Assembly (NCBI RefSeq): GCF_003857035.1
Contig: NZ_QGSY01000275.1
Span: forward strand, 62,001 to 126,000
Reading direction: 5' to 3'
DNA length: 64,000 nucleotides
From: Micromonospora arida
Lineage (GTDB): Bacteria > Actinomycetota > Actinomycetes > Mycobacteriales > Micromonosporaceae
Below the pieces are notes generated by a model, which was not told where the DNA came from, made no database searches, and saw only the letters and a list, made by a program, of their open reading frames with translations. Each line of letters begins with the position of its first letter. Within the stretch, counting starts at the first letter, position 1. Of the stretch, positions 1 through 64,000 are shown piece by piece. The translations under genes and the position numbers were made by a program.

Positions 1-433
1 CGCCAGCCGGGCCGTCTTCGCCGCCCGGTCCGGTCGGGCGGCGAGGACCACCCGGGTACGCGAGTTGCTGGCCGCCGTGGAGATCCGTGGCGCCGGCGAC
101 GACCAGGAGATCCGCTTTCTGTCCGGCGGCAACCAGCAGAAGGTCGTGCTGGCCCGATGGCTCGCGCTCAACCCGCGGATCCTGCTCTTCGACGAGCCGA
201 CCCGGGGGATCGACGTGGGAGCGAAGTCAGCCATTCACGATCTCGTCCGCCGCCTTGCCCGTGATGGCGCGGCCGTGCTGATGATCTCGTCCGATCTACC
301 GGAGCTGCTGGGGATGAGTGACCGGATCGTCGTCATGCGGGACGGCCACGTCGCGGGCGAACTGCCCGCCGGCGCGACCGAGGAGGAGGTCGTCGCGTTG
401 GCGGTCGGCACCGTGCGGGAGCCGGCCCAGTGA
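1..433 (+). CDS. Sugar ABC transporter ATP-binding protein, C-terminal fragment
   Basis: The reading frame is open from base 2 and stops at 433, so only the last ~143 codons are in the window. The fragment carries the ABC signature LSGGNQQK, a Walker B segment ending in FDEP, the D-loop region TRGIDVG, and the ISSDLPE...SDRI segment that in RbsA/MglA/XylG-type ATPases replaces the usual H-loop. Those proteins have two fused nucleotide-binding domains; this is the end of the second. It would power import through the two permeases that follow. The stop codon overlaps a GTG in the tandem repeat (GTGA), so translation may run on into the repeat. The family is clear; the sugar cannot be told from this fragment. 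Confidence 0.93.
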
Positions 434-555
434 GCGCGAGGAGTGAGCCGGGTTTGCGAGCCCCGCAGTCGCGAACCGAGGTGACCCAGTGAGCGCGAGG
501 AGTGAGCCGGGTTTGCGAGCCCCGCAGTCGCGAACCGAGGTGACCCAGTGAGCGC
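426..555 (+). repeat. 59-bp tandem repeat (two full copies plus 12 bp) joining two ABC genes
   Basis: Two identical 59-bp units (426-484 and 485-543) are followed by the first 12 bp of a third (544-555). Each unit begins with CCCAGTGAGCGC and ends with GAGGTGA. GTG codons at 430 and 489 each open a 20-codon frame ending in TGA at 490-492 and 549-551; these stops overlap the next GTG, the last being the permease start at 548. The gap between ATPase and permease is thus a chain of GTGA stop/start junctions, each with a GAGG-type ribosome-binding motif just upstream. Whether the 20-residue peptides are made is unknown. Confidence 0.85.
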
Positions 556-1519
556 ACTGTCGCTGTTGCCGGCCCGGCGTTCCGTACCGGGCGTGTTCGT
601 GGCCCTGACCCTGACCCTGACGATCGGCTGGCTGGTCGTCCTGCTCGACGGGGGTCAGCTCTTCAACCAGTCCACGACGGTGAGTCTGCTGCATGTGGCC
701 GCCGGCCTCGGCCTCGTCGCGGTGGGCCAGACCCTGGTCATCCTGGGAGGCTCGCTCGACCTCTCGGTGGCGTACGTGATCAGCCTCAGCACCCTCGTCG
801 CGGCCGAGACGATGAACGGCAGCGACGGCGCGGTGCTGCCGGCGATCGGCCTGGTGCTCGTCGTCAGCGCCGGCGTCGGGCTGCTCAACGGGCTGCTCGT
901 CACCAGGTTCCGGGTCAACGCGTTCATCGCGACCCTCGGCGTCGGGCTGCTGCTCAAGGGTTACCTCGACAACGGCTACGACGGCCCGGCCGGCACCACC
1001 GCACCCTCGCTGGTGCACGCGCTCGGCTACCAGCGCATCGGGCCGCTGCCGGTGTCGTTCCTGCTGCTGATAGCGGTCACCGCGGCGGCCTGGTTCGCGC
1101 TCTCGCGGACCCGCTTCGGCCACCACCTGGTCGCCGTCGGCGGGGATCCGGAGGTGGCCCGGCTCTCCGGCGTCCGCAACGACCGGGTCCTCGTCACCGC
1201 CCACGTGCTGTGCTCGATGTGCGCAGGGCTCGCCGGCATCTACCTCGCCAGTCGGCTCGGCTCGGGCGCCCCACGCGTCGGCACCGAGGGCCTCTACGAC
1301 CTGGAGTCGATCGCCGCGGTGGTGATCGGCGGTACCGCCCTCGCCGGTGGGCGCGGCGGCGTCATCGGCACGGTCGGTGGGGTGCTGCTGCTGGCCAGCA
1401 TCGACGCCATCTTCAACCAGCTCGAGGTCGACGCCTTCTTCAAGCAGGTGATCCGGGGCGTCATCATCATCGCCGCGGTCGCCGTCTACGCCCGCCGGGC
1501 CATGCGAAAGGCGGCCTAG
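548..1519 (+). CDS. Sugar ABC transporter permease (BPD_transp_2 family), first subunit
   Basis: This 323-residue, very hydrophobic protein is of the RbsC/AraH/XylH type and forms half of the membrane channel of a CUT2 sugar importer. The family motif appears as GGSLDLSVAYV near residues 66-76, and a conserved GGTALAGGRGG loop lies about 50 residues from the C-terminus. About eight to ten membrane segments are visible. The GTG at 548 is chosen because it directly follows the repeat and overlaps the upstream TGA. The second permease starts 2 bp after its stop, so the pair is translated together. The substrate is probably a monosaccharide, judging by the epimerase gene downstream; the exact sugar is not visible. 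Confidence 0.92.
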   Translation: MSALSLLPARRSVPGVFVALTLTLTIGWLVVLLDGGQLFNQSTTVSLLHVAAGLGLVAVGQTLVILGGSLDLSVAYVISLSTLVAAETMNGSDGAVLPAIGLVLVVSAGVGLLNGLLVTRFRVNAFIATLGVGLLLKGYLDNGYDGPAGTTAPSLVHALGYQRIGPLPVSFLLLIAVTAAAWFALSRTRFGHHLVAVGGDPEVARLSGVRNDRVLVTAHVLCSMCAGLAGIYLASRLGSGAPRVGTEGLYDLESIAAVVIGGTALAGGRGGVIGTVGGVLLLASIDAIFNQLEVDAFFKQVIRGVIIIAAVAVYARRAMRKAA

Positions 1520-1521
1520 CC

Positions 1522-2505
1522 ATGCAGACCGTCCAGCCCCGTTCCCTGCCGCTGCGTCTGCCGCGGGTGCGTCCCGGTGGTGTCCTGCCGATCCTCGCGA
1601 TCCTCGCGGTGCTGTTGGTGCTCGTCGGCATCCGGCAGCCCGACTTCCTGGCCCCGCAGTCGCTGATGTCCTTCCTCGGCCGTTCGGCACCGATCATCCT
1701 GCTCGCCGCCGGTCAGTACTTCGTGATCGTGTCCGGCGAGTTCGACCTCTCGGTCGGTTCCCTGGTCACCGCTCAGGTGGTGGTCGCCGCCCGGCTGATC
1801 GACAGCGACCCGGCGCGTACCTGGCCGGTGGTGCTGCTCCTGCTCGCCTTCGGAGTGCTGGTCGGGCTGGTCAACGGCCTGATCACGACGCGGCTGCGGG
1901 TGCCGTCGTTCATCACCACCCTCGGCATGTTCCTGATCCTCGTCGGCGCGGTCTACCTCTGGTCCGACGGCGCCCCGAAGGGTGGGCTCTCCGAGGAGTT
2001 CCGGCGGTTCGGCCGGCGGGCCTTCGAGGACGTGCCGCTGCTGGGCCGCGTGCCGTACGCGCTGCTGGTCCTGGTGGTCCTGGCGGTGGCGGCCGTGCTG
2101 CTGATGCGCTCGGACTTCGGTCGGACGCTGGTCGCCGTCGGCGACAACCCGCGCACCGCCGAGCTGAGCGGTGTACGCGTGTGGCGTACCCGGACCTTCG
2201 CCTTCATCCTCAGCGGGCTCGCGGCGGCGGTGGCGGCCATCCTCCTGGGCGGCTACAGCGGTGTGTCGTTCCAGGCCGGTGCCGGCCTGGAGTTCGGTGC
2301 GATCACCGCTGTCGTCCTCGGTGGGGTGGCGCTCGGCGGGGGTCGCGGCGCGGTCGTCGGGGCGATGCTCGGCGCGCTGACCCTCGAACTGCTGTTCGCC
2401 CTCATGAATTTCTACGGCGTCTCCGGCGCCCTCAGGTCGACCGTCCAGGGCGCGATCATCCTGCTCGCCGTGGCGGTCTCGGCAACCCGTTCTTCGTCGA
2501 GATAA
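1522..2505 (+). CDS. Sugar ABC transporter permease (BPD_transp_2 family), second subunit
   Basis: A 327-residue integral membrane protein, paralogous to the preceding permease and probably its heterodimer partner. It carries the family motif SGEFDLSVGSL near residues 73-83 and the C-terminal GGVALGGGRGAVVG loop. The frame is open far upstream, but ATG 1522 lies 2 bp after the previous stop and begins a normal short cytoplasmic N-terminus before the first membrane segment, so it is preferred. Two different permeases per transporter is the arrangement in some ribose, rhamnose and galactofuranose-type CUT2 systems. The binding protein follows after 13 bp. Confidence 0.92.
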   Translation: MQTVQPRSLPLRLPRVRPGGVLPILAILAVLLVLVGIRQPDFLAPQSLMSFLGRSAPIILLAAGQYFVIVSGEFDLSVGSLVTAQVVVAARLIDSDPARTWPVVLLLLAFGVLVGLVNGLITTRLRVPSFITTLGMFLILVGAVYLWSDGAPKGGLSEEFRRFGRRAFEDVPLLGRVPYALLVLVVLAVAAVLLMRSDFGRTLVAVGDNPRTAELSGVRVWRTRTFAFILSGLAAAVAAILLGGYSGVSFQAGAGLEFGAITAVVLGGVALGGGRGAVVGAMLGALTLELLFALMNFYGVSGALRSTVQGAIILLAVAVSATRSSSR

Positions 2506-2518
2506 AGGGGAAACCATA

Positions 2519-3703
2519 GTGCGACGTTCCATGGCGGCCATTGCCGCTGTCACCCTGCTGTCCCTTGCCGCCTGTGCCACCGACGAGCCGGCCGCGAGCC
2601 CGTCGGGAAGTGCGTCCGCCGCCACCGGGTCCGGCACCGGGGACCAGTCGAAGTTCTTCGTGCAGGCCGACTACGACGCCGAGTTGGCGCTGCTCGACGC
2701 GGCACCGACGGGCCCGGCCGACAAGCCGTGGGAGCAGGTGCTCAACCCGACGATGGTCGACACCGCCAAGTTCAAGAAGAACGGCCCACACAAGATCTGC
2801 TTCTCGAATGCGGCCCTGAACAACCCCTGGCGGCAGGTCGGGTTCAAGACCATGCAGGCCGAGGTGGAGGCGCAGAAGAGCCGCATCAAGGAGTTCGTGC
2901 ACGTCGACGCCGAGGGCAAGGACCAGAAGCAGATCGCGGACATCAACGATCTGCTCGGCAAGGGCTGCGACGCGCTCATCGTCTCGCCGAACACCACCGC
3001 CACGCTCACCCCAGCCGTCGAGGCGGCCTGCAAGGCCGGGCTGCCGGTCGTCGTCTTCGACCGTGGTGTCAACACGAAGTGCCCGGTGACGTTCATCAAC
3101 CCCATCGGCGGTTACGGGTTCGGCCACGTCGGGGCCGAGTTCGTCAGCCAGAAGATGAAGCCCGGCGGCAAGGTCCTCGCCCTGCGGATCCTGCCCGGCG
3201 TCGACGTCCTGGAGACCCGCTGGTCGGCGGCGAAGGTGGCGTTCGACAAGGCGAAGGTCGACGTCGTCGGTGTCGAGTTCACCGATGGTGATCCGGCCAA
3301 GACCAAGAAGATCGTCGACGACTACATCCAGCGGTACGGCACGATCGACGGGGTCTGGATGGACGCCGGAGCGGTGGCCGTCGCGGCGGTCGAGGCGTTC
3401 CAGGACGCGGGCAAGCCCGTTCCGCCGATGAACGGTGAGGACCAGCTCGACTTCCTGAAAATCTGGAAGGACAAGAAGCTCACCGCGATCGCGCCGACCT
3501 ACCCGACCTACCAGTGGCGTACGCCGATCATCGCGGCGCTGCGGATCCTCGACGGCCAGCAGGTGTCCAACCCGTGGAAGCTGCCGCAGCCGACCGTCAC
3601 CCAGGACAACCTGGACCAGTACATCGACGCGGGCATGCCGCCGCTGCACTACGCGATGTGCGGCTGCACCGACCTGCCCGGTTACCCGCAGCGCTGGAAG
3701 TAG
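2519..3703 (+). CDS. Sugar-binding lipoprotein of the CUT2 ABC transporter
   Basis: This 394-residue periplasmic-binding-protein-like protein (Peripla_BP_4 type) has a lipoprotein signal: a basic start, a hydrophobic stretch and the lipobox LAAC with Cys19. A Ser/Ala/Gly-rich tether follows. The GTG start at 2519 is supported by AAAGGGG about 8 bp upstream. The mature part shows a two-lobed pattern (SNAALNNPWRQVGFKTMQAE, then DALIVSPNTT and VVVFDRGVN) typical of ribose/xylose-type receptors. It is long for this class (usually 310-350), mainly through an N-terminal extension. It would be anchored outside the membrane and hand sugar to the two permeases encoded upstream. Confidence 0.92.
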   Translation: MRRSMAAIAAVTLLSLAACATDEPAASPSGSASAATGSGTGDQSKFFVQADYDAELALLDAAPTGPADKPWEQVLNPTMVDTAKFKKNGPHKICFSNAALNNPWRQVGFKTMQAEVEAQKSRIKEFVHVDAEGKDQKQIADINDLLGKGCDALIVSPNTTATLTPAVEAACKAGLPVVVFDRGVNTKCPVTFINPIGGYGFGHVGAEFVSQKMKPGGKVLALRILPGVDVLETRWSAAKVAFDKAKVDVVGVEFTDGDPAKTKKIVDDYIQRYGTIDGVWMDAGAVAVAAVEAFQDAGKPVPPMNGEDQLDFLKIWKDKKLTAIAPTYPTYQWRTPIIAALRILDGQQVSNPWKLPQPTVTQDNLDQYIDAGMPPLHYAMCGCTDLPGYPQRWK

Positions 3704-3709
3704 GGTCCG

Positions 3710-4561
3710 ATGTACGCCATCGGCGTCAACCCCTGGGTCTGGGCCTCGCCGGTCGACGACAAGGCCCTGGCCGAGCTGATCCCGCGGATCGCCGCGTTCG
3801 GCTTCGACGCGATCGAGTTGCCGATCGAGCAGCCCGGCGACTGGGACCCGATCCGTACCCGGGACCTGTTGGCGGAGCACGGCCTCGTCGCCGCCGGCGT
3901 CTGCGCGGTGACCCCGCCGGGGCGGGAGTTGGTCGACGCCGCGCCAGCGGTCGTCGAGTCGACGGTGGCGTACCTGAAGGGCTGCGTGGCGAGCGCGGCG
4001 GCCGTCGGCGCTGGATGCGTCGGCGGCCCCGCGTACGCCTCGGTCGGCCGCACGTGGCGGATGTCGCCAACGGCTCGCGCGGCCTGCTACGCGGATTTCC
4101 GGCGGGCCCTGGCGCCGGTGGCCGAGCAGGCCGGCGAGTTGGGCGTGAGCATCGGTGTCGAGGCGTTGAACCGCTACGAGACGAGCGTCGTCAACACGAT
4201 CGAGCAGACGATCGAGTTGATCGACGGGCTACCGCCGAACGTCGGCATCATGATCGATACCTACCACATGAACATTGAGGAGGCCGACCCCTACGCGGCC
4301 CTCGCCGTCGCCGGCCGGCACATCAAGCACGTCCAGGTCAGCGGCACCAACCGGGGTGCTCCCGGCGCTGACCACTTCGACTGGCCCCGCTTCTTCACGG
4401 TCCTGCGGGACACCGGTTACCAGGGTGCGATCTGCATCGAGTCGTTCACGGCGGAGAACGAGGCCATCGCCACCGCCGCGGCGATCTGGCGTCCGTTGGC
4501 CCCCTCGCAGGACCGTCTCGCCACGGACGGCCTGCGCTATCTCCGGGAGATCCTCGGATAA
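3710..4561 (+). CDS. Sugar phosphate isomerase/epimerase (D-tagatose 3-epimerase-like TIM barrel)
   Basis: A 283-residue AP-endonuclease-2-type TIM barrel. The metal-binding set of ketose 3-epimerases can be read as Glu151 (GVEALNRYE), Asp183 (IDTYHMN), His207 (KHVQV) and Glu244 (IESF); these sit almost exactly where the D-psicose/D-tagatose 3-epimerases have theirs. The SGTNRGAPG segment resembles the substrate loop of that family. ATG 3710 lies 6 bp after the binding-protein stop, so the gene is in the importer operon and probably isomerises the imported sugar or its derivative in the cytoplasm. Epimerisation at C3 of a ketose is the best guess; other DTE-family activities are possible. Confidence 0.85.
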   Translation: MYAIGVNPWVWASPVDDKALAELIPRIAAFGFDAIELPIEQPGDWDPIRTRDLLAEHGLVAAGVCAVTPPGRELVDAAPAVVESTVAYLKGCVASAAAVGAGCVGGPAYASVGRTWRMSPTARAACYADFRRALAPVAEQAGELGVSIGVEALNRYETSVVNTIEQTIELIDGLPPNVGIMIDTYHMNIEEADPYAALAVAGRHIKHVQVSGTNRGAPGADHFDWPRFFTVLRDTGYQGAICIESFTAENEAIATAAAIWRPLAPSQDRLATDGLRYLREILG

Positions 4562-4640
4562 CTGCCCGACCCGTCACCCCCGCGCTGGTCGAGGCCGTTG
4601 CGCCACCCCCACCCCGTTCTCACGTCAGGAGCACCGTCCC

Positions 4641-7034
4641 GTGTCCTCGTCCCTTTCGTCGCTGCGCCGACTGCTGGCCGGCGCCGCCGCGACAGCGGTG
4701 ACCGCCCTGGTCGCGGTAACCGCCTCGGTGTCCCCGGCCCAAGCGGCCACCACCACCCTCTACGCGTCGCCCGCCGGCACCGGCACCGTGTGTTCCGCCA
4801 GCCAACCGTGTTCGCTGACCGCCGCCCAGACCGCGGTGCGGGCGATCAACAGCGCGATGTCCGGTGACATCGTCGTGGAGTTGGCCAACGGCGCGTACCG
4901 GCTGTCGTCGCCGCTGCGGTTCACCGCTGCCGACTCGGGCAACAACGGCTATCAGGTGATCTGGCGGGCGGCCTCCGGCGCACGTCCGACGATCACCGGC
5001 GCCCGGGCGGTCACCGGCTGGTCGCTCGTCGACTCCGGGAAGAACATCTGGCGGGCCAACGTCGGCGCCGGGCTCGACTCCCGTCAGCTCTACGTCAACG
5101 GGGCCGTGGCCACCCGGGCACGTACCGCCGTGAACCGCTCCGACTTCACCTTCACCACGTCCGGCATGCGGTTCACCAACGGCGCGCTCAGCTACCTCAA
5201 CAACCTCGGCAACCAGAACCGGGTCGAGGTGGAGAGCGTCGGTTCGTTCACCGACCGGTACTCGCCGGTGCAGAGCATCAGCGGAAACTTCCTGACGATG
5301 CAGCAGCCCGCGTGGAACAACAACACCTTCGGGTTCGACACCCTCTCCAGCCCGCACCGCGCCGGCCCCTTCTACCTGACCAACGCGTACGAGTTCCTGG
5401 ACTCGGCGGGGGAGTGGTACCTCAACCCCAGCAACGGTCAGCTCAACTACATCCCCCTCGCCGGGCAGAACATGAGCTCGGTCAGCGTCGAGTTGCCGCA
5501 GTTGCAGTCCCTGGTCAACGTGGGCGGCACCCTCGCCTCGCCGGCACACCACATCTCGTTCAGCGGCATCACCTTCACCGGCACCAGTTGGCTCGGCCCG
5601 AGCAGCAGCAACGGCTTCGCCGACCAGCAGACCGGCGCCCACATCACCGGCACCTGGTCCCGGCCGGCCGACGCGCTGACCTCCTGCCAGGCCGGCTGCC
5701 CCCAGTTCGAGGCCACCCGGCCCAACTGGAACCAGATGCCCGCCGCCGTGCAGGTCTCCGCGGCCAACACCATCACCTTCAGCGACTCCCAGTTCGTCAA
5801 CCTCGGGCAGACCGCGATCGGCATCGGCAACGACGCCAACGCCCACGCCAGCGGTGTCGGTCTGGGCGCCAGCAACATCACCGTCACCCGCTCCGAGATC
5901 GCCCGCAACTCCGCCGGCGGCGTCGTGGTCGGCGGTGTACGCGCAGACGCCCACCACCCCAGTGATCAGCGGATGGTCAACCGCAACATCACCATCAGCA
6001 ACAACCGGGTGCACGATCTCGGCCTGGAGTACCGGGGCGTGGTCTCGATCCTGACCACCTACGTGAACACGGCGACGGTTTCGTACAACGAGGTCTACAA
6101 CATGCCGTACACCGGCCTGTCGGTCGGCTACGGCTGGGGCGCCAACGACGCGGGCGGCAGTCAGCACTACGCGAACCGGGGCCTGTACAACTACCAGCCG
6201 CGCTACACCACGGCGACCACCGCGGCCAACAACCAGGTCATCGGCAACTACGTGCACGACGTGATGCAGCAGATGACCGACGGCGGATGCATCTACACGC
6301 TGTCGGCGAACCCGGGCGCGACCATCAACCAGAACTACTGCCTGCGGACCAACGGCTGGTTCGGGCTCTACTTCGACGAGGGCTCCCGCTACTACACCGC
6401 CCGCAACAACGTGTTCTCCTCCACCGGTACCTGGGCCACCGCCAACTACTGGTACGCGGAGAACATGGGTAACTTCACGGTCACCAACAACTGGTCGACG
6501 AACAACTCCACGAACGTGACGAACGGCGACCGCGGCAACGTGGTCAACGGCAACGTCACGGTCAGCAACGGCAGTTGGCCGTCGGGCGCGCAGACGGTGA
6601 TCAACGCGGCTGGTGTGCAGAGCGGTGGTGGCACCAACCCGCAGAACGTGCAGATCGTGGGTGCACAGTCGGGCCGGTGCGCCGAGATCGGCAACTCCAG
6701 CACGACAAACGGCACGCAGGCCCAGATCTGGGACTGCATCAGTGCGGCCACCAACCAGCGGTGGACCCACACCGCCAGCCGTCAGCTCATGGTCTACGGC
6801 ACCAAGTGCCTGGACGCCTCCGGCCAGGGCACCAGCAACGGCACCGCGGTGGTGATCTGGGACTGCAACGGCGGCACCAACCAGCAGTGGAACGTCAACG
6901 CCAACGGCACGATCACCGGTGTGCAGTCGGGTCTCTGCCTGGACGCCAACGGCGCCGCGACGGCGAACGGCACGAAGCTGATCCTCTGGGCCTGCTCCGG
7001 CGGCACCAACCAGCAGTGGCAGTTGCGCAGCTGA
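4641..7034 (+). CDS. Secreted right-handed beta-helix protein with C-terminal ricin-type lectin domain
   Basis: A 797-residue exported protein. GTG 4641 follows CAGGAG by 10 bp and opens a Sec signal with a likely cut after AQA at residue 35. Residues ~240-640 hold repeating short strands rich in Asn and Thr (NITISNNRVHD, ATVSYNEVYN, NQVIGNYVHD) that form a parallel beta-helix, as in pectinases and GH141-like enzymes. Residues ~670-797 form a ricin-type beta-trefoil with three NQ(R/Q)W repeats, which usually binds galactose- or xylose-containing polysaccharide. It lies 79 bp after the epimerase and probably shares its transcript. Enzyme specificity cannot be set; a GH141-like glycosidase is one possibility. 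Confidence 0.88.
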   Translation: MSSSLSSLRRLLAGAAATAVTALVAVTASVSPAQAATTTLYASPAGTGTVCSASQPCSLTAAQTAVRAINSAMSGDIVVELANGAYRLSSPLRFTAADSGNNGYQVIWRAASGARPTITGARAVTGWSLVDSGKNIWRANVGAGLDSRQLYVNGAVATRARTAVNRSDFTFTTSGMRFTNGALSYLNNLGNQNRVEVESVGSFTDRYSPVQSISGNFLTMQQPAWNNNTFGFDTLSSPHRAGPFYLTNAYEFLDSAGEWYLNPSNGQLNYIPLAGQNMSSVSVELPQLQSLVNVGGTLASPAHHISFSGITFTGTSWLGPSSSNGFADQQTGAHITGTWSRPADALTSCQAGCPQFEATRPNWNQMPAAVQVSAANTITFSDSQFVNLGQTAIGIGNDANAHASGVGLGASNITVTRSEIARNSAGGVVVGGVRADAHHPSDQRMVNRNITISNNRVHDLGLEYRGVVSILTTYVNTATVSYNEVYNMPYTGLSVGYGWGANDAGGSQHYANRGLYNYQPRYTTATTAANNQVIGNYVHDVMQQMTDGGCIYTLSANPGATINQNYCLRTNGWFGLYFDEGSRYYTARNNVFSSTGTWATANYWYAENMGNFTVTNNWSTNNSTNVTNGDRGNVVNGNVTVSNGSWPSGAQTVINAAGVQSGGGTNPQNVQIVGAQSGRCAEIGNSSTTNGTQAQIWDCISAATNQRWTHTASRQLMVYGTKCLDASGQGTSNGTAVVIWDCNGGTNQQWNVNANGTITGVQSGLCLDANGAATANGTKLILWACSGGTNQQWQLRS

Positions 7035-7051
7035 TCCAGTAGCTGGACACC

Positions 7052-7094
7052 GACAGGTCCGGGCCGGGGCGAGACGCCTCGGCCCGGACCTGTC
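7052..7094. terminator. Bidirectional stem-loop terminator
   Basis: A perfect 15-bp GC-rich inverted repeat (7052-7066 pairing with 7080-7094, 13-nt loop) sits in the 63-bp gap between the convergent beta-helix gene and the hydrolase gene ending at 7098. It has no clear U-tract, as is common in actinomycetes, and could stop transcription in both directions. Confidence 0.75.
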
Positions 7095-7097
7095 CGG

Positions 7098-8036
7098 TTA
7101 CGGCTCTGCGACCACCGTCAGCCCGGTCGAGGAGCTGTAGCGGACCGGGATGGGATCGGTGAGTTCCCCGACGAATGTTCCGTCGACGTGGTCGAGGAAG
7201 CCGATGAGGGACCAGTCGTCGGCGGGTCCGGGGACCAGCCGGGGCGCGTACAGGTGCGGGTGGGCGAACGGTTGGGCGGACGCGATGTCCCACGGCCCGA
7301 GGGTGGTCTCGCCGGTCGCCACCCAGATCCGGTGGTCGTCGCGCCGAGCGCTGCCGGTGGCCTCGGTGGAGAAGAGCAGCAGCGGCTGCCCGTCGAGGAC
7401 CGCGACCTGGGGCACCTCCAGGTGACCGAAGCCGGCCGGAGTCGACAGCGGCGGCGCGACGGTCCAGGTGACGAGGTCGGTGGAGGTGGCGTGGCCGACG
7501 ACGCCACGGGTGTTCGCCGGACCGGTGTTGGCGCGGGCGGTGATGAGCATGTGCCAACCCTTGCCGTCGGGGTCGGGGAACACCCACGGGTCACGCCACG
7601 CCTGCTCGTACCACAGCTCCTTGTCCAGCAGCTCGTACCAGGTGGGGTCGGCCTGGACGATCGGTTCGGTGCCGTGCCGGTGCCAGGTCATGAGGTCGTC
7701 GGAGACGGCCAGTCCGATGCGTTGGACGAGCCCGTCCTCCGCACGACCGACCCCGGTGTAGAACAGGTACCAGCGTCCGTCAGGCCCGCGGACGGTGCAG
7801 CCCGTCCAGGTCGCCAGGTCGTCCCAGCTGGGCGCGTCGGCGGGGACCACGGCGTCGGCGACCAGGCGCCACGAGCGCAGGTCCGCCGAGACGGCGTGGC
7901 CGATGGTGGCCCGGCGGTGGCGGCGGTGCGGGTCGTGCAGGGCACGGGACGCGCGCAGGAAGAACACGTGCCAGAGGCCGTTGTCGTCCCGCGTGTACCA
8001 GCTGTCCCACACCCAGTGGTCGGGTAGACGAAGCAT
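7098..8036 (-). CDS. Cytoplasmic five-bladed beta-propeller glycosidase (GH68/GH32/GH43-like)
   Basis: A 312-residue protein without signal peptide. The three catalytic positions of the GH68/GH32 fold are visible: an Asp in a WDSW motif close to the N-terminus (levansucrase-like nucleophile), an RDP motif in the middle (WRDPWVF), and a Glu in HLEVPQ as general acid. ATG 8036 is preferred over upstream starts because a LacI-type operator lies at 8053-8066, only 16 bp ahead. The gene is downstream of the lacI gene on the same strand. It probably splits a short oligosaccharide brought in by the importer at 9511-12637. A fructoside is suggested by the motif set, but a GH43-type specificity cannot be excluded. 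Confidence 0.82.
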   Translation of the reverse strand: MLRLPDHWVWDSWYTRDDNGLWHVFFLRASRALHDPHRRHRRATIGHAVSADLRSWRLVADAVVPADAPSWDDLATWTGCTVRGPDGRWYLFYTGVGRAEDGLVQRIGLAVSDDLMTWHRHGTEPIVQADPTWYELLDKELWYEQAWRDPWVFPDPDGKGWHMLITARANTGPANTRGVVGHATSTDLVTWTVAPPLSTPAGFGHLEVPQVAVLDGQPLLLFSTEATGSARRDDHRIWVATGETTLGPWDIASAQPFAHPHLYAPRLVPGPADDWSLIGFLDHVDGTFVGELTDPIPVRYSSSTGLTVVAEP

Positions 8037-8052
8037 GGTCCGAAACCTAGCA

Positions 8053-8066
8053 CTAAACCGTTTTAG
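8053..8066. promoter_or_regulatory. LacI-type operator before the beta-propeller glycosidase gene
   Basis: CTAAACCGTTTTAG is a 14-bp palindrome with arms CTAAA/TTTAG and a CG centre. It lies in the 75-bp gap between the lacI stop (8112) and the hydrolase start (8036). The same arms occur in the operators at 9302-9317 and 22413-22428, so one repressor, probably that of 8112-9137, may bind all three. Confidence 0.75.
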
Positions 8067-8111
8067 CGCCGGTCGAGGCCGAACCGCCGGCACGGATCGG
8101 AGGGCCGGTGG

Positions 8112-9137
8112 TCAGCCGGCCGGAGGCGCGAGGGACCGGCGTCGGCGCAGGGGCATCGGAACGAGCGAGGGTTCGGCGGCGCCCCCGTCCAGGAGCAGTT
8201 CGACCGCTCGCCGTCCCATCTGCTCGTGCGGCAGCGCCGTGGTGGCCAGGCTCGGACGCAACCAGGCGGCGATCGGGTCGTCGTCGAACGAGATCACCGA
8301 GATGTCCTCCGGGACGGTCAGCCCCGCCTCGCCGAGTGCCTGGTAGGCCCCGAAGGCCAACCGGTCGTTCATGCAGATGATCGCGCTGGGTCGCTTCGGC
8401 TTGCTCAGCAGGCTGCGCATGGCGGCGTACCCGTGCTCGGGCAACCACTCGGTGCAGAAACACTCGGCCAGGAGGCCGACCTTTGCCTCGTCCAGTGTCT
8501 GCCGGATGCCGTGCAGGCGGGCGCGGGCGGCGAGCGAGACCTCCGGGTCGTCCTCCTTGAGTCGGTTGCGGCCGATGAGCGCGATCGTATCGCGGTGGCC
8601 AAGCTCCAGCAGGGCGGTGGCGACGGAGCGGCCGGCCCCCTCGTCGTCGGGGACCACGCTGGGCAGGCCGTCGGGGCTGGTGGCGTTGAGCAGCACCACC
8701 GGGCCCCCGAGGATGGCCGCGGGCACCGTCAGCCGCCGGGTCGCCATCGCCGCGTAGATCACCCCGTCGACCTGCCGGTCCAGGACAGCCTCGATGGCGT
8801 ACTGCTCGAAGGTGGCGTCGCCCTGCGTCTCGGTGATGAGCAGGACGTGGTCCCTTTCGCGGGCCGCGTCGAGGGCGCCGCGGATGAGGTCGCCGGCGAA
8901 CCGGGTGGTGGCCACGATGTCGGAGACGAACGCGATGGTGGCCGTCTTGCGGGTGCGCAGGCTGCGCGCGGCGAGGTTGGGCCGGTAGCCGAGCTCCTCG
9001 GCGGCGGCGAACACCCGCTGGTGCGCCTCGGCCGAGAGTCGGGTGCCCTCCCTGCCGTTGAGCACCATCGACGCGGCGGTCTTGGACAGCCCGGCTCTCC
9101 GCGCGACGTCGGCGAGTGTTGCTCTGTTGCGGCCCAT
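8112..9137 (-). CDS. LacI family transcriptional regulator
   Basis: A 341-residue repressor. The N-terminal LacI helix-turn-helix (TLADVARRAGLSKTAASMVLNG) spans about residues 7-28, followed by the hinge helix (YRPNLAARSLRTRKT) and a periplasmic-binding-like sugar-sensing domain ending in DISVISFDDD...PHEQMGRRAVELLL. ATG 9137 is chosen for GGAGG 4 bp upstream; a TTG just before it is too close to that site. Neighbours are a glycosidase on its 3' side and a divergent sugar importer on its 5' side. Operators with CTAAA arms flank it, which points to substrate-controlled repression of both, and perhaps of the esterase gene at 21027-22328. Confidence 0.93.
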   Translation of the reverse strand: MGRNRATLADVARRAGLSKTAASMVLNGREGTRLSAEAHQRVFAAAEELGYRPNLAARSLRTRKTATIAFVSDIVATTRFAGDLIRGALDAARERDHVLLITETQGDATFEQYAIEAVLDRQVDGVIYAAMATRRLTVPAAILGGPVVLLNATSPDGLPSVVPDDEGAGRSVATALLELGHRDTIALIGRNRLKEDDPEVSLAARARLHGIRQTLDEAKVGLLAECFCTEWLPEHGYAAMRSLLSKPKRPSAIICMNDRLAFGAYQALGEAGLTVPEDISVISFDDDPIAAWLRPSLATTALPHEQMGRRAVELLLDGGAAEPSLVPMPLRRRRSLAPPAG

Positions 9138-9270
9138 CAATCCTCCGAATCAGGCGCGGTGCCACAGGCGCCGCTCCCGCCCATCATGATGCGTCGCCGT
9201 CCGGGATCGAGCGCCGGTCACGTCGGGTGTGGTGTGAACCCGACGTTTCCGCACCGTTGCCAAGTTGTCC

Positions 9271-9317
9271 TTGACAGCTTCCCGTGCCGCGCGCATGCTC
9301 TGCTAAATCAGTTTAGC
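9271..9317 (+). promoter_or_regulatory. Promoter and LacI-type operator of the CUT1 sugar importer operon
   Basis: TTGACA (9271-9276) is followed after 18 bp by ATGCTC (9295-9300), then by the operator GCTAAATCAGTTTAGC (9302-9317), which would overlap the transcription start. The layout, including the 18-bp spacer and ~27 bp around the operator, is repeated in the promoter at 22413-22459. The gene-free stretch 9138-9510 also holds a hairpin with an 8-bp stem (9404-9411 with 9422-9429) in a leader of nearly 200 nt ahead of the binding-protein gene. Confidence 0.8.
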
Positions 9318-9510
9318 GACCACTTCTGGTGCATCCAGAGGCGCCTTCGGTGGCCGTGCCGGGTTCTTTTGTGCTGACGGTACGGGTGCTGCGCTCGGGC
9401 GACAGGTCACGGCGTACGTGTCGTGACCTCCGCCGGGTCGCGGTGGTCCCGGTGGAGCCGTCGCGCGGCCGTGGGTCGCGGGACGCGTGGAGATGTCAAG
9501 GAGTCATGAA

Positions 9511-10866
9511 ATGGCAGAATTGCTGACAAAGTTTCCGCGACGGAGAGCTGTGCTCCTCGCGTCGCTGCTGGCGGTCGGGATGACCGCGACGGCCTGCAGC
9601 GCGCCGGGGGAGGACCGGTCGTCGACCCAGAAGTCCGACGCCGCCGTCAAGACGGAGCTGGGCGCCGATCCGATCACCCTGGAGATGTACGCGGAGACCG
9701 GCTTCCCGCTGGCCAAGGCGTTGGCCGACGAGTTCTCCAAGCAGCACTCGAACGTCAAGTTCAACGTCCGCGAGGACCAGTTCACGGTGATCGTGGAGAA
9801 CGCGCCCCGGGTGATGGCGTCGGACAACTCGCCCGACATCATCCGGCTCCCGACCATGGTCGACCTGGTCAAGGACGACCTGCTCAAGAACCTCGACCCG
9901 TACTTCACCGCGTACGGCTGGGACAAGTTCCCCGCCTCGCAGCTCATGCAGCTGCGCGTCGGCGAGAACACCCGGGGCACCGGCTCGCTGTACGGGATGG
10001 GGCTCGGCTACAGCGTCACAGGCGTCTTCTACAACAAGAAGCTGGCCACTCAGATCGGCATGACCCAGCCGCCGGCCACTGTCGCCGAGTTCGAGGAGCT
10101 GCTGGCCAAGGCGAAGACCGGTGGGGTCCAGCCGATCATGCAGTTCAACAAGAACACCGCGGGCATCAACTTCCCGCACCAGGCACTGCAGAACCAGTTC
10201 GGCGACCCGACCCTGGTCGCCGACTGGATCTTCCAGAAGCCGGGGGCCACGTTCGACACGCCGGCCGCCCTGAAGGCCACCCAGACCATCCAGAAGTGGG
10301 CCCAGGCCGGCTACTTCACCAAGGACGCCAACGCCCTGGACTACGCGGGCATGGTGGGGGAGTTCCAGAAGGGCAACGGCCTGTTCATGTTCAACGGTGA
10401 CTGGGAGTCGGCCAACCTCGACAAGTCGATGCCCGGCAACGTGGGCTTCTTCCTCTTCCCCACCGAGTCCGCCGGTGGAAAGCACGTGGCGATGTCCGCC
10501 CCCAACACCTTCGGCGTCTCCGCCAAGGCCAAGAACCCGGACGCCGCCGCGTACTTCCTGAACTGGGTGCACACCAACGCCAAGGCCCGCGAGATCTCGG
10601 TGACCGTCGGCGGCTCCAGCCCTGGCGGCCCGAGTGACCTGCCGGTGCCGAGCGCCGCCCCGAACACGGTGCTGGCCGAGACCCTGAAGGCGTCACAGCA
10701 ACTCGGTGCGGAGAACGGCGCTGTGGACTTCACCGCGAACGCGACCGGCGGAATCTTCGCCGCCGCGATCACGCCGGAGATGCAGAAGCTGATCGCCGGT
10801 CAGCAGACGCCCGAGGGGTACGTGAAGGCGGTCCAGGCCGAGTATCAGAAGGAACTGTCCCGATGA
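9511..10866 (+). CDS. Extracellular sugar-binding lipoprotein of a CUT1 ABC transporter
   Basis: A 451-residue family-1 solute-binding protein. ATG 9511 follows AAGGAG by 7 bp. The N-terminus is a twin-basic lipoprotein signal (FPRRRA, hydrophobic core) with lipobox ending at Cys29. The mature protein shows the typical fold: LEMYAETGFPLAKALADEF, then DIIRLPTMVDL, YSVTGVFYNKK and a C-terminal ANPD-type helix. It would capture an oligosaccharide outside the cell. The first permease starts on the same ATGA, so the operon is tightly coupled. The promoter carries a CTAAA-type operator, indicating LacI control. Confidence 0.93.
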   Translation: MAELLTKFPRRRAVLLASLLAVGMTATACSAPGEDRSSTQKSDAAVKTELGADPITLEMYAETGFPLAKALADEFSKQHSNVKFNVREDQFTVIVENAPRVMASDNSPDIIRLPTMVDLVKDDLLKNLDPYFTAYGWDKFPASQLMQLRVGENTRGTGSLYGMGLGYSVTGVFYNKKLATQIGMTQPPATVAEFEELLAKAKTGGVQPIMQFNKNTAGINFPHQALQNQFGDPTLVADWIFQKPGATFDTPAALKATQTIQKWAQAGYFTKDANALDYAGMVGEFQKGNGLFMFNGDWESANLDKSMPGNVGFFLFPTESAGGKHVAMSAPNTFGVSAKAKNPDAAAYFLNWVHTNAKAREISVTVGGSSPGGPSDLPVPSAAPNTVLAETLKASQQLGAENGAVDFTANATGGIFAAAITPEMQKLIAGQQTPEGYVKAVQAEYQKELSR

Positions 10867-11816
10867 CGTCTGCCCTCGGCAGCGCACCAACCGGGCACGA
10901 CGATCGTCGCGCCCGCCCCACCCCCGCGCGGGCCCACCGATTCCGGTGGGCCCGCGCGGCCGGGACCGGCTGGTTGTACGTCCTGCCCGCCCTGGTGATG
11001 TACGCGGTGTTCGTCCTGCGCCCGCTCGTCCTGACGCTCCAGTACTCGCTCTACGACTGGAACGGCATCGGGGTGGCCCGCTGGGTGGGCCTGGACAACT
11101 ACCTCACCGTGTTCACCGACAGCGACCTGCTGAAAATCATCGGCAACGCGATCGTCCTGATCGTCTTCTTCAGCTTCATCCCCGTCGCGCTGGGGCTGTT
11201 GGTGGCCAGCATGGTTCGCCGGATCACCACCGGCGCGTTCGGCACCGTCGTCCGGACCATCCTGTTCCTGCCGCAGGTCATCCCCCTGGTGGCGGCGGGC
11301 ATCGCGTGGAGCTGGCTGCTCTCGTCGAACGGTCTGGTCAACCAGGCGCTGCGCGCGGTCGGGCTGGGTGGCGTCGCCCGCGCCTGGCTCGGCGACTTCG
11401 ACACGGCGCTGCCAGCCGTCGGCGTCATCGGGGCCTGGGTCCTGCTCGGCCTCTGCACGATCCTGCTGGTCACCGGCATGAGCAAGATCGACCCGGCGCT
11501 GTACGAGGCCGCCCGCCTCGACGGTGCCGGTCCGTTCCGTGAGTTCCTCGCCGTGACCCTGCCCAGCCTGCGCCAGGAGATCGGCGTCTGCCTCACCGTG
11601 ACGATCATCGCGGCGTTGGCGAGCTTCGACATCGTCTACATCTCCACCAGCGGCGGCCCCGGCCTCCAGACCACTGTGCCGGGCCTGGAGATCTACCGGC
11701 TGGCCTTCTCGCAGCGGCAGGTGGGGCTCGCCTCGGCACTCGCTGTCGTACTCATGCTGCTCGTGCTGGCGTGTGTGCTGCCGATCCAGCGCCTGAGCCG
11801 AGGGGAGAAGCAGTGA
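10863..11816 (+). CDS. CUT1 sugar ABC transporter permease (MalF/UgpA type)
   Basis: A 317-residue membrane protein of the binding-protein-dependent inner-membrane family. Six hydrophobic segments follow a ~35-residue basic and Pro/Ala-rich cytoplasmic N-terminus. The EAA loop that contacts the ATPase is visible as EAARLDGAGPFREF...TLPSL, about two thirds along. ATG 10863 overlaps the upstream stop by 4 bp. No ATPase gene lies in this operon, so it probably uses a shared MsiK-type ATPase encoded elsewhere, as is usual for CUT1 importers of actinomycetes. Confidence 0.93.
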   Translation: MTSALGSAPTGHDDRRARPTPARAHRFRWARAAGTGWLYVLPALVMYAVFVLRPLVLTLQYSLYDWNGIGVARWVGLDNYLTVFTDSDLLKIIGNAIVLIVFFSFIPVALGLLVASMVRRITTGAFGTVVRTILFLPQVIPLVAAGIAWSWLLSSNGLVNQALRAVGLGGVARAWLGDFDTALPAVGVIGAWVLLGLCTILLVTGMSKIDPALYEAARLDGAGPFREFLAVTLPSLRQEIGVCLTVTIIAALASFDIVYISTSGGPGLQTTVPGLEIYRLAFSQRQVGLASALAVVLMLLVLACVLPIQRLSRGEKQ

Positions 11817-12637
11817 ATCTGAGCCGACGCGAACAGTTGACCGGCCGGGTCTTCCTGATCGCCCTGATCGTCGTCACCCTGCTGCCGTTCGTGAGCATGC
11901 TCTCGGCGGCGTTGCAGCCCCGGGGCACCGTGCCCAGCGGGCTCGAGTGGCCGTCCGACCCACAGTGGGGGAACTTCGCCGACGCCTTCACCGCCGCGAA
12001 CATGGGCGCCCTGCTCCGCTCCAGCCTGCTCATCGTGGCCGGTGTCGTACCGGTGTCGGTGCTCATCGCGACCATGGCCGGCTTCGGGCTCGGTCAGCTG
12101 CGGGTCCCCGGTGGCCGCCTCGTCTTCGGTCTCTTCCTGCTGGGTCTGACCCTGCCGTTCGAGGCCGTGGTCACGCCGCTCTACTACCAGATGCAGGACC
12201 TCGGCCTGCTCAACACCCGCTGGGCCATCATCCTGCCGCTGATCGGGCTGTACATGCCGTTCGCGGTGTTCTGGATGCGGGCACACTTCACCAACGTGCC
12301 GGTCGAGTTGTCCGAGGCGGCCCGGGTGGACGGAAGCAGCACGTGGCAGTTGTTCTGGCGGGTCCAGGTGCCGCTCGCCCGGCCGGCGATCGCCTCGCTG
12401 ACGATCCTGATGTTCCTCTGGACGTGGAACCAGTTCCTGCTCGCCATCGTCCTCGTGGACGACGCCACCAAACGCACCATGGCCGGGGCGCTCGGAGCGT
12501 TCCAGGGCCAGTGGGGCACCGACCTGGTGCTGCTGTGTGCCGGGTCGCTGCTGATCCTCACCCCGACCCTCATCGTGTTCCTGATCTTCCAGAGACAGTT
12601 CATCAAGGCTCTGATCCAAGGGTCAGTGAAGGGGTAG
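11813..12637 (+). CDS. CUT1 sugar ABC transporter permease (MalG/UgpE type)
   Basis: A 274-residue permease pairing with the preceding one. The EAA motif reads EAARVDGSSTWQLFWRVQVPLARPA, ~95 residues from the C-terminus, with six predicted membrane helices. GTG 11813 overlaps the upstream TGA (GTGA) and has a purine-rich AGGGGAGAAG just ahead; a longer in-frame start is not needed. Together with the genes at 9511 and 10863 it forms a complete importer apart from the ATPase. Confidence 0.93.
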   Translation: MNLSRREQLTGRVFLIALIVVTLLPFVSMLSAALQPRGTVPSGLEWPSDPQWGNFADAFTAANMGALLRSSLLIVAGVVPVSVLIATMAGFGLGQLRVPGGRLVFGLFLLGLTLPFEAVVTPLYYQMQDLGLLNTRWAIILPLIGLYMPFAVFWMRAHFTNVPVELSEAARVDGSSTWQLFWRVQVPLARPAIASLTILMFLWTWNQFLLAIVLVDDATKRTMAGALGAFQGQWGTDLVLLCAGSLLILTPTLIVFLIFQRQFIKALIQGSVKG

Positions 12638-12640
12638 GCA

Positions 12641-13795
12641 GTGGTCACACAGCCGCAGATCCACGGCGACGTCGACGATCGCTTCGGCCGCGTCGCCGAC
12701 GTCTTCCGCGACAACTTCACCTCCCGGGGAGAGGTCGGCGCCGCGGTCACCGTCTACGTGCGGGGCCGCAAGGTCGTCGACCTGTACGGCGGGCTGGCCG
12801 ACACCCGTACCGGGCGGCCCTGGGACGCGCACACGCCGGTCGTCGTCTTCTCCTGCACAAAGGGGATCCTGGCGATCTGCGCCTACCTGCTGGCCCAGGA
12901 GGGCCGGCTCGACCTCGACGCTCCCGTGACGCGCTACTGGCCGGAGTTCGGACAGCACGGCAAGGCGGACATCCCGGTTCGCTGGCTGCTCACGCACCAG
13001 GCAGGTCTGCCCGCGGTGGACCGCTCCCTGACCCTCGACGACGTGCTGACGTGGGATCCGGTCATCAAGGCGATCGAGGCGCAGGCCCCGCTGTGGAAAC
13101 CGGGTACGGCGCACGGCTACCACTCGATGACCTACGGCTGGCTGGTCGGAGAGGTGATCCACCGCATCAGCGGCCAACTACCTGGCGCGTTCTTCGCCGA
13201 CACCGTCGCGGGCCCGCTCGGCCTGCACACCTGGCTGGGGCTCCCGGCCGCCGAGAGCGACACCGTCGCCTGGGGCCTGGCACCGCCCCCGGACCCTGAC
13301 CCGTTCGTGGACCCGGTCGCCGAACGGGGCATCACCATGGGGGGCGCCTTCGCCTTCCCCGCCGACGCCGACGGCCTGGTCAGCTTCAACGACGACGCCA
13401 TCCGGGCCGCGGGTGTTCCCGGCGCGGGCGCGGTGAGCACCGCCGAGGGCCTCGCGCGCCTCTACGCCGCCTGTGTGTCGGAACTCCAGGGTGGACCGCT
13501 GCTCACGGCGGCGTCGGTGGACGACGCGGTAGTGGTTCGCTCGCGTGGTCAGCAGCGGCACGGCCCGCCGGACACCGGGCAGCGCTGGGGCACCGGCTTC
13601 CTGCTGCACTCCCCACCGGCCCGGCCCTTGCTGGGTGAGCGCAGCTTCGGCCACGACGGCGCGGGCGGCAACCTGGCCTTCGCCGACGCCGAGCACCAGG
13701 TGGGCTTCGGCTACGTGGTCAACCAGATGCGCGGGATGGGCGACGAGCGCGCCAATCTGCTCACCGCCGCCGTCCGCGCCTGCCTCAGCGACTGA
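12641..13795 (+). CDS. Serine hydrolase, beta-lactamase/EstB esterase family
   Basis: A 384-residue class-C beta-lactamase-like protein. The nucleophile motif SxxK is Ser71-Cys-Thr-Lys74, the tyrosine motif is in GYHSMTYG (Tyr160), and the third motif is GHDGAGG near residue 343. There is no signal peptide, so it works in the cytoplasm. GTG 12641 lies 3 bp after the permease stop with GAAGGGG upstream, placing it fourth in the LacI-controlled importer operon. An esterase that removes acyl groups from the imported oligosaccharide fits this context better than antibiotic hydrolysis; this is inference. Confidence 0.85.
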   Translation: MVTQPQIHGDVDDRFGRVADVFRDNFTSRGEVGAAVTVYVRGRKVVDLYGGLADTRTGRPWDAHTPVVVFSCTKGILAICAYLLAQEGRLDLDAPVTRYWPEFGQHGKADIPVRWLLTHQAGLPAVDRSLTLDDVLTWDPVIKAIEAQAPLWKPGTAHGYHSMTYGWLVGEVIHRISGQLPGAFFADTVAGPLGLHTWLGLPAAESDTVAWGLAPPPDPDPFVDPVAERGITMGGAFAFPADADGLVSFNDDAIRAAGVPGAGAVSTAEGLARLYAACVSELQGGPLLTAASVDDAVVVRSRGQQRHGPPDTGQRWGTGFLLHSPPARPLLGERSFGHDGAGGNLAFADAEHQVGFGYVVNQMRGMGDERANLLTAAVRACLSD

Positions 13796-13843
13796 GGCGA
13801 CCGGGCTGTGTGTCTCCCCGGTGTCGCCACAGTCGGCACCGGG

Positions 13844-13875
13844 GAGCCCGGCGGAGCGCCCGCTCCGGCGGGCTC
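13844..13875 (+). terminator. Stem-loop terminator of the CUT1 operon
   Basis: A 14-bp arm (13844-13857) pairs with 13862-13875 with one mismatch and a 4-nt loop, 48 bp after the esterase stop. GC-rich, no U-tract. Confidence 0.65.
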
Positions 13876-13963
13876 GTGATCAGCGGTCACCGTCGACCCG
13901 TCTGTCCACTGTGGCCTGTCGACGGTGTTACGGGGATACTTCGGGCACGTTTCATCGATAGTC

Positions 13964-13992
13964 TTGACAGGCGTTGTTAGCGATAACACCAT
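13964..13992 (+). promoter_or_regulatory. Promoter with LacI-type operator ahead of the first GH43 gene
   Basis: TTGACA (13964-13969) is followed by the palindrome TGTTAGCGATAACA (13975-13988) and a weak -10 candidate (CACCAT, 13987-13992). The operator occupies the spacer. Its arms TGTTA/TAACA match TGTTATCGATAACA at 59895-59908 and TGTGAGCGTTAACA at 60298-60311 near araB, indicating a shared arabinose-type regulon distinct from the CTAAA set. Confidence 0.75.
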
Positions 13993-16543
13993 GGCCTTCA
14001 CGCCGCTCTCGCGTTTGGAGCCAGCCTTGGTCCTGTCGGTCCGCTCGCGTGTCCTGAACATCGCCCGCGCATCCGCTGTGAACAGCCTGAACGCCGCCGC
14101 TCGCCACGCCACCACCACGTTGACTCGACTGACGTCCACAGTGCGCCCGGATCGCCTCCGTCCACTGTGTGCGCTCGCATCGGCGGCTGTTCTCATCGGT
14201 GCGAGCCTGGTGGCCACCCCCGCCGCCGCGCACGCTGCCGACGGATGGTCACCCCGATCGTCGTACACCTCGACCGACACCGGCGCCGGCACCTACTCGG
14301 TGCCGCTGCTCAACGCCGACGTGCCGGACATCAGCGTCGAGCGGGTGCCAGCCGCCGAGAACGACGAGGGCCGCGATCTCTACTACATGATCAGCACGAC
14401 CATGCACCTGAGCCCGGGTGCGCCGATCATGAAGTCGTACGACCTCGTCAACTGGGAGATCGTCAACTACGTCTTCGACCGGGCGAGCATCGGCGACTCC
14501 TTCTCACTGCGCAACGGCCAGAACTCGTACGGCCAGGGCCAGTGGGCGTCGTCGCTGCGCTACCACGACGGCACGTTCTACGCCGTCTTCAACACCAACA
14601 ACCTCAGCGGGGCGTACCTCTACCGCACCGACGACATCGAGAACGGCCCGTGGCAGCGCACCGCCCTCGGCCGTGGCCTGCACGACCCGTCGCTCTTCTT
14701 CGACGTCGACGGCACGCCGTACATCTTCTACGGCTCCGGCGGCACCAGCGCCGTACGCCTCAACGCCGACCTGACCGCCATCGCGGAGGACTACCCGAAC
14801 ATCTTCACCGCCAACAACTACGCCGGGCAGCCGTTCATCGGCGGTCTGTTCGAGGGCGCGCAGGTCTACCACATCGACGGCTGGTACTACGCCGTCATCA
14901 TCACCTGGCCGTCCGGGCAAGGGCGCCAGGTGGTGATGTTCCGGTCGAAGGACCTGCTCGGGCGCTACACCTCCGCCGGCGGGGTCAACACCTACGAGGC
15001 GCGCGGAGTGCTCAACTCCAACGGCTTCGCGCAGGGCAGCCTGGTGCCGATCAGCCGGGCGGGCGGCGGGACCGACTGGCACGGCATGTTCTTCCGGGAC
15101 ACGTTCCCGATCGGCCGGATCCCGGCGCTCATCCCCGCCACCTGGCAGAACGGGTGGCCGACATTCGGCACCAACGGGGTCGTGCCGGTCAACGGCCTGT
15201 TCGACAAGCCGATCCGGCTCAGCCCGGCCGAGGAGCTGTTCGAGCGGCAGAAGAGCATCGTCGCCTCGGACGACTTCGCCAACGACGCGCCGCACAAGGC
15301 GTACCAGGACGAGCAGTGGACGGTCCCCGCCCCGCTGGACCCGGCGGAGATCGCCCCCAACGGCTCCCGGCTGGACCTGGCGTGGGAGTGGAACCACGCC
15401 CCGGACAACCGGTACTGGTCACTCACCGACCGCGACGGCTGGCTGCGGTTGACGGCCCGCACTGTGGTCACCGGCCAGTACGTCTACACGAAGCTGTCCA
15501 ACCGGGCCGAGCTGGCGTGGTTCGAGGAGGCACGCAACACGCTCTCGCAGCGGACGTTCGGGCCACGACAGTCGGTCCAGACCCGGATGGACATCTCCGG
15601 GATGAAGAATGGCGACGTCGCGGGCCTGGCCGCCTACAACCGCGGATTCTCGTACGTGGCGGTCAAGCGCGTCGGTGACGTCAACACCCTCGGCGTGGTG
15701 AACCGGTCGCAGCCGTTCGCAGTCGACCTCGACCAGTCGACGCTGGAGAACTTCATCTCCGGCACGACGGTGTCGCTGGGCGACGCGACCGAGGTGCACG
15801 TGAAGGCGGACCTCGACTTCACCTCGCCGGTCGGCCAGCTGTGGACGACGTTCTACTACAGCCTGGACGGGGTCCAGTGGACCCGGCTGGGCAACCGCGT
15901 GGGCCCGCAGGCGCTCGACGGCAGCCTCGCCCACTTCATGGGCCACCGGGTCGGCCTGTTCAACTACGCGACCCAGGAGACCGGCGGCCACGTCGACTTC
16001 GACGACTACCTGCTCAGCGACGTGCTGACCGCGCAGGCCCGGCCACTGGACACCACCGCCCTCGACGCGGCCATCGCCCACGCGCAGACACTCGACCCGC
16101 GGCACTACCCGGCCGACGCCTGGGCCGCGACGCAGTCCGCGCTCACGGCGGCGACGTCGGCACGGGCCGGCCAGTTCGGCACGCAGAACCAGATCGACGC
16201 ACCGGAGCGGGCACTCAGCTACCAGTTGGCCCGACTCGGAGTGCTGGCGGCGCTGCCCGTGACGGCCACCGCCCAGGTGCGCTGCCTGAGCGGCAAGGCG
16301 TACCTGGCGGTGCAGGTGCGCAACGACTCGGACGAGCCCGTCGAGATCACCGTCGAGACCCCGTACGGGAACCGGTCGTTCGCCGCCGTCGCGCCGGGGG
16401 CGAACGTCTACCAGTCGTTCAACACCCGTGCGTCGTCGGTGCCGGCCGGCTCGGCGACGATCCGTGCCACCGGGGCGGTCGCCGGCCGGGACGTGACCAC
16501 CGTCCACGCCGCCCAGCACCCCGCCAACGCCTGCGGCGGATAG
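13991..16543 (+). CDS. Secreted GH43 glycosidase with GH43_C2-like, FIVAR and C-terminal repeat modules
   Basis: About 850 residues. The GH43 catalytic set is visible (numbered from ATG 13991): Asp113 (VPDISVER), Asp232 (LHDPSLFF) and Glu288 (FEGAQVY). A concanavalin-like GH43_C2/DUF1349 domain follows, then a FIVAR segment, then a 96-residue module shared with the next gene. A signal peptide ending AAAHA is preceded by ~45 extra residues. The promoter and operator at 13964-13992 make ATG 13991 doubtful; TTG 14027 (GGAG upstream) or GTG 14141 (a normal-length signal) are better biologically. Likely beta-xylosidase or alpha-L-arabinofuranosidase activity on exported hemicellulose or arabinan. 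Confidence 0.85.
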   Translation: MAFTPLSRLEPALVLSVRSRVLNIARASAVNSLNAAARHATTTLTRLTSTVRPDRLRPLCALASAAVLIGASLVATPAAAHAADGWSPRSSYTSTDTGAGTYSVPLLNADVPDISVERVPAAENDEGRDLYYMISTTMHLSPGAPIMKSYDLVNWEIVNYVFDRASIGDSFSLRNGQNSYGQGQWASSLRYHDGTFYAVFNTNNLSGAYLYRTDDIENGPWQRTALGRGLHDPSLFFDVDGTPYIFYGSGGTSAVRLNADLTAIAEDYPNIFTANNYAGQPFIGGLFEGAQVYHIDGWYYAVIITWPSGQGRQVVMFRSKDLLGRYTSAGGVNTYEARGVLNSNGFAQGSLVPISRAGGGTDWHGMFFRDTFPIGRIPALIPATWQNGWPTFGTNGVVPVNGLFDKPIRLSPAEELFERQKSIVASDDFANDAPHKAYQDEQWTVPAPLDPAEIAPNGSRLDLAWEWNHAPDNRYWSLTDRDGWLRLTARTVVTGQYVYTKLSNRAELAWFEEARNTLSQRTFGPRQSVQTRMDISGMKNGDVAGLAAYNRGFSYVAVKRVGDVNTLGVVNRSQPFAVDLDQSTLENFISGTTVSLGDATEVHVKADLDFTSPVGQLWTTFYYSLDGVQWTRLGNRVGPQALDGSLAHFMGHRVGLFNYATQETGGHVDFDDYLLSDVLTAQARPLDTTALDAAIAHAQTLDPRHYPADAWAATQSALTAATSARAGQFGTQNQIDAPERALSYQLARLGVLAALPVTATAQVRCLSGKAYLAVQVRNDSDEPVEITVETPYGNRSFAAVAPGANVYQSFNTRASSVPAGSATIRATGAVAGRDVTTVHAAQHPANACGG
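16253..16540 (+). repeat. Copy 1 of a 96-residue C-terminal module
   Basis: The last 96 codons of the first GH43 gene align without gaps to the last 96 codons of the next gene (18874-19161); I count 70 identical residues of 96. Shared landmarks are RC..GKAY.AVQ, ETPYG.RSF, VAPGAN.YQSFNTRA, SVPAGSAT and a terminal CGG, with two Cys that could pair. Function unknown. Confidence 0.85.
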
Positions 16544-16590
16544 CCCCACGAGCCCTCGGCCCACCGACCAGCACCACCGGCGACCGGCCC

Positions 16591-16625
16591 GGCGGCACGG
16601 AACAGCGGACCTGTCCCGTGCCGCC
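16591..16625 (+). terminator. Stem-loop after the first GH43 gene
   Basis: GGCGGCACGG (16591-16600) pairs with CCGTGCCGCC (16616-16625), and an inner ACAG/CTGT extends the stem. It lies 48 bp after the stop, so the two GH43 genes may have separate or attenuated transcripts. Confidence 0.6.
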
Positions 16626-16743
16626 GCCCACGGTCGGACCGGCGGCGGCAGTCGACCCCTGATGTCCGGACCACCCACGGAAGCGCACCCACCGATCCCC
16701 CGTACACCGATGACCGCACGTCAGAGATGAAGGAGGATGTCTC

Positions 16744-19164
16744 GTGGAACAACGAATGCGACGGGCGACCCGAGGACGGGTCGCAGCGCTCGCGACAGTC
16801 GGCCTGATGCTGACCACGGGGTTCGTCGCCCCGGCAGCGCCGGTCCAGGCCGCCGACACGAACCTCGTCGTCAACGGCGGCTTCGAGGACGGCCTGGCCA
16901 ACTGGTTCGTCAACAACGGAAACGCCTCCGACGGCGCCCAGCTGTCGGCCACGTCGGACGCCCACTCCGGCGCGAACGCGGCGCTCGTCACCAGCCGGAC
17001 GACCACCGGGTCCGGCCCGATGCAGGACCTCAGCGGCAAGGTGCAGGCCGGCCAGGCCTACACCCTCACGGCCCGCATCAAGTACGAGAACGAGAGCGGA
17101 CCGGCGACGAAGCAGTTCTTCGCCACCATGCACTACGGCGGTGGCACCTACACCAACCTGGTCAGCGTGACCGCCACGAAGGGCCAGTGGGCACAGTTCA
17201 ACGGAACGTTCACGATCCCGACGACGCAGAGCGTGTCGACGGCGCGCCTGTTCTTCGAGACCCCCTGGACGAGCACGCCGTCCACCGACCCGGCTCTGCA
17301 CCTGATGGACTTCAAGCTCGACGACGTGTCCGTGGTCGGCGCCGCGCCGCCCGCGCCCGCGTCGAAGACCATCGAGGTCGTCGGCAAGCTGCCCGGCGAG
17401 CACAACCCGTTGATCGGGCACAAGTTCGGGGCTGACGGTTTCGGCCTCGTGCACGACGGTCGGGTCTACATGTACATGACCAACGACACCCAGGGCTACG
17501 CCCCGAACCCCACCACGGGAGTCTCGCCGGGGATCAACTACGGCGACATCAACCAGATCACGGTGATCTCCTCCGAGGACCTCGTGAACTGGACGGACCA
17601 CGGTGAGATCCAGGTCGCCGGCCCCAACGGGGTGGCCCCGTTCACCGCCAACTCGTGGGCTCCGGGCATCACCAAGAAGGTGGTGAACGGAGTGGAGAAG
17701 TTCTTCCTCTACTACGCCAACGGCGGTGGTTCCAGCAACGTGATCACGGGTGCGTCGCCGCTCGGCCCGTGGACCAGCGAGCGCACCAGCACGCTGATCG
17801 ACGGCCGTACCCCCGGCGCCGAGAGCGTCGCGTGGAAGTTCGACCCGGCCCCGTTCGTCGACGACGACGGCCAGCCGTACCTCTACTTCGGTGGTGGTCC
17901 CGCGTCGACGAGCATGCCGCCGGCCGAGCGCTTCAACAACCCGAAGAACATCCGGTCGATCGAACTCGGCGACGACATGGTCTCCACCGAGGGAACGGCC
18001 GCGGTGGTCGACGCCCCGGTCGCCTTCGAGGCGGGCCACGTCTTCAAGCGCGAGGGTAAGTACTACTTCTCGTACTCCTCGCACTTCGGCGGGAACGACT
18101 TCGGTGGCAGCCAGCAGCCGCTCCCCGGTTACCCCGGGGGTGGCCAGATCGGCTACATGATCTCCGACGGGCCGATGTCGTGGCCGAAGGAGACCTACGC
18201 CGGGGTGCTCTTCCCGAACCAGTCGCAGTTCTTCGGGGCCGGCACCGGTGGCAACAACCACCAGTCGGTGTTCGAGTTCGGGGGCAGGTACTACTTCACG
18301 TACCACGCCCCGACGCTGAACAAGCGCATCAACGGCAACACCACCCAGGGGTACCGCAGCCCGCACATCCAGGAACTGACCTTCAACCCGGACGGCACCA
18401 TCCAGCAGGTCGTCGGCACCTACGCCGGCGTGGACCAGGTCCGCGACTTCGACCCGTACCGCGTCTTTGAGGCCGAGACGTTCGGCTGGAGCAAGGGCGT
18501 CGCGACCACGAAGGTCGACGGCAGCTCCGCCCAGTTCGGCGGCACGGCACCCAACCTCGTGGTCCGCGACATCGACAACGGGGACTGGACGGCACTGTCC
18601 TCGGTGACCTTCGGGGACAACGGCGCGCAGAGCCTGACGGCTCGGGTGCGTGCGCTCGCCGCCGGCGGGCAGATCCAGGTCCGGCTGGACGACGTCAACG
18701 GTCCCGTCGTCGGCACGGTCGCGGTGGACACGCCGGTCGGACAGTGGGCCGAGGTGACCGCCGAACTTGACGGCGTCAGCGGCGTGCACGACGTCTACCT
18801 CACCTACACCGGCCCGGCCGGCGTCGACCTCTTCGAGATCGACAACTGGGCCTTCGCGGCGGCCAGCTCCGACCTGCCCGTCACGCTCACCGCGTCCACG
18901 CGGTGCGTGGGCGGCAAGGCGTACGTGGCGGTGCAGGCGCGCAACGACCACGACGCGCCGGTGGGCATCACCCTCGAGACGCCGTACGGCGAGCGCTCGT
19001 TCACGTCCGTCGCGCCGGGCGCGAACGCCTACCAGTCCTTCAACACCCGCGCCGAGTCGGTGCCGGCGGGTTCGGCGACGGCCCGGGTGACCGGGGCGAT
19101 CGGCGGACACGACGTGACGACCGTCCGCACCGTGCAACACCCCGCCGGCACCTGCGGCGGATAA
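16744..19164 (+). CDS. Secreted multidomain GH43 enzyme (CBM4/9-like, GH43, CBM6-like, C-terminal module)
   Basis: An 806-residue exported protein. GTG 16744 has AAGGAGGATG just upstream and a signal cut near PVQA. Order: a CBM4/9-like domain (NLVVNGGFEDGLANWF..., residues ~37-200), a GH43 domain (~215-560) with Asp231 (GADG), Asp367 (FDPAPF) and Glu429 (FEAGH), a CBM6-like domain (~575-705; VFEAETF...GVHDVYLTY...FEIDNW) and the 96-residue module shared with the gene before. The first Asp sits in ADG where related enzymes usually have ADP. It resembles arabinan/xylan-active GH43 proteins. It is followed after 27 bp by a WxL-like gene and may act at the cell surface. Confidence 0.88.
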   Translation: MEQRMRRATRGRVAALATVGLMLTTGFVAPAAPVQAADTNLVVNGGFEDGLANWFVNNGNASDGAQLSATSDAHSGANAALVTSRTTTGSGPMQDLSGKVQAGQAYTLTARIKYENESGPATKQFFATMHYGGGTYTNLVSVTATKGQWAQFNGTFTIPTTQSVSTARLFFETPWTSTPSTDPALHLMDFKLDDVSVVGAAPPAPASKTIEVVGKLPGEHNPLIGHKFGADGFGLVHDGRVYMYMTNDTQGYAPNPTTGVSPGINYGDINQITVISSEDLVNWTDHGEIQVAGPNGVAPFTANSWAPGITKKVVNGVEKFFLYYANGGGSSNVITGASPLGPWTSERTSTLIDGRTPGAESVAWKFDPAPFVDDDGQPYLYFGGGPASTSMPPAERFNNPKNIRSIELGDDMVSTEGTAAVVDAPVAFEAGHVFKREGKYYFSYSSHFGGNDFGGSQQPLPGYPGGGQIGYMISDGPMSWPKETYAGVLFPNQSQFFGAGTGGNNHQSVFEFGGRYYFTYHAPTLNKRINGNTTQGYRSPHIQELTFNPDGTIQQVVGTYAGVDQVRDFDPYRVFEAETFGWSKGVATTKVDGSSAQFGGTAPNLVVRDIDNGDWTALSSVTFGDNGAQSLTARVRALAAGGQIQVRLDDVNGPVVGTVAVDTPVGQWAEVTAELDGVSGVHDVYLTYTGPAGVDLFEIDNWAFAAASSDLPVTLTASTRCVGGKAYVAVQARNDHDAPVGITLETPYGERSFTSVAPGANAYQSFNTRAESVPAGSATARVTGAIGGHDVTTVRTVQHPAGTCGG
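18874..19161 (+). repeat. Copy 2 of a 96-residue C-terminal module
   Basis: Gap-free paralogue of 16253-16540. Differences from copy 1 are spread along the module, which suggests an old duplication or two acquisitions of a circulating module rather than a recent copy. Confidence 0.85.
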
Positions 19165-19191
19165 CCCCTCATGGCGGAGAACGGAGATCAC

Positions 19192-19824
19192 ATGAACACA
19201 TACAAACGGCGACAGACACTCGCGGCCGGCGTCCTCGGCGCCGTGCTGACCGGGGCGGCTGTGCTGCCGTCGCCCGCACTGGCCGAGCCCGGTGACGACG
19301 CCAGCGTGCGGGTCACTGTCGACATCGACGAGATCAGGGAACCGGGCGTGCTCGCCCTGTCGATCGCGGGCGACGCCGTCGCGCTGTCCGAGGACGGCTC
19401 GACGCTGCTGGTACGCCAGTTCGTCGGCACGCTGCCGACGGTGACGGTCACCGACACCCGCGTCGCCGACGAGGTGCCCGACGGCGCCAACTGGGCGGTG
19501 CTCGGCAGCGCGACCGACTTCACCGGTGCCGCCGGCCAGGCGCCCATCACCGCCGACCACTTCGGCTGGAAGCCGCGCCTGCTCGACGGCGGGGAGACCG
19601 GCCTGGTCACCGAGGGCGAGGAGGTGGTGACCAGCCTGGACGAGCCGACCCAGCCGGGCAACAATGTCGGCCTCGTCGACCAGGAGCTGTTGGTCTCGGC
19701 CTTCGACTCCGAGGCCGTCGCCAGCGACTCGTACTCGGTCAACGCCGACCTGTACCTGCGGACTCCGGCGGAGGTCGCCGCCGGCGCGTACAGCTCCACG
19801 CTCACGCTCTCACTGTTCGAGTAG
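19192..19824 (+). CDS. Secreted WxL-like surface protein
   Basis: A 210-residue exported protein. ATG 19192 is preferred over ATG 19171 because CGGAGA lies close upstream and the resulting signal (NTYKRRQT, hydrophobic core, ALA cut near residue 31) has normal length. The mature part is acidic and beta-rich: VLALSI, FVGTLPTVTVTDTR, NWAVLGSATDFTG, HFGWKPRLL and a final AGAYSSTLTLSLFE. This follows the layout of WxL domains, though the second Trp of LTWTL is replaced (LTLSL). WxL domains attach proteins to peptidoglycan. With the DUF916-type gene next to it, it forms the standard WxL pair. Weak family call, strong context. Confidence 0.6.
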   Translation: MNTYKRRQTLAAGVLGAVLTGAAVLPSPALAEPGDDASVRVTVDIDEIREPGVLALSIAGDAVALSEDGSTLLVRQFVGTLPTVTVTDTRVADEVPDGANWAVLGSATDFTGAAGQAPITADHFGWKPRLLDGGETGLVTEGEEVVTSLDEPTQPGNNVGLVDQELLVSAFDSEAVASDSYSVNADLYLRTPAEVAAGAYSSTLTLSLFE

Positions 19825-19828
19825 TGGC

Positions 19829-19863
19829 CTGGGCGGGGGCCCCGGACCGGGACCCCCGCCCAG
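19829..19863 (+). terminator. Stem-loop between the WxL-like and DUF916-type genes
   Basis: CTGGGCGGGGG (19829-19839) pairs perfectly with CCCCCGCCCAG (19853-19863), starting 5 bp after the stop. It could reduce read-through into the next gene, so the abundant WxL-like protein may exceed its membrane partner. Confidence 0.65.
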
Positions 19864-19885
19864 CCCCGTGCCGAAGGGCCGATTC

Positions 19886-20965
19886 ATGACCGTCACCCCG
19901 CTGCGCCGGGCGCTCGTCGTCCTCGCCGTCGCGTCCCTCGCGGTTGCGGCCGCGCCGACCGCGGCGGCGGCGGAACCGGACCCGAAGGCCCTGACCTGGA
20001 CGGTCCAACCAGCAACCGCGACCGGGCCGGACCAACGCCGATGGATCAACGCCAGCCTCGACCCGGGGCAGGCGGTGACCGAGCACCTGGCGGTACGGAA
20101 CTTCAGCCGCACTGCCGTCGCCTTCTCCCTGAAGGCCGCCGACGGCTATCTCACCGACAAGGGCCGCTTCAACATGCTGCCGTCCGACCGTCCCTCGGTC
20201 GACGGCGGCACCTGGATCGACGTGCAGGAGAAGGCCACCGTCGGTCCCAACGAGACACGGGTGGTGCCGTTCACGATCACGGTGCCCCAGGGCGCCACAC
20301 CGGGTGACCACCCGGCCGGCATCGCCGCGACCGTCACCAGCACGGGCGGCACGGTCAACGTCGAGAGCCGTGTCGGCTTCCGGGTGATGCTGCGGGTGAA
20401 CGGCTCCGCGCAGGCCGCTCTGGCCGTCCGGGGCCTCGACGCGACGTACTCCCCGTCGTGGAACCCCTTCGCCGGTGGCACGGTGCGGGTCCACTACACC
20501 GTCGAGAACGACGGCAACGTCTGGGTCGGCGGAACGAGTCGGGTGGCGATGTCCGACCTGCTCGGCCGGACCAACCACGACGCCACCAGCGCCGTCGAGG
20601 AGTTGCTGCCCGGCGGCGCTCGGACGGTGAAGACCCGGGCCGACGGCGTCTGGGCCCTGGGACGTCTCCGCACGACCGTCAGCACCTCGCCGACGTTGCT
20701 CGGCGACGGCCAGGCCGGGGCCGACCTCCGTCCGGCCTCGGCCACCGTCACCACCTGGGTCGTACCGTGGGCGCAGCTCGCACTCTTGGGCCTGCTGGCC
20801 GGCCTGCTCCTGGGTCTGCGGGCGGCGGCCCGGCACCGGCGGCGTCGGCTGGCCGGGCTGCTGGCCCGCGCGAGGCAGGAGGGCCGGCAGGAGGGTCAGG
20901 AGGCCGTGCTCGTCGGGGGCTCGCCCGCTGCTGCCGAAACCGACGCGGGCGACGCCCGCCGGTAA
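19886..20965 (+). CDS. DUF916-type WxL-interacting protein with C-terminal membrane anchor
   Basis: A 359-residue exported protein starting at ATG 19886. A signal peptide ends near TAAAA. The region WTVQPATATGPDQRRWI...LDPGQAVTEHLAVRNFS...PFTITVPQGATPGDHPAGIAATV matches the DUF916/WxLIP pattern (peptidoglycan-binding immunoglobulin-like). A second beta domain follows, then one membrane helix (WAQLALLGLLAGLLLGL) and a basic cytoplasmic tail ending in a Gln/Glu/Arg-rich stretch. In Firmicutes such proteins hold WxL proteins at the wall; finding the pair behind two GH43 enzymes suggests a surface-held polysaccharide-degrading assembly here too. Confidence 0.75.
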   Translation: MTVTPLRRALVVLAVASLAVAAAPTAAAAEPDPKALTWTVQPATATGPDQRRWINASLDPGQAVTEHLAVRNFSRTAVAFSLKAADGYLTDKGRFNMLPSDRPSVDGGTWIDVQEKATVGPNETRVVPFTITVPQGATPGDHPAGIAATVTSTGGTVNVESRVGFRVMLRVNGSAQAALAVRGLDATYSPSWNPFAGGTVRVHYTVENDGNVWVGGTSRVAMSDLLGRTNHDATSAVEELLPGGARTVKTRADGVWALGRLRTTVSTSPTLLGDGQAGADLRPASATVTTWVVPWAQLALLGLLAGLLLGLRAAARHRRRRLAGLLARARQEGRQEGQEAVLVGGSPAAAETDAGDARR

Positions 20966-21026
20966 CCCGTCGGCGCGAGGAAACCGCGCTGCCGGATCGC
21001 GGCGAGGCGTCGCCCGGTCCGCGGCC

Positions 21027-22328
21027 TCAGGGCTTGGACTGGCCCAGCAGCCAGCGCAGGATGCTGGCGTCCTCGTAGGTCGGCCCGAACGCCGCGTGAT
21101 AGTCCGGCGACGAGAACGCGGCGTCGGCGTACTCGGTGTAGCGCACCAGGCCGGCGGTCTGCTCGGGCGTCTTGCCCCGGGCGGCGTACGCCTGCCGCAG
21201 CACGGCCGTGGAGTTGCGCGCGCCCGAGACGTTGAGCAGGTGGTCGTGCTCGCCGTGGGTGATCCACACCGGCACCTCGGCCGCCGCGATGGCGGTCGCC
21301 TGGGCGGCGTTGACCGGGAAACCACCGGTCACCAACCCGCCGGCGAACAGGTCCGGACGCTTGGCGAACGCCTCCCAGAGCAGTTGCGAACCGTACGACA
21401 CGGTCGTCGCGTACACCCGACGGGTGTCCACCGCGAACTGGCCGACGAACTGGTCGAGCAGCTTGACCAGCAGGTCCGCCTCGGCGGCCCCACCGACCCG
21501 CTGGTGCTGGGGCGCCAGGACGATGACGTCCTCGGCGGTGCCGGTCCACCGGGGTTGGAGCCACGCGGTCGCCGGGATGTCGGCGGCGAGTTGGACGCCG
21601 AGGTTGTCGCCGTCCCAGCCCATCCCGTGACCGGGCAGGACGACCATCAGTGGGTACTTGCGGCCCGGCTGGTAGTTCTTCGGCAGGTGGTAGTGGTACG
21701 GCAGCACCATTCCGCCACTCAGGAACGAGCCGTAGGTGAACTCGTCGACCAGTTGGTTGACCGGCTTCTCGGTGACCGGTCGGGACTCGCGCGGGGTGGC
21801 CCGGGCGAGCACCGGCCCCTTGCCGGCCCCGCGGCCGGGCTGGCCGTGCACGTCCTCGCGCTGCACGACCCGGGTCGGCAGCTCGGGATTGACCTTCACC
21901 GTGCAGAGGAAGGTCGGGCACTTGGAGACGATGACCGTCGAGCCGCCGGTGTCGGCGGGGTCGAGCTCGACGATGACGTACCTTCCCGGCGCCGATCGGT
22001 GGTCGGCACGGGTGCCCGGTGTCCCGTTGGTGTAGGTGTGGGTGACGGTCCGGTCGGCGAGCTTCGGCAGGTCCTCGATGGGGTTGAAGCGGAAGTTGTA
22101 GATGGTGTCGGTCACCGAGAACGTGGCGGTGTCGAGGGTGCGGGGGTTGACCGTGGCTCCGTACTCGATCGCCACCGCCGAGACCTTCTGGCCGTACGTG
22201 TAGACGGTGGTGATCGGGGTGATGCTGCGGATTCCGTCCGTGTCGCCCCGGCTGCCGTACGCCGTGCCGGAGGCGCCGGCCAGGACGAGGGTGGCAGCGA
22301 GCGGGATCAGTCCTTTTCGCAGTCTCAT
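21027..22328 (-). CDS. Secreted alpha/beta-hydrolase esterase with N-terminal Ig-like domain
   Basis: A 433-residue protein. ATG 22328 follows GAAAGGA at suitable spacing and opens a short signal peptide. Residues ~35-150 form a beta-rich Ig-like region, ~185-433 an alpha/beta-hydrolase fold: LMVVLPGHG oxyanion-side strand, TVSYGSQL (Ser in the nucleophile elbow), GEHDHLL and a late PDYHAAFG histidine. It resembles two-domain secreted esterases such as EstA and feruloyl-type enzymes, which release acyl groups from plant cell-wall polysaccharide. Its promoter is a near copy of the importer promoter at 9271-9317, so it is probably induced together with that importer. Confidence 0.82.
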   Translation of the reverse strand: MRLRKGLIPLAATLVLAGASGTAYGSRGDTDGIRSITPITTVYTYGQKVSAVAIEYGATVNPRTLDTATFSVTDTIYNFRFNPIEDLPKLADRTVTHTYTNGTPGTRADHRSAPGRYVIVELDPADTGGSTVIVSKCPTFLCTVKVNPELPTRVVQREDVHGQPGRGAGKGPVLARATPRESRPVTEKPVNQLVDEFTYGSFLSGGMVLPYHYHLPKNYQPGRKYPLMVVLPGHGMGWDGDNLGVQLAADIPATAWLQPRWTGTAEDVIVLAPQHQRVGGAAEADLLVKLLDQFVGQFAVDTRRVYATTVSYGSQLLWEAFAKRPDLFAGGLVTGGFPVNAAQATAIAAAEVPVWITHGEHDHLLNVSGARNSTAVLRQAYAARGKTPEQTAGLVRYTEYADAAFSSPDYHAAFGPTYEDASILRWLLGQSKP

Positions 22329-22412
22329 GCGGGTCCTTTCTCGGGGGTGGTGCGCTCAGTCAGCGATCTCGCCCGGGGAGCCAGGAGTGGGACGGGTCGA
22401 CGCGAGCCGGTC

Positions 22413-22459
22413 GCTAAACTGATTTAGCAGAGCATCGATGGCGGGCCCAGCCGTGTCAA
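22413..22459 (-). promoter_or_regulatory. Promoter and LacI-type operator of the secreted esterase gene
   Basis: Read on the minus strand: TTGACA (22459-22454), 18-bp spacer, ATGCTC, then the operator (22428-22413), which is the exact 16-bp sequence found at 9302-9317. About 27 bp around the operator are the same in both promoters, while the spacers differ. This is good evidence for co-regulation by one LacI protein. Confidence 0.82.
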
Positions 22460-22570
22460 TACCGAGCGCGCAACAAGCCGGGAACCCGCGCCACCGACGG
22501 CCCGGACCGCGCTGGCCCGCACGCCCGACCCTCCCCGCGAGCACTGCAACAAACCTGCAAGCGTCAGCTA

Positions 22571-22600
22571 TTGCCTTCAGGGAAACCGCTTTCCTACGAT
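22571..22600 (+). promoter_or_regulatory. Promoter with a second class of LacI-type operator ahead of the pectate lyase
   Basis: TTGCCT (22571-22576) and TACGAT (22595-22600) are 18 bp apart, and the last 14 bp of the spacer are the palindrome GGAAACCGCTTTCC (22581-22594), a CG-centred LacI-type site. Its arms differ from those of the CTAAA and TGTTA operators. The gene-free region 22329-22817 holds this promoter, the divergent one above and a ~215-nt leader in which I see nothing else. Confidence 0.7.
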
Positions 22601-22817
22601 TGCGTTACATCGATGTTTCATTTAACGGTCGGGCGAGCGGTGTTGCCGGGCACACCCGTTCGCACGACACATCCCCGCTTCTACCAGGGCGCGAGAGACC
22701 TCGATGAAATCCTCGCGATTGACTGTCGCCAATTCCGAATGATGTTCGTCGGCAGGTGCGGTCGCGATGTCCGTCGGGGCGAAGCCTGGAACGAGACGAA
22801 TGCGAAGGTGAGGCGAC

Positions 22818-24395
22818 ATGAGACGACCAGTCGTGTTGCGACGTCAGGCGGTACTGGCCGCGGCGGCTGCGGCGGCCGTGGTGATCGCGGCCGGGGTGGT
22901 GCTGCCGACCCCGCAGGCATCGGCGGCGGTCGGTAACGCCACCGGCTACGCCACCCAGAACGGCGGGACCACCGGCGGCGCGGGCGGGCAGACGGTGCGG
23001 GCCAGCACGGGCACGGCGATCCACGCGGCACTGTGCGGACGGACCAGCAGCAGCACCCCGATCACCATCGAGGTGACCGGAACGATCAACCACGGCAACA
23101 CCAGCAAGGTGTCCGGGTCGAGCTGCAACACCGCCGCGGGCGTGATCGAGCTCAAGCAGATCAGCAACGTCACCATCATCGGGGTCGGCAGCGGCGCCGT
23201 CTTCGACCAGCTCGGCATCCACATCCGTGATTCCAGCAACATCATCATCCAGAACGTGACAGTGCGGAACGTCAAGAAGTCGGGCTCGCCCACCTCCAAC
23301 GGTGGGGATGCCATCGGCATGGAGAGCACGGTCCGCAACGTCTGGGTCGATCACGTCACCCTGGAGGCCTCGGGCGGGGAGTCCGAGGGGTACGACGGCC
23401 TCTTCGACATGAAGGACAACACCCAGTACGTGACGCTGTCCTACAGCATCCTGCGCAACTCAGGTCGCGGTGGTCTCGTCGGGTCCAGCGAGAGCGACCT
23501 GTCGAACGGCTTCATCACGTACCACCACAACCTCTACGAGAACATCGACTCCCGCACGCCGTTGCTGCGCGGCGGGGTCGCCCACATCTACAACAACCAC
23601 TACGTGAGCCTGCATGAATCCGGGATCAACTCCCGGGCAGGGGCCAGGGCCAAAGTGGAGAACAACTACTTCCGCGACTCCAAGGACGTCCTGGGCACCT
23701 TCTACACCAACGAGCGCGGCTACTGGCAGGTCGCCGGCAACGTCTTCGACAACGTGACCTGGTCCAGCGCCGGCAGTGAGAACTACCCCGCCGGCCCCAA
23801 CCCGACCTCCAACACCACGGTCAGCATCCCGTACCCGTACAGCCTGGACGGGGCGAACTGCGTGCCGGACATCGTCCGTCAGACGGTCGGCGCCAACACG
23901 GGCCTGAGGGTGTCCAACGGCAGTTGCTCGCCGCAGACCCCGCCGCCCACGACGCCTCCGCCGACCACGCCTCCGCCGACGACACCTCCGCCGACCACGC
24001 CTCCGCCCACGACGCCTCCGCCCGGCGGCGGGACCAACCTCAGCCTGGGCGCCGGCGCCGACGGCTCCAGCAAGGCCAGCGGGACCAGCTACGGCAACGT
24101 GCGTGACGGCAACCTGAGCACCTACTGGTCGCCGGCCGGGTCGACCGGCACGATCTCGATCAAGTGGGGCTCGGCGACTCAGGTGTCCCGGGTGGTGATC
24201 CGCGAGCCGTCCGGTACCCAGGGCTCCATCGGGTCCTGGCAGCTGATCAACAACGACAACGGAGCCGTCCTGGCCTCCGGTAGCGGGGCCGGTTCGATCA
24301 CCTTCTCGGCCGCCGCGATGAGCAAGATCAACTTCAAGATCAACAGCTCCAGCGGTACGCCACGGGTCGGTGAGTTCGAGACGTACGCCAGCTAG
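22818..24395 (+). CDS. Secreted pectate lyase (PL1) with Pro/Thr linker and C-terminal carbohydrate-binding domain
   Basis: A 525-residue exported protein; ATG 22818 follows GGTGAGG. The signal ends near ASA (residue ~36). Residues ~37-370 form a PL1 beta-helix: DAIGMEST...WVDHVTL (calcium-side Asp), FDMKDNTQYVTLSYS, and SRTPLLRGG containing the catalytic arginine. A linker of five PPPTT repeats follows, then a ~115-residue C-terminal beta domain (NLSLGAGADGSSKASGTSYGNVRDGN...GEFETYAS) of the discoidin-like type found on actinomycete pectinolytic enzymes. It cleaves polygalacturonate by beta-elimination outside the cell. A LacI-type operator overlaps its promoter. Confidence 0.93.
   Translation: MRRPVVLRRQAVLAAAAAAAVVIAAGVVLPTPQASAAVGNATGYATQNGGTTGGAGGQTVRASTGTAIHAALCGRTSSSTPITIEVTGTINHGNTSKVSGSSCNTAAGVIELKQISNVTIIGVGSGAVFDQLGIHIRDSSNIIIQNVTVRNVKKSGSPTSNGGDAIGMESTVRNVWVDHVTLEASGGESEGYDGLFDMKDNTQYVTLSYSILRNSGRGGLVGSSESDLSNGFITYHHNLYENIDSRTPLLRGGVAHIYNNHYVSLHESGINSRAGARAKVENNYFRDSKDVLGTFYTNERGYWQVAGNVFDNVTWSSAGSENYPAGPNPTSNTTVSIPYPYSLDGANCVPDIVRQTVGANTGLRVSNGSCSPQTPPPTTPPPTTPPPTTPPPTTPPPTTPPPGGGTNLSLGAGADGSSKASGTSYGNVRDGNLSTYWSPAGSTGTISIKWGSATQVSRVVIREPSGTQGSIGSWQLINNDNGAVLASGSGAGSITFSAAAMSKINFKINSSSGTPRVGEFETYAS
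23941..24024 (+). repeat. 15-bp coding repeat for the PPPTT linker
   Basis: Five near-identical 15-bp units encode PPPTT inside the pectate lyase linker. Third positions vary (acg/acc/aca), so the array is selected at protein level. Such arrays can vary in copy number between strains. Confidence 0.85.
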
Positions 24396-24402
24396 CGCCG
24401 AG

Positions 24403-24442
24403 CACGGGCGGGAGCGGGCAGGTGACCCCGTTCCCGCCCGTG
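24403..24442. terminator. Bidirectional stem-loop between pectate lyase and radical SAM genes
   Basis: A 16-bp arm (24403-24418) pairs with 24427-24442 with one central mismatch and an 8-nt loop. It fills the 55-bp gap between two convergent genes. Confidence 0.75.
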
Positions 24443-24450
24443 CGCGTCCG

Positions 24451-25761
24451 TCACGAATCCGTGGACGGCAGGGTGTCCATGAAGGAGCTGACCGAGAAGA
24501 CTGCTCGCCCGGGTCCGGCGGGGCCGTACCCGGGCGGGCTGGACAGGCCGTGGGCGTCCATGGTCGCCCGGTAGGCCTCCAGCAGGCGGACGTGGTATTC
24601 GAGCGGTGCGCCCTGCGGGTTCGTCCGGCCCAGCGGTGTGGTGGGCTCCGGGCACCAGGTGGTGAACCGGGGCGTGATCCCCCGGGACATGAAGTAGTCA
24701 AGCCCCTCGGTGGTGGAGGCGATCGCCTCGTCGACGCTCGTGAAGCCGTGTGGGGCGGCCATCTCGACGCCCGCCACGAAGTTCGGGATCACGTTGCGCG
24801 GGCCGAAAACCTCGGCGGAGTCGAGGATGCGCCGGTGCCACTCCTCCCGGCCGACGTACCGCTCCTTGCCCGGGCAGTACAACTCGAACAGCCGCTTGTC
24901 CCACACCTCGTAGTTGGGGTGGTAGATGCGGATTCCGTAGTCGTGGAACCGCTGCACATCGGCTCGGGGCAGCGCCTGGGCGACGACCTTGCCGATCCAC
25001 CGTCCGGGAAACCGCTCCTCGATCGCCTGCGCGTACCGGCCGTAGAAGTCCGCCTCAGCCAGCCCGTTGACCTGCGAGGTGATGCTGCCACCGGTCAGCG
25101 TGTACGCCTGCGACGCGCGGTCGACGTCGTGCCGGTTGATGATCTCCAGGGCTTCGAGGACCTCGTCGACGGGCTTGACCCCGGTGTAGGGCCGGCCGGC
25201 CTGCTTGTGCTGCCGCCAGTTGTGGTTGATGTCGCAGTACTGGCACTCCTCCTTGGCGCCGAAGTACTGACAGACCCGGAACGCGGTGAGGTAGATGAGG
25301 TAGCCCCACTGGATCGTCGGGGCGACCTCCATCACCGACTTGCCGTTGGCGAGCGTGTGGCGGTAGTACGCCGGCATGGGGGGCAGCCCGACATCGGCGA
25401 TCGGCCGCCCGTCCAGGAACAGGCGCAGCCGACCGTCGCTGTCGGTGCCGACGCGGTACGGCGAGCTGGGGTTGGTGCGGACCGAAACGACGGTACGACG
25501 CAGCTCGTACGGACCCCCGGTGAGCACGATCTCCTCCGGTGGCCGCCGCAGCGCCGCCGTCCCCAACTCCGGCAGCGTCCGGTGGTCGAAGGAGAAGATG
25601 AAGTACGACTTCGGCTTGACGTCGCCGTGCTCGTTGTCGGTCAGTGCCGCGTCGTCGAAGGCGAGCCCGCCCCGCAGCAGGTCCTCCTTGAGGACCGATT
25701 CCCGCGGCACGTGTGGAAAACGGCCCATCAACTCTTCGACGAGGTCGGTGCGCGACGTCAT
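24451..25761 (-). CDS. Radical SAM protein with unusual CX8CX2C cluster, downstream of sodN
   Basis: A 436-residue protein. ATG 25761 has GGGAGGAA 5 bp upstream; longer frames run into sodN. Three cysteines, Cys164, Cys173 and Cys176 (FRVCQYFGAKEECQYCDINHN), are spaced CX8CX2C instead of CX3CX2C, but the next residues and the GGS motif (TLTGGSIT) fit a radical SAM barrel. An N-terminal ~155-residue domain (SYFIFSFDHRTLPELG, RRTVVSVRTNP) precedes it. It lies 61 bp after sodN on the same strand and is probably co-transcribed. No substrate can be named; a role in a metal- or redox-linked modification is only suggested by position. Confidence 0.78.
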   Translation of the reverse strand: MTSRTDLVEELMGRFPHVPRESVLKEDLLRGGLAFDDAALTDNEHGDVKPKSYFIFSFDHRTLPELGTAALRRPPEEIVLTGGPYELRRTVVSVRTNPSSPYRVGTDSDGRLRLFLDGRPIADVGLPPMPAYYRHTLANGKSVMEVAPTIQWGYLIYLTAFRVCQYFGAKEECQYCDINHNWRQHKQAGRPYTGVKPVDEVLEALEIINRHDVDRASQAYTLTGGSITSQVNGLAEADFYGRYAQAIEERFPGRWIGKVVAQALPRADVQRFHDYGIRIYHPNYEVWDKRLFELYCPGKERYVGREEWHRRILDSAEVFGPRNVIPNFVAGVEMAAPHGFTSVDEAIASTTEGLDYFMSRGITPRFTTWCPEPTTPLGRTNPQGAPLEYHVRLLEAYRATMDAHGLSSPPGYGPAGPGRAVFSVSSFMDTLPSTDS

Positions 25762-25822
25762 GCGGTTCCTCCCGAACGCGGTACGCCGAACCGGGTGGCC
25801 GGTGCCACCCGGTGCCGGCTGA

Positions 25823-26227
25823 TCAGCTCTGCTTGGTTTCCCAGAAGATCTTCGAGATCTCCTCGATCTTGCCGAGGAGCTGCTCGGCGACCGCCGGGTC
25901 CGCGGCGCCCTTCGCGCCGCCGGCACCTGCCAGCTTGGTCGCCTCGTTGAAGAGGCCGTGCAGCTGGGGGTACTTCTCGAAGTGCGGCGCCTTGAAGTAG
26001 TCGGTCCAGAGGACCCAGAGGTGGTGCTTCACCAGCTCGGCGCGCTGCTCCTTGATGAGCAGCGCGCGCGTGCGGAACTCCGGGTCGTTGCTGGCCTGGT
26101 ACTTCTCGGAGACCGCCTTGATCGACTCGGCCTCGATGCGGGCCTGCGCCGGGTCGTAGACGCCGCAGGGGAGGTCGCAGTGCGCGCTCGCGACGGTGCG
26201 TGGGCGGAGAAGGTGGGACAGGAACAT
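25823..26227 (-). CDS. sodN: Nickel-containing superoxide dismutase
   Basis: A 134-residue precursor. ATG 26227 follows GAAGGGA. Residues 1-15 are the removable leader; the mature chain starts at His16 with the nickel hook HCDLPCGVYDPAQ, which supplies His1, Cys2 and Cys6 as ligands. The helical remainder (ESIKAVSEKY, KHHLWVLWTDYFK, KIEEISKIFWETK) is typical of NiSOD. The enzyme dismutates superoxide in the cytoplasm. Maturation needs a protease, usually SodX beside sodN; that gene is absent here, and a radical SAM gene takes the downstream place. Confidence 0.97.
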   Translation of the reverse strand: MFLSHLLRPRTVASAHCDLPCGVYDPAQARIEAESIKAVSEKYQASNDPEFRTRALLIKEQRAELVKHHLWVLWTDYFKAPHFEKYPQLHGLFNEATKLAGAGGAKGAADPAVAEQLLGKIEEISKIFWETKQS

Positions 26228-26299
26228 CGGAATCCCTTCGACTGTGGCGTTCGGCTGACGTGCGTCCGGGCGCGGCGGCCCGGACGTGATCATCTAGGG

Positions 26300-26330
26300 A
26301 CGCTAAAACCTCAACCGCACTTCATGTCAA
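26300..26330 (-). promoter_or_regulatory. Putative sodN promoter
   Basis: On the minus strand TTGACA (26330-26325) and TAGCGT (26305-26300) are 19 bp apart, ~73 bp before the sodN start. The -35 box overlaps the stop codon of the upstream gene. I saw no clear Nur or Fur box. Confidence 0.5.
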
Positions 26331-27139
26331 GGTCGAGTCGATGGCGAGTGCTGTTTCCGGATGAGCGTCAGCAGGGCGGCGTGCGTCCGCTCGTCCGCGG
26401 CCACGACGAGACCGTCCCCACCGGCGTGCAAGGGCTGGCCGTCGAGCCCGGTGACCACGCAGCCCGCCGCCTCGCAGAGCGCGATTCCGGCCGCGAAGTG
26501 GACGCTGTTGCGCAGGTCGTGGCGGTCCGTCACGTAGGCGGCGCGGCGGCCGGCGGCGACCCAGGCCACGGCCAGGCTGGTGGAGACCACCCGGGGGCGG
26601 AACTGTTCGAGGAAGCTCTCGTCGGCGAGCATGCGGGCGGCCAGGAAGACGTCCCGGTTGGGAAAGGGCGGGTCGAGGTTGAGGTCGACAAGCGCCGACT
26701 CGGCCGACGGGACGAGTCGCCCATCCGTTCCCGCGCCCCGGACGTACGCGGCGGTGCCGTCGGTCCAGAACACCTCATCGGCGAACGGGTCCACCGAGGC
26801 CGCCACTGTGACGTCCGACCCGACCCGCAGGGCGACGTTGACCGAGGCCAGCATGGTCCGCGCGGCGAAGTTCAACGTTCCGCACAGCGGGTCGACCAGC
26901 CAGGTGCGCCCGTTGTCGCCGGCACCCGTGCGCCCGCTCTCCTCGGCCACCACGGCGTCGCCCGGACGCGCCGCGCGCAGGACGTCGATGATGGCCTGCT
27001 CGGCCTCGACGTCGGCGGCGGTGGCGAAGTCGCCGGCGGTCTTCATGACGCGCGTCAGTGCTGAGCCGTACCGGGAGCGGACAACTGAGGCTCCAGCTTC
27101 CGCCGCCTCGACAACCAGCGCATGGTCTGTGATCGACAT
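26327..27139 (-). CDS. Inositol monophosphatase-family protein with altered metal-site motifs
   Basis: A 270-residue protein with the IMPase fold: VVAEES (Glu66/67) then VDPLCGTLNF (residues 82-91) and, near 208-218, HDLRNSVHFAAG. In active IMPase/FBPase/CysQ enzymes these read DPLDGTxNF and WDxAAG. Here the second Asp is Cys86 (TGC codon) and the later Asp is His214, so two magnesium ligands are changed while the surrounding fold is kept. Function may be altered or non-catalytic. The gene is upstream of sodN, whose promoter overlaps its 3' end. Confidence 0.85.
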   Translation of the reverse strand: MSITDHALVVEAAEAGASVVRSRYGSALTRVMKTAGDFATAADVEAEQAIIDVLRAARPGDAVVAEESGRTGAGDNGRTWLVDPLCGTLNFAARTMLASVNVALRVGSDVTVAASVDPFADEVFWTDGTAAYVRGAGTDGRLVPSAESALVDLNLDPPFPNRDVFLAARMLADESFLEQFRPRVVSTSLAVAWVAAGRRAAYVTDRHDLRNSVHFAAGIALCEAAGCVVTGLDGQPLHAGGDGLVVAADERTHAALLTLIRKQHSPSTRP

Positions 27140-27209
27140 GCACGAACCATAGGAGCTGTGGGCAAGGTCGATGACAGCCCCGCACCCAGGCCGTGGGTCA
27201 CCTGGCAGG

Positions 27210-27725
27210 TCAGTCCGACAGTTCGATGATCGGTAGCTGACTGACGACCGCCGTCATGATCATCGGAGCGTCGCCGTCACACTGGTTGACTGAGACCGCG
27301 ACCCACCGCCCCTCGGTCACCGTCGGCCCCCAGACGGTCAGGTCGCCGTAGCAGTCCAGGTCGCAGAGCGACTGGAACAGCGCCGGCATGGGTTCACCGG
27401 CCTGACCCCGAAACAGCGGCACCCGCATGGAGACCTTGCGGTGCGTGCCCCACCTCTGGTCCAACTCCGCTACGACCAGGGCCAGGTTCGCCTCGGCGGC
27501 CTCCTCGGCCTCGTTCCATTCGCGACCGTACACACCCGTCAGGGCGTCGCTCTCCCAGAGCGGGGCGACCCGAAAGCCCTCGCCACGGGTGCCGGTCCAC
27601 TCACCGGTGGCCGGGTCCCCCTCGCTGACCGGCACGCCGCCCGTGGGCAGGTCCGCGGCGAGCAACGACTCGATGTCGGACACCGTCCGACCGGTGTCGA
27701 ACACCTCACCGGCCCGGCCGGTCAT
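27210..27725 (-). CDS. Conserved hypothetical protein
   Basis: A 171-residue soluble protein that I do not recognise. It is acidic, without signal or membrane segment. The middle is predicted helical (EWNEAEEAAEANLALVVAELDQRWG), followed by strands (RKVSMRVPLF, YGDLTVWGPTV, RWVAVSVNQCDGDAPMIMTAVVS). The layout suggests a small alpha/beta domain. No operon partner is evident: flanking gaps are 70 and 117 bp. Codon use and third-position GC match real genes in this frame. Confidence 0.65.
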   Translation of the reverse strand: MTGRAGEVFDTGRTVSDIESLLAADLPTGGVPVSEGDPATGEWTGTRGEGFRVAPLWESDALTGVYGREWNEAEEAAEANLALVVAELDQRWGTHRKVSMRVPLFRGQAGEPMPALFQSLCDLDCYGDLTVWGPTVTEGRWVAVSVNQCDGDAPMIMTAVVSQLPIIELSD

Positions 27726-27842
27726 CGGGGGACTCGTCGTACCGTCGGCGGCTCATACCGCATCGTCCGCACCACCTGTCTCCGTCGGCTCCGGGCCTCG
27801 ATCATCGCACCGTGAGCCAGCCAACGAGAGGGCGGGCGTCGG

Positions 27843-28292
27843 TCAGGAGACCGCAGTCCGCACCAGCTCGGTGATCTTCTTCTCCACGGCCGGGCTCCAC
27901 TGCTGCAACGCGTACGCCACCGGCCAGAAATCCCCGTCGTCGAGGTTGGCCGGGTCCTGGAAGCCCACTGTCGAGTACCGGTAGTTGAACTTGCCGGAGT
28001 CCTGGAAGAAGACGACGATCTTGCCGTCCTCGTTCGCGTAGGCGGGCATCCCGTACCAGGTCTTCGGCGTCAGGGCCGGGGCGGCGGCGGTCACCGTCAC
28101 GTGCACCCGCTCGGCGAGCGCACGGTCCTCCGGTTCCATCTGCGCGATCCGGTCGAGGACCGCCTGCAGCCCGTCCGCCTTCTTGGCGCCCTTCTTGCCC
28201 TCGGCGCGCAGTTCGTCGGCGCGCTCCTTCATCGCGGCCCGTTCCTCGGCGCTGAAGCCGTTGGACCCGGTCGTGGTGCTCTTCGCGGACAT
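27843..28292 (-). CDS. DUF1801 family protein (YdhG-like)
   Basis: A 149-residue protein. After a charged Lys/Ala/Glu-rich N-terminus (residues ~15-45) comes the DUF1801 core: VLDRIAQMEPEDRALAERVHVTV, then TPKTWYGMPAYANEDGKIVVFFQDSGKFNYRYSTVGF and a C-terminal helix. The WYGMPAY motif is characteristic. Relatives include the Bacillus iron chaperone-like YdhG/Fra; the role here is not established. ATG 28292 has GAGAGGAAG upstream. Confidence 0.82.
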   Translation of the reverse strand: MSAKSTTTGSNGFSAEERAAMKERADELRAEGKKGAKKADGLQAVLDRIAQMEPEDRALAERVHVTVTAAAPALTPKTWYGMPAYANEDGKIVVFFQDSGKFNYRYSTVGFQDPANLDDGDFWPVAYALQQWSPAVEKKITELVRTAVS

Positions 28293-28518
28293 TGTCGGGC
28301 TTCCTCTCGTCGTCTGGCCCGGCGCGCTGCCGACTGCCTGGGAAAAGGCTAGGTCGGGCGGCGCTCCCGAGCTTCTCGATTCCTGATCGTTCGAGGACCG
28401 CCCTCCTGCCGGTGAGGTGCCGCTGCGGGGTGACCTCGGCCTCTCGAAGGTGCTCAGCAGCCCGCCCGGTGGCTAAGTTGCCGGACGAGGGCGAGCGAGC
28501 GTTCCGGGGGAACCAGAC

Positions 28519-29280
28519 ATGAGCACCACCGCCGACCAGATGGCGACGGCGTACTTCGACGCGATCCAACTGCTCTGCCGGGTGACGCCGAAGGGCTGGT
28601 ACGCCGAGCGGGGCACCGCCCGTGCGGGGCTCACCCACGCCAGCGTTCCGACACTCAACGGGGTCCTCGAAACGGCCACCGAGCCGGATCTCGCGGCCAT
28701 CGACGAGTTGGCGACCGAGGTCAGCCGGCAGACACCGCACTGGTCGATCATCATTCGCGGTGCGGCGAGCGACGAGGTCGCCGAACTGGCGGCCCGGCAC
28801 GGGCTACGCGGACGCGGCGACCTCCCCCTGATGGCCTGCGCCACCGACGACATCGTGTTCCGGGCCGGCTCGACCCAGCAGGCGATGGTCCGCCGGGTCG
28901 GAGCCGCCGAGAGCGACAGGTACACCGACGCCCTCACCCGGAGCTTCGAGGCGCCCGACGGCGTTTTCGGCCCGCTGATGGGCGGCGCGGTGCTCGATAC
29001 CGACGCCATCACCGGGTATATGGCTGAGGAGGCTGGCAGCCCCGTCGGCACCGGGCTCGGAATGCGCACACCCGGCGTGATCGGGGTGTTCAACATCGCC
29101 GTCGTACCGTCCGCCCGGGGTCGCGGCCTGGGCCGGGCGCTCACCGAGGCGGCGCTGCGCGACGGCGTCGCCGCCGGCGCGGACGCAGCGTACCTGCACG
29201 CCAGCCCGATGGGTCGCCCGCTCTACGAGGCGATGGGCTTCACGCTCGTGGAGACCTGGACCGTGTTCCAGGCGGCCTGA
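28519..29280 (+). CDS. GNAT family N-acetyltransferase
   Basis: A 253-residue protein. The C-terminal half (~120-253) is a GNAT domain: a strand with IGVFNIAVVPSARGRGLGRALTEAAL holds the acetyl-CoA pyrophosphate loop (RGRGLG), followed by AAYLHASPMGRPLYEAMGF. The N-terminal half may be a degenerate second GNAT lobe. ATG 28519 has GGGGGAA upstream. The next gene starts 31 bp later on the same strand. The acceptor substrate is unknown. Confidence 0.88.
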   Translation: MSTTADQMATAYFDAIQLLCRVTPKGWYAERGTARAGLTHASVPTLNGVLETATEPDLAAIDELATEVSRQTPHWSIIIRGAASDEVAELAARHGLRGRGDLPLMACATDDIVFRAGSTQQAMVRRVGAAESDRYTDALTRSFEAPDGVFGPLMGGAVLDTDAITGYMAEEAGSPVGTGLGMRTPGVIGVFNIAVVPSARGRGLGRALTEAALRDGVAAGADAAYLHASPMGRPLYEAMGFTLVETWTVFQAA

Positions 29281-29311
29281 CCGGCGCGACCGGCCAGAAG
29301 GAGGAAGACCT

Positions 29312-30031
29312 GTGACCTTCAGCGAGAACGTCCGCTCGGCTTTCCGGCGTGGCGAGACCGACGCCGTGGTGCGGATGAGCGAGGCCGAGATCGAGCGCGC
29401 CCAGGCGGCCGGTGACCTGGTGGGCGAGGTGGAGGCCCGGTACAGCCTCGCCCGGGTCGCCATTCGCGGCGGTGACCTGCCGGGGGGCGAGGCACGGGCC
29501 CGGGAGGCCCTCGCGGTGGCGCTGCGCTCCGGCGACCGGGCCCTGGAGGAACGACCGAGGCACGTGCTGGCCGGCGTGGCGAGGATGTCCGGTGACCTGC
29601 TCCGCGCTCGGGACCTGTACCGGGAGAGCATCGCGCTCAACGAGGCGCTCGGCCAACCCAAGACGGTCAACTCCGAATTCCACAACCTCGCGTTCTGCGA
29701 GTTGGGGCTGGGCAACCTGGACGTGGCCCGAACGCTGTTCGCCGAGAACCGCGAGCGGGTGTTCCGCAACCGCTGGGCCGACTTCGTGCCGTACGTCTGC
29801 GTCGCGGGTGCCGCGCTCGCGACCGCCGACGGGGACCACTCCCGCGCGGCCCGGATGATCGGCGTCGCCGATGCCGCGTTCGCGGCACTCGGCCAGGTGC
29901 CGGACCCGGACGACGCGGCGGACCTGGCCAGGATGCGCGCCGCCGCGACCGAGGCGCTGGGCCCGACCGGCTTCGACGAGCAGTACGCCGTGGGCCAGCG
30001 CCTCGAACCGCGGGCGGCGTTCGACGCTTAG
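29312..30031 (+). CDS. Tetratricopeptide-repeat protein
   Basis: A 239-residue soluble all-helical protein with about four TPR-like units ([84 protein letters not shown]). The C-terminal part ([16 protein letters not shown]...) resembles the end of the TPR region of AfsR/LuxR-type regulators, but no DNA-binding domain is present, so it may be a split or reduced regulator. GTG 29312 follows AAGGAGGAAG. It overlaps the convergent reductase gene by 4 bp. Confidence 0.8.
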
Positions 30032-30744
30032 GCAGCCTCGGGCGAGGTCGAGGCTCGGGCAGCGGTGATGATCCGTCCCCGCTCCGACTCTCCGAAGCGG
30101 TCGAGCATGGCGCGTACCTCGTCGGCGCTCACGTTGGCGCCGAACAACTCGCTGCCCGGCTCGAGTCGTACCCCCTCGGCCAACGGGCCGGCGACGACCG
30201 GATCGAAGCCGAGCGCGTCCACCAGGGCCGCGACCTCGGTGAGGTCGGCGTTGTCGTCGCCGGCGATCGCGATGGCCTTGCGGCCGGTCGCCCCCGCCGG
30301 CCGGGCCTCGTCCTCCAGGTCGTGATAGCCCATGTGGTTGAAGGCCTTCACGACGCGTGAGCCGGACAGGAACGCCTGGACGGTCTCGCTCGACGAGGTA
30401 CGCGGGTTGGTGAGGTCGTCGCGGATGCCGTCGATCTCCCACCAGTAGTTCATGGCATCGACGACGAGCTTGCCGCGCAACGCGTCGGCGGGAACGCTGC
30501 GGTACTTGCCCAGGGGTAGGGCGAGGATGACGACGTCGGCGTCGGCCGCCGCGTCGACCGCCGTCGTGGCCTCGGCCCCCGGGGCGAGGACCTCGACGGT
30601 GAGGGCGATCTTCGCCGGGTCGCCGGAGCCGGCCACCCGTACCCGGTAGCCGGCGGCGACGGCGAGCCGGGCGAGCACCGTGCCCACCTTGCCGGCCCCG
30701 AGGATGCCGAGGGTCGCAGGCCGGCTCCGGTCGTTGTCGTTCAT
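30028..30744 (-). CDS. NADP-binding reductase (F420:NADP oxidoreductase-like)
   Basis: A 238-residue Rossmann protein. The dinucleotide-binding motif [16 protein letters not shown] lies at residues ~13-28, followed by [16 protein letters not shown] and a middle [13 protein letters not shown] that matches the NADP_oxidoreductase/F420-dependent NADP reductase family. The C-terminal ~35 residues differ from the usual family end. ATG 30744 has GAGAGGA upstream. Two LLM (F420- or FMN-type) oxidoreductase genes lie just upstream on the same strand (gap 27 bp), so the three may form an operon linking NADPH to flavin or F420. Confidence 0.82.
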
Positions 30745-30771
30745 GTCGTCCTCTCGCTTGGAAAGTGCTGA

Positions 30772-31800
30772 TCAGGCCAGCAGTTCGCGGACCATGGGGA
30801 TCACCTTCGAGCCGTAGAGTTCCACGGCGCGCATCCGGGCGCTGGCCGGCTGCGCTCCGGCCGAGTAGATGAGGTCGAACCGGCCGACGCCGAGGCTGCG
30901 GATCGCACGGGCCATCCGGCGGGCCACCGTCTCCGGTGAACCGATGTAGAGGGAGCCGTTCTCCACCTCGGAGTCGAACTCCGGACGGCGGATCGGGGGC
31001 CAACCCCGCAGTTTGCCGATCCGGTCTCGCATGATCCGGTAGTGCGGCCAGTAGATCTCCTTGGCCTGCTCGTCGGTGTCGGCGATGAAGCCCGGCGAGT
31101 GCATGCCGACCGGGTGCGCGGTGGTACCGAGCTGATCGGCCGCCCGGCGGTACAGGTCGATGTAGGGCGCGAAGCGCTCGGGGGCGCCGCCGATGATGGC
31201 GAGCATGAGTGGCAGCCCGTACTGAGCGGTGCGGACGACCGACTGCGGCGAGCCACCCACACCGACCCAGGTGTCCAGGTGGCCCGATTCGGTCTTCGGG
31301 AACACGTCGGCGTTCTCCAGTGGGGCACGTAGGGTGCCGCTCCAGGTGACCGGCTTCTCGTCCAGCAACTTGACGAACAGTTCGATCTTCTCCTCGAACA
31401 GCGTGTCGTAGTCGCGCAGGTCGTAGCCGAAGAGCGGGAACGACTCGGTGAACGAGCCGCGACCGAGGATGACCTCGGCTCGGCCGTTCGAGAGCGCGTC
31501 CACTGTGGCGAAGCGCTGGAACACCCGTACCGGGTCGTCCGAACTCAGCACGGTCACGCCGGAGGCCAACCGGATCCGCGAGGTGCGGGTGGCGATTCCG
31601 GCCAGCACCGTCTCCGGCGTGGAGACCGAGTACTCCGGCCGGTGGTGCTCGCCCAGGGCGATGACGTCGACCCCGAGTTGGTCGGCGAGCACGGCCTCGT
31701 CGACGACCTGCCGGATCGCCGCCGCGTGGGAGACGAGCTTGCCGGCGTCGTCCTGCGGTACGTCGCCGAAGGTGTCCAGGCCGAACAGCAGATCAGACAT
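30772..31800 (-). CDS. LLM class flavin-dependent oxidoreductase (luciferase-like), copy 1
   Basis: A 342-residue TIM-barrel oxidoreductase of the bacterial luciferase family using FMN or F420. Features: FGLDTFGD near the N-terminus, VIALGEHHRPEYS, LASGVTVLSSDDPVRVFQRFATVDALSNGRAEVILGRGS and WVGVGGSPQSVVRTA. ATG 31800 is chosen because AAGGAG lies upstream and it overlaps the preceding stop by only 8 bp. It is a clear paralogue of the gene at 31793-32842 with the same motif order. Substrate unknown; control by the divergent MarR gene is likely. Confidence 0.9.
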   Translation of the reverse strand: MSDLLFGLDTFGDVPQDDAGKLVSHAAAIRQVVDEAVLADQLGVDVIALGEHHRPEYSVSTPETVLAGIATRTSRIRLASGVTVLSSDDPVRVFQRFATVDALSNGRAEVILGRGSFTESFPLFGYDLRDYDTLFEEKIELFVKLLDEKPVTWSGTLRAPLENADVFPKTESGHLDTWVGVGGSPQSVVRTAQYGLPLMLAIIGGAPERFAPYIDLYRRAADQLGTTAHPVGMHSPGFIADTDEQAKEIYWPHYRIMRDRIGKLRGWPPIRRPEFDSEVENGSLYIGSPETVARRMARAIRSLGVGRFDLIYSAGAQPASARMRAVELYGSKVIPMVRELLA

Positions 31801-32842
31801 GGTTGGGCTCCTTAGCCAGCAGCTCCCGGACCCGCGGCGCGACCTCACTGCCCAGCAGTTGGATGGTGCGCGCGCGTGCCTCGCGGGGCAGGTGCATGAT
31901 GTCGTACTTCAGGTCGAAGCGGCTCAGTCGCAGGTCGCGAGCGACCTTGGCGATCTTCTGCGCCACCGTCTCGGGCGATCCGACGAAGAGCGCCCCGTGG
32001 TCGATTTCGGCCTCGTAGCGCGCGCGGTCTGGTTTGTAGAAGCCGCGTTCGGCGGCCAAGGCCGCCACGACCGGCTGCCAGTATCGCCACCACGTCTCCA
32101 CCGCCTCCTCGTCGGTGTCTGCGACAAGGCCGAGTGAGTGCTGCCCGATTGGCTGCAGGGTATGCCCGAATTGTTCGAGCGCCCTGGTGTAGAGGTCGAC
32201 GTGGCCGGCGAAGCGCTGGGGGCGCCCGCCGATGATCGCGAGCATGAGCGGAAGTCCGTGCCGGGCGGCGCGGATGACCGAATTTGGGCTTCCCCCGACA
32301 CCGATCCAGGTCGGGATGCCGCCCGGCTGCATCCGTGGGTGCAGCCGCTGCGCTGTCAGTGGGGTTCGTACCGACCCGGACCAGGTGACCGGTTCGTCCT
32401 GCTGAAGCCGCAGAAAGAGGTCCAGCTTCTCCTCGAACAACCGCTCGTAGTCGGCCAGGTCGTAACCGAACAGCGGAAACGACTCGGTAGCGGATGCGCG
32501 GCCGAGGACAATCTGGGCGCGACCGTCGGAGACGGCGTCGAGGGTGGAGAACTCGTGGTAGAGCCGTACCGGGTCGTTGGTGCTGAGCACGGTGACCGAG
32601 GTGCCGAGGCGAATTCGCTCGGTCGCCGTCGCGGCCGCGGCCAGCAGTACGGGTGTGGCCGAGTCGTTGTGGCCCTCGCGGTAGTGCTCACCGACGCTGA
32701 ACACATCGAGTCCGGCCGACTCCGCGAGCCGTGCCTCGTCCACGAGTAGCCGTACGGTCTCGGCGTCGCTCAGAACCCGGTCGCCGTCGGTGGCCACCTC
32801 CCCGAACGAGTTGAGCCCCAGCTCGAAGTCTGCAGCTGCCAT
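31793..32842 (-). CDS. LLM class flavin-dependent oxidoreductase (luciferase-like), copy 2
   Basis: A 349-residue luciferase-like protein paralogous to copy 1. It shares LGLNSFGEVATDGD, VFSVGEHYREGH, LGTSVTVLSTNDPVRLYHEFSTLDAVSDGRAQIVLGRAS and WIGVGGSPNSVIRAARHGLPLMLAIIGG. ATG 32842 has a strong GGAGGAGGAG 5 bp upstream. It is the first gene of the leftward operon and its promoter region contains two TTGAC/GTCAA palindromes shared with the divergent MarR gene. Tandem duplicates of this family often differ in substrate. Confidence 0.9.
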   Translation of the reverse strand: MAAADFELGLNSFGEVATDGDRVLSDAETVRLLVDEARLAESAGLDVFSVGEHYREGHNDSATPVLLAAAATATERIRLGTSVTVLSTNDPVRLYHEFSTLDAVSDGRAQIVLGRASATESFPLFGYDLADYERLFEEKLDLFLRLQQDEPVTWSGSVRTPLTAQRLHPRMQPGGIPTWIGVGGSPNSVIRAARHGLPLMLAIIGGRPQRFAGHVDLYTRALEQFGHTLQPIGQHSLGLVADTDEEAVETWWRYWQPVVAALAAERGFYKPDRARYEAEIDHGALFVGSPETVAQKIAKVARDLRLSRFDLKYDIMHLPREARARTIQLLGSEVAPRVRELLAKEPNHV

Positions 32843-32894
32843 CGTCTCCTCCTCCGTGCAATCCGCCGCCGGCCCACGGGAGCGGACCTACCGG

Positions 32895-32935
32895 TTGACG
32901 TGTCAATGATGCTAACTTGACGATTGACACGTCAA
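32895..32935. promoter_or_regulatory. Paired MarR-type operators in the divergent promoter region
   Basis: TTGACGTGTCAAT (32895-32907) and ATTGACACGTCAA (32923-32935) are exact reverse complements of each other, and each is itself a near-palindrome with arms TTGAC/GTCAA. Centres are 29 bp apart, close to three helical turns, so two MarR dimers could bind one face and control both the LLM genes and marR. Confidence 0.85.
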
Positions 32936-32951
32936 TTCCCGGGAGAGTGAG

Positions 32952-33443
32952 ATGACGGAGGCCACACCCGGCCGGCGGGGCGGACGACAGCTCCCGACCG
33001 CCGACGAGCTGCGAATCTGGCGGGACTTCATCGAGGCGACGGCAGCGCTCGGCTCCCGGCTCGAATCCCGACTACAGGGCGACTCCTCGCTCTCGACCGG
33101 GGACTACTCCGTGCTCCTCGCCCTCAGCGAGGCGGAGGGCCAGGCGATGCGGTCGTCCGAACTCGCCTCGCACATCGGGTGGGAGCGGAGCCGACTCTCC
33201 CACCACCTCGGGCGGATGGAGCGGCGCGGCCTGATCCGCCGCCAGGAGTGCGCCACGGTTCCCCGCGGGTCGGAGGTGCTGCTCACGGCGGCCGGCGCCG
33301 AGGCGTTCAGCGGAGCCACCTTTCCCCACCTGCGCGCCATCCGGGAGCTCTTCGTCGACGCCCTCACCCCGGATCAGATCGTCGCGGCGGGCGAGATCGC
33401 CACGGCGCTGCGAGCGCGGCTCGACGTCCTGGCGAAGGATTGA
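32952..33443 (+). CDS. MarR family transcriptional regulator
   Basis: A 163-residue winged-helix regulator: helix-turn-helix region MRSSELASHIGWERSRLSHHLGRMERRGLIRRQ (~residues 60-95) and wing VLLTAAGAEAF. The N-terminal and C-terminal helices form the dimer. ATG 32952 follows GGGAGAGTGAG. It is divergent from the LLM oxidoreductases, the usual MarR arrangement, and two matching palindromes lie between them, indicating autoregulation and repression of the enzymes until a ligand is bound. Confidence 0.93.
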   Translation: MTEATPGRRGGRQLPTADELRIWRDFIEATAALGSRLESRLQGDSSLSTGDYSVLLALSEAEGQAMRSSELASHIGWERSRLSHHLGRMERRGLIRRQECATVPRGSEVLLTAAGAEAFSGATFPHLRAIRELFVDALTPDQIVAAGEIATALRARLDVLAKD

Positions 33444-33459
33444 TCACTGGGCTTCCCGG

Positions 33460-35892
33460 TCATCTGGCGAGCTGCCCGAGCACAGTGGTGTCGGTGATCG
33501 TGTCGTCGGCGGCCAACATGAACGCCTTGGACAGGATCGTCGACAACATGGGGTCGTCGTCGAAGGGCAGGTGCAGCCGGCCTGTGCGGTCGCGCGCCGC
33601 GACGATGCAGAGATAGGCGTCGTCGGGCTCCATCATGATGTTGCCGGACCCGAGGTGGATCCGGTAACTGCGGATGGTGCCGCGGACGTGCAGGTACCGT
33701 TCGGAAAGGCGCACCCGATCGGCGATGTTCGTGCGGGGCAGCAGCCGAGCCAGTGCGTCCTTGCGCACCTGCGCCGACGGGGTCAGCTCCGCGACGGCAG
33801 TGCTGTGCCAGTAGGCGTGGAAGCGATCCTCGCCGCGATCGGCCCACTGCGGGTCACTGGCGATCGAGGTGACGCCGACGAACAGGTCCACGTCCCGCAT
33901 GGCCTCGCTGAACACCAGCGGTGGCACGTCGACGACCGGCGTCGGTTGCCAGGTCGCGCCGTCGCGTTGGGCGAAGCGGACCTGGTCGGTGGAGCAGAAC
34001 TCGACGTCGTGGCGGCGTTCATCCGTGTTGGCGACCAGTTGGTGGTGGAACGATGCCCGCCACATACCACCGCCGAAGGGCTTTGTGGCTTCGCTCTCGT
34101 AGCCGCCGTCCCAGGTGCCGAGGTATCCGGCCTGCCAGCCACGGGCGCGGACGAGCGCGTTCGCCTGCCGGTAGCGCAGGATGTGCGCGGCGAACCGGTT
34201 GGAATAGGTGTGCGTCCGTTCCTCGGCGGGCGTGAGCAGGTAGACCTCTCGGAAGGCCTGCTTGAACGGCTGCGTCAGACCGGTGGCGAGGACGTGCTCC
34301 CGCCAGGCGAGGACCTCGTCCGTCGTCGCGCGGACGGGATGCCAGAGCCTGACCTGATCCCCCGGGGCGGCCCGACCCTCCAGGTCGGCGATCGTCCAAC
34401 CGTCGCTGTCGCGTCGGGGCAGGCCCGCCGTCCACCGGTGGCCGTCGCTGCTGGTCTCCCACACCAACCGCCGCCCGTAGGTCGCGGTGATCGGGTGTTC
34501 GAGGTATCGGGCCGACCAGTCCGAGTACGACCAGATGCGCTCCTCGGACAGCAGCCCCTCCACCCGCTGGCGCTCGCCGGACAGCGTCGCGCCGACACTC
34601 TTGGCGAGGTCACGCAGTCGCTGGAGTTCGCCACCGTACGCCTGCTTCACCGCAGCCGGAACGCCCTTGAGCGCGACGGCGTCACGCGAGAAGGTCAGGC
34701 GCGCCTTTTCGCCGATCACCTCGACCGCCGCCTCGTACGGCCCGACCCCTGTGCACAGTCGACCGTCGGGGGCGAGCCCGTGGTCGTCGACGGCGAGCTC
34801 CATCACCTCGTTGAGCGACCACCCGCGCAGCGCCCCGAGGGTGGCCAGTGCGGTCTGGACGCGGCTCTGCACCGCCTTGTTCCGGACCGTGACCGCCAGC
34901 CTCGCCAGCGTGCGTAACGGCGCCTCGCCGTCGCGTCCCGCGAGCAGCTGAATGGCCGCCACCGCCGTCTTCTGGGCATGGGGGAAGCCCGGCGACTGTC
35001 GTGGCGCCGCCGCCGCGGCGGCGGTCACCCGCGCCAACAGGTCCGTCGCCCGCTCGTCCGGCTGGCGCGACAGCGCCCAGACCAGGCCGCGTAGGAGGCG
35101 GTCGGTGTCGTCGTGCAGGGGGACACCGTAGGCGGCGAATGCTTCCAGGATCGATTGCACGGCCGCGGTGCCGCCCGGCGCGGTGGCGAGGAGGTCGTCG
35201 ACGCGGCGCTGCCACTTCGCTGGCGCTGTCGGCTTCTCCAACGAGGCGCAGTGCGCCAGCAACTCCGGCACGCCCGGCGCGGCGAGGACGACACCCAACT
35301 TGGCGCGGGCGAGCGGCCCGAACCCGTCTCCGTCGTGGAGCAGCCAGGACGGCACACTCCGGCCGGTGGCACGATCGAGGCCCGCACCGATCAGGAGGAC
35401 AGCGCGTCGTCGAGGCTCCACTGCGACGAAATGGTCACCGACCAGTTCGCTGACGAGGGCGTCGAGGGCAGGCACCAGGTCGGCCAACTCGGCCGGCGCC
35501 AGGCGCGCGGCGACCACGGCCGGTAACTCCAGGTGCGCCCCGTTGTCGTAGCACTCGCCGCGTGCGCAGACCTCCAGGCACCAGACGAGATCCTCCCGCG
35601 TCCAGGGCAGCTCGCCGTCGGCGAGGCTCCGCACCACATCGTTGAGCGCGGTGGGAGTCGAACTGGTCGCCGACTCCAGGTGCATGGCCAGGGCGGCGCT
35701 ACGGCGTAGCTCGACGGGCCACGTCTCGACCGCGCTCCACTCCGGCACGTTGGTCACCGAGTACCGCCAGTGGTAAGTGCTGGCGGCGTGCAGGACGGCC
35801 CTGATTCGAGCGTCCGCCTCGGCGAGACTGAACTCCACCCGACGTCGGTCCGCCTCGGTCAGGACGGGGAGAAGCGCTGCCCAGTCAGCCAT
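33460..35892 (-). CDS. Large DUF4132 domain-containing protein
   Basis: An 810-residue soluble protein. The C-terminal third carries the DUF4132 pattern: LWHPVRATTDEVLAWREHV, QPFKQAFREVYLLTPAE, THTYSNRFAAHILRYRQ, RGWQ, and SSxxVRxxxLxRLL-type segments near the end. The first ~500 residues are Leu/Ala-rich helical repeats. ATG 35892 lies 1 bp after the stop of the upstream small gene. DUF4132 proteins (relatives of MolR and WGR proteins) have no settled function. The gene ends 16 bp from the convergent marR stop. Confidence 0.85.
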   Translation of the reverse strand: MADWAALLPVLTEADRRRVEFSLAEADARIRAVLHAASTYHWRYSVTNVPEWSAVETWPVELRRSAALAMHLESATSSTPTALNDVVRSLADGELPWTREDLVWCLEVCARGECYDNGAHLELPAVVAARLAPAELADLVPALDALVSELVGDHFVAVEPRRRAVLLIGAGLDRATGRSVPSWLLHDGDGFGPLARAKLGVVLAAPGVPELLAHCASLEKPTAPAKWQRRVDDLLATAPGGTAAVQSILEAFAAYGVPLHDDTDRLLRGLVWALSRQPDERATDLLARVTAAAAAAPRQSPGFPHAQKTAVAAIQLLAGRDGEAPLRTLARLAVTVRNKAVQSRVQTALATLGALRGWSLNEVMELAVDDHGLAPDGRLCTGVGPYEAAVEVIGEKARLTFSRDAVALKGVPAAVKQAYGGELQRLRDLAKSVGATLSGERQRVEGLLSEERIWSYSDWSARYLEHPITATYGRRLVWETSSDGHRWTAGLPRRDSDGWTIADLEGRAAPGDQVRLWHPVRATTDEVLAWREHVLATGLTQPFKQAFREVYLLTPAEERTHTYSNRFAAHILRYRQANALVRARGWQAGYLGTWDGGYESEATKPFGGGMWRASFHHQLVANTDERRHDVEFCSTDQVRFAQRDGATWQPTPVVDVPPLVFSEAMRDVDLFVGVTSIASDPQWADRGEDRFHAYWHSTAVAELTPSAQVRKDALARLLPRTNIADRVRLSERYLHVRGTIRSYRIHLGSGNIMMEPDDAYLCIVAARDRTGRLHLPFDDDPMLSTILSKAFMLAADDTITDTTVLGQLAR

Positions 35893-35893
35893 G

Positions 35894-36286
35894 TCAGCCA
35901 CCCACCAGCGGGACGAGCCGTACGAACGCCACGTCCGGGTCGGCCAGCAGATCGATCTCCTCGTCGAGGTCCTCGATCTGGCGGTGCCCGACCAGCAGCA
36001 GGAAGCCGTTGCGGGCGAAGGCCTTACAGGCGGCATCCGCCTGCTGCTCCCAGTCGAGCCGCCGGCCCGAGGTGACCCGGTAGCCGTTCAGGGTGGCCTC
36101 CGTGTCGGTTGGCTGAACCAATCCCCGGAAGTGCTCGGACTGCTGGGCGTTGAACCGGGCAACCTCCTCGCGGACGCGTAGCCGGACCAGCTCCCGAGCG
36201 GAGATGCGCTCCGGCAGCCCGGTCAACGGCCAGTGGTCGATGGCCTTCCCTGTCGCTGTCTCGTCCCGAACGATCGCCGTGGCCAT
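35894..36286 (-). CDS. Small hypothetical protein paired with the DUF4132 gene
   Basis: A 130-residue protein that I do not recognise. It is mixed helical (ISARELVRLRVREEVARFNAQQSEHFRGLVQ) with a C-terminal part DAACKAFARNGFLLLVGHRQIEDLDEEIDLLADPDVAFVRLVPLVGG. The FLLLVGHRQIEDLDEEI segment suggests a ubiquitin-like or small regulatory fold; this is a guess. ATG 36286 has AAGGAG upstream. The 1-bp gap to the DUF4132 gene shows the two are made together. Confidence 0.75.
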   Translation of the reverse strand: MATAIVRDETATGKAIDHWPLTGLPERISARELVRLRVREEVARFNAQQSEHFRGLVQPTDTEATLNGYRVTSGRRLDWEQQADAACKAFARNGFLLLVGHRQIEDLDEEIDLLADPDVAFVRLVPLVGG

Positions 36287-36499
36287 GCCGCCATGCTCCT
36301 TGCTCTGAGGTGAGCGCGATCATGGCACGGGCGTCCGACGCGATGCAGTGGCGCCGCATCCGGCCACCACGTCAGTCATGACAATTAGTGACCGGCCAAT
36401 TGCTAAGGGCTATACCCGGGTGGTCCAATCCTCCAGGAACCCGCCAATCCGCCTGCGCTGGCTGAGACGGCGACGGCAGCCGCCCCGGGAGGTACGACC

Positions 36500-38461
36500 A
36501 TGATCGAGACCGCCACCGCAGAGGCTCGCCGCGTTCGACCGGGCCAACCCGGCCCGGGGCGTACCGAGTCGGTGCTGCCGGAACTGCGGGAGATGTGGTG
36601 GGAGACGGGGGTCCGGGCGCGCGCGGAGGCCGGCGTCTTCGCCGTCTTCGCGGAGCTGCCCAGGCTCGTCTGGACAGCCATCGGTATCAGTTGGCGCGCG
36701 GACCGGCTCCGTACCGGTGTGGTGGCCGCGGCCACGGTCGGCGCGGGGGTGATGGCCGCCTTCGGCCTGTTGGCCACGCAGCGGGTGTTGGTGGAACTGT
36801 TCGCCGGCGGACCGACCGCGGACAAGGTTCGGGCGGCGCTGCCCGCGTTGGCCGTGCTGGCGGCGACGGTCGCGCTCCGCGCCGGGATGGGCATCGCCAC
36901 CGGGTACGCGCAGAACGGGTTGACGCCCCGGGTGAGCCGTGAGGTGGAGCGGGGCCTGTTCGAGGTGTCCACAGCGGTCCGGTTGGAGGCGTTCGACGCC
37001 GACGCGTTCGCCGATGACATGGAACGCGCCTCGCGCGGCACCGAGTCGACGATCGGGCTGGTGCAGGCGTCGATGAACCTGCTCGCCGGGCTGGCCGGGC
37101 TGCTCGCCGTGGCGGCCGCCGTCGTCATCATCCACCCGCTGCTGCTGCTGGCGCTGCTGGTCGCCACGGTGCCCAATGCGTGGGCGTCGTTGCGGGCCGG
37201 GCATCTGCGCTACCAGACGTACACCGCCGGATCGGTGCGTCGACGTCGACTGTGGCTGTTGCACAAGTTGATGGCCGAACGTGCCTCGGCCCCGGAGTTG
37301 CGCTCCTACGGGCTGCGCCGGTTCCTGCTCGACCAGTACGACCGGGTGATGCAGGTGGAGACCGACATCCAGCTTGCCCTCGCCCGGCGGGTCACCACGA
37401 CCACCACGGTCGGAGCCGTCGTCGGTGGCCTCGCGACCGGCACCGTCTACGCCCTGCTCGGGTTGCTGCTCCTCGACGGGCAGATCCCGCTCGCCGCCGC
37501 GGCGACCTGCGTCATCGCGGTGCAGTCCGCGCAGCGGTCCCTGGCCATCGCCACCTTTCAGGTCGACCACGTCTACACCGAGGGGCAGCACTTCGGCGAC
37601 TACACCGGGTTCATGACCCGCGCCGACGCCTACCTGCCGACCAGCACCGGGTCCGTTGCCGCGGCCGATCCTGAGCGGCTGCGGGAGTTGACCGTCAACG
37701 AGGTGAGCCTGCGCTACCCCGATCGGGACGACCCCGCCGTCGACGGCGTGACGTTGACGATCACCGCCGGGCAGACTGTCGCGTTCGTCGGGGAGAACGG
37801 CTCGGGAAAGACGACCCTCGCCGCGATGATCGCCGGCCTTCGCGTCCCCAGCGAGGGCAGTATCGAGTGGAACGGCCGCCCGTTGTCGGACTGGAACGTC
37901 GACGGGCTGCGCGCCCGGATCGCGGTGGTGACGCAGGAATACCACAAGTGGCCGTTCACCGCGGCCACGAACATCGCCATCGGCGACGTCGACAGCGAGG
38001 CCCGGCAGGATCGCATCGAGGCCGCCGCCGGCCGCGCCGTCGCCCACGACATGATCAATGAACTTCCGCACGGGTACGAGACGCTGCTCGACCGGACCTT
38101 CGCGCGAGGCCAGGACCTCTCCGGTGGGCAGTGGCAGCGCATCACCGCGGCTCGCGGGTTCCTGCGCGACGCCGAGCTGCTGATCATGGATGAGCCGTCC
38201 TCCGCGCTCGACCCCCGCGCCGAGGACGCCCTGTTCCAGACCATCCGGGACCGGAGAGGTCGTGCCACCACGATCCTCATCACGCACCGGCTCGCCAACG
38301 TCCGGCACGCCGACCGGATCTTCGTCCTGCACCACGGCCGGCTCGTCGAGGCCGGCACACACGCCGACCTCGTCGCCACCGGCGGCCGGTACGCCGAACT
38401 GTTCGCCCTCCAGGCCGCCGGCTACGACGCGAACCTGGCCGAGGGCCACCGGCACACCTGA
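36500..38461 (+). CDS. ABC transporter with fused membrane and ATP-binding domains (exporter type)
   Basis: A 653-residue half-transporter. Residues ~70-365 hold about six membrane helices; residues ~390-640 form the nucleotide-binding domain with Walker A GENGSGKTT (~430), LSGGQ (~540), Walker B LIMDEPSSALD (~561) and the H-loop ITHRLANVRHAD. It probably works as a homodimer exporting a lipid, peptide or secondary metabolite. ATG 36500 has GGGAGG upstream. A NarL-type two-component system follows after 53 bp, a frequent arrangement for stress-induced exporters. Substrate unknown. Confidence 0.9.
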   Translation: MIETATAEARRVRPGQPGPGRTESVLPELREMWWETGVRARAEAGVFAVFAELPRLVWTAIGISWRADRLRTGVVAAATVGAGVMAAFGLLATQRVLVELFAGGPTADKVRAALPALAVLAATVALRAGMGIATGYAQNGLTPRVSREVERGLFEVSTAVRLEAFDADAFADDMERASRGTESTIGLVQASMNLLAGLAGLLAVAAAVVIIHPLLLLALLVATVPNAWASLRAGHLRYQTYTAGSVRRRRLWLLHKLMAERASAPELRSYGLRRFLLDQYDRVMQVETDIQLALARRVTTTTTVGAVVGGLATGTVYALLGLLLLDGQIPLAAAATCVIAVQSAQRSLAIATFQVDHVYTEGQHFGDYTGFMTRADAYLPTSTGSVAAADPERLRELTVNEVSLRYPDRDDPAVDGVTLTITAGQTVAFVGENGSGKTTLAAMIAGLRVPSEGSIEWNGRPLSDWNVDGLRARIAVVTQEYHKWPFTAATNIAIGDVDSEARQDRIEAAAGRAVAHDMINELPHGYETLLDRTFARGQDLSGGQWQRITAARGFLRDAELLIMDEPSSALDPRAEDALFQTIRDRRGRATTILITHRLANVRHADRIFVLHHGRLVEAGTHADLVATGGRYAELFALQAAGYDANLAEGHRHT

Positions 38462-38514
38462 ACCGTCCAGTCGGACCTTCTCCCGCTGGATCGCGGGAGG
38501 CTAGGCTTCGGCCC

Positions 38515-39648
38515 ATGTCAGGGTGGCGGGGCCGGACGGCGGACGTGGCCCTGGTGCCCGCCGTGGGTCTGGTCGCCGTCACGGGCCTGGTGGTGCAGTC
38601 GCGCGGCATCGACGCCGCCGCCGAATGGGCGGCGCTGCTGGCGGTGCTGCTCTCCACCGGCGCGCTGTACGTCCGCCGCCGCCACCCGGTGCTGGTGGGC
38701 GTCGTGGCGCTGGCTGCCATCGGCGCGTACGGAGCGTTGCTGCACCGGCCCGGCCCGATCATGTTGGTGTTCGTTGTGGCGCTCTACACCGTCGTCGACG
38801 AGGGATATCTCGCGGTCGCCATCGGGCTCGGTCTCGCCTCGGTGATCGCCTTCGCCGTGGCGGACAGCTACAACCGGTCCCCGAACTCCATGAACGGGGC
38901 GACCCTGCTGCACGCCGGTTGGCTCGTCGCGGTCATCGTCGGCGTGACCCGCAACCGCCGCGCCTACCTCGCCGAGGCGCAGGCCCGAGCGGTCGTCGCC
39001 GAGCAGCGGATGGAGGAGGAGGCCCGGCGACGGGCCACCGAGGAGCGGCTGCGCATTGCCCGGGAGTTGCACGACGTGCTCGGCCACCACCTGTCGTTGA
39101 TCAACGTGCAGGCCAGCGCCGCGTTGCACCGACCCGACCCGGTCCGGTCCGAGCAGGCCCTCACCGCGATCAAACAGACCAGCAAGGAGACGTTGAGTGA
39201 GCTGCGCGCGACGCTGGGCGCACTGCGCCAGGCCCCGGCGGTCGCGCCCGCACCTGGCCTGAACCGCCTCGGTGATCTGATCAGGACAGCCGCCCGGCCG
39301 GAGTTGGAAATCCGCACCGAGTTGGCCGAGACGCGGTCGCTACCGCCGGAGGTCGATCTGGCGGTGTATCGGATCGTCCAGGAAGCGCTCACCAACGTGG
39401 CGCGTCACGCGCGTGCCACCACCGCGGTGGTCCGGGTCCGGCCCGATCACGACGACGTGCTCGTGGAGGTCGAGGACGACGGCACCGGCCAGCCGGGTTC
39501 GCCGGGCAGCGGGATCCGCGGAATGCGGGAGCGGGCACGGGCACTCGGCGGTTCGTTGACCACTGGCGCGCAGCCGGACGGGGGCTTCCGGGTCTGCGCC
39601 CGTCTGCCGATGCGACCTGACCCGGCACCGGTGGGGGAGCAGGCGTGA
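38515..39648 (+). CDS. Membrane sensor histidine kinase, NarL/DesK type
   Basis: A 377-residue kinase. Four to five N-terminal membrane segments (residues ~10-150) are followed by a HisKA_3 dimerisation helix with the phospho-acceptor in RELHDVLGHH (His186) and an ATPase domain with N-box region VQEALTNVARHARAT and G-box DDGTGQPG...GIRGMRERA. The start ATG 38515 lacks a close ribosome-binding site. The stop overlaps the response regulator GTG (GTGA), so both are made together. Confidence 0.93.
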   Translation: MSGWRGRTADVALVPAVGLVAVTGLVVQSRGIDAAAEWAALLAVLLSTGALYVRRRHPVLVGVVALAAIGAYGALLHRPGPIMLVFVVALYTVVDEGYLAVAIGLGLASVIAFAVADSYNRSPNSMNGATLLHAGWLVAVIVGVTRNRRAYLAEAQARAVVAEQRMEEEARRRATEERLRIARELHDVLGHHLSLINVQASAALHRPDPVRSEQALTAIKQTSKETLSELRATLGALRQAPAVAPAPGLNRLGDLIRTAARPELEIRTELAETRSLPPEVDLAVYRIVQEALTNVARHARATTAVVRVRPDHDDVLVEVEDDGTGQPGSPGSGIRGMRERARALGGSLTTGAQPDGGFRVCARLPMRPDPAPVGEQA

Positions 39649-40307
39649 TCCGGCTGCTTCTCGTCGACGACCAGACCCTCGTACGCGCCGGCTTCCGGTC
39701 CATCCTCGACGGTGAGGACGGTCTCGAGGTGGTCGGCGAGGCTGCCGATGGATTCGAAGCGGTGCGGCTGGCCCGGCAACTGCGACCCGACGTCGTCCTC
39801 ATGGACATCCGGATGCCCGGGCTCGACGGCCTGGCCGCCACTGGTGAGATCGTCGCGAACTCCGATGCTCGCGTCATCATTCTGACCACGTTCGACCTGG
39901 ACGATTACGTCTACGACGCGCTGCGGGCCGGTGCCAGCGGCTTCCTGGTCAAGGACACCGAGCCAGCGGAGTTGATCCACGGAGTGCGGGTGGTGGCCCG
40001 GGGTGACGCGCTGATCGCGCCGTCGATCACCCGGCGGTTGATCGCCGAGTTCGCGGCCCGGGCCAGGCATCCCGACCCCGGGCCGCGACTGAGCGTGCTC
40101 ACCGAGCGGGAGCGTGAAGTGCTGACGCTGGTCGCCGCCGGCCTCTCCAACGACGAGATCGCGGCGCGGTTGGTGCTGAGCCCGGCGACCGCCAAGACAC
40201 ATGTCAGCCGGATCATGACCAAGGCCCATGCCCGGGACCGAGCCCAGTTGGTGATCCTCGCCTACGAGTCCGGTCTGACCGTGCCGGGTTGGCTCGCTCG
40301 CTCCTGA
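39645..40307 (+). CDS. NarL/LuxR family response regulator
   Basis: A 220-residue two-domain regulator: receiver domain (residues 1-~120) with the acidic pair Asp8/Asp9, phospho-acceptor Asp54 (VLMDIRMPG) and the later Lys in FLVKD; and a LuxR helix-turn-helix (~150-205; LTEREREVLTLVAAGLSNDEIAARL...TAKTHVSRIM). GTG 39645 overlaps the kinase stop. It is the partner of the kinase just upstream and may control the neighbouring ABC exporter gene. Confidence 0.95.
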   Translation: MIRLLLVDDQTLVRAGFRSILDGEDGLEVVGEAADGFEAVRLARQLRPDVVLMDIRMPGLDGLAATGEIVANSDARVIILTTFDLDDYVYDALRAGASGFLVKDTEPAELIHGVRVVARGDALIAPSITRRLIAEFAARARHPDPGPRLSVLTEREREVLTLVAAGLSNDEIAARLVLSPATAKTHVSRIMTKAHARDRAQLVILAYESGLTVPGWLARS

Positions 40308-40406
40308 GCACCACCATCGGCTGGTCGGCCGAAACGACCACCGACGGGGCAGCCTCCGGATGGAACGAGATCAGCCCGGCCGATCCCACGCCGGGACCGG
40401 TCAGGG

Positions 40407-40841
40407 TCAGCCCGCCAGGCGGCCGGTGCGGCGAGCGCGAAGCAGGGCCAGCCCGCCGAGCACCACGCCGGCCAGTCCGACCACCAGCGCCACATAGGCC
40501 CCGCCTCGCCCGTTGCCCGTGCCGATGCCACTGTCGGAGGTGGCCACCACCAGCCCGCCGAGCGCCACGCCGATCACCCCCGTCGCCAGGGCCAGGACGG
40601 CTCCGCGGCTTCCCGAGCCGGTACCGAGCCGACTCGCGGGACGGGCCAGGGCCAGTCCTCCGATGATGGTGCCGACCAGCCCCAGCAGGACGGCCGCACT
40701 GGCGCCGAGGCGCCCGGAACTCATGGAGAGAGCAGCGGCGGCGGTCGGCTGGGCCAGGAGGTGCGCGGCTGTCGGTGCGGCCAGTTCGGTTCCTCCGAGC
40801 GGCGCGACGACGGCGGCGGCGAGCAGGTGACTGATGGACAT
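40407..40841 (-). CDS. Small membrane protein, DUF6223-like
   Basis: A 144-residue hydrophobic protein with four predicted membrane segments and many Gly/Ala residues; three similar segments (LLGLVGTIIGGLALA, LATGVIGVALGGLVVA, LVVGLAGVVLGGLALL) look like an internal repeat. A short signal-like stretch precedes them, and the basic C-terminus (RARRTGR) should face the cytoplasm. ATG 40841 has GAGGGG upstream. It resembles DUF6223 membrane proteins of actinomycetes; function unknown. Confidence 0.72.
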   Translation of the reverse strand: MSISHLLAAAVVAPLGGTELAAPTAAHLLAQPTAAAALSMSSGRLGASAAVLLGLVGTIIGGLALARPASRLGTGSGSRGAVLALATGVIGVALGGLVVATSDSGIGTGNGRGGAYVALVVGLAGVVLGGLALLRARRTGRLAG

Positions 40842-40996
40842 CGTGGATCCCCTCGGTCGCGTGACGGTACGGGTGGCAGCCTAGGAAGCGAACCACTGGT
40901 GAGTCGTCATGCCGGAGTTGCCGATGGACCTACCACCCGGGGTGTACGCCCTCGGGACGTCGTACCGCCGCAGTTGACTCCCGGCCTGGCAGCGCA

Positions 40997-41485
40997 TCAC
41001 GACGTTGGGGAGTCGCCCTCCGATCTGGGCTCCAGCACCACCACTGTCGTTTCGGACGATCGCCGCGCAGCATGGGCGTCGAAGTTCTTGTCGGCCTCGC
41101 GCCAGCGTGGCCACAGTCGTGTCCGCTCGTCGTCGGTGGCGACGCGGCCACGCACCAGCCGCCGTCCGTCGACCAGATCGGCTGACGCGTCCGGGTGCGC
41201 CCGAAGGTTGAGCCACCAGGCAGGGGCGCCCTCACCCCAGCCGTTCATCGCCACGCCGACCAGGTTCGGGCCGTCCTCGAAGTACGCGAGAATGACGCTG
41301 CGCTGCTGGCCGGTGCGGCGTCCGGTCGTGGTCAGTCGCAGCGTGCCCCACCGGTGCTCGCGCGGTCGCCACAGCCCGACCCGGCTGCCGGTGACCCGGT
41401 ACAGGCCCCGGTGCACCGACCAGGCCAGTCGGATGAACCACCGCGGCGGGAGCCACGGCGCCTTCGTTTCCTGACCGTCCGACAT
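40997..41485 (-). CDS. Deazaflavin (F420)-dependent nitroreductase-like protein
   Basis: A 162-residue protein of the DUF385/Ddn family: LYRVTGSRVGLWRP, GTLRLTTTGRRTGQQRSVILAYFEDG, LVGVAMNGWGEGAPAWWLNLRAHPDA and VRGRVATDDERTRLWP are the family landmarks that form the split beta-barrel around F420. ATG 41485 is preferred to GTG 41500 because GGAGGAGG is well placed for it. Such enzymes reduce quinones or other acceptors with F420H2 in the cytoplasm. Confidence 0.88.
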   Translation of the reverse strand: MSDGQETKAPWLPPRWFIRLAWSVHRGLYRVTGSRVGLWRPREHRWGTLRLTTTGRRTGQQRSVILAYFEDGPNLVGVAMNGWGEGAPAWWLNLRAHPDASADLVDGRRLVRGRVATDDERTRLWPRWREADKNFDAHAARRSSETTVVVLEPRSEGDSPTS

Positions 41486-41668
41486 GACGACCTCCTCCAC
41501 CGACCAACGCTGATGGCCCGGGTGGCTGCGTCACGCGGTCGCGGTCGCCACAGTGGACCGAGATCCTCAAGTCTTCCGGCGCGACCGCGACTCGCGTCCG
41601 CGTGTCCATGATCCGACTGAGGATCGAACCGATCGGTGGAAGCCCCGCTTCGGTGGCGGGCGGGCGGA

Positions 41669-42433
41669 TTACCGCTGCCAGGCGTCGATGGTGCGTACGC
41701 CGTCGCGGACAACTCGGTCCAGGATGGCGGGGTTGCCGCTGGTGCCCTCCCACCCCTGGTCGTCGAGGACCGTCACCGCGCTGTCGACGCGGGCCACCGC
41801 GATCTGGCTGGACGCCGTGTCGCCGGTGCGTTCGCCGTTCAGGCTCGTCTCGGGCCAGGTCCGGGTCAGCAGCAACGCCTCGTCGCCGACCCCGGGCAGT
41901 GCCTGACTCTTGACGGTGACGCGGATTCCGGCCTGGTCGTACGAGGGGCACGCCTGCACGGCGGTGCGGAGACGGCCCAGGTAACCCGAGGCGCCGTCGC
42001 CGTCGAAGGTGAAGATGGTCTGGTGGATCATCCCCTGCGGCACGTTGCTGGAGGGCTCGCCGGCCTTCTGGTAGGTGACGGTCATCGCGGCGCTCGCGGT
42101 GACCTGCCGGCCGCCGGTGCCGAACTCGTTGCCGCACAGCTTCGGCAGGGCCTCCTCGACGGGCGTCGTCCGTCGCGGAGACTTCCGCAGCTCGGCGGGC
42201 AACTCGACGAAGGCCGAGGTCGGGATGGTCACCGGGGTGCTCGCGCTCGGCGATGGAGGCTCTGTCGGGGGCGCTGATGCCGACGTGGTGGCCGGTGCGG
42301 TGGTCGCCGGGGCCGAGCCGGGCGGATCCTCGGTGGTGGTGCAGGCAGCGGCGAGCGTGACGGCGCCGAGCAGTGGGAGCAGCGCGAGCGCGCGTCGCGT
42401 ACGGGTCACCGGCAGTGGTGTGTATCGGCTCAT
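41669..42433 (-). CDS. Secreted lipoprotein of unknown function
   Basis: A 254-residue protein. ATG 42433 follows GAGGGG and gives a basic start (VTRTRR), a hydrophobic core and a lipobox ending LAAAC. A Pro/Ser/Thr/Ala-rich tether of ~45 residues comes next, then a globular domain (AFVELPAELRKS...LCGNEFG, ASAAMTVTYQKAG, IFTFDGDGASGYLGRLRTAVQACPSY, GDEALLLTRTW, ARVDSAVTVLDDQGW). This resembles actinomycete PknH-sensor-like lipoproteins; the ligand is unknown. It is divergent from argS. Confidence 0.8.
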   Translation of the reverse strand: MSRYTPLPVTRTRRALALLPLLGAVTLAAACTTTEDPPGSAPATTAPATTSASAPPTEPPSPSASTPVTIPTSAFVELPAELRKSPRRTTPVEEALPKLCGNEFGTGGRQVTASAAMTVTYQKAGEPSSNVPQGMIHQTIFTFDGDGASGYLGRLRTAVQACPSYDQAGIRVTVKSQALPGVGDEALLLTRTWPETSLNGERTGDTASSQIAVARVDSAVTVLDDQGWEGTSGNPAILDRVVRDGVRTIDAWQR

Positions 42434-42667
42434 CGTCACCCCTCGTCTGTCCCTTGGCAGTTCCCTGCCCGGTGTCCAACGAAACGACCACGCCCCGAGC
42501 ATCGACCGGACCACTGGAATTGAGATGTCGTCGCTCGGCCGGGCCGCTAGGCTACCCCGCATGACCAGCGTGATCGCTCAGTGCACCGGACTGTCGTGTG
42601 ACGTCCAGGTCGGTGCGCGGCGACGCCGGCGATCCGTCGCCCGCCCACGCTGACCTGTTTTCTCTGC

Positions 42668-42691
42668 GACCGGCGGATCGAGCCGCCGGTC
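42668..42691 (+). other. Perfect hairpin in the argS leader
   Basis: GACCGGCGG (42668-42676) pairs with CCGCCGGTC (42683-42691) around a 6-nt loop. It lies 85 bp before argS in the 342-bp gene-free region 42434-42775 between divergent genes. It may be an attenuator or a structural element of the argS 5' leader. I recognise no T-box or leader peptide here and see nothing else in this gap. Confidence 0.5.
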
Positions 42692-42775
42692 GTTCGCTGG
42701 TCGTCCTCGGTCCGCCCGTATCTCCCCGTCAACGGCTCGCGTGACAGCGCGGGTCCGAGCGAGATCGGCGTACTC

Positions 42776-44494
42776 ATGGATCTTGAAAAGTTGTTGTCGG
42801 ACCGGCTGGCACCGGCGTTCGCGGCAGTGGCCGGCGGCCCGGTCGACCCGCTCGTGCGGCGGTCTCCGCGTGCGGACTTCCAGTCCGACGCGGCGCTGGC
42901 CCTGGCCCGGCGGCTCGGCCGGCCGCCGCGCGACATCGCCGCGGCGGTGCTGGCGCTCGCGGTGCTCGACGACGTCGGCGTGTCGGCGGAGGTCTCCGGG
43001 CCGGGTTTCCTCAACCTGACGGTTGCCGACCGGGCCCTGGCCGACCTGGTCGCCGGGCTGGCCGGTGACGCCCGGCTCGGCGTGCCGCCGACGGCGACGC
43101 CGCAGACCGTGGTGGTCGACTACTCGGCGCCCAACGTGGCGAAGGAGATGCACGTCGGCCATCTCCGTTCCACAGTCATCGGTGATGCGGCGGTGCGGCT
43201 GCTGGACTGGCTCGGGCACCGGGTGGTGCGGGTCAACCACCTGGGCGACTGGGGGACGCCGTTCGGCATGCTGATCGAGCACCTGATCGACCTCGGTGAG
43301 ACCGAAGCCGCGCAGAACCTGTCGATGGGGGACCTGGACACCTTCTACCGGGCGGCCCGGGTGAAGTTCGACGTCGACGAGGAGTTCCAGGAACGGTCGC
43401 GGCTGCGGGTGGTCGCGTTGCAGGGCGGTGACGAACGGACCCGCCGGTTGTGGCGGCTGCTGGTGACGCAGTCCGAGCGGTACTTCCTGACCGTGTACGA
43501 CCTGCTCGACGTGACGTTGTCCGGGGCCGACTTTCGGGGCGAGAGCGCCTACAACGACCTGCTCGCGGGCGTCGTCGACGACCTGGAGCGGCTGGGGCTG
43601 CTGCTGCCCAGCGGTGGGGCCGAGTGCGTCTTTCCGCCCGGGTTCACCGGCCGGGACGGCGAGCCGTTGCCGCTGATCGTGCGCAAGAGTGACGGTGGGT
43701 ACGGCTATCCGGCCACCGACCTGGCCGCACTGCGGCAGCGCGTCGGCGAGCTGGGCGCGACCCGGCTGCTGTACGTCGTCGGCCTACCGCAGCGGCAGCA
43801 CTTCGCGATGGTGTTCGCCGTCGCTGAGGCGGCCGGCTGGCTCTGCCCACCGGCCCGGGCTGAGCACCTGGGCTTCGGGTCCATCCTCGGCACCGACGGG
43901 CGGATGCTGCGCAGCCGGGCCGGTGAGTCGGTGAAGCTGGTCGGGCTGTTGGAGGAGGCGGTCGCCCGTGCCACCGACCTGGCCCGGAGCAGGAACCCGG
44001 AGCTGGCCGCCGAGACCGCTGACGAGATCGGCCGCGCGGTGGGCATCGGTGCCATCAAGTACGCCGACCTGTCCGTCGACCGGACCAAGGACTACGTCCT
44101 GGACTGGGAGCGGATGTTGGCGTTGGACGGCAACACCGCTCCCTACCTCCAGTACGCGTACGCCCGGATCCGGTCCGTGCTGCGGCGGGCCGGGACCGCC
44201 GTGCGGCCGGACGCGCCCATCGTGGTGGCGCAGCCGGCGGAGCGCGCGCTCGCGGTCGAGCTGCTCGGCTTCGCCGCTGTGGTCGGCGAGCTGGAGCGGA
44301 GTCTCGAGTTTCACCAGCTCGCCGGTTACCTGCACCGACTCGCGACCGCGTTCAACGCGTTCTACGAACGCTGCCCGGTGTTGCGTGCCCCGGATGAGCT
44401 GCGGGAGAGCCGGCTGCTGCTGGCCGAGCTGACCGCCCGGACCCTGCGGCAGGGGCTGCACCTGCTCGGCATCCGCACGGTGGAGCGGATGTGA
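42776..44494 (+). CDS. argS: Arginyl-tRNA synthetase
   Basis: A 572-residue class Ia synthetase that charges tRNA-Arg. Landmarks: the N-terminal Add1 domain, the HIGH-type motif in VAKEMHVGHLRSTVIGD (HVGH at ~126-129), NHLGDWGTPFGMLIEHL, the KMSKS-like loop region GTDGRMLRSRAGESVKL, and the C-terminal anticodon-binding DALR domain beginning around NTAPYLQYAYARIRS and ending LGIRTVERM. Length matches normal ArgS. It stands alone, not beside lysA or other amino-acid genes, so it could be a second copy; this cannot be decided from the window. Confidence 0.95.
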   Translation: MDLEKLLSDRLAPAFAAVAGGPVDPLVRRSPRADFQSDAALALARRLGRPPRDIAAAVLALAVLDDVGVSAEVSGPGFLNLTVADRALADLVAGLAGDARLGVPPTATPQTVVVDYSAPNVAKEMHVGHLRSTVIGDAAVRLLDWLGHRVVRVNHLGDWGTPFGMLIEHLIDLGETEAAQNLSMGDLDTFYRAARVKFDVDEEFQERSRLRVVALQGGDERTRRLWRLLVTQSERYFLTVYDLLDVTLSGADFRGESAYNDLLAGVVDDLERLGLLLPSGGAECVFPPGFTGRDGEPLPLIVRKSDGGYGYPATDLAALRQRVGELGATRLLYVVGLPQRQHFAMVFAVAEAAGWLCPPARAEHLGFGSILGTDGRMLRSRAGESVKLVGLLEEAVARATDLARSRNPELAAETADEIGRAVGIGAIKYADLSVDRTKDYVLDWERMLALDGNTAPYLQYAYARIRSVLRRAGTAVRPDAPIVVAQPAERALAVELLGFAAVVGELERSLEFHQLAGYLHRLATAFNAFYERCPVLRAPDELRESRLLLAELTARTLRQGLHLLGIRTVERM

Positions 44495-44498
44495 CGAG

Positions 44499-44515
44499 CC
44501 GGCCTTCCGGGCCGG
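44499..44515. terminator. Short stem-loop between argS and the ArsR gene
   Basis: CCGGCC (44499-44504) pairs with GGCCGG (44510-44515) around TTCCG. It fills the 21-bp gap between two convergent stops and may end both transcripts. Confidence 0.5.
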
Positions 44516-44887
44516 TCAGCGGGCCCTCTTCGTCGCCCGCTTCCGGGGCGGCGTCAACAGGTCGGCGATCTGCGCGATCGCGGCGGGCACCAGGCGGTAG
44601 TACGCCCAGACCCCGCGCTTGTCGCGTTCGAGTAGGCCGGCCTCGGTGAGGATCCGAAGGTGATGACTCACCGTCGGCTGGGAGAGATTGAGCGCCGCAG
44701 TGAGGTCACTCACGGACGCCTCACCTTCCGGCGCGGACTGGATCAGGCTGAGCAACCGGAGTCGCGCCGGATCGGCGAAGGCCTTCAGCACCCCCGCTAG
44801 CCGTTCGGCATCGGCCCGCTTGATGGGATCGCCGGTGAGCGGCGAGATCGCAGGCATGGCAGTTTTCGCAGTTCCCACGCCTGCCAT
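44516..44887 (-). CDS. ArsR family winged-helix regulator
   Basis: A 123-residue protein: LAGVLKAFADPARLRLLSLIQSAPEGEASVSDLTAALNLSQPTVSHHLRILTEAGLLERDKRGVWAYYRLV is a full ArsR/SmtB winged helix. The alpha-3 position that holds ELCVCDL in arsenic sensors reads ASVSDLT with no cysteine, so the classic arsenic site is missing. ATG 44887 is the likely start although its ribosome-binding site is weak; ATG 44860 is possible. No efflux gene is adjacent, so its target may be distant. Confidence 0.87.
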   Translation of the reverse strand: MAGVGTAKTAMPAISPLTGDPIKRADAERLAGVLKAFADPARLRLLSLIQSAPEGEASVSDLTAALNLSQPTVSHHLRILTEAGLLERDKRGVWAYYRLVPAAIAQIADLLTPPRKRATKRAR

Positions 44888-45004
44888 AGTGACACCAACA
44901 CCATCAATAAACCGGCAGATCCGGCACCAGCCCTCCGATGGCGTCCGGATGGCGCGATGGAACCACCGAACGTGAGTCGAACGTCGACGTCCGTGGTGGC
45001 ACAC

Positions 45005-45040
45005 GGGCCGTGTGGAGCTTCGGGAAGCTCCACACGGCCC
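45005..45040 (-). terminator. Strong terminator of the xylanase gene
   Basis: A perfect 17-bp inverted repeat (45005-45021 with 45024-45040) with a 2-nt centre (TTCGGGAA at the tip) starts 7 bp after the xylanase stop. It is one of the strongest hairpins seen in the window. Confidence 0.85.
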
Positions 45041-45046
45041 TCGGCG

Positions 45047-46240
45047 TCAACGGCGGGGCTTGGGTGCGATGCGGGGCAGGACGTACGGCGGCCCTGCGAA
45101 GATCAGGTCGGACTTCAATTCCTGGTACGCCCGCTTGGGCTGGTAGTTCTCGTCGTAGATGGTGGCCAGGCCCTCCGGCGGGTCGTCGAACCAGCCCGGC
45201 ACCCACGAATGGTTGTCACTGAAACCCCAGACCGTGTACGACAGGCAGCTCCGCACCGCGAGGCACGCCTTCATCAGCACGCTGAAGTTTGCGGCCGACG
45301 CCTGTAGCCGGGGGTTGATCTCCTCCGAGTTGCCGGCCTGGACGCCCTCCGTCAGCTGGCTGCGGACGTCGACCTCGGTGAACGCGGTCGCGACGCCGAG
45401 CCCGCTGAACTTCTTCAGCGCGGCGGTCACCTGGAGGGTGTCGAAGTTGCCGTACTGGGTGCCCAGGTGGCCCTGGGCGCCGACACCGTCGATCGGGACG
45501 CCCTGGGCGCGCAGGCTCTTGGTCATGTCGTACACGAACTGGGTCTTGTCGTCCGCCGGGTTGCCCGAGCCGAACGCCTCGATGTTGTAGTCGTTGTAGA
45601 ACAGCAGGGCCTTGGGGTCGGCGGCCCGCGCCCAGCGGAACGCGTCGGCGATGTAGCCGGGCCCGAGGTTCTGCGCCCAGAAGCCCTTGTAGTGCAGGGT
45701 CGACGGGGTGTCCCACGGGTCGCTGACCGCCTCGTTGACCACGTCCCACTGCCAGATCTTGCCCTTGTAGCGGTTCACGACGGTGGTGATGTGCTTGCGC
45801 AGCAGCTCGCGCAACTCCTGCTTGCTGATGGAGCCGTCGGCGACGCCGCTGGTCAACCAGGCGGGCAACTGGTTGTGCCAGACCAGCACGTGACCGCGCA
45901 CGCTCTGCCGGTTGCGCTTGGCGAAGTCGACGAACTCGTCGGCCGGACCCCAGTTGTAGGTGCCGCGGGTGGGCTCCAGGCTCTCCCACTTCATCACGTT
46001 CTCGGCGGTGACCGAGGCGAATTCGGAGGAGGCCAGCTTGCGGTACTGCGGGTCGCTGGCGTCGTTGAGGGCGTCCATGCTGACCGCGGTGCCGACGTGC
46101 AGGCCATGGCGCAGGCCGAGGGTGCCGAGGCTCTGCGTCGTGGGGTCGTACGGTCGACTCGCGGTCGCCGGCACCGTGTTCAGCGTGGCGATGGTCGCGA
46201 CGGCGACCAGGCCGACGGTCGACCACTGTCTTAACTTCAT
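45047..46240 (-). CDS. Secreted endo-1,4-beta-xylanase, GH10
   Basis: A 397-residue exported enzyme. ATG 46240 follows GGAAGGGCAGG; the signal ends near TAS (residue ~28). It is a single GH10 TIM barrel: ENVMKWESLEP, GHVLVWHNQLPAW, acid/base Glu170 in WDVVNEA, YNDYNIE, and nucleophile Glu289 in AFTEVDVR, with WGFSDNHSWVPGW near the end. No carbohydrate-binding module is present. It cleaves xylan outside the cell. The gene stands alone with its own promoter and terminator; CGAAA/TTTCG-type elements upstream suggest xylose-type repressor control. Confidence 0.96.
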   Translation of the reverse strand: MKLRQWSTVGLVAVATIATLNTVPATASRPYDPTTQSLGTLGLRHGLHVGTAVSMDALNDASDPQYRKLASSEFASVTAENVMKWESLEPTRGTYNWGPADEFVDFAKRNRQSVRGHVLVWHNQLPAWLTSGVADGSISKQELRELLRKHITTVVNRYKGKIWQWDVVNEAVSDPWDTPSTLHYKGFWAQNLGPGYIADAFRWARAADPKALLFYNDYNIEAFGSGNPADDKTQFVYDMTKSLRAQGVPIDGVGAQGHLGTQYGNFDTLQVTAALKKFSGLGVATAFTEVDVRSQLTEGVQAGNSEEINPRLQASAANFSVLMKACLAVRSCLSYTVWGFSDNHSWVPGWFDDPPEGLATIYDENYQPKRAYQELKSDLIFAGPPYVLPRIAPKPRR

Positions 46241-46371
46241 GTGCCTGCCCTTCCAGACGATCAATAGATAGATGTCGATCTAGGAGGTGAGGGTTCGGTG
46301 TTGACGGGCGGGAAGCTGATTGGGTCGGGTGGCGCCGGTAGTTCCGGCCGGAAACCGGAAACTTGCTCGAA

Positions 46372-46470
46372 ACGTTAAGCCGATCGATGTCTGGGCGTCA
46401 ACGCTGAAAACTTCCGGAAATTCATCACATGACCTGCCCAGCGCTGAGTGGCCAGCGGTCGAAACTTTCG
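46372..46470 (-). promoter_or_regulatory. Xylanase promoter with CGAAA/TTTCG elements
   Basis: On the minus strand TTGACG (46401-46396) and TAACGT (46377-46372) are 18 bp apart. Upstream lie AACTTCCGGAAATT (~46410-46423) and the perfect 11-bp palindrome CGAAACTTTCG (46460-46470); just downstream are GGAAACTTGC and CGAAACGTTA elements. Similar GAAA/TTTC palindromes are known before streptomycete xylanase genes. The region 46241-46606 is otherwise gene-free; transcripts would have a ~125-nt leader. Confidence 0.6.
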
Positions 46471-46521
<51 letters not shown>

Positions 46522-46606
46522 TCGCTTGGTGAGGTCATCGCGGCGCACGCCGCAGGCATCGTCGGTCCGGTGGCCGACGATGCCTGGTGGCGCTACGGAA
46601 GAGTGA

Positions 46607-47437
46607 TCAGCGCAGACCGGCGAAGAGGTCGTCCTCGGGGGTCGGCGCGCCCGTCCGGTCCCGGACCCCCACGAAGGTCTCCACGCCCATCAGCTCGGTG
46701 AACCGTTCCTGGCCCAGTTGCAGGAAGAAGATGTTCTCGGTCTGACTGGCGTGCGTGGCCAGTGCGTCGAACTTCTGCGCGCCGTACTTGCTCGTGTCGA
46801 CCCAGGTGGTGATCTCGTCGTCGGGCAGGCCGAGCTGCGGCCCCGGCTCCGTCGCCGCGTCCGGCTCGGCCCACTCGACGCCGAGCTCCTTCATGATCCG
46901 GCCGAACTCCGCGAACGCCGTAACCGGCACCGTGGTCCAGTAGACCTTCGCCGGGACGTCCGTCTGCTCGACGGCGGCCATGGTGATCCGATGGGCCTGG
47001 ATGTGGTCCGGGTGGCCGTAGAAACCGTTCTCGTCGTACGTGACGATCACGTCCGGCTGGTACTGCCGAATCAGCTCGGCGAGCCGGGCCGCCGCCTCGG
47101 ACACCGGTGTCGTCCAGAACGCGCCGGGCAGGTCGTTGGTGGGCCAGCCCATCATCCCGGAGTCGGCGTACCCGAGCGTCTCCAGGTGGGTGACCTTCAG
47201 CGTGGCGCAGCTGGCCTCCAACTCGGCCTGGCGCATCGCCACCACGGCCGCCGGGTCGTGCCCCTCCTCGCCCGGCTTGACCCCACCCGGGCCGTCCCCA
47301 CATCGCCCGTCGGTGCAGGTAACCAGCACGGTGGTGACCCCCTCGGCGGCATAGCGGGCAAGGACGCCGCCGGTGCTCGTCGCCTCGTCGTCGGGGTGGG
47401 CGTGTACCGCCATCAGGGTCAGAGGTCGCTCAGCCAT
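46607..47437 (-). CDS. PIG-L family deacetylase (MshB/Mca-like)
   Basis: A 276-residue zinc deacetylase. The metal-binding motif AHPDDE is at residues 13-18 and the second motif GHPDH near 146; TDGRCGDGPGG and YDENGFYGHPDHI match the mycothiol group (MshB, which deacetylates GlcNAc-inositol, and Mca, which cleaves mycothiol conjugates). Sequence details fit neither exactly, so it may be a third actinomycete PIG-L enzyme. No signal peptide. No mycothiol gene is adjacent. Confidence 0.85.
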   Translation of the reverse strand: MAERPLTLMAVHAHPDDEATSTGGVLARYAAEGVTTVLVTCTDGRCGDGPGGVKPGEEGHDPAAVVAMRQAELEASCATLKVTHLETLGYADSGMMGWPTNDLPGAFWTTPVSEAAARLAELIRQYQPDVIVTYDENGFYGHPDHIQAHRITMAAVEQTDVPAKVYWTTVPVTAFAEFGRIMKELGVEWAEPDAATEPGPQLGLPDDEITTWVDTSKYGAQKFDALATHASQTENIFFLQLGQERFTELMGVETFVGVRDRTGAPTPEDDLFAGLR

Positions 47438-47614
47438 GCCATCACCCTACGGTCATCCGGCTACGGCCCCACGACCTCCATCGCGGACGGGCATCGTACC
47501 CAGCTCTGCCTCCGTCCAGCGGTCCTTTCGTGAACGGCGCGCAGGCTCCGGGCGGCTCGCTAGATTCGGGCCTGATCGGCACATCCGAGCAGGTCCGGAA
47601 GCGGGGAGAAGTCG

Positions 47615-48520
47615 ATGGCAAGGGCCACTGGCGGGTTCACTGACCTGCGACAGGTCGACGCCGGAGTCCTGAACGTCGGATACGTGGACGCCGGGCCGCC
47701 CGACGGGGACGCGGTGATCCTCCTGCACGGGTGGCCCTACGACATCCACAGCTTCGCCGACGTCATGCCGCTGCTCACGGCCGCCGGTCAGCGGGTCGTC
47801 GTCCCGTACCTGCGGGGCTACGGCACGACCCGGTTCCTCTCCGACGACACCGTGCGAAACGGTGAACCGGCGGCCATGGGGCTCGACCTCATCGCCCTGA
47901 TGGACGCCCTGAACATCGGCACCGCGAAGCTCGCCGGGTTCGACTGGGGCGCACGGACCGCCGATGTCGTCGCCGCGCTGTGGCCCGAACGCTGCCGGGG
48001 TCTGGTCTCGGTGAGCGGTTACCTGATCGACGGGCAGAAGTCGGGCACGGTCCCGTTGCCGCCGAAGGCGGAGTTCGCGTGGTGGTACCAGTACTACTTC
48101 GCCACCGAGCGCGGTCGGGAAGGGTACGACAAGAACCGGCGCGACTTCGCCAAGCTGATCTGGCGCACCGCGTCCCCCCAATGGGCGTTCGACGACGCGG
48201 CGTTCGACCGCAGCGCGGCGGCGTTCGACAACCCCGACCACGTCGACATCGTCATCCACAACTACCGCTGGCGGCTGGCCCTCGCCGACGGCGAGCCGCA
48301 GTACGAGGAGATCGAGGAGCGGCTGGCCGCGAAGCCGAAGATCACGGTGCCCAGCATCTCGCTGGAGGGCGATGCCAACGGTGCGCCGCACCTGGATCCC
48401 ACCGTCTACGGCAAGCAGTTCGCCGGCCCGTACGAGCACCGGACCGTCGGGGGCGGTGTCGGGCACAACCTGCCGCAGGAGGCGCCGCAGGCATTCGCGG
48501 ACGCGGTGCTGGAGGTCTGA
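47615..48520 (+). CDS. Alpha/beta hydrolase with Asp nucleophile (epoxide hydrolase/dehalogenase-like)
   Basis: A 301-residue cytoplasmic enzyme. HGWPYDIHSF is the HGxP oxyanion motif and GFDWGART is the nucleophile elbow, with Asp instead of Ser, as in epoxide hydrolases and haloalkane dehalogenases. The late VGHNLPQEAPQAF provides the catalytic histidine. ATG 47615 has GGGGAGAAG upstream. A cap region with WWYQYYFATERGREGY lies in the middle. Substrate unknown. Confidence 0.87.
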   Translation: MARATGGFTDLRQVDAGVLNVGYVDAGPPDGDAVILLHGWPYDIHSFADVMPLLTAAGQRVVVPYLRGYGTTRFLSDDTVRNGEPAAMGLDLIALMDALNIGTAKLAGFDWGARTADVVAALWPERCRGLVSVSGYLIDGQKSGTVPLPPKAEFAWWYQYYFATERGREGYDKNRRDFAKLIWRTASPQWAFDDAAFDRSAAAFDNPDHVDIVIHNYRWRLALADGEPQYEEIEERLAAKPKITVPSISLEGDANGAPHLDPTVYGKQFAGPYEHRTVGGGVGHNLPQEAPQAFADAVLEV

Positions 48521-48536
48521 GTCGCTAGCCTCCCGG

Positions 48537-49154
48537 TCACCGGGGCGTCGGACGTTCCACCCGCACCGGATCGCCGCGAACCAGCCCGTCGTGGATGCGC
48601 CACCGGGCGGTGGTGACGGCACGCCGCGCCGCCTCGTCACCCTGCTCGATGCGTTGGCGCAGCAGGTCCAGGGCGATCCGGCGGTTGAGGCTGAACTGCC
48701 GTTCCTCGTCCACCACGACCACCAGGCCGGATGGGCGGTGCGTTGCGCGTACCGCCGTGCTGGCCTTGTTCCGGTGCTGACCACCCGGCCCGCCGGTGCG
48801 GCAGGCGACAATGTCGACGTCCGCCTCGCGAAACGTCGTCGGCGGGGCGTCGCGTTCGGGCGGCTGGGCGGTGACGTACCAGTTCTTCCGGCCGGTGCCC
48901 GACCGGTACGGGCTCGGGGCCTGCCAGCACAGCGTCCCGGTCCACGAGGCGGCGAACGCCTCGGCGTCGACGCCGGAGATCCGGATCAGGACCGACCGGT
49001 AGGTGCCGGCGCGGTCACCGGGCACCGCCTCGACCTGCTGGATCGTCAGACCTCGGCGGACGCACTCGCCCCGCAGACGGTGCAGCAGTTGACTCAGTGC
49101 CCAGGCGCACTCCTGCGGCCCACGCCCGGCCGACAACAGCAGGGACGTGGTCAC
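48537..49154 (-). CDS. prfH: Peptide chain release factor homologue PrfH
   Basis: A 205-residue protein with the release-factor catalytic motif GGQ at residues 124-126 (TGGPGGQHRNK), flanked by TGRKNWYV and DVDIVACRT upstream and ATHRPSGLVVVVDEERQFSLNRRIALDLL downstream. RF1 and RF2 are ~350 residues and contain stop-codon-reading domains that are missing here. GTG 49154 overlaps the rtcB stop (GTGA). In other bacteria PrfH works with its RtcB partner on ribosomes damaged in the 16S decoding centre: PrfH clears the ribosome and RtcB rejoins the RNA. Confidence 0.92.
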   Translation of the reverse strand: MTTSLLLSAGRGPQECAWALSQLLHRLRGECVRRGLTIQQVEAVPGDRAGTYRSVLIRISGVDAEAFAASWTGTLCWQAPSPYRSGTGRKNWYVTAQPPERDAPPTTFREADVDIVACRTGGPGGQHRNKASTAVRATHRPSGLVVVVDEERQFSLNRRIALDLLRQRIEQGDEAARRAVTTARWRIHDGLVRGDPVRVERPTPR

Positions 49155-50338
49155 GAGCGGCCTCGCCGGCCGCGGTGGCCCCGCCGCTCCGAGCGTGCGG
49201 CGGACCCGAGGTCGGGCGTCTTGTAGGTGACCAGGGGCGTCGTGCTGACCACCGGTGTGGCCAGCCGGTGCTCGACCAGATCGGCGATCACCTGCTCGAT
49301 GCGCTTGTACGCCGTGGGCGCCTCCTCGAAGAGCAACTGCCGGTCACCGCACACCACCAGCGAACCCACCGGGGTGCGGCGTAGCTCCTCGACAGTGTGC
49401 TTGGCCCGGCCCCGCCGCAGGGCGTCGGCGCGCGACATCTTGCGGCCGGCACCGTGTGCCACCGAATGGTTGGCCTCCGGCCCGGCGTGCGCGGCCACCA
49501 GGTAGGACGACGTTCCCCGGGTACCGGCGATGAGGACATCCCGCCCGTCACCCGGCGCCGCGCCCTTGCGGTGCAGGTAGATCCCGTCCCGGACCTCGAC
49601 CAGGTTGTGGCACTGGTCGACGATCGGCGCGGTGGGCGCGGCTCCCAACGCGTGTGCCACCCGGGCGGCCAGCACCCGGCGGTTGAGCGAACCCCAACGC
49701 ACGGCGTCGTCGTGCATACCCAGGTAGGCGGCGGGGTCGGGCGCCGCCCCGGCGCCGTGGACCTCGGTGTGCGCCCGCAGGATCCGCTCGCCCAGACCAC
49801 GGGAACCGCTGTGCACGATCAGCACGAGATCGCCCGCGTCGAGTCCGAGTCGGCCTGCGTGCCGTACGTCGAAGACGGTGTCGACGCGGGCCAGTTCCAC
49901 GAAGTGGTTGCCGCGGCCCACCGTCCCGAGGCCGTCCAGGTGACCGGCCGGAACGTCACCGTCGACGGCGGCCCAGGCGGGGTCGTCGGCGTCGCGCACC
50001 GGGTCGAGCGCCTGGTCGAGGTCGGGGAACCGGGCGGCGAGCCGTTCCGGTACGGCCCGCTTGAGCTTGATCGGAAACACGGCGATGCCGCAGCCGATGT
50101 CGGAGCCCACCAGGAACGGGTACAGCACTGTCGACGCCATGGCCGCGCCGATGGGCGCACCCTTGCCGGGATGCAGGTCCGGCATCGCGGCGACGTGCCG
50201 CATGCCGTCCAGGGCGGCGACCTGTTGGCACTGTGCGAGCGCATCGGACTCGATCCAACTCGCGGGAGAGGCGAACACCGTGACGGTGGCCGGGGCGGAC
50301 GGGGGCAGGGGCTCCCGAGGGAGGTGGTGCTGGGACAA
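49151..50338 (-). CDS. rtcB: RtcB-type RNA ligase, PrfH-linked (RtcB2)
   Basis: A 395-residue ligase that joins 2',3'-cyclic phosphate to 5'-OH RNA ends using GTP and Mn. Metal and catalytic motifs are present: PDLHPGKGAPIG, GSDIGCGIAVF (Cys ligand), GRGNHFVEL (His), HSGSRGLGERI (His) and NHSVAHGAGRKMSR (guanylylated His). TTG 50338 is the likely start but its ribosome-binding site is weak. The C-terminal ~20 residues are Arg/Gly-rich. The 4-bp overlap with prfH marks the ribosome-repair type of RtcB. Confidence 0.93.
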   Translation of the reverse strand: MSQHHLPREPLPPSAPATVTVFASPASWIESDALAQCQQVAALDGMRHVAAMPDLHPGKGAPIGAAMASTVLYPFLVGSDIGCGIAVFPIKLKRAVPERLAARFPDLDQALDPVRDADDPAWAAVDGDVPAGHLDGLGTVGRGNHFVELARVDTVFDVRHAGRLGLDAGDLVLIVHSGSRGLGERILRAHTEVHGAGAAPDPAAYLGMHDDAVRWGSLNRRVLAARVAHALGAAPTAPIVDQCHNLVEVRDGIYLHRKGAAPGDGRDVLIAGTRGTSSYLVAAHAGPEANHSVAHGAGRKMSRADALRRGRAKHTVEELRRTPVGSLVVCGDRQLLFEEAPTAYKRIEQVIADLVEHRLATPVVSTTPLVTYKTPDLGSAARSERRGHRGRRGRS

Positions 50339-50510
50339 GGAGGCTCATCTCTGGCTGCGAACGTGAAAGCGGACGGCGTCACGGCCCCCGGGAGGCATCA
50401 CCGGTGGCGCGGAGCAGGGGGTGGAGTCCGTCAGTACGTCATGGATGTCACTCTGGCCGAGCCGCGCCAGGCACGACAACTGATTTTCCTTCACGACGTA
50501 CGCTGCCGCG

Positions 50511-51041
50511 ATGAGCGCACCGCGTCGCATCCTGGTCTACGGGGTGTACGGCTCCGGCAAGTCCACCCTCGCGGCGCGGTTGGCCGAACACCTCGGACTG
50601 CAGTGGTATCCGGTGGACGACCTGCTCTGGCAACCGGGCTGGGTCGAGGTGCCGGTCGCCCAGCAGCGCAGCCGGATCGAGGAGATCTGCCGACGGGACC
50701 GCTGGATCATCGACGGGGCGTACCACGGCTGGCGGGACGTCCCGATGGCCCGCGCCGACCTGGTCGTCGGCCTGGACTATCCACGATGGCTGTCGTTCGG
50801 GCGGTTGCTCCGCCGCACCGTCCGCCGGGTGGTGACCGGCGAGGTGATCTGCAACGGCAACCGTGAGTCGCTGAGCAGTGTGCTGTCCCCGGACTCGATC
50901 CTGGTGTGGCACGTCACCGCGTTCGGCCGGGCCCGACGGCGGATGCGGGCCTGGCAGGCCGACCCGTCCGCGCCGCCCGTGGTGTTACTTCGCTCCCCAA
51001 CGGAGCTGGACGTCTGGCTGGCCGGGCTGCCCCGCCGGTGA
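50511..51041 (+). CDS. P-loop kinase-like protein (adenylate kinase/FlaR type)
   Basis: A 176-residue small NTPase. Walker A is VYGVYGSGKSTLA (residues ~9-21), followed by WYPVDDLLWQPGW and RWIIDGAYHGWRDV, which matches the DNA topology modulation/FlaR-like kinase family. RLLRRTVRRVVTGE is the basic lid region. ATG 50511 starts the gene; it is divergent from rtcB, with which it shares a 172-bp gap. Phosphoryl acceptor unknown. Confidence 0.85.
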   Translation: MSAPRRILVYGVYGSGKSTLAARLAEHLGLQWYPVDDLLWQPGWVEVPVAQQRSRIEEICRRDRWIIDGAYHGWRDVPMARADLVVGLDYPRWLSFGRLLRRTVRRVVTGEVICNGNRESLSSVLSPDSILVWHVTAFGRARRRMRAWQADPSAPPVVLLRSPTELDVWLAGLPRR

Positions 51042-51062
51042 GCGCTGCGATCGACGGCGCGG

Positions 51063-51704
51063 TCAGGCCGGCCTGACCGCGCGGCCGAGGACGCAGGGGG
51101 AGGAGGGGCTGTTGCTGGTGGCCGGGAAACGGAACCTGCGCAGTTCCTGCACCTCGAAGCCGGCCGCGCCGATGGCGGCGACGGTGTCGCGGTTGGTGTG
51201 GCAGCCGGCGAACAGCTTCGGCCACAGTGTGGCGTCGAGGAGTCGTTGGGCGCGGTGCAGACCGCTGGCCTCCTCGGCGGCCACGTGCTCGAAGAACCGC
51301 ACCTGGCCTCCGGGGCGCAGCACCCGGCTGATCTCGGCCAACGCGCTCGCCTGGTCGGGCACGGTGCACAACACCAACGCGACCACGGCCGCGTCGAACT
51401 CGCCGTCTGCGGCGGGCAGCGCCTGGGCCAGACCGTCGACGACCGTGACCGGAACCGGCGCGGTTGACGCGGCGCGCTCGGCAGCGGCACGCAGACGCCG
51501 CTCCGGTTCGACAGCGAGGACCTGGGTCACCCCCGGCGGGTAGTGGGCGAACATTCGCCCGTTGCCCGCACCGATCTCGATCACCCGGCCGGACAGGCCG
51601 GCGACCAGCTCCCGCCGGAAGGCCGCCGTGCCAGCGCGGTCCATGGCGACGCTGAGCCGCTCGTAGACCCGAGCGAACACCGGGTGGGACACCGTGGCCA
51701 CGTC
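51063..51704 (-). CDS. Class I SAM-dependent methyltransferase
   Basis: A 213-residue methyltransferase. Motif [16 protein letters not shown], motif [16 protein letters not shown], motif [42 protein letters not shown] are all clear. GTG 51704 is chosen because AGGAGG lies 5 bp upstream; longer frames have no such site. It belongs to the UbiE/phosphatidylethanolamine N-methyltransferase-like group (methyltransf_11). Substrate unknown. Confidence 0.88.
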
Positions 51705-51820
51705 GACCTCCTGATCTCCGTCGAACTGTTCTCCGGCGATTGTCCTGCATCCGCGCACGCTTTCCGTCTTACTGGTTGGCAGCACGACCCAACCCAGTGC
51801 AGACAGGACGTGGTTCGACC

Positions 51821-52576
51821 ATGAAGATCGTCGTCATCGGGGGCAGCGGCCTCATCGGTTCCAAGCTCGTGGACCGCCTCGGCGCCCAGGGCCACGAGGC
51901 GGTGCCGGCATCGCCGAAGACCGGCGTGAACACCCTCACCGGGGAGGGTGTGGCCGACGCGCTCACCGGCGCCGAGGTCGTCGTCGACGTGTCGAACTCG
52001 CCGTCGTTCGAGGACGCCGCCGTACTGGAGTTCTTCGAGACCTCGACCCGGACGCTCCTCGCCGCCGCGTCGGACGCCGGGGTGAACCACTACGTGGCGC
52101 TCTCCATCGTGGGGTGCGACCGGATCCCGGACAGCGGGTACATGCGCGCGAAGGTAGCCCAGGAGAAGCTCATCGTCGCGTCCGGACTCCCGTACTCGGT
52201 GGTGCACGCCACCCAATTCTTCGAGTTCCTCAAGGGCATCGTCGACACCGCCACGGACGGCGACACCGTGCACCTCGCGCCGGTGCTCATTCAGCCGATG
52301 GCCGCGGACGACGTCGCGGCCGCGGTCGCCGAGGTGGCGCTCGGCGCGCCGACGAACTCCGTGGTCGAGGTCGCCGGGCCGGAGCAGTTCCGCCTCGACG
52401 AACTGGGCCGATCCCTCCTCGCCGACCAACAGGACCGTCGTTCGGTGGTGGCCGACCCCGACGCCCGGTACTTCGGCGCCAAGCTGGGCGAACGCTCGCT
52501 CGTCCCGGCCGACGGTGCTCGCCTCGCCGGCACCGCCCTGGACGACTGGCGTGCCCGGGCGGGCCGGGGACACTGA
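51821..52576 (+). CDS. NAD(P)-binding atypical short-chain dehydrogenase (NmrA-like)
   Basis: A 251-residue Rossmann protein. The motif [16 protein letters not shown] at residues ~5-20 binds the dinucleotide; [28 protein letters not shown] and [13 protein letters not shown] (YxxxK-like) follow. This matches the NmrA/atypical SDR group of quinone-reductase-like proteins. ATG 51821 is preferred over the longer frame that starts in the opposite gene's leader. It is divergent from the methyltransferase. Confidence 0.88.
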
Positions 52577-52585
52577 GCCGGCCCG

Positions 52586-54817
52586 TCACCTGGGCGTCCG
52601 GGGCGGGCCGGCCCGCCCACCAAGTCGCTGCACCAACTCCCGTACCGCCTCGGTGAACGGCTCGTCGGACTCGCTCGGCCAGTGCCCTTGGATGGGTGGG
52701 GCGACGCTGTCCCCGGGGGGTGCCACCACGTCACAGGGGTCACGCTGTCGACGATCCACGGCGGCGGCCGGGTCACCGGTGCTGGCCGGCGTGGGCGACG
52801 TGCGGGGGGAGAAGACCCAGCCGCCGATGGGGTCGGTGTCGCGCCACAGGTTCACCCACCGCCAACCCACCCGCCGGCCGATCTCGTGCAGTGCCGCGTC
52901 GTCGACGTACGCGGGGAAGAGTCGTGCGTAGAGGCGGCGCAGCGGGGATCCGTGGGTGAGCAGGGCGACCCGGTCGCCGACCTGTGGTGGCAGTTGGAGC
53001 ACCGTGGCGGCGAGCAGAACCGAGCCGTGGCTGTGCCCGGTGAGCAGCACCGCGTCGCCGCGCTCGACGAGGTAGGTGATCCGGCGGGCCAGTTCCGGCA
53101 CCGCTCGCTCCGAGTAGCAGGGCGGTGAGAACGGGTGGGCGGCCCGCGGCCAGAAGGTGCCGAGGTCCCAGAGGACGCCGATGTGTCGGCGGTACGGCTC
53201 GGTCCGGTACGCGAAGATGCCGCCGATGATCAGCCCGAGAATGATCGCCGCGATCACCCAACTACCGAACGCGATGCCGAACGTGACAGCGTCCGCCGGC
53301 AATCCCACGTTCCGCTCGATCACGTCGCTCGGGAACTGCCCCAGCAGGCCGATGGTGGTGGTGGCAGTGGCGAGCCCGGCGAGACAGCCGTACAGCACGG
53401 CCAGCGGCACCAGCTTCTCGGTGAAGCGAGCCCGAGCTATCGCGTCCCGGATCTGCCGCAGTCGGGGCCCTGCCTCGGCCGGTGGGTTCGGAAAGTCCCG
53501 CGCGACGATCGTCGCACCGGCTCGACGACGACCCCGGCGGGAGAGCAGGACGACGAGCCCAGCGATGATCACCGTGACCAGCAACGCCCGGAGAAAGCCG
53601 TAGATCGCCCAGGTGTAGGCCCGGGGCGGGCCGGAGGCGATGCCCTCTCCGGTCGGCACGTCGCGGTCCAGGAAGTCCGCCACCCGGTAGACCAGTTCGG
53701 CGGAGTACGCCACCGCCATGCTGATCCCGGTGGCGGCGACCACGAGAGGGCCCAGCCCGAACATCGGAGTGGCTCCCCGCTCCCAGCGGCGGTGCCGGAG
53801 CAGCACCACGCCCAGGGCGGCCAACAGCGTCGTCTGAGTCACGAACAGACCGGCCAGGGTCGGGTCGTAGCCGGGGAGCCCGCGCTCCTGCGGCCACGGC
53901 TCCGAGTTGATCAGCACGTGTGCCACCACGACAACGGTCAGGACGATGGCAGCGGTCCGGAGGGTGCGGGTGACCCGGTCGAGCCGCTGGTCGCCGGGGG
54001 TCCGGTCCATCAACGGGGGTGTGCAGAGCAGCCCCACGCAGCCCGTCAGGAGCACCCCCGTGACCGCCGTCAGCGCGATAGTGGCCGGCGAGGCGTCACC
54101 GGCGCCTCGGGCCAGCAGCAGGACGAGGTCCAGCGTCGCGAAGGCCGCGGCGACGTGGACGGCGCGCAGCCGACCTACGAGCGGTTCGGCGTCCCACTGG
54201 CCGACGGTGCCGAGCCGAGACGGGGAGCTGCCCTGATCCGGTGCCCGAAACGCCTCGAAGGACCGCCCCGGACGGCAGCTGACCCGCCAGACCAGGCCGA
54301 TCGCGGCGGCCGGGACCAGCGCGAGCACCGCCAGCCGCAGTCCGACCGGCCGTCCACCCAACCAGGACAACCAACTGCGTCCGGCCAGGCAGTCCGGCGA
54401 GGCCAGGCACCTCCAACCGACGAGGTCCAGGGCGACGCCGGCGATGGCGAGTACGTACAACACGGTGAGGGTGAGCGCCAGCAGGCGGCACAGGGACTTG
54501 ACCGTCGCCTCGGAACTCGGGTTCGCCGGGCGCATCCAGATCGCGACGTTGACCAGCATGAAGGGGAGCAGGAAAACCACCGCCAGGGTGCGGGCCACGG
54601 TCCCGGAGGGCAGGTCACCCCAGCGGTACGCCTCAAGCGTCACCCCGTGCGCGCCGGTGCTGTCCGAATACCGGGGGCGCGGCCGGTAGAACCCGCCACT
54701 GCGGTCGCCGGCGACCTGCCCGGTCTGTTGCAGGTCCAGCACCTGTGCGGCGCTCGCGCCGGAGACTCCGTGTACCCGTAGCTCCACGACGTCGCCGGAG
54801 TCGTCCGGCCCGCTCAA
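52586..54817 (-). CDS. Large polytopic membrane protein with C-terminal lipase-like motif
   Basis: A 743-residue protein. The N-terminus (ELRVHGVSGASAAQVLD) resembles the start of alpha/beta-hydrolase-type domains. About ten membrane segments follow between residues ~75 and 545. The C-terminal ~180 residues are soluble and contain a nucleophile elbow GHSHGS after VLLT, preceded by PELARRITYLVERG, so a lipase/esterase fold split by a membrane domain is possible. Similar proteins occur in actinomycetes without assigned function. It ends 9 bp from the convergent SDR gene. Confidence 0.75.
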   Translation of the reverse strand: MSGPDDSGDVVELRVHGVSGASAAQVLDLQQTGQVAGDRSGGFYRPRPRYSDSTGAHGVTLEAYRWGDLPSGTVARTLAVVFLLPFMLVNVAIWMRPANPSSEATVKSLCRLLALTLTVLYVLAIAGVALDLVGWRCLASPDCLAGRSWLSWLGGRPVGLRLAVLALVPAAAIGLVWRVSCRPGRSFEAFRAPDQGSSPSRLGTVGQWDAEPLVGRLRAVHVAAAFATLDLVLLLARGAGDASPATIALTAVTGVLLTGCVGLLCTPPLMDRTPGDQRLDRVTRTLRTAAIVLTVVVVAHVLINSEPWPQERGLPGYDPTLAGLFVTQTTLLAALGVVLLRHRRWERGATPMFGLGPLVVAATGISMAVAYSAELVYRVADFLDRDVPTGEGIASGPPRAYTWAIYGFLRALLVTVIIAGLVVLLSRRGRRRAGATIVARDFPNPPAEAGPRLRQIRDAIARARFTEKLVPLAVLYGCLAGLATATTTIGLLGQFPSDVIERNVGLPADAVTFGIAFGSWVIAAIILGLIIGGIFAYRTEPYRRHIGVLWDLGTFWPRAAHPFSPPCYSERAVPELARRITYLVERGDAVLLTGHSHGSVLLAATVLQLPPQVGDRVALLTHGSPLRRLYARLFPAYVDDAALHEIGRRVGWRWVNLWRDTDPIGGWVFSPRTSPTPASTGDPAAAVDRRQRDPCDVVAPPGDSVAPPIQGHWPSESDEPFTEAVRELVQRLGGRAGPPRTPR

Positions 54818-55053
54818 CCGCGCTGATCCATCCGACGTTCCCCCGAGCGTCTCGCAGCCCTTGTCCCGCGACCCGGCCCGACGTCACGTCCCGGGCCGCC
54901 GACCGCGGTGGCGGCAGAGCCGGGTCTACCCGATCCGGACGCCCCCAATCTCCGCCGGCCGGGGTGCTACCGCCCAGGCCGGGCGTGACCGCCGGTCACC
55001 GGCCGGGCCATGCCGGCGAGGATTGATCCGGTCGTGGCGGGGTAGGTGCCGCC

Positions 55054-56202
55054 ATGGTCGCTGCCGGTCGGCGCGGAGCGGACGCGGGCCCGTCGACCGT
55101 CGCCCGGTGGTGGGACCGCTTGGTGGCCGCGTTGCGCGACCGGGTCCGTCGGGTACGAACCATCGGTGGCCTCGCCCTACAGGCCGGCCTGGCTGCGGCG
55201 CTGTCCTGGTTGGTGGCGCATTCGCTGCTGCAGGTGTCGCAGCCGGTCTTCGCGCCGATCTCCGCCGTCTCGACGCTCGCCGCGTCGGTCGGCCAGCGGT
55301 TGCGTCGCACCGTCGAGCTGATCATCGGTGTCACCGTCGGAGTGCTGATCGGCGACCTGCTCCTCCTGGTGATCGGCACCGGGTGGTGGCAGCTCGCCCT
55401 GATCGTCGTGTTGGCGATCGTCGTCGCGCTCTTCCTCGCGGGCAGCGCGGCGGTGGTGATCCAGGCGGGGGCGACGGCGGTGCTCATCGCCACGCTCAGC
55501 CCAACCGTCCGGGATCTTGAGATCCCCCGGTTCGTGGACGCGCTCATCGGGGGAGGGGTGGCCCTGCTGGTCACCGCCGTGTTGCTGCCGCTGAACCCGC
55601 TGCGGGTGCTCAACCGGGCTGCGCGGCCGGCGTTGGATCTCCTCGCGACCCAGCTCGACGCCACCGCCGAGGCGCTGGCTGAGCGGGATGCCGCTCGGGC
55701 CCGTACCGCCCGAGGTGAGCTGCGGCAGAGCGCGGGCCGGTTGAACGCGTTCGTTGAGGCGACCCAGGGCGCCCGGGAAGCGAGCATCCTGTCACCGGTG
55801 TACTGGCATCAACGGCACGGGCCGGTGGGCCGCTACGCGCAGGCGGCGGAGCCGATCGACCGGGCGATGCGCAACAGCGGCACCCTGATCCGACGATCGG
55901 TGACGCTCATCGAGGACGGCGAGCCGGTGCCGGAGTCGCTGCCGATGGCGGTGGCCGATCTCGCCGAGGCGGTCCGCCTGCTCAAGCGGCAGTTCGCCGC
56001 AGGCGCCGAGCCGAACCGAGCCCGGGAGCAGGCGCTACGAGCGGTCCGGACGGCCGGGCACGCCTATCGGGACGGCGTTGGCTTCTCCGGTGCGGTGGTG
56101 GTGGCACAGGTCCGGACGACCGTCAGTGACCTTTTGGTCGCCTCCGGCCTGAGTCAGGAGGACGCGAATCACCTGGTCCGGAGGCTCTTCGGCGACCTCT
56201 GA
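55054..56202 (+). CDS. FUSC family membrane protein
   Basis: A 382-residue protein. Residues ~45-185 hold four to five membrane helices with the FUSC pattern (ALSWLVAHSLL...PVFAPISAVSTLAASVGQRLRRTVELIIGVTVGVLIGDLLL...). A long helical cytoplasmic part follows with RPALDLLATQLDATAEALAERDAARARTARGELR. FUSC proteins (aromatic acid exporter/YccS type) export small aromatic acids in some bacteria. ATG 55054 is the probable start. It may stand alone. Confidence 0.85.
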   Translation: MVAAGRRGADAGPSTVARWWDRLVAALRDRVRRVRTIGGLALQAGLAAALSWLVAHSLLQVSQPVFAPISAVSTLAASVGQRLRRTVELIIGVTVGVLIGDLLLLVIGTGWWQLALIVVLAIVVALFLAGSAAVVIQAGATAVLIATLSPTVRDLEIPRFVDALIGGGVALLVTAVLLPLNPLRVLNRAARPALDLLATQLDATAEALAERDAARARTARGELRQSAGRLNAFVEATQGAREASILSPVYWHQRHGPVGRYAQAAEPIDRAMRNSGTLIRRSVTLIEDGEPVPESLPMAVADLAEAVRLLKRQFAAGAEPNRAREQALRAVRTAGHAYRDGVGFSGAVVVAQVRTTVSDLLVASGLSQEDANHLVRRLFGDL

Positions 56203-56260
56203 GAGCCAGGTGACCACCGGTGGAGCCAAGCGGCGGCATCTTTCTGAGCCATAGCTGTTG

Positions 56261-56277
56261 CACTCTGAGCCAGAGTG
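56261..56277. promoter_or_regulatory. Palindrome before the RHH gene
   Basis: CACTCTG-AGC-CAGAGTG is a perfect 7-bp inverted repeat 17-33 bp before ATG 56294. TCTGAGCCA also occurs once more 20 bp upstream, and TGGTGCCATG is repeated just downstream. It may be the site where the ribbon-helix-helix protein represses its own operon. Confidence 0.55.
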
Positions 56278-56293
56278 GTGCCATGATGGTGCC

Positions 56294-56818
56294 ATGGAGC
56301 TGAGGTCATACGTCGAGAACCTGCGTAACGAGTTCGCCGTGGCCGCGGAGGGCGTGGACCCGGAGGCCCGGGCGCTGGCCGAACGACTCTTCGCGCAGTT
56401 GGAGGCGGCCACCCGTCTCACGCTGCTCGAAGCGCTGTCCGACGCGGCCGACGAGATCACCCGCGACCTCGCGCCGGGCTCGGTGCACGTTCGGTTGCGC
56501 GGGCGCGAGCCCGACTTCGTGGTGACGCCGGCCAGCCCGCCGGGCGAGGTGGCGAGCGAGCCCAGTGGCCCGCCACCGCTGTCGGTGCCGGTGTCCGCGC
56601 CCGAGGGTGACGACGGCGGCACCTCACGGATCAACCTGCGGCTGCCCGACCACCTCAAGGCCAGCGTCGAAGAGGCCGCCGGGCGCGCCGGGCTCTCCGT
56701 CAACGCCTGGTTGGTGCGCGCGGTCGCCGGTGCCGTCGGTGGGGGCGAGGCGGAGCGTCGTCCGCCCCGCCGTCCGGAGCCGCGCTCCGGCCAGCATTTC
56801 ACCGGCTGGGCCCGCTGA
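56294..56818 (+). CDS. Ribbon-helix-helix (HicB/Arc-like) regulator
   Basis: A 174-residue protein. The N-terminal ~75 residues are helical (MELRSYVENLRNEFAVAAEG...), a Pro/Ser-rich linker follows, and a C-terminal RHH domain (SRINLRLPDHLKASVEEAAGRAGLSVNAWLVRAVAGAV, residues ~113-150) would bind DNA as a dimer. ATG 56294 is chosen for its place after the palindrome. It heads a rightward operon: DUF4097 protein, then ABC ATPase and permease. No toxin gene is adjacent, so it is more likely an operon regulator than an antitoxin. Confidence 0.82.
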   Translation: MELRSYVENLRNEFAVAAEGVDPEARALAERLFAQLEAATRLTLLEALSDAADEITRDLAPGSVHVRLRGREPDFVVTPASPPGEVASEPSGPPPLSVPVSAPEGDDGGTSRINLRLPDHLKASVEEAAGRAGLSVNAWLVRAVAGAVGGGEAERRPPRRPEPRSGQHFTGWAR

Positions 56819-56890
56819 TCCCCTCGTACCCCACCCCATCACGCCGCTGACCAGCGGCGACCTCCGCCGACCACCTTTCGGGAGACCACC

Positions 56891-57733
56891 ATGCCTGTTT
56901 TCGACACGCCAGAAGCGATTTCCGCCCGGATCGAGATCCCGGTCGGGGACGTCTGGATCGCCGCCAGCGACCGCACCGACACGGTGGTGACGGTGCGGCC
57001 CCGCGACCCGTCCAGCAAGGCCGACCTGAGTGCCGCCGAGCAGACCACAGTCGAGTACGCCGCCGGACAACTGGTGGTCAGGGTGCCGAAGAGCTGGCGT
57101 CGCTACGGGTTCGGTGCCGGGCCGTCGGTCGACGTCCTGATCGAGCTGCCGACCGGATCGGGTGTACAGGCCGAGTCGTCGTGGGCGGCGTTCCGCTGCG
57201 AGGGTCGGCTCGGCGAGTGCCGCATCAAGACCGGTGGCAACATCCGGCTCGACGAGACCGGGCCGTTGGACATCGACTCCAGCCACGGCGAGGTCGCGGC
57301 CGAGCGAGTCCTCGGCTCCGCCCGGGTGAAGGTGTCGTCCGGCAAGGTGCGTCTCGGAGTCGTCGACGGCAGCGCCGAGATCAAGAACTCCTCCGGTGAC
57401 TGCTGGATCGGTAGCGGCGGCGGCGCCGTCCGGATCAACACGGCCTACGGCGACGTCACAGTGGACACCTCGCTGGCCTCGGTGACGGCCCGTACCGCCT
57501 ACGGCAACCTCCGGCTGGGCGAGGTCGTCCGGGGAGTTGTCGAGTTGCAGACCTCCTACGGCGCGATCGAGGTCGGCATCCGTCGCGGGACGGCCGCCTG
57601 GCTGGACGTCAGTTCCAAGCACGGCCGTGTGCACAACGCGCTGGAGTCGACCGACAGCCCGGCGCAGACCGACGAGACGGTCGAGGTCCGCGCGAACACC
57701 TCCTTCGGCGACATCATGATCCGCCGCGCCTGA
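56891..57733 (+). CDS. DUF4097 beta-strand repeat protein
   Basis: A 280-residue soluble protein with repeating ~20-residue strand-turn units typical of DUF4097 adhesin-like beta-helices: VGDVWIAASDRTDTVVTV, CRIKTGGNIRLDETGPLDIDSSHGEVAAERV, VKVSSGKVRLG, RINTAYGDVTVDTS, RTAYGNLRLGEVVRG. No signal peptide, so it stays in the cytoplasm. ATG 56891 follows GGGAGA. In actinomycetes this family is commonly found between an RHH gene and DrrAB-like ABC genes, as here; its role is not known. Confidence 0.85.
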   Translation: MPVFDTPEAISARIEIPVGDVWIAASDRTDTVVTVRPRDPSSKADLSAAEQTTVEYAAGQLVVRVPKSWRRYGFGAGPSVDVLIELPTGSGVQAESSWAAFRCEGRLGECRIKTGGNIRLDETGPLDIDSSHGEVAAERVLGSARVKVSSGKVRLGVVDGSAEIKNSSGDCWIGSGGGAVRINTAYGDVTVDTSLASVTARTAYGNLRLGEVVRGVVELQTSYGAIEVGIRRGTAAWLDVSSKHGRVHNALESTDSPAQTDETVEVRANTSFGDIMIRRA

Positions 57734-57768
57734 CCCACCGCCTTCCGCCGACCACAAATGAGGAGATC

Positions 57769-58746
57769 ATGACCAGCTCCATGAACCCCGCGATCGTCGC
57801 TACAGACCTGCGCAAGTCCTACGGCGACAAGGTCGTGCTGAACGGCATCGATCTGATGATCACCGAGGGCACCATCTTCGCGTTGCTCGGTCCGAATGGC
57901 GCCGGCAAGACCACCACCGTGCAGATCCTCTCCACCCTGATCGACGCCGACGGCGGCAACGCCCGCGTCTTCGGCCACGACCTGACCCGGGAACCCGACG
58001 CGGTACGCGCGCTGATCGGCGTCACCGGCCAGTTCTCCGCCGTCGACAACCTGCTCACCGGTCGGGAGAACCTGATCCTGATGGCCGACCTGTGCCACCT
58101 GGACAGGGCCGCCGGTCGACGGCGGATCGCCGACCTGCTCGACCAGTTCGACCTGACCGAGGCGGCGGGCAAGCCGGTGTCGACGTACTCCGGCGGCATG
58201 CGCCGACGGCTCGACCTCGCGATGACCCTGGTCGGCGAGCCCCGCGTCATCTTCCTCGACGAGCCGACCACCGGCCTCGACCCGCGCAGTCGCCGGGCCA
58301 TGTGGCACATCATCCGTGCGCTCGCCGCCGAGGGCGTGACCATCCTGCTCACCACGCAGTACCTGGAGGAGGCCGACCAGCTCGCCGACCGGGTGGCGTT
58401 CCTCGACCACGGCCGACTGATCGCCGAGGGCACGCCGCGCGAACTCAAGCGGCTCATCCCGGGCGGCCACGTCGTGTTGCAGTTCGCCGACCAGGAGGGG
58501 CTCGATTCGGCGGCCCGGACGTTCGACGCCGCCACCCGGGACGACGCGGCCCTCACCCTCCAGGTGCCGAGTGACGGCGGGGTCGGCTCGCTGCGAGCCC
58601 TGCTCGACCAGCTCGACAGCGCCTCGATCAGCGTGTCGGGGCTCTCCGTGCACACCCCCGACCTCGACGACGTCTTCCTCACCCTCACCGGTCAGCCCGA
58701 CACCCGGGCCGGCCGACCCGACCACGAAAGGGCTCCCGCGCGATGA
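57769..58746 (+). CDS. ABC transporter ATP-binding protein (daunorubicin-resistance DrrA-like)
   Basis: A 325-residue ATPase: Walker A GPNGAGKTT (~residue 40), Q-loop TGQFSAVDNLLTGRENL, signature YSGGMRRRLDLAMTL, Walker B VIFLDEPTTGLDPRSR and H-loop TTQYLEEADQLADR. The C-terminal ~80 residues are the DrrA-type extension ending in DLDDVFLTLTG. ATG 57769 has GAGGAGA upstream and the stop overlaps the permease ATG (ATGA). It drives export of a drug, lipid or peptide through the next gene product. Confidence 0.95.
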   Translation: MTSSMNPAIVATDLRKSYGDKVVLNGIDLMITEGTIFALLGPNGAGKTTTVQILSTLIDADGGNARVFGHDLTREPDAVRALIGVTGQFSAVDNLLTGRENLILMADLCHLDRAAGRRRIADLLDQFDLTEAAGKPVSTYSGGMRRRLDLAMTLVGEPRVIFLDEPTTGLDPRSRRAMWHIIRALAAEGVTILLTTQYLEEADQLADRVAFLDHGRLIAEGTPRELKRLIPGGHVVLQFADQEGLDSAARTFDAATRDDAALTLQVPSDGGVGSLRALLDQLDSASISVSGLSVHTPDLDDVFLTLTGQPDTRAGRPDHERAPAR

Positions 58747-59531
58747 GCACCCTCTCCCTCGCCGTCCGCGACTCGAGCACCATGCTGCGGCGAAACCTGC
58801 TGCACATGCGGCGGTACCCGTCGATGACGTTCCTGCTCATGGGCATCCCGATCATCATCCTGCTGCTCTTCGTCTACGTCTTCGGCGGCACGCTCGGCGC
58901 CGGTCTCGGCCCGTCCGGCGACCGCTCCCAGTACGCCAACTACGTCACCCCCGGCATCTTGCTCATCACAGTGGTCAGCGCCGCGCAGGGCACCGCCATC
59001 TCGGTCGCGATGGACATGACCGAGGGGATCATCGCCCGGTTCCGCACAATGTCGATCTTCCGACCGTCGGTCCTGACGGGTCACGTACTGGGCAGCCTGG
59101 TGCAGACCATGCTCAGCCTCGCGGCCGTCACCGTCGTGGCGCTGCTGGTCGGGTTCCGGCCCACCGCCAACCCGGTCGAATGGCTCGCCGCGATCGGCGT
59201 ACTCGCCATGATCACCTTTGCGCTCACCTGGCTGTCCGTCGCCCTCGGCCTGGTCAGTGACAGCGTCGAGACGGCCAGCAACCTGCCCATGCCGCTGATC
59301 CTCCTGCCGTTCCTCGGCAGCGGGTTCGTCCCCACCGACTCCATGCCGACCGCGGTGCGGTGGTTCGCGGACTACCAGCCCTTCACTCCCGTCATGGAGA
59401 CCCTCCGCGGCCTGCTCCTGGGTACCGGGATCGGCGCCAACGGGATCATCGCGGTCGTCTGGTGCGCCGTCATCACCGTGGGCTGCTTCCTCTGGGCCAA
59501 GGCCCTGTACAACCGCAACCGGACGGCCTGA
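58743..59531 (+). CDS. ABC-2 type permease (DrrB-like)
   Basis: A 262-residue membrane protein with six predicted helices, typical of ABC-2/DrrB permeases: RRNLLHMRRYPSM amphipathic start, YVTPGILLITVVSAAQGTAISVAMDMTEGIIARFRTMSIFR, LSVALGLVSDSVETASNLPMPLILLPFLGSGFVPTDSMP and FADYQPFTPVMETLRGLL. It is the last gene of the four-gene operon; a strong stem-loop follows 37 bp later. Confidence 0.94.
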   Translation: MSTLSLAVRDSSTMLRRNLLHMRRYPSMTFLLMGIPIIILLLFVYVFGGTLGAGLGPSGDRSQYANYVTPGILLITVVSAAQGTAISVAMDMTEGIIARFRTMSIFRPSVLTGHVLGSLVQTMLSLAAVTVVALLVGFRPTANPVEWLAAIGVLAMITFALTWLSVALGLVSDSVETASNLPMPLILLPFLGSGFVPTDSMPTAVRWFADYQPFTPVMETLRGLLLGTGIGANGIIAVVWCAVITVGCFLWAKALYNRNRTA

Positions 59532-59567
59532 TCCGTCCGGCGCGCTCGGTCCCGCCAACGCAACGGA

Positions 59568-59607
59568 GAGCCGGCGGCTCGGCCCACAGGGGTCGGGCCG
59601 CCGGCTC
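59568..59607 (+). terminator. Stem-loop terminator of the DrrAB-like operon
   Basis: GAGCCGGCGGC (59568-59578) pairs perfectly with GCCGCCGGCTC (59597-59607) around an 18-nt loop that can pair further. It starts 36 bp after the permease stop. Confidence 0.75.
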
Positions 59608-59622
59608 GTGGCGTAGTGCGAC

Positions 59623-59750
59623 CGGCGGGCCGGCGGCGCGAGTGCGCGATCGGGCGGCGGGTCGGCGGCGCGAGTGCGTGATCGACCGGCGGGCCGGCGG
59701 TGCGAGTGCGCGATCGGACGGCGAGTCGGCGGCGCGAGCGCGTGATCGAC
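59623..59750. repeat. 32-bp tandem repeat, four copies in a 64-bp dimer pattern
   Basis: Four contiguous 32-bp units (59623-59654, 59655-59686, 59687-59718, 59719-59750) share CGGCGGG.CGGCGG.GCGAG.GCG.GATCG. Units 1 and 3 agree at variable positions (…CCGG…GCGATCGG), as do units 2 and 4 (…TCGG…GTGATCGAC), so the array grew by doubling a 64-bp pair. There are no spacers. Confidence 0.85.
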
Positions 59751-59894
59751 TCGGCTTTCGTGAAGTCGGCCGATCACGCCGCCGAGGACCCCGCGACTTC
59801 AAGGAGCGCGAGTGGATCTTGCTTTCCGGCACCGCCCGACGCGGCGTTGGGCGCGGGCGTCGACCGGGGTGCGCGGGCACGCCGGGACGTTGAA

Positions 59895-59908
59895 TGTTAT
59901 CGATAACA
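59895..59908. promoter_or_regulatory. Perfect LacI-type operator (TGTTATCGATAACA)
   Basis: A fully symmetric 14-bp site matching the operator before the first GH43 gene (13975-13988). It lies ~430 bp before araB. A degenerate copy, TGTTATCGCTGCCA, is at 60029-60042. These could act as auxiliary sites for DNA looping with the araB-proximal operator. Confidence 0.75.
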
Positions 59909-60283
59909 CAGGCATGCCGTCCGGCTTTGCGGTGGGTGGGTCGCCCTCCGGAGCGCTCAGCCATGAGCCCGCGTGGCCGTCGATGGCTGTCGAGCGGATC
60001 CGGGCACGCGACCGCGACGCCCTGGGAATGTTATCGCTGCCATCACCGGCGGGGGAGAAGTGGTCGCTATCGGACGGCGACGCCGCGGTATGCGGCGCAC
60101 TGGACCTGTCGCGCCGCCTGTCGACGGGTCTCCGGGTGGCACCCGTACCGGACCCGGGCGCCATTCGTCGGATGGTTGCCGCAGTTGGGGGTGGAATCTA
60201 GGGGTTTATGCCGGTCCGCTATCTACCCTCCCGAGTCGGTCCGCCTTCCGCGTTCCGTTACGGAGCTGTTGCGGGTAGATGTC

Positions 60284-60327
60284 TTGACGAGCCTGGATGT
60301 GAGCGTTAACACTATCCCCGTTAACGG
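60284..60327 (+). promoter_or_regulatory. araB promoter region with operators
   Basis: TTGACG (60284-60289) is followed by TGTGAGCGTTAACA (60298-60311), a 12-of-14 relative of TGTTATCGATAACA, and then by the palindrome CCGTTAACGG (60318-60327), which abuts the araB ribosome-binding site. The -10 box is not clear. The layout implies repression of the arabinose operon by a LacI-family protein encoded outside the window. Confidence 0.65.
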
Positions 60328-60338
60328 TGGAGGTGAAC

Positions 60339-62021
60339 ATGAACCGTGTGGACGGAGCTGACGACCGCTACGTCGTCGGTGTCGACTACGGCACCCTGTC
60401 CGGGCGAGCTCTGGTGGTCCGTGTCGGCGATGGTGCCGAGTTGGGGACCGCGGTGCACGAGTACGGCGATGGCGTGATCAGCACGGCGCTTCCGGGAGGT
60501 CGAACGCTGCCCCCGGACTGGGCCCTGCAGAACCCACAGGACTACCGCGACGTTCTGCGGTACGCCGTCCCGGCGGCGGTGTCCGCCGCGGGGGTGGACC
60601 CGGCGGCGGTGGTCGGCATCGGCATCGACTTCACCGCCTGCACCGTGCTGCCGACGCTCGCCGACGGCACCCCGCTGTGCGAGACGCCCGAGTTGCGCGA
60701 CCGACCGCACGCCTGGGTCAAGCTGTGGAAGCACCACGCCGCGCAGCCGCACGCCGACCGGATCAACGCGCTGGCCCATGAGCGGGCCGAGCCGTGGATC
60801 GGCCGGTACGGCGGCAAGATCTCCGCCGAGTGGCAGTACGCCAAGGGTCTGCAGATCCTGGAGGAGGACCCGGAGGTCTACGACCGGGCCGAGCGCTTCA
60901 TCGAGGCGGCCGACTGGATCGTCTGGCAGCTCTGCGGCACCGAGACCCGTAACGTCTGCACGGCCGGATACAAGGGCATCCTGCAGGACGGTCACTACCC
61001 CTCCGAGGGCTTCCTGACCGCGCTCAACCCCAACTTCGGCGACTTCGTGGCCAAGCTGGACGGTCCGCTGCTGCCCCTCGGCGCCCGGGCCGGTTCGCTC
61101 ACCGCCCAGGCCGCCGCCTGGACCGGCCTGCCGGAGGGGATCGCGGTGGCCGTCGGCAACGTCGACGCGCACGTCACCGCGGCGTCCGCGCAGGCGGTGC
61201 AGCCCGGTCGGCTGGTCGCCATCATGGGCACCTCCACCTGCCACGTCGTCAACGGCGCGGAGGTCGCCGAGGTGGCTGGCATGTGCGGTGTGGTGGACGG
61301 CGGCATCAGCCCCGGCGCGTGGGGTTACGAGGCCGGGCAGAGCGGTGTCGGCGACATCTTCGGCTGGTTCGTCGAGCATGCCGCCCCGGCCGGCGTCGAC
61401 TCGCACGAACGCCTCACCGAGCTGGCCGCGAGTCAGCCCGTCGGCGGGCACGGCCTGATCGCGCTGGACTGGTGGAACGGCAACCGTTCCCTGCTGGTCA
61501 ACCACGACCTCAGCGGGATGATCGTCGGCATGACCCTGGCCACCCGGCCGGCGGACATCTACCGGGCCCTGCTGGAGTCCACCGCGTACGGCACCCGGAT
61601 GATCATCGAGGCGTTCGTCGACGCCGGAGTCCCGGTGAACGACCTGGTGATCGCCGGTGGTCTGACCAACAACGCGCTGCTGATGCAGATCTACGCCGAC
61701 GTCACCAGGCGACCGCTGAACATCATCGCCTCGGCGCAGGGGCCGGCGCTGGGCTCGGCGATCCACGCCGCCGTCGCCGCCGGCGAGTTCCCCTCGATCC
61801 ACGAGGCGTCGCAGGCGATGGGTCGGGTGCACGAGGCCGTCTACCGTCCGGACCCCGAGCGGGCCCGCGCCTACGACGCCCTCTACGCCGAGTACCGGGC
61901 GCTGCACGACCACTTCGGACGTGGCGGCAACGACGTCATGCTCCGCCTGCGGGCGATCCGCAACGCGGCGGTCGAGACCGCCGCGACCACCCACGAGACC
62001 CCGCTGGAGGTGGTGGCGTGA
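60339..62021 (+). CDS. araB: L-ribulokinase
   Basis: A 560-residue FGGY-family kinase that phosphorylates L-ribulose to L-ribulose 5-phosphate. Landmarks: VVGVDYGTLSGRALVV at the start, GIGIDFTACTVLP, KLWKHHAAQPHADRIN, GGKISAEWQYAKGLQIL, and the C-terminal AGGLTNNALLMQIYADV and ASAQGPALGSAIHAAVAAG, which are AraB-specific. ATG 60339 follows GGTGGAGGTG; an upstream GTG (60327) is less likely because it lies in the operator. The araD start overlaps its stop (GTGA). Confidence 0.96.
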   Translation: MNRVDGADDRYVVGVDYGTLSGRALVVRVGDGAELGTAVHEYGDGVISTALPGGRTLPPDWALQNPQDYRDVLRYAVPAAVSAAGVDPAAVVGIGIDFTACTVLPTLADGTPLCETPELRDRPHAWVKLWKHHAAQPHADRINALAHERAEPWIGRYGGKISAEWQYAKGLQILEEDPEVYDRAERFIEAADWIVWQLCGTETRNVCTAGYKGILQDGHYPSEGFLTALNPNFGDFVAKLDGPLLPLGARAGSLTAQAAAWTGLPEGIAVAVGNVDAHVTAASAQAVQPGRLVAIMGTSTCHVVNGAEVAEVAGMCGVVDGGISPGAWGYEAGQSGVGDIFGWFVEHAAPAGVDSHERLTELAASQPVGGHGLIALDWWNGNRSLLVNHDLSGMIVGMTLATRPADIYRALLESTAYGTRMIIEAFVDAGVPVNDLVIAGGLTNNALLMQIYADVTRRPLNIIASAQGPALGSAIHAAVAAGEFPSIHEASQAMGRVHEAVYRPDPERARAYDALYAEYRALHDHFGRGGNDVMLRLRAIRNAAVETAATTHETPLEVVA

Positions 62022-62710
62022 ACGCCGAGGTGACCCGACAGATCGCCGAGCTGCGCGAGACCGTCGCCCGCCTGCACGCCGAGCTGACCCGGTACAACCT
62101 GGTCGCCTGGACGTCCGGCAACGTCTCCGCGCGGGTCCCCGGCCAGGACCTGATGGTGATCAAGCCGAGTGGGGTGAGCTACGACGACCTCACCGCGGCC
62201 ACGATGGTGGTGTGCGACCTCGACGGCGTTCTCGTCGAGGGCGACTTCGCCCCGTCCAGCGACACTGCCGCCCACGCCTACGTCTACCGGGCCATGCCCG
62301 AGGTCGGTGGGGTCGTGCACACGCACAGCTCGTACGCGACCGCCTGGGCCGCGTGTGGGGAGTCGATTCCCTGCCACCTCACCGCCCAGGCCGACGAGTT
62401 CGGTGGGGAGATCCCGATCGGCCCGTTCGCGCTGATCGGCGGTGACGACATCGGCAAGGGCATCGTCGCCACGCTCGCCGGGCACCGCTCGCCCGCGGTG
62501 CTGATGCGCAACCACGGCGTGTTCACCATCGGCCGCGACGCCCGCGCGGCGGTCAAGGCAGCGGTCATGTGCGAGGACGTGGCCCGTACCGCGCACCTCG
62601 CCCACACCCTTGGGCAGCCGGTCCCGATGGCCCAGGCAGACATCGATGCTCTTTATGACCGTTACCAGAACGTCTACGGTCAACAACCAGTCGCACCGGC
62701 GGGTTCCTGA
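62018..62710 (+). CDS. araD: L-ribulose-5-phosphate 4-epimerase
   Basis: A 230-residue class II aldolase-family enzyme that converts L-ribulose 5-phosphate to D-xylulose 5-phosphate. Visible motifs: LVAWTSGNVSARVPG, VIKPSGVSYDDL, the substrate loop SSDTAAHAYVYRAMP, the zinc-binding HTHSSYATAW (His101, His103) and LMRNHGVFTIG. GTG 62018 overlaps the araB stop by 4 bp. Together with araB it sends arabinose carbon to the pentose phosphate pathway; araA is not in the window but probably follows. Confidence 0.96.
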   Translation: MNAEVTRQIAELRETVARLHAELTRYNLVAWTSGNVSARVPGQDLMVIKPSGVSYDDLTAATMVVCDLDGVLVEGDFAPSSDTAAHAYVYRAMPEVGGVVHTHSSYATAWAACGESIPCHLTAQADEFGGEIPIGPFALIGGDDIGKGIVATLAGHRSPAVLMRNHGVFTIGRDARAAVKAAVMCEDVARTAHLAHTLGQPVPMAQADIDALYDRYQNVYGQQPVAPAGS

Positions 62711-62839
62711 CCCCTGCACCGATCATCCGGGACCCGTCGGTCTGCACCACGACGCACCAGCACGCACCACCCGCGTACGCCGCTTCTCGCACCTCGGCGG
62801 TTGGCGCGGTTACCCACCACATCCAGCCAAGGAGATTCG

Positions 62840-63844
62840 ATGGGAAAGATGCGAACGCAGTCCGTTCGGTGGCGCGCTGCCGCGGTCCTCGCCAGCGTGC
62901 TGCTGGTCGGCGGCGTGGCGGCCTGCGGCAACAGCGACACCGGCGGCGGCGGCACCAAGGACGACGGCAAGATCACGATGGGCTTCTCCCAGGTCGGTGC
63001 GGAGAGCGGCTGGCGTACCGCGAACACCATCTCGATCAAGGAGGCCGCCGCGGCGGCCGGGATCGAGCTGAAGTTCGACGACGCGCAGCAGAAGCAGGAA
63101 AACCAGATCAAGGCGATCCGCAACTACATCCAGCAGAAGGTCGACGTGATCGCCTTCTCGCCGGTGGTGGAGTCCGGGTGGGACACCGTGCTCAAGGAGG
63201 CGAAGGACGCCGGCATCCCGGTCATCCTGACCGACCGCTCGGTGGACTCTGCCGACAAGTCGCTGTACAAGACCTTCCTCGGCTCGGACTTCGTCAAGGA
63301 GGGCAAGCTCGCGGGTGAGTGGCTGGTCGAGCAGAAGAAGACCGCCTCGGGTCCGGTGAACATCGTCGAGCTGCAGGGCAGCACCGGCGCGGCACCGGCC
63401 AACGACCGCAAGAAGGGCTTCGCCGAGGCGATCGCCGCCAACCCGAACCTGAAGGTCATCGCCTCCCAGACGGGAGACTTCACCCGGGCCGGCGGCAAGC
63501 AGGTCATGGAGCAGTTCCTCAAGGCCAACCCGAAGATCGACGTGCTGTTCGCGCACAACGACGACATGGGCCTGGGCGCTCTCGAGGCGATCACCGCCGC
63601 CGGCAAGGTGCCGGGCAAGGACATCACCATCATCACGATCGACGCCGTCAAGGACGGTATGCAGGCTCTCGCCGACGGGAAGTTCAACTTCATCGCGGAG
63701 TGCAGCCCGCTGCTCGGCCCGCAGCTGATGGACCTGGCCAAGAAGGTCAAGGACGGCCAGGAGGTGCCTGCTCGGATCGAGACGCAGGAGACCACCTTCA
63801 CGTCCGAGCAGGCCAAGGAAGCTCTGCCCAACCGCAAGTACTGA
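62840..63844 (+). CDS. Sugar-binding lipoprotein of a CUT2 ABC transporter (arabinose/galactofuranose type)
   Basis: A 334-residue periplasmic-binding-protein-like receptor. ATG 62840 follows AAGGAGA. Signal with lipobox AAC, Cys29. Mature regions: MGFSQVGAESGWRTANTISIKEAA, QENQIKAIRNYIQQKVDVIAFSPVVESGWDTVLKEAKDAGIPVILTDR, and FAHNDDMGLGALEAITAAGKVPGKDITIITIDAVKDGMQAL, close to YtfQ-type receptors for furanose sugars. It is 129 bp after araD, so it probably imports L-arabinose for the operon; the ATPase and permease genes should follow. Confidence 0.93.
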   Translation: MGKMRTQSVRWRAAAVLASVLLVGGVAACGNSDTGGGGTKDDGKITMGFSQVGAESGWRTANTISIKEAAAAAGIELKFDDAQQKQENQIKAIRNYIQQKVDVIAFSPVVESGWDTVLKEAKDAGIPVILTDRSVDSADKSLYKTFLGSDFVKEGKLAGEWLVEQKKTASGPVNIVELQGSTGAAPANDRKKGFAEAIAANPNLKVIASQTGDFTRAGGKQVMEQFLKANPKIDVLFAHNDDMGLGALEAITAAGKVPGKDITIITIDAVKDGMQALADGKFNFIAECSPLLGPQLMDLAKKVKDGQEVPARIETQETTFTSEQAKEALPNRKY

Positions 63845-63852
63845 TCGACGAC

Positions 63853-63880
63853 GGGGTCGCCGCGTTCGCGTGGCGGCCCC
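63853..63880 (+). terminator. Stem-loop after the sugar-binding protein gene
   Basis: GGGGTCGCC (63853-63861) pairs with GGCGGCCCC (63872-63880), with one G-U pair, 8 bp after the stop. Such hairpins often lower expression of downstream transporter genes relative to the receptor. The remaining ~120 bases of the window show no gene start I can support. Confidence 0.55.
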
Positions 63881-64000
63881 GCCGCGTCGCTTTCCTACCC
63901 GAAACGGACCGGGCTTGGCCCGCGACGACCTCCGAACCACGCCCGCCCGAGCGGCCCCCCAGGGTCGACCGGGCGGGCGTGGCGGGAGCGTAGCGGCCCT

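Follow-up and report, generated by a model that had tools for sequence, protein, structure and literature searches.

MIRUs (mycobacterial interspersed repetitive units), reportedly described by Supply et al. in 1997, serve mainly as typing markers of tuberculosis bacteria and lie in the same orientation as the neighbouring genes. In the sections available of a 2025 review it is stated that they appear to be mobile and insert at start codons, where an inner ORF is joined at -4 nt to the gene (PMC12548453), and an excerpt of another paper places them at 41 positions in one genome (PMC2734929). The sources disagree on the range of these elements, which is given as 'many mycobacteria' in the review (PMC12548453) and as only M. 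leprae and the tuberculosis complex in the accessible part of PMC4213456. Related to this, some termini of REP elements supply the flanking ORFs with a stop codon, according to an extract of PMC3733652. No repeat of this kind seems to have been described from Micromonospora, Micromonosporaceae or Salinispora among the matches listed from the open-licence literature, and the available portions of PMC12306157 and PMC3733652 make no mention of Micromonospora.

The repeat analysed here is very probably a small non-autonomous mobile element of the Micromonosporaceae, which settles at the NTGA stop/start overlaps of operons and whose mini-frames would keep the operon coupled. It was noticed in a stretch of 64,000 nucleotides from Micromonospora arida, the whole of which is called the window hereafter. 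Tandem Repeats Finder reports at 426-555 a tandem array of period 59 with 2.2 copies and 100% matches. Positions 485-543 reproduce 426-484 base for base, and 544-555 give the first 12 bases again; the last 8 bases of this partial copy are the permease's own GTGAGCGC. In the register of the genes, the units lie at 430-488 and 489-547. The features of the locus are as follows:

2..433, + strand: C-terminal part of an ABC transporter ATPase, whose gene begins before the window (PF00005, E 1.1e-8; ORF end at 433)
417..421, + strand: GGGAG, Shine-Dalgarno-like, before the first GTGA and inside the ATPase gene
430..488, + strand: unit 1, 59 bp (2 mod 3), with a mini-frame of 20 codons at 430-492 (family match C222:62430)
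478..481, + strand: GAGG, Shine-Dalgarno-like, within unit 1
489..547, + strand: unit 2, equal to unit 1, with a mini-frame of 20 codons at 489-551 whose TGA overlaps the permease GTG (family match C222:62489)
537..540, + strand: GAGG, Shine-Dalgarno-like, within unit 2, before the permease start
548..1519, + strand: ABC permease 1, 323 aa, with its start GTG 548 in a GTGA (PF02653, E 6.4e-35; ORF)
1522..2505, + strand: ABC permease 2, same operon, joined to permease 1 by a junction without a unit (PF02653, E 3.5e-43)
2519..3703, + strand: periplasmic binding protein, same operon (PF13407, E 8.8e-37; ORF)

Both permeases are assigned by Pfam to BPD_transp_2. The initial annotation had described two identical 59-bp units with GTG mini-frames and TGA/GTG overlaps between the two ABC genes, and the ORF list and the repeat finding agree with this description: each unit between ATPase and permease opens a mini-frame at a GTG and closes it on a TGA that shares bases with the following GTG, and both mini-frames encode the same peptide of 20 aa. 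The GTGA junctions number three (430, 489 and 548), the first of which contains the stop TGA of the ATPase (431-433). A GAGG motif had also been placed before every junction; this is correct for 489 and 548 and not for 430, which is preceded by the GGGAG of the ATPase gene. The array is not due to chance, since its unit recurs as a family in the genome. The model search of this genome gave no further family matches in the contig of the window beyond the two units. Other tandem repeats of the window are a period 32/64 repeat at 59619-59755, where the coding score is low, a CGGCGAC motif in 7.4 copies with 97% matches at 46469-46520, also in DNA of low coding score, and a 15-bp repeat of the CCGCCCACGACGCCT type in 5.4 copies at 23943-24023, which as a guess could perhaps be the Pro/Thr-rich linker of a protein.

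Of the 34 distinct cores found at first, 27 were used to build a sequence model of the repeat, named R1. This model gives 88 matches at E<=0.1 in the genome of the window, 87 of which (C96:2871, with 16.9 bits, was left out) were grouped into 60 sites: 40 single, 14 double, 5 triple and 1 quadruple. A full copy measures about 56-68 bp; the DNA of the family is conserved, and the variants differ in the middle of the core. Tandem copies within one site have, as judged by eye, a common site-specific spacer. At the level of the Micromonosporaceae, at least 53 of 121 genomes match at E<=1e-6, including all 8 of the genus, and at the level of the class at least 3 of 296 genomes match R1, namely the window's own and two congeners; both counts are lower bounds, with about 48 and about 19 candidates scored per genome, respectively. 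The initial annotation had pointed to similar dispersed sequence in Micromonospora genomes, and this proved correct: a collection of 84,980 species gave 71 stretches with the exact 48-base variant, all of them titled Micromonosporaceae, mostly Micromonospora and also Verrucosispora, Plantactinospora and strain KJ-029.

The position of the copies with respect to genes was scored with gene calls that derive from a codon-usage score trained on the window and not from annotation. In the genome of the window, the upstream coding frame has its TGA at unit position +1 (the second base of the unit) in 36 of the 60 sites, an NTGA able to start a coding frame stands behind the unit in 48, and both features are present in 30. 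The 24 sites without the upstream TGA at +1 and the 12 without a downstream NTGA start include degenerate or partial copies, units that read on in frame into the downstream gene, and four cases in which the upstream gene has its stop at an inner TGA (+14). Where the downstream start is present (48 sites), the frame of the last unit closes exactly on its TGA in 35 cases and 3 bases early in 3. It had been proposed that copies would lie mostly at gene junctions and preserve the start/stop overlaps, and both points hold in the stretches chosen by the exact 48-base core alone. Once 6 of the 71 near contig ends were left out, 65 could be scored: the TGA of the upstream gene is in the first GTGA in 50, an NTGA gene start follows the unit in 57, both are found in 45, and 54 of the 57 downstream cases close in frame on that start.

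As controls, in the same loci an upstream stop was found at 144 of 5407 other RTGA and a stop together with a start at 52 of 5407, and an NTGA start stands behind 580 of 5433 random places over the same range. The downstream-start test is soft, as 1942 of the 5407 other RTGA in these loci also resemble coding starts, so that the random-place controls and the homology-based nuo set carry more weight. Besides, an NTGA lies exactly 8 bases past the core in 66 of 87 units, versus 30 of 4260 random places. The orientation follows that of the genes, with a co-oriented coding frame downstream in 55 of the 60 own-genome sites and in 63 of the 65 exact-core stretches. At some sites of the genome (for instance C17:2741, C2:22230, C33:32215, C66:36046, C80:8244 and C99:31701) frames run far past the junction, where they probably read on into the downstream gene; such units could correspond to an N-terminal extension or to a misannotated start. 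For gene finders, the upstream stop, the mini-frames and the downstream start of a filled junction may be misannotated as N-terminal extensions.

The same junctions also exist without the unit. The ABC junction was compared in 30 loci, the window's own included, which are those that matched best in a search of 101 genus genomes. Read by eye, the unit is absent from 10 of them, single in 5, single with an additional fragment in 1, double in 9, triple in 1 and quadruple in 1, whereas 3 (L080, L091 and L092) have another element at the same NTGA; the variation in copy number suspected for this junction thus extends from 0 to 4 units. At the unit-free junctions a single NTGA is common to both genes.

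A second comparison was made with the nuo operons of 40 genomes, including the window's own (L096-L135), one nuoG/H row (L116) being dropped. Of 266 junctions of seven overlapping kinds (B/C, C/D, D/E, F/G, G/H, J/K and M/N), 93 are filled; 92 of these were found by the pattern scan and one (nuoB/C of L134) was read from the sequence. The unfilled overlaps are short and mostly NTGA, but many of those at F/G and some of those at J/K are TAATG or TGATG. The kinds without overlap were never filled (A/B 0/36, H/I 0/40, K/L 0/40 and L/M 0/40), six pattern matches at nuoL/M being taken, from their sequences, as a native 64-nt spacer. The overlapping and coupled nuoE/F (0/39) and nuoI/J (0/40) were never filled, unlike the seven other overlap kinds. 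On a quick tree of the 40 genomes, made from pieces of nuoI, nuoL and nuoM, the fewest changes between filled and empty states add up to about 69 (6+11+13+9+9+8+13), the filled nuoD/E of L129 being scored as empty in this count. The genome of the window and its sister on the tree differ in state at five of the seven junctions. Part of these changes may reflect recombination between strains rather than transposition.

The lengths of the nuo inserts obey a rule. Measured from first to last NTGA in 92 of the 93 filled junctions (nuoD/E of L129 was left out), the inserts have 35 to 176 bases, and 84 of them are 2 mod 3, whereas 8 are not. An insert of such a length brings the end of its mini-frame onto the TGA of the downstream start; at nuoD/E most mini-frames end one codon early, at TGATGA. 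Lengths inherited from a common ancestor do not count as independent cases, and an element of constant length would obey the rule at no cost until indels arise. The distinct lengths were therefore counted as well, and 22 of 27 are 2 mod 3 (binomial p 4e-7 against one third). As a control, of 381 gene stops without a unit, 28 are followed over the same range by an NTGA start, and the distance is 2 mod 3 in 9 of them. With regard to single units, 131 of 161 distinct ones are 2 mod 3 and 5 are 1 mod 3, and the other 25, at 0 mod 3, are in frame with the sequence behind them.

Core and spacer compensate each other. A 15-nt spacer goes with most cores of 41, 44 and 50 nt and a 13-nt spacer with most of those of 46 nt, and the spacer is 0 mod 3 in 96 of 119 units with a 2-mod-3 core versus 1 of 42 with a 1-mod-3 core. 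It follows that the second half of the peptide differs among variants while the closure persists, and this is read here as selection acting on a translated frame that ends at the next start, not on the peptide. None of the 161 distinct cores has an in-frame stop, a count that weighs little, as a large part of the core was set by the search pattern. Of 163 distinct units, 146 have a Shine-Dalgarno-like stretch ahead of the next NTGA and 126 have one ahead of their own first NTGA, as compared with 357 of 3000 random 12-mers. Kept over many lengths, the 2-mod-3 rule would be genetic evidence for translation of the mini-frames and for selection on the hand-over of ribosomes at NTGA.

The rule is not confined to one sequence. 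A second family (GTGAGCGAGCG...GCGAAGCGAGG), of 80 bp and thus also 2 mod 3, is unrelated in sequence to the 59-bp unit; it was found in two of the ABC loci that have another element (L080:1954-2033, minus strand, and L092:1293-1452) and in loci L207-L236, and 50 of 61 genus genomes have a match to it. Over 32 sites (30 fetched loci plus L080 and L092), the upstream TGA is present in 24 and both features are present in 19; the downstream NTGA is present in 26, with closure in frame in 24 of these. A third sequence of about 57 bp was seen by eye nested within the unit at GAGCCCC^GCAGTCG in several nuo inserts, examples being nuoC/D and nuoD/E of L115, nuoF/G of L116 and nuoM/N of L101, L110 and L127; its length, a multiple of 3, keeps the reading frame.

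The explanation proposed here is that the element inserts at NTGA stop/start overlaps within operons, oriented in the direction of transcription. The first GTGA would serve both as the stop of the upstream gene and as the start of a mini-frame of about 19-23 codons, the unit would bring its own Shine-Dalgarno-like stretch (GAGG, AAGG or GGAG), and the mini-frame would end on the TGA of the next NTGA, which belongs either to the next unit or to the next gene. A ribosome finishing the upstream gene could restart on the overlapping GTG, read about 20 codons and restart again at the next NTGA; arrival, tandem growth and loss of units would all leave the operon coupled.

As to the means of movement, PF01797 (IS200/IS605, RAYT) has 0 matches in the 345 contigs of the window's genome, while 5 of 14 control genomes match, and mobilisation by IS200/IS605 or RAYT was dropped on this basis; no autonomous partner came to notice. 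A duplication of the Shine-Dalgarno stretch as target site (a 12-nt match at L072) was also discarded: over 29 sites, the match across the element is above the null only at -1 (0.66 vs 0.29) and weakly at -2, with no clear target duplication. The spacer looks element-borne, as similar spacers are present at different nuo junctions. It can be suggested, tentatively and with considerable doubt, that the element is not just tolerated at coupled junctions but aimed at them by an insertion route that recognises an NTGA behind a Shine-Dalgarno-like stretch and is common to several unrelated Micromonospora repeat families, which would then make up a class of 'translation-transparent' mobile elements whose common mark is the 2-mod-3 length and not the sequence. 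Such a route could perhaps run through mRNA or translation-linked DNA.

Other explanations of the array have to be weighed. Local tandem duplication by replication slippage, without any mobile element, would suit the identity of the two window units and the common spacer of arrayed copies noted by eye, but the same core occurs at 60 sites of the same genome and in other genera of the family, and orthologous sites are unit-free in many species. Slippage accounts for the growth of an array and not for its arrival; it is very improbable as the full explanation, and local slippage alone was ruled out by the dispersed copies and the empty sites. The initial annotation had spoken of a mobile or slippage element, and mobility, probably as transposition, is the part favoured by these two observations, although the identical arrayed units suggest that tandem duplication took place too. 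Very unlikely too, though somewhat less so, is a mobile repeat that lands at NTGA merely as a harmless site and acts as an untranslated spacer. This would explain the position equally well. However, an untranslated spacer has no reason to be 2 mod 3, as seen in 84 of the 92 inserts and, among distinct lengths, in 22 of 27, against 9 of 28 non-unit junctions, and the unrelated 80-bp family obeys the same length rule. Moreover, at least 36 of the 60 own-genome sites are at the stop of a gene, even though the window has, on rough gene calls, 120 intergenic DTGA versus 4 gene pairs overlapping by NTGA. With intergenic DTGA in such excess, chance landing followed by purging of harmful copies should leave many copies between operons, and few are observed.

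A functional gene for a 20-residue peptide, duplicated with its own start and stop, could be argued from the conserved DNA and from the mini-frame being open in 161 of 161 distinct cores, much of which was fixed by the search pattern. Nevertheless, core lengths of 41, 44 and 50 nt shift the frame of the 3' half with respect to 46 nt while closure is still kept, and the second family is unrelated in sequence; the peptide gene is thus extremely improbable, and it was dropped because the frames of the 3' half differ among variants. A structured RNA, a terminator, a promoter or a REP-type palindrome that sets downstream expression must be considered highly unlikely. The type A unit does fold at -23.6 kcal/mol (z -1.53), and a MIRU in the senX3-regX3 gap is said, in the accessible part of PMC4213456, to drive separate expression of regX3. 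Types B and C, however, show no better folding than shuffled sequence (z 1.22 and 0.50), window 400-600 has z -0.76, not one of the 12 predicted pairs varies at both of its positions across 27 cores, and five loci gave no Rfam match. Besides, a scan covering sigma-70-like promoters found none in window 380-600, where there is no terminator either, and the genome is without the Y1 transposase of REP-type elements. Structured RNA, terminator and sigma-70 promoter were accordingly dropped on folding, covariation, Rfam and the promoter scan. The coupling mobile repeat remains the preferred explanation.

Among known systems, REP/BIME elements with RAYT (Y1) resemble the unit in being short, dispersed, present in many copies and devoid of genes of their own. 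They differ from it in that the unit has no conserved palindrome or covarying pairs, keeps one orientation, lies at coupled operon junctions and occurs in a genome where no Y1 transposase was found. MITEs are likewise small non-autonomous mobile repeats; for the unit, neither terminal inverted repeats (by eye) nor a parent transposon came to notice, and there is no clear target duplication.

The closest likeness is to MIRUs, as judged from their description: i) MIRUs are short (40-100 bp) dispersed direct repeats, single or arrayed and of variable copy number, and here the unit has 59 bp and occupies 60 sites in 1-4 copies, ii) they insert at start codons with the inner ORF coupled at -4 nt, to which correspond the NTGA starts at 57 of 65 stretches and the closure in 54 of 57, iii) they follow the orientation of the genes, as does the co-oriented downstream frame here (55/60 and 63/65), iv) they occupy 41 places in one genome, compared with 60 sites. 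The difference lies in the host, since MIRUs are mycobacterial and the 71 exact matches all come from Micromonosporaceae; R1 had no match outside the genus of the window among the candidates scored in the 296 genomes of the class. By analogy, the unit would work on the MIRU principle and represent a known kind of element in a new place.

What the Micromonosporaceae contribute to this comparison is two unrelated families and a nested insert under one site rule, the empty and filled states of 40 genomes, and the 2-mod-3 rule with its compensating spacer. Micromonospora supplies one and the same junction dozens of times over, with and without an insert, also within the respiratory nuo operon, and such natural pairs in soil bacteria let the cost or effect of a coupling insert be read. 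The finding itself is well supported, and these repeats comprise more families, and come with better natural controls, than were found described.
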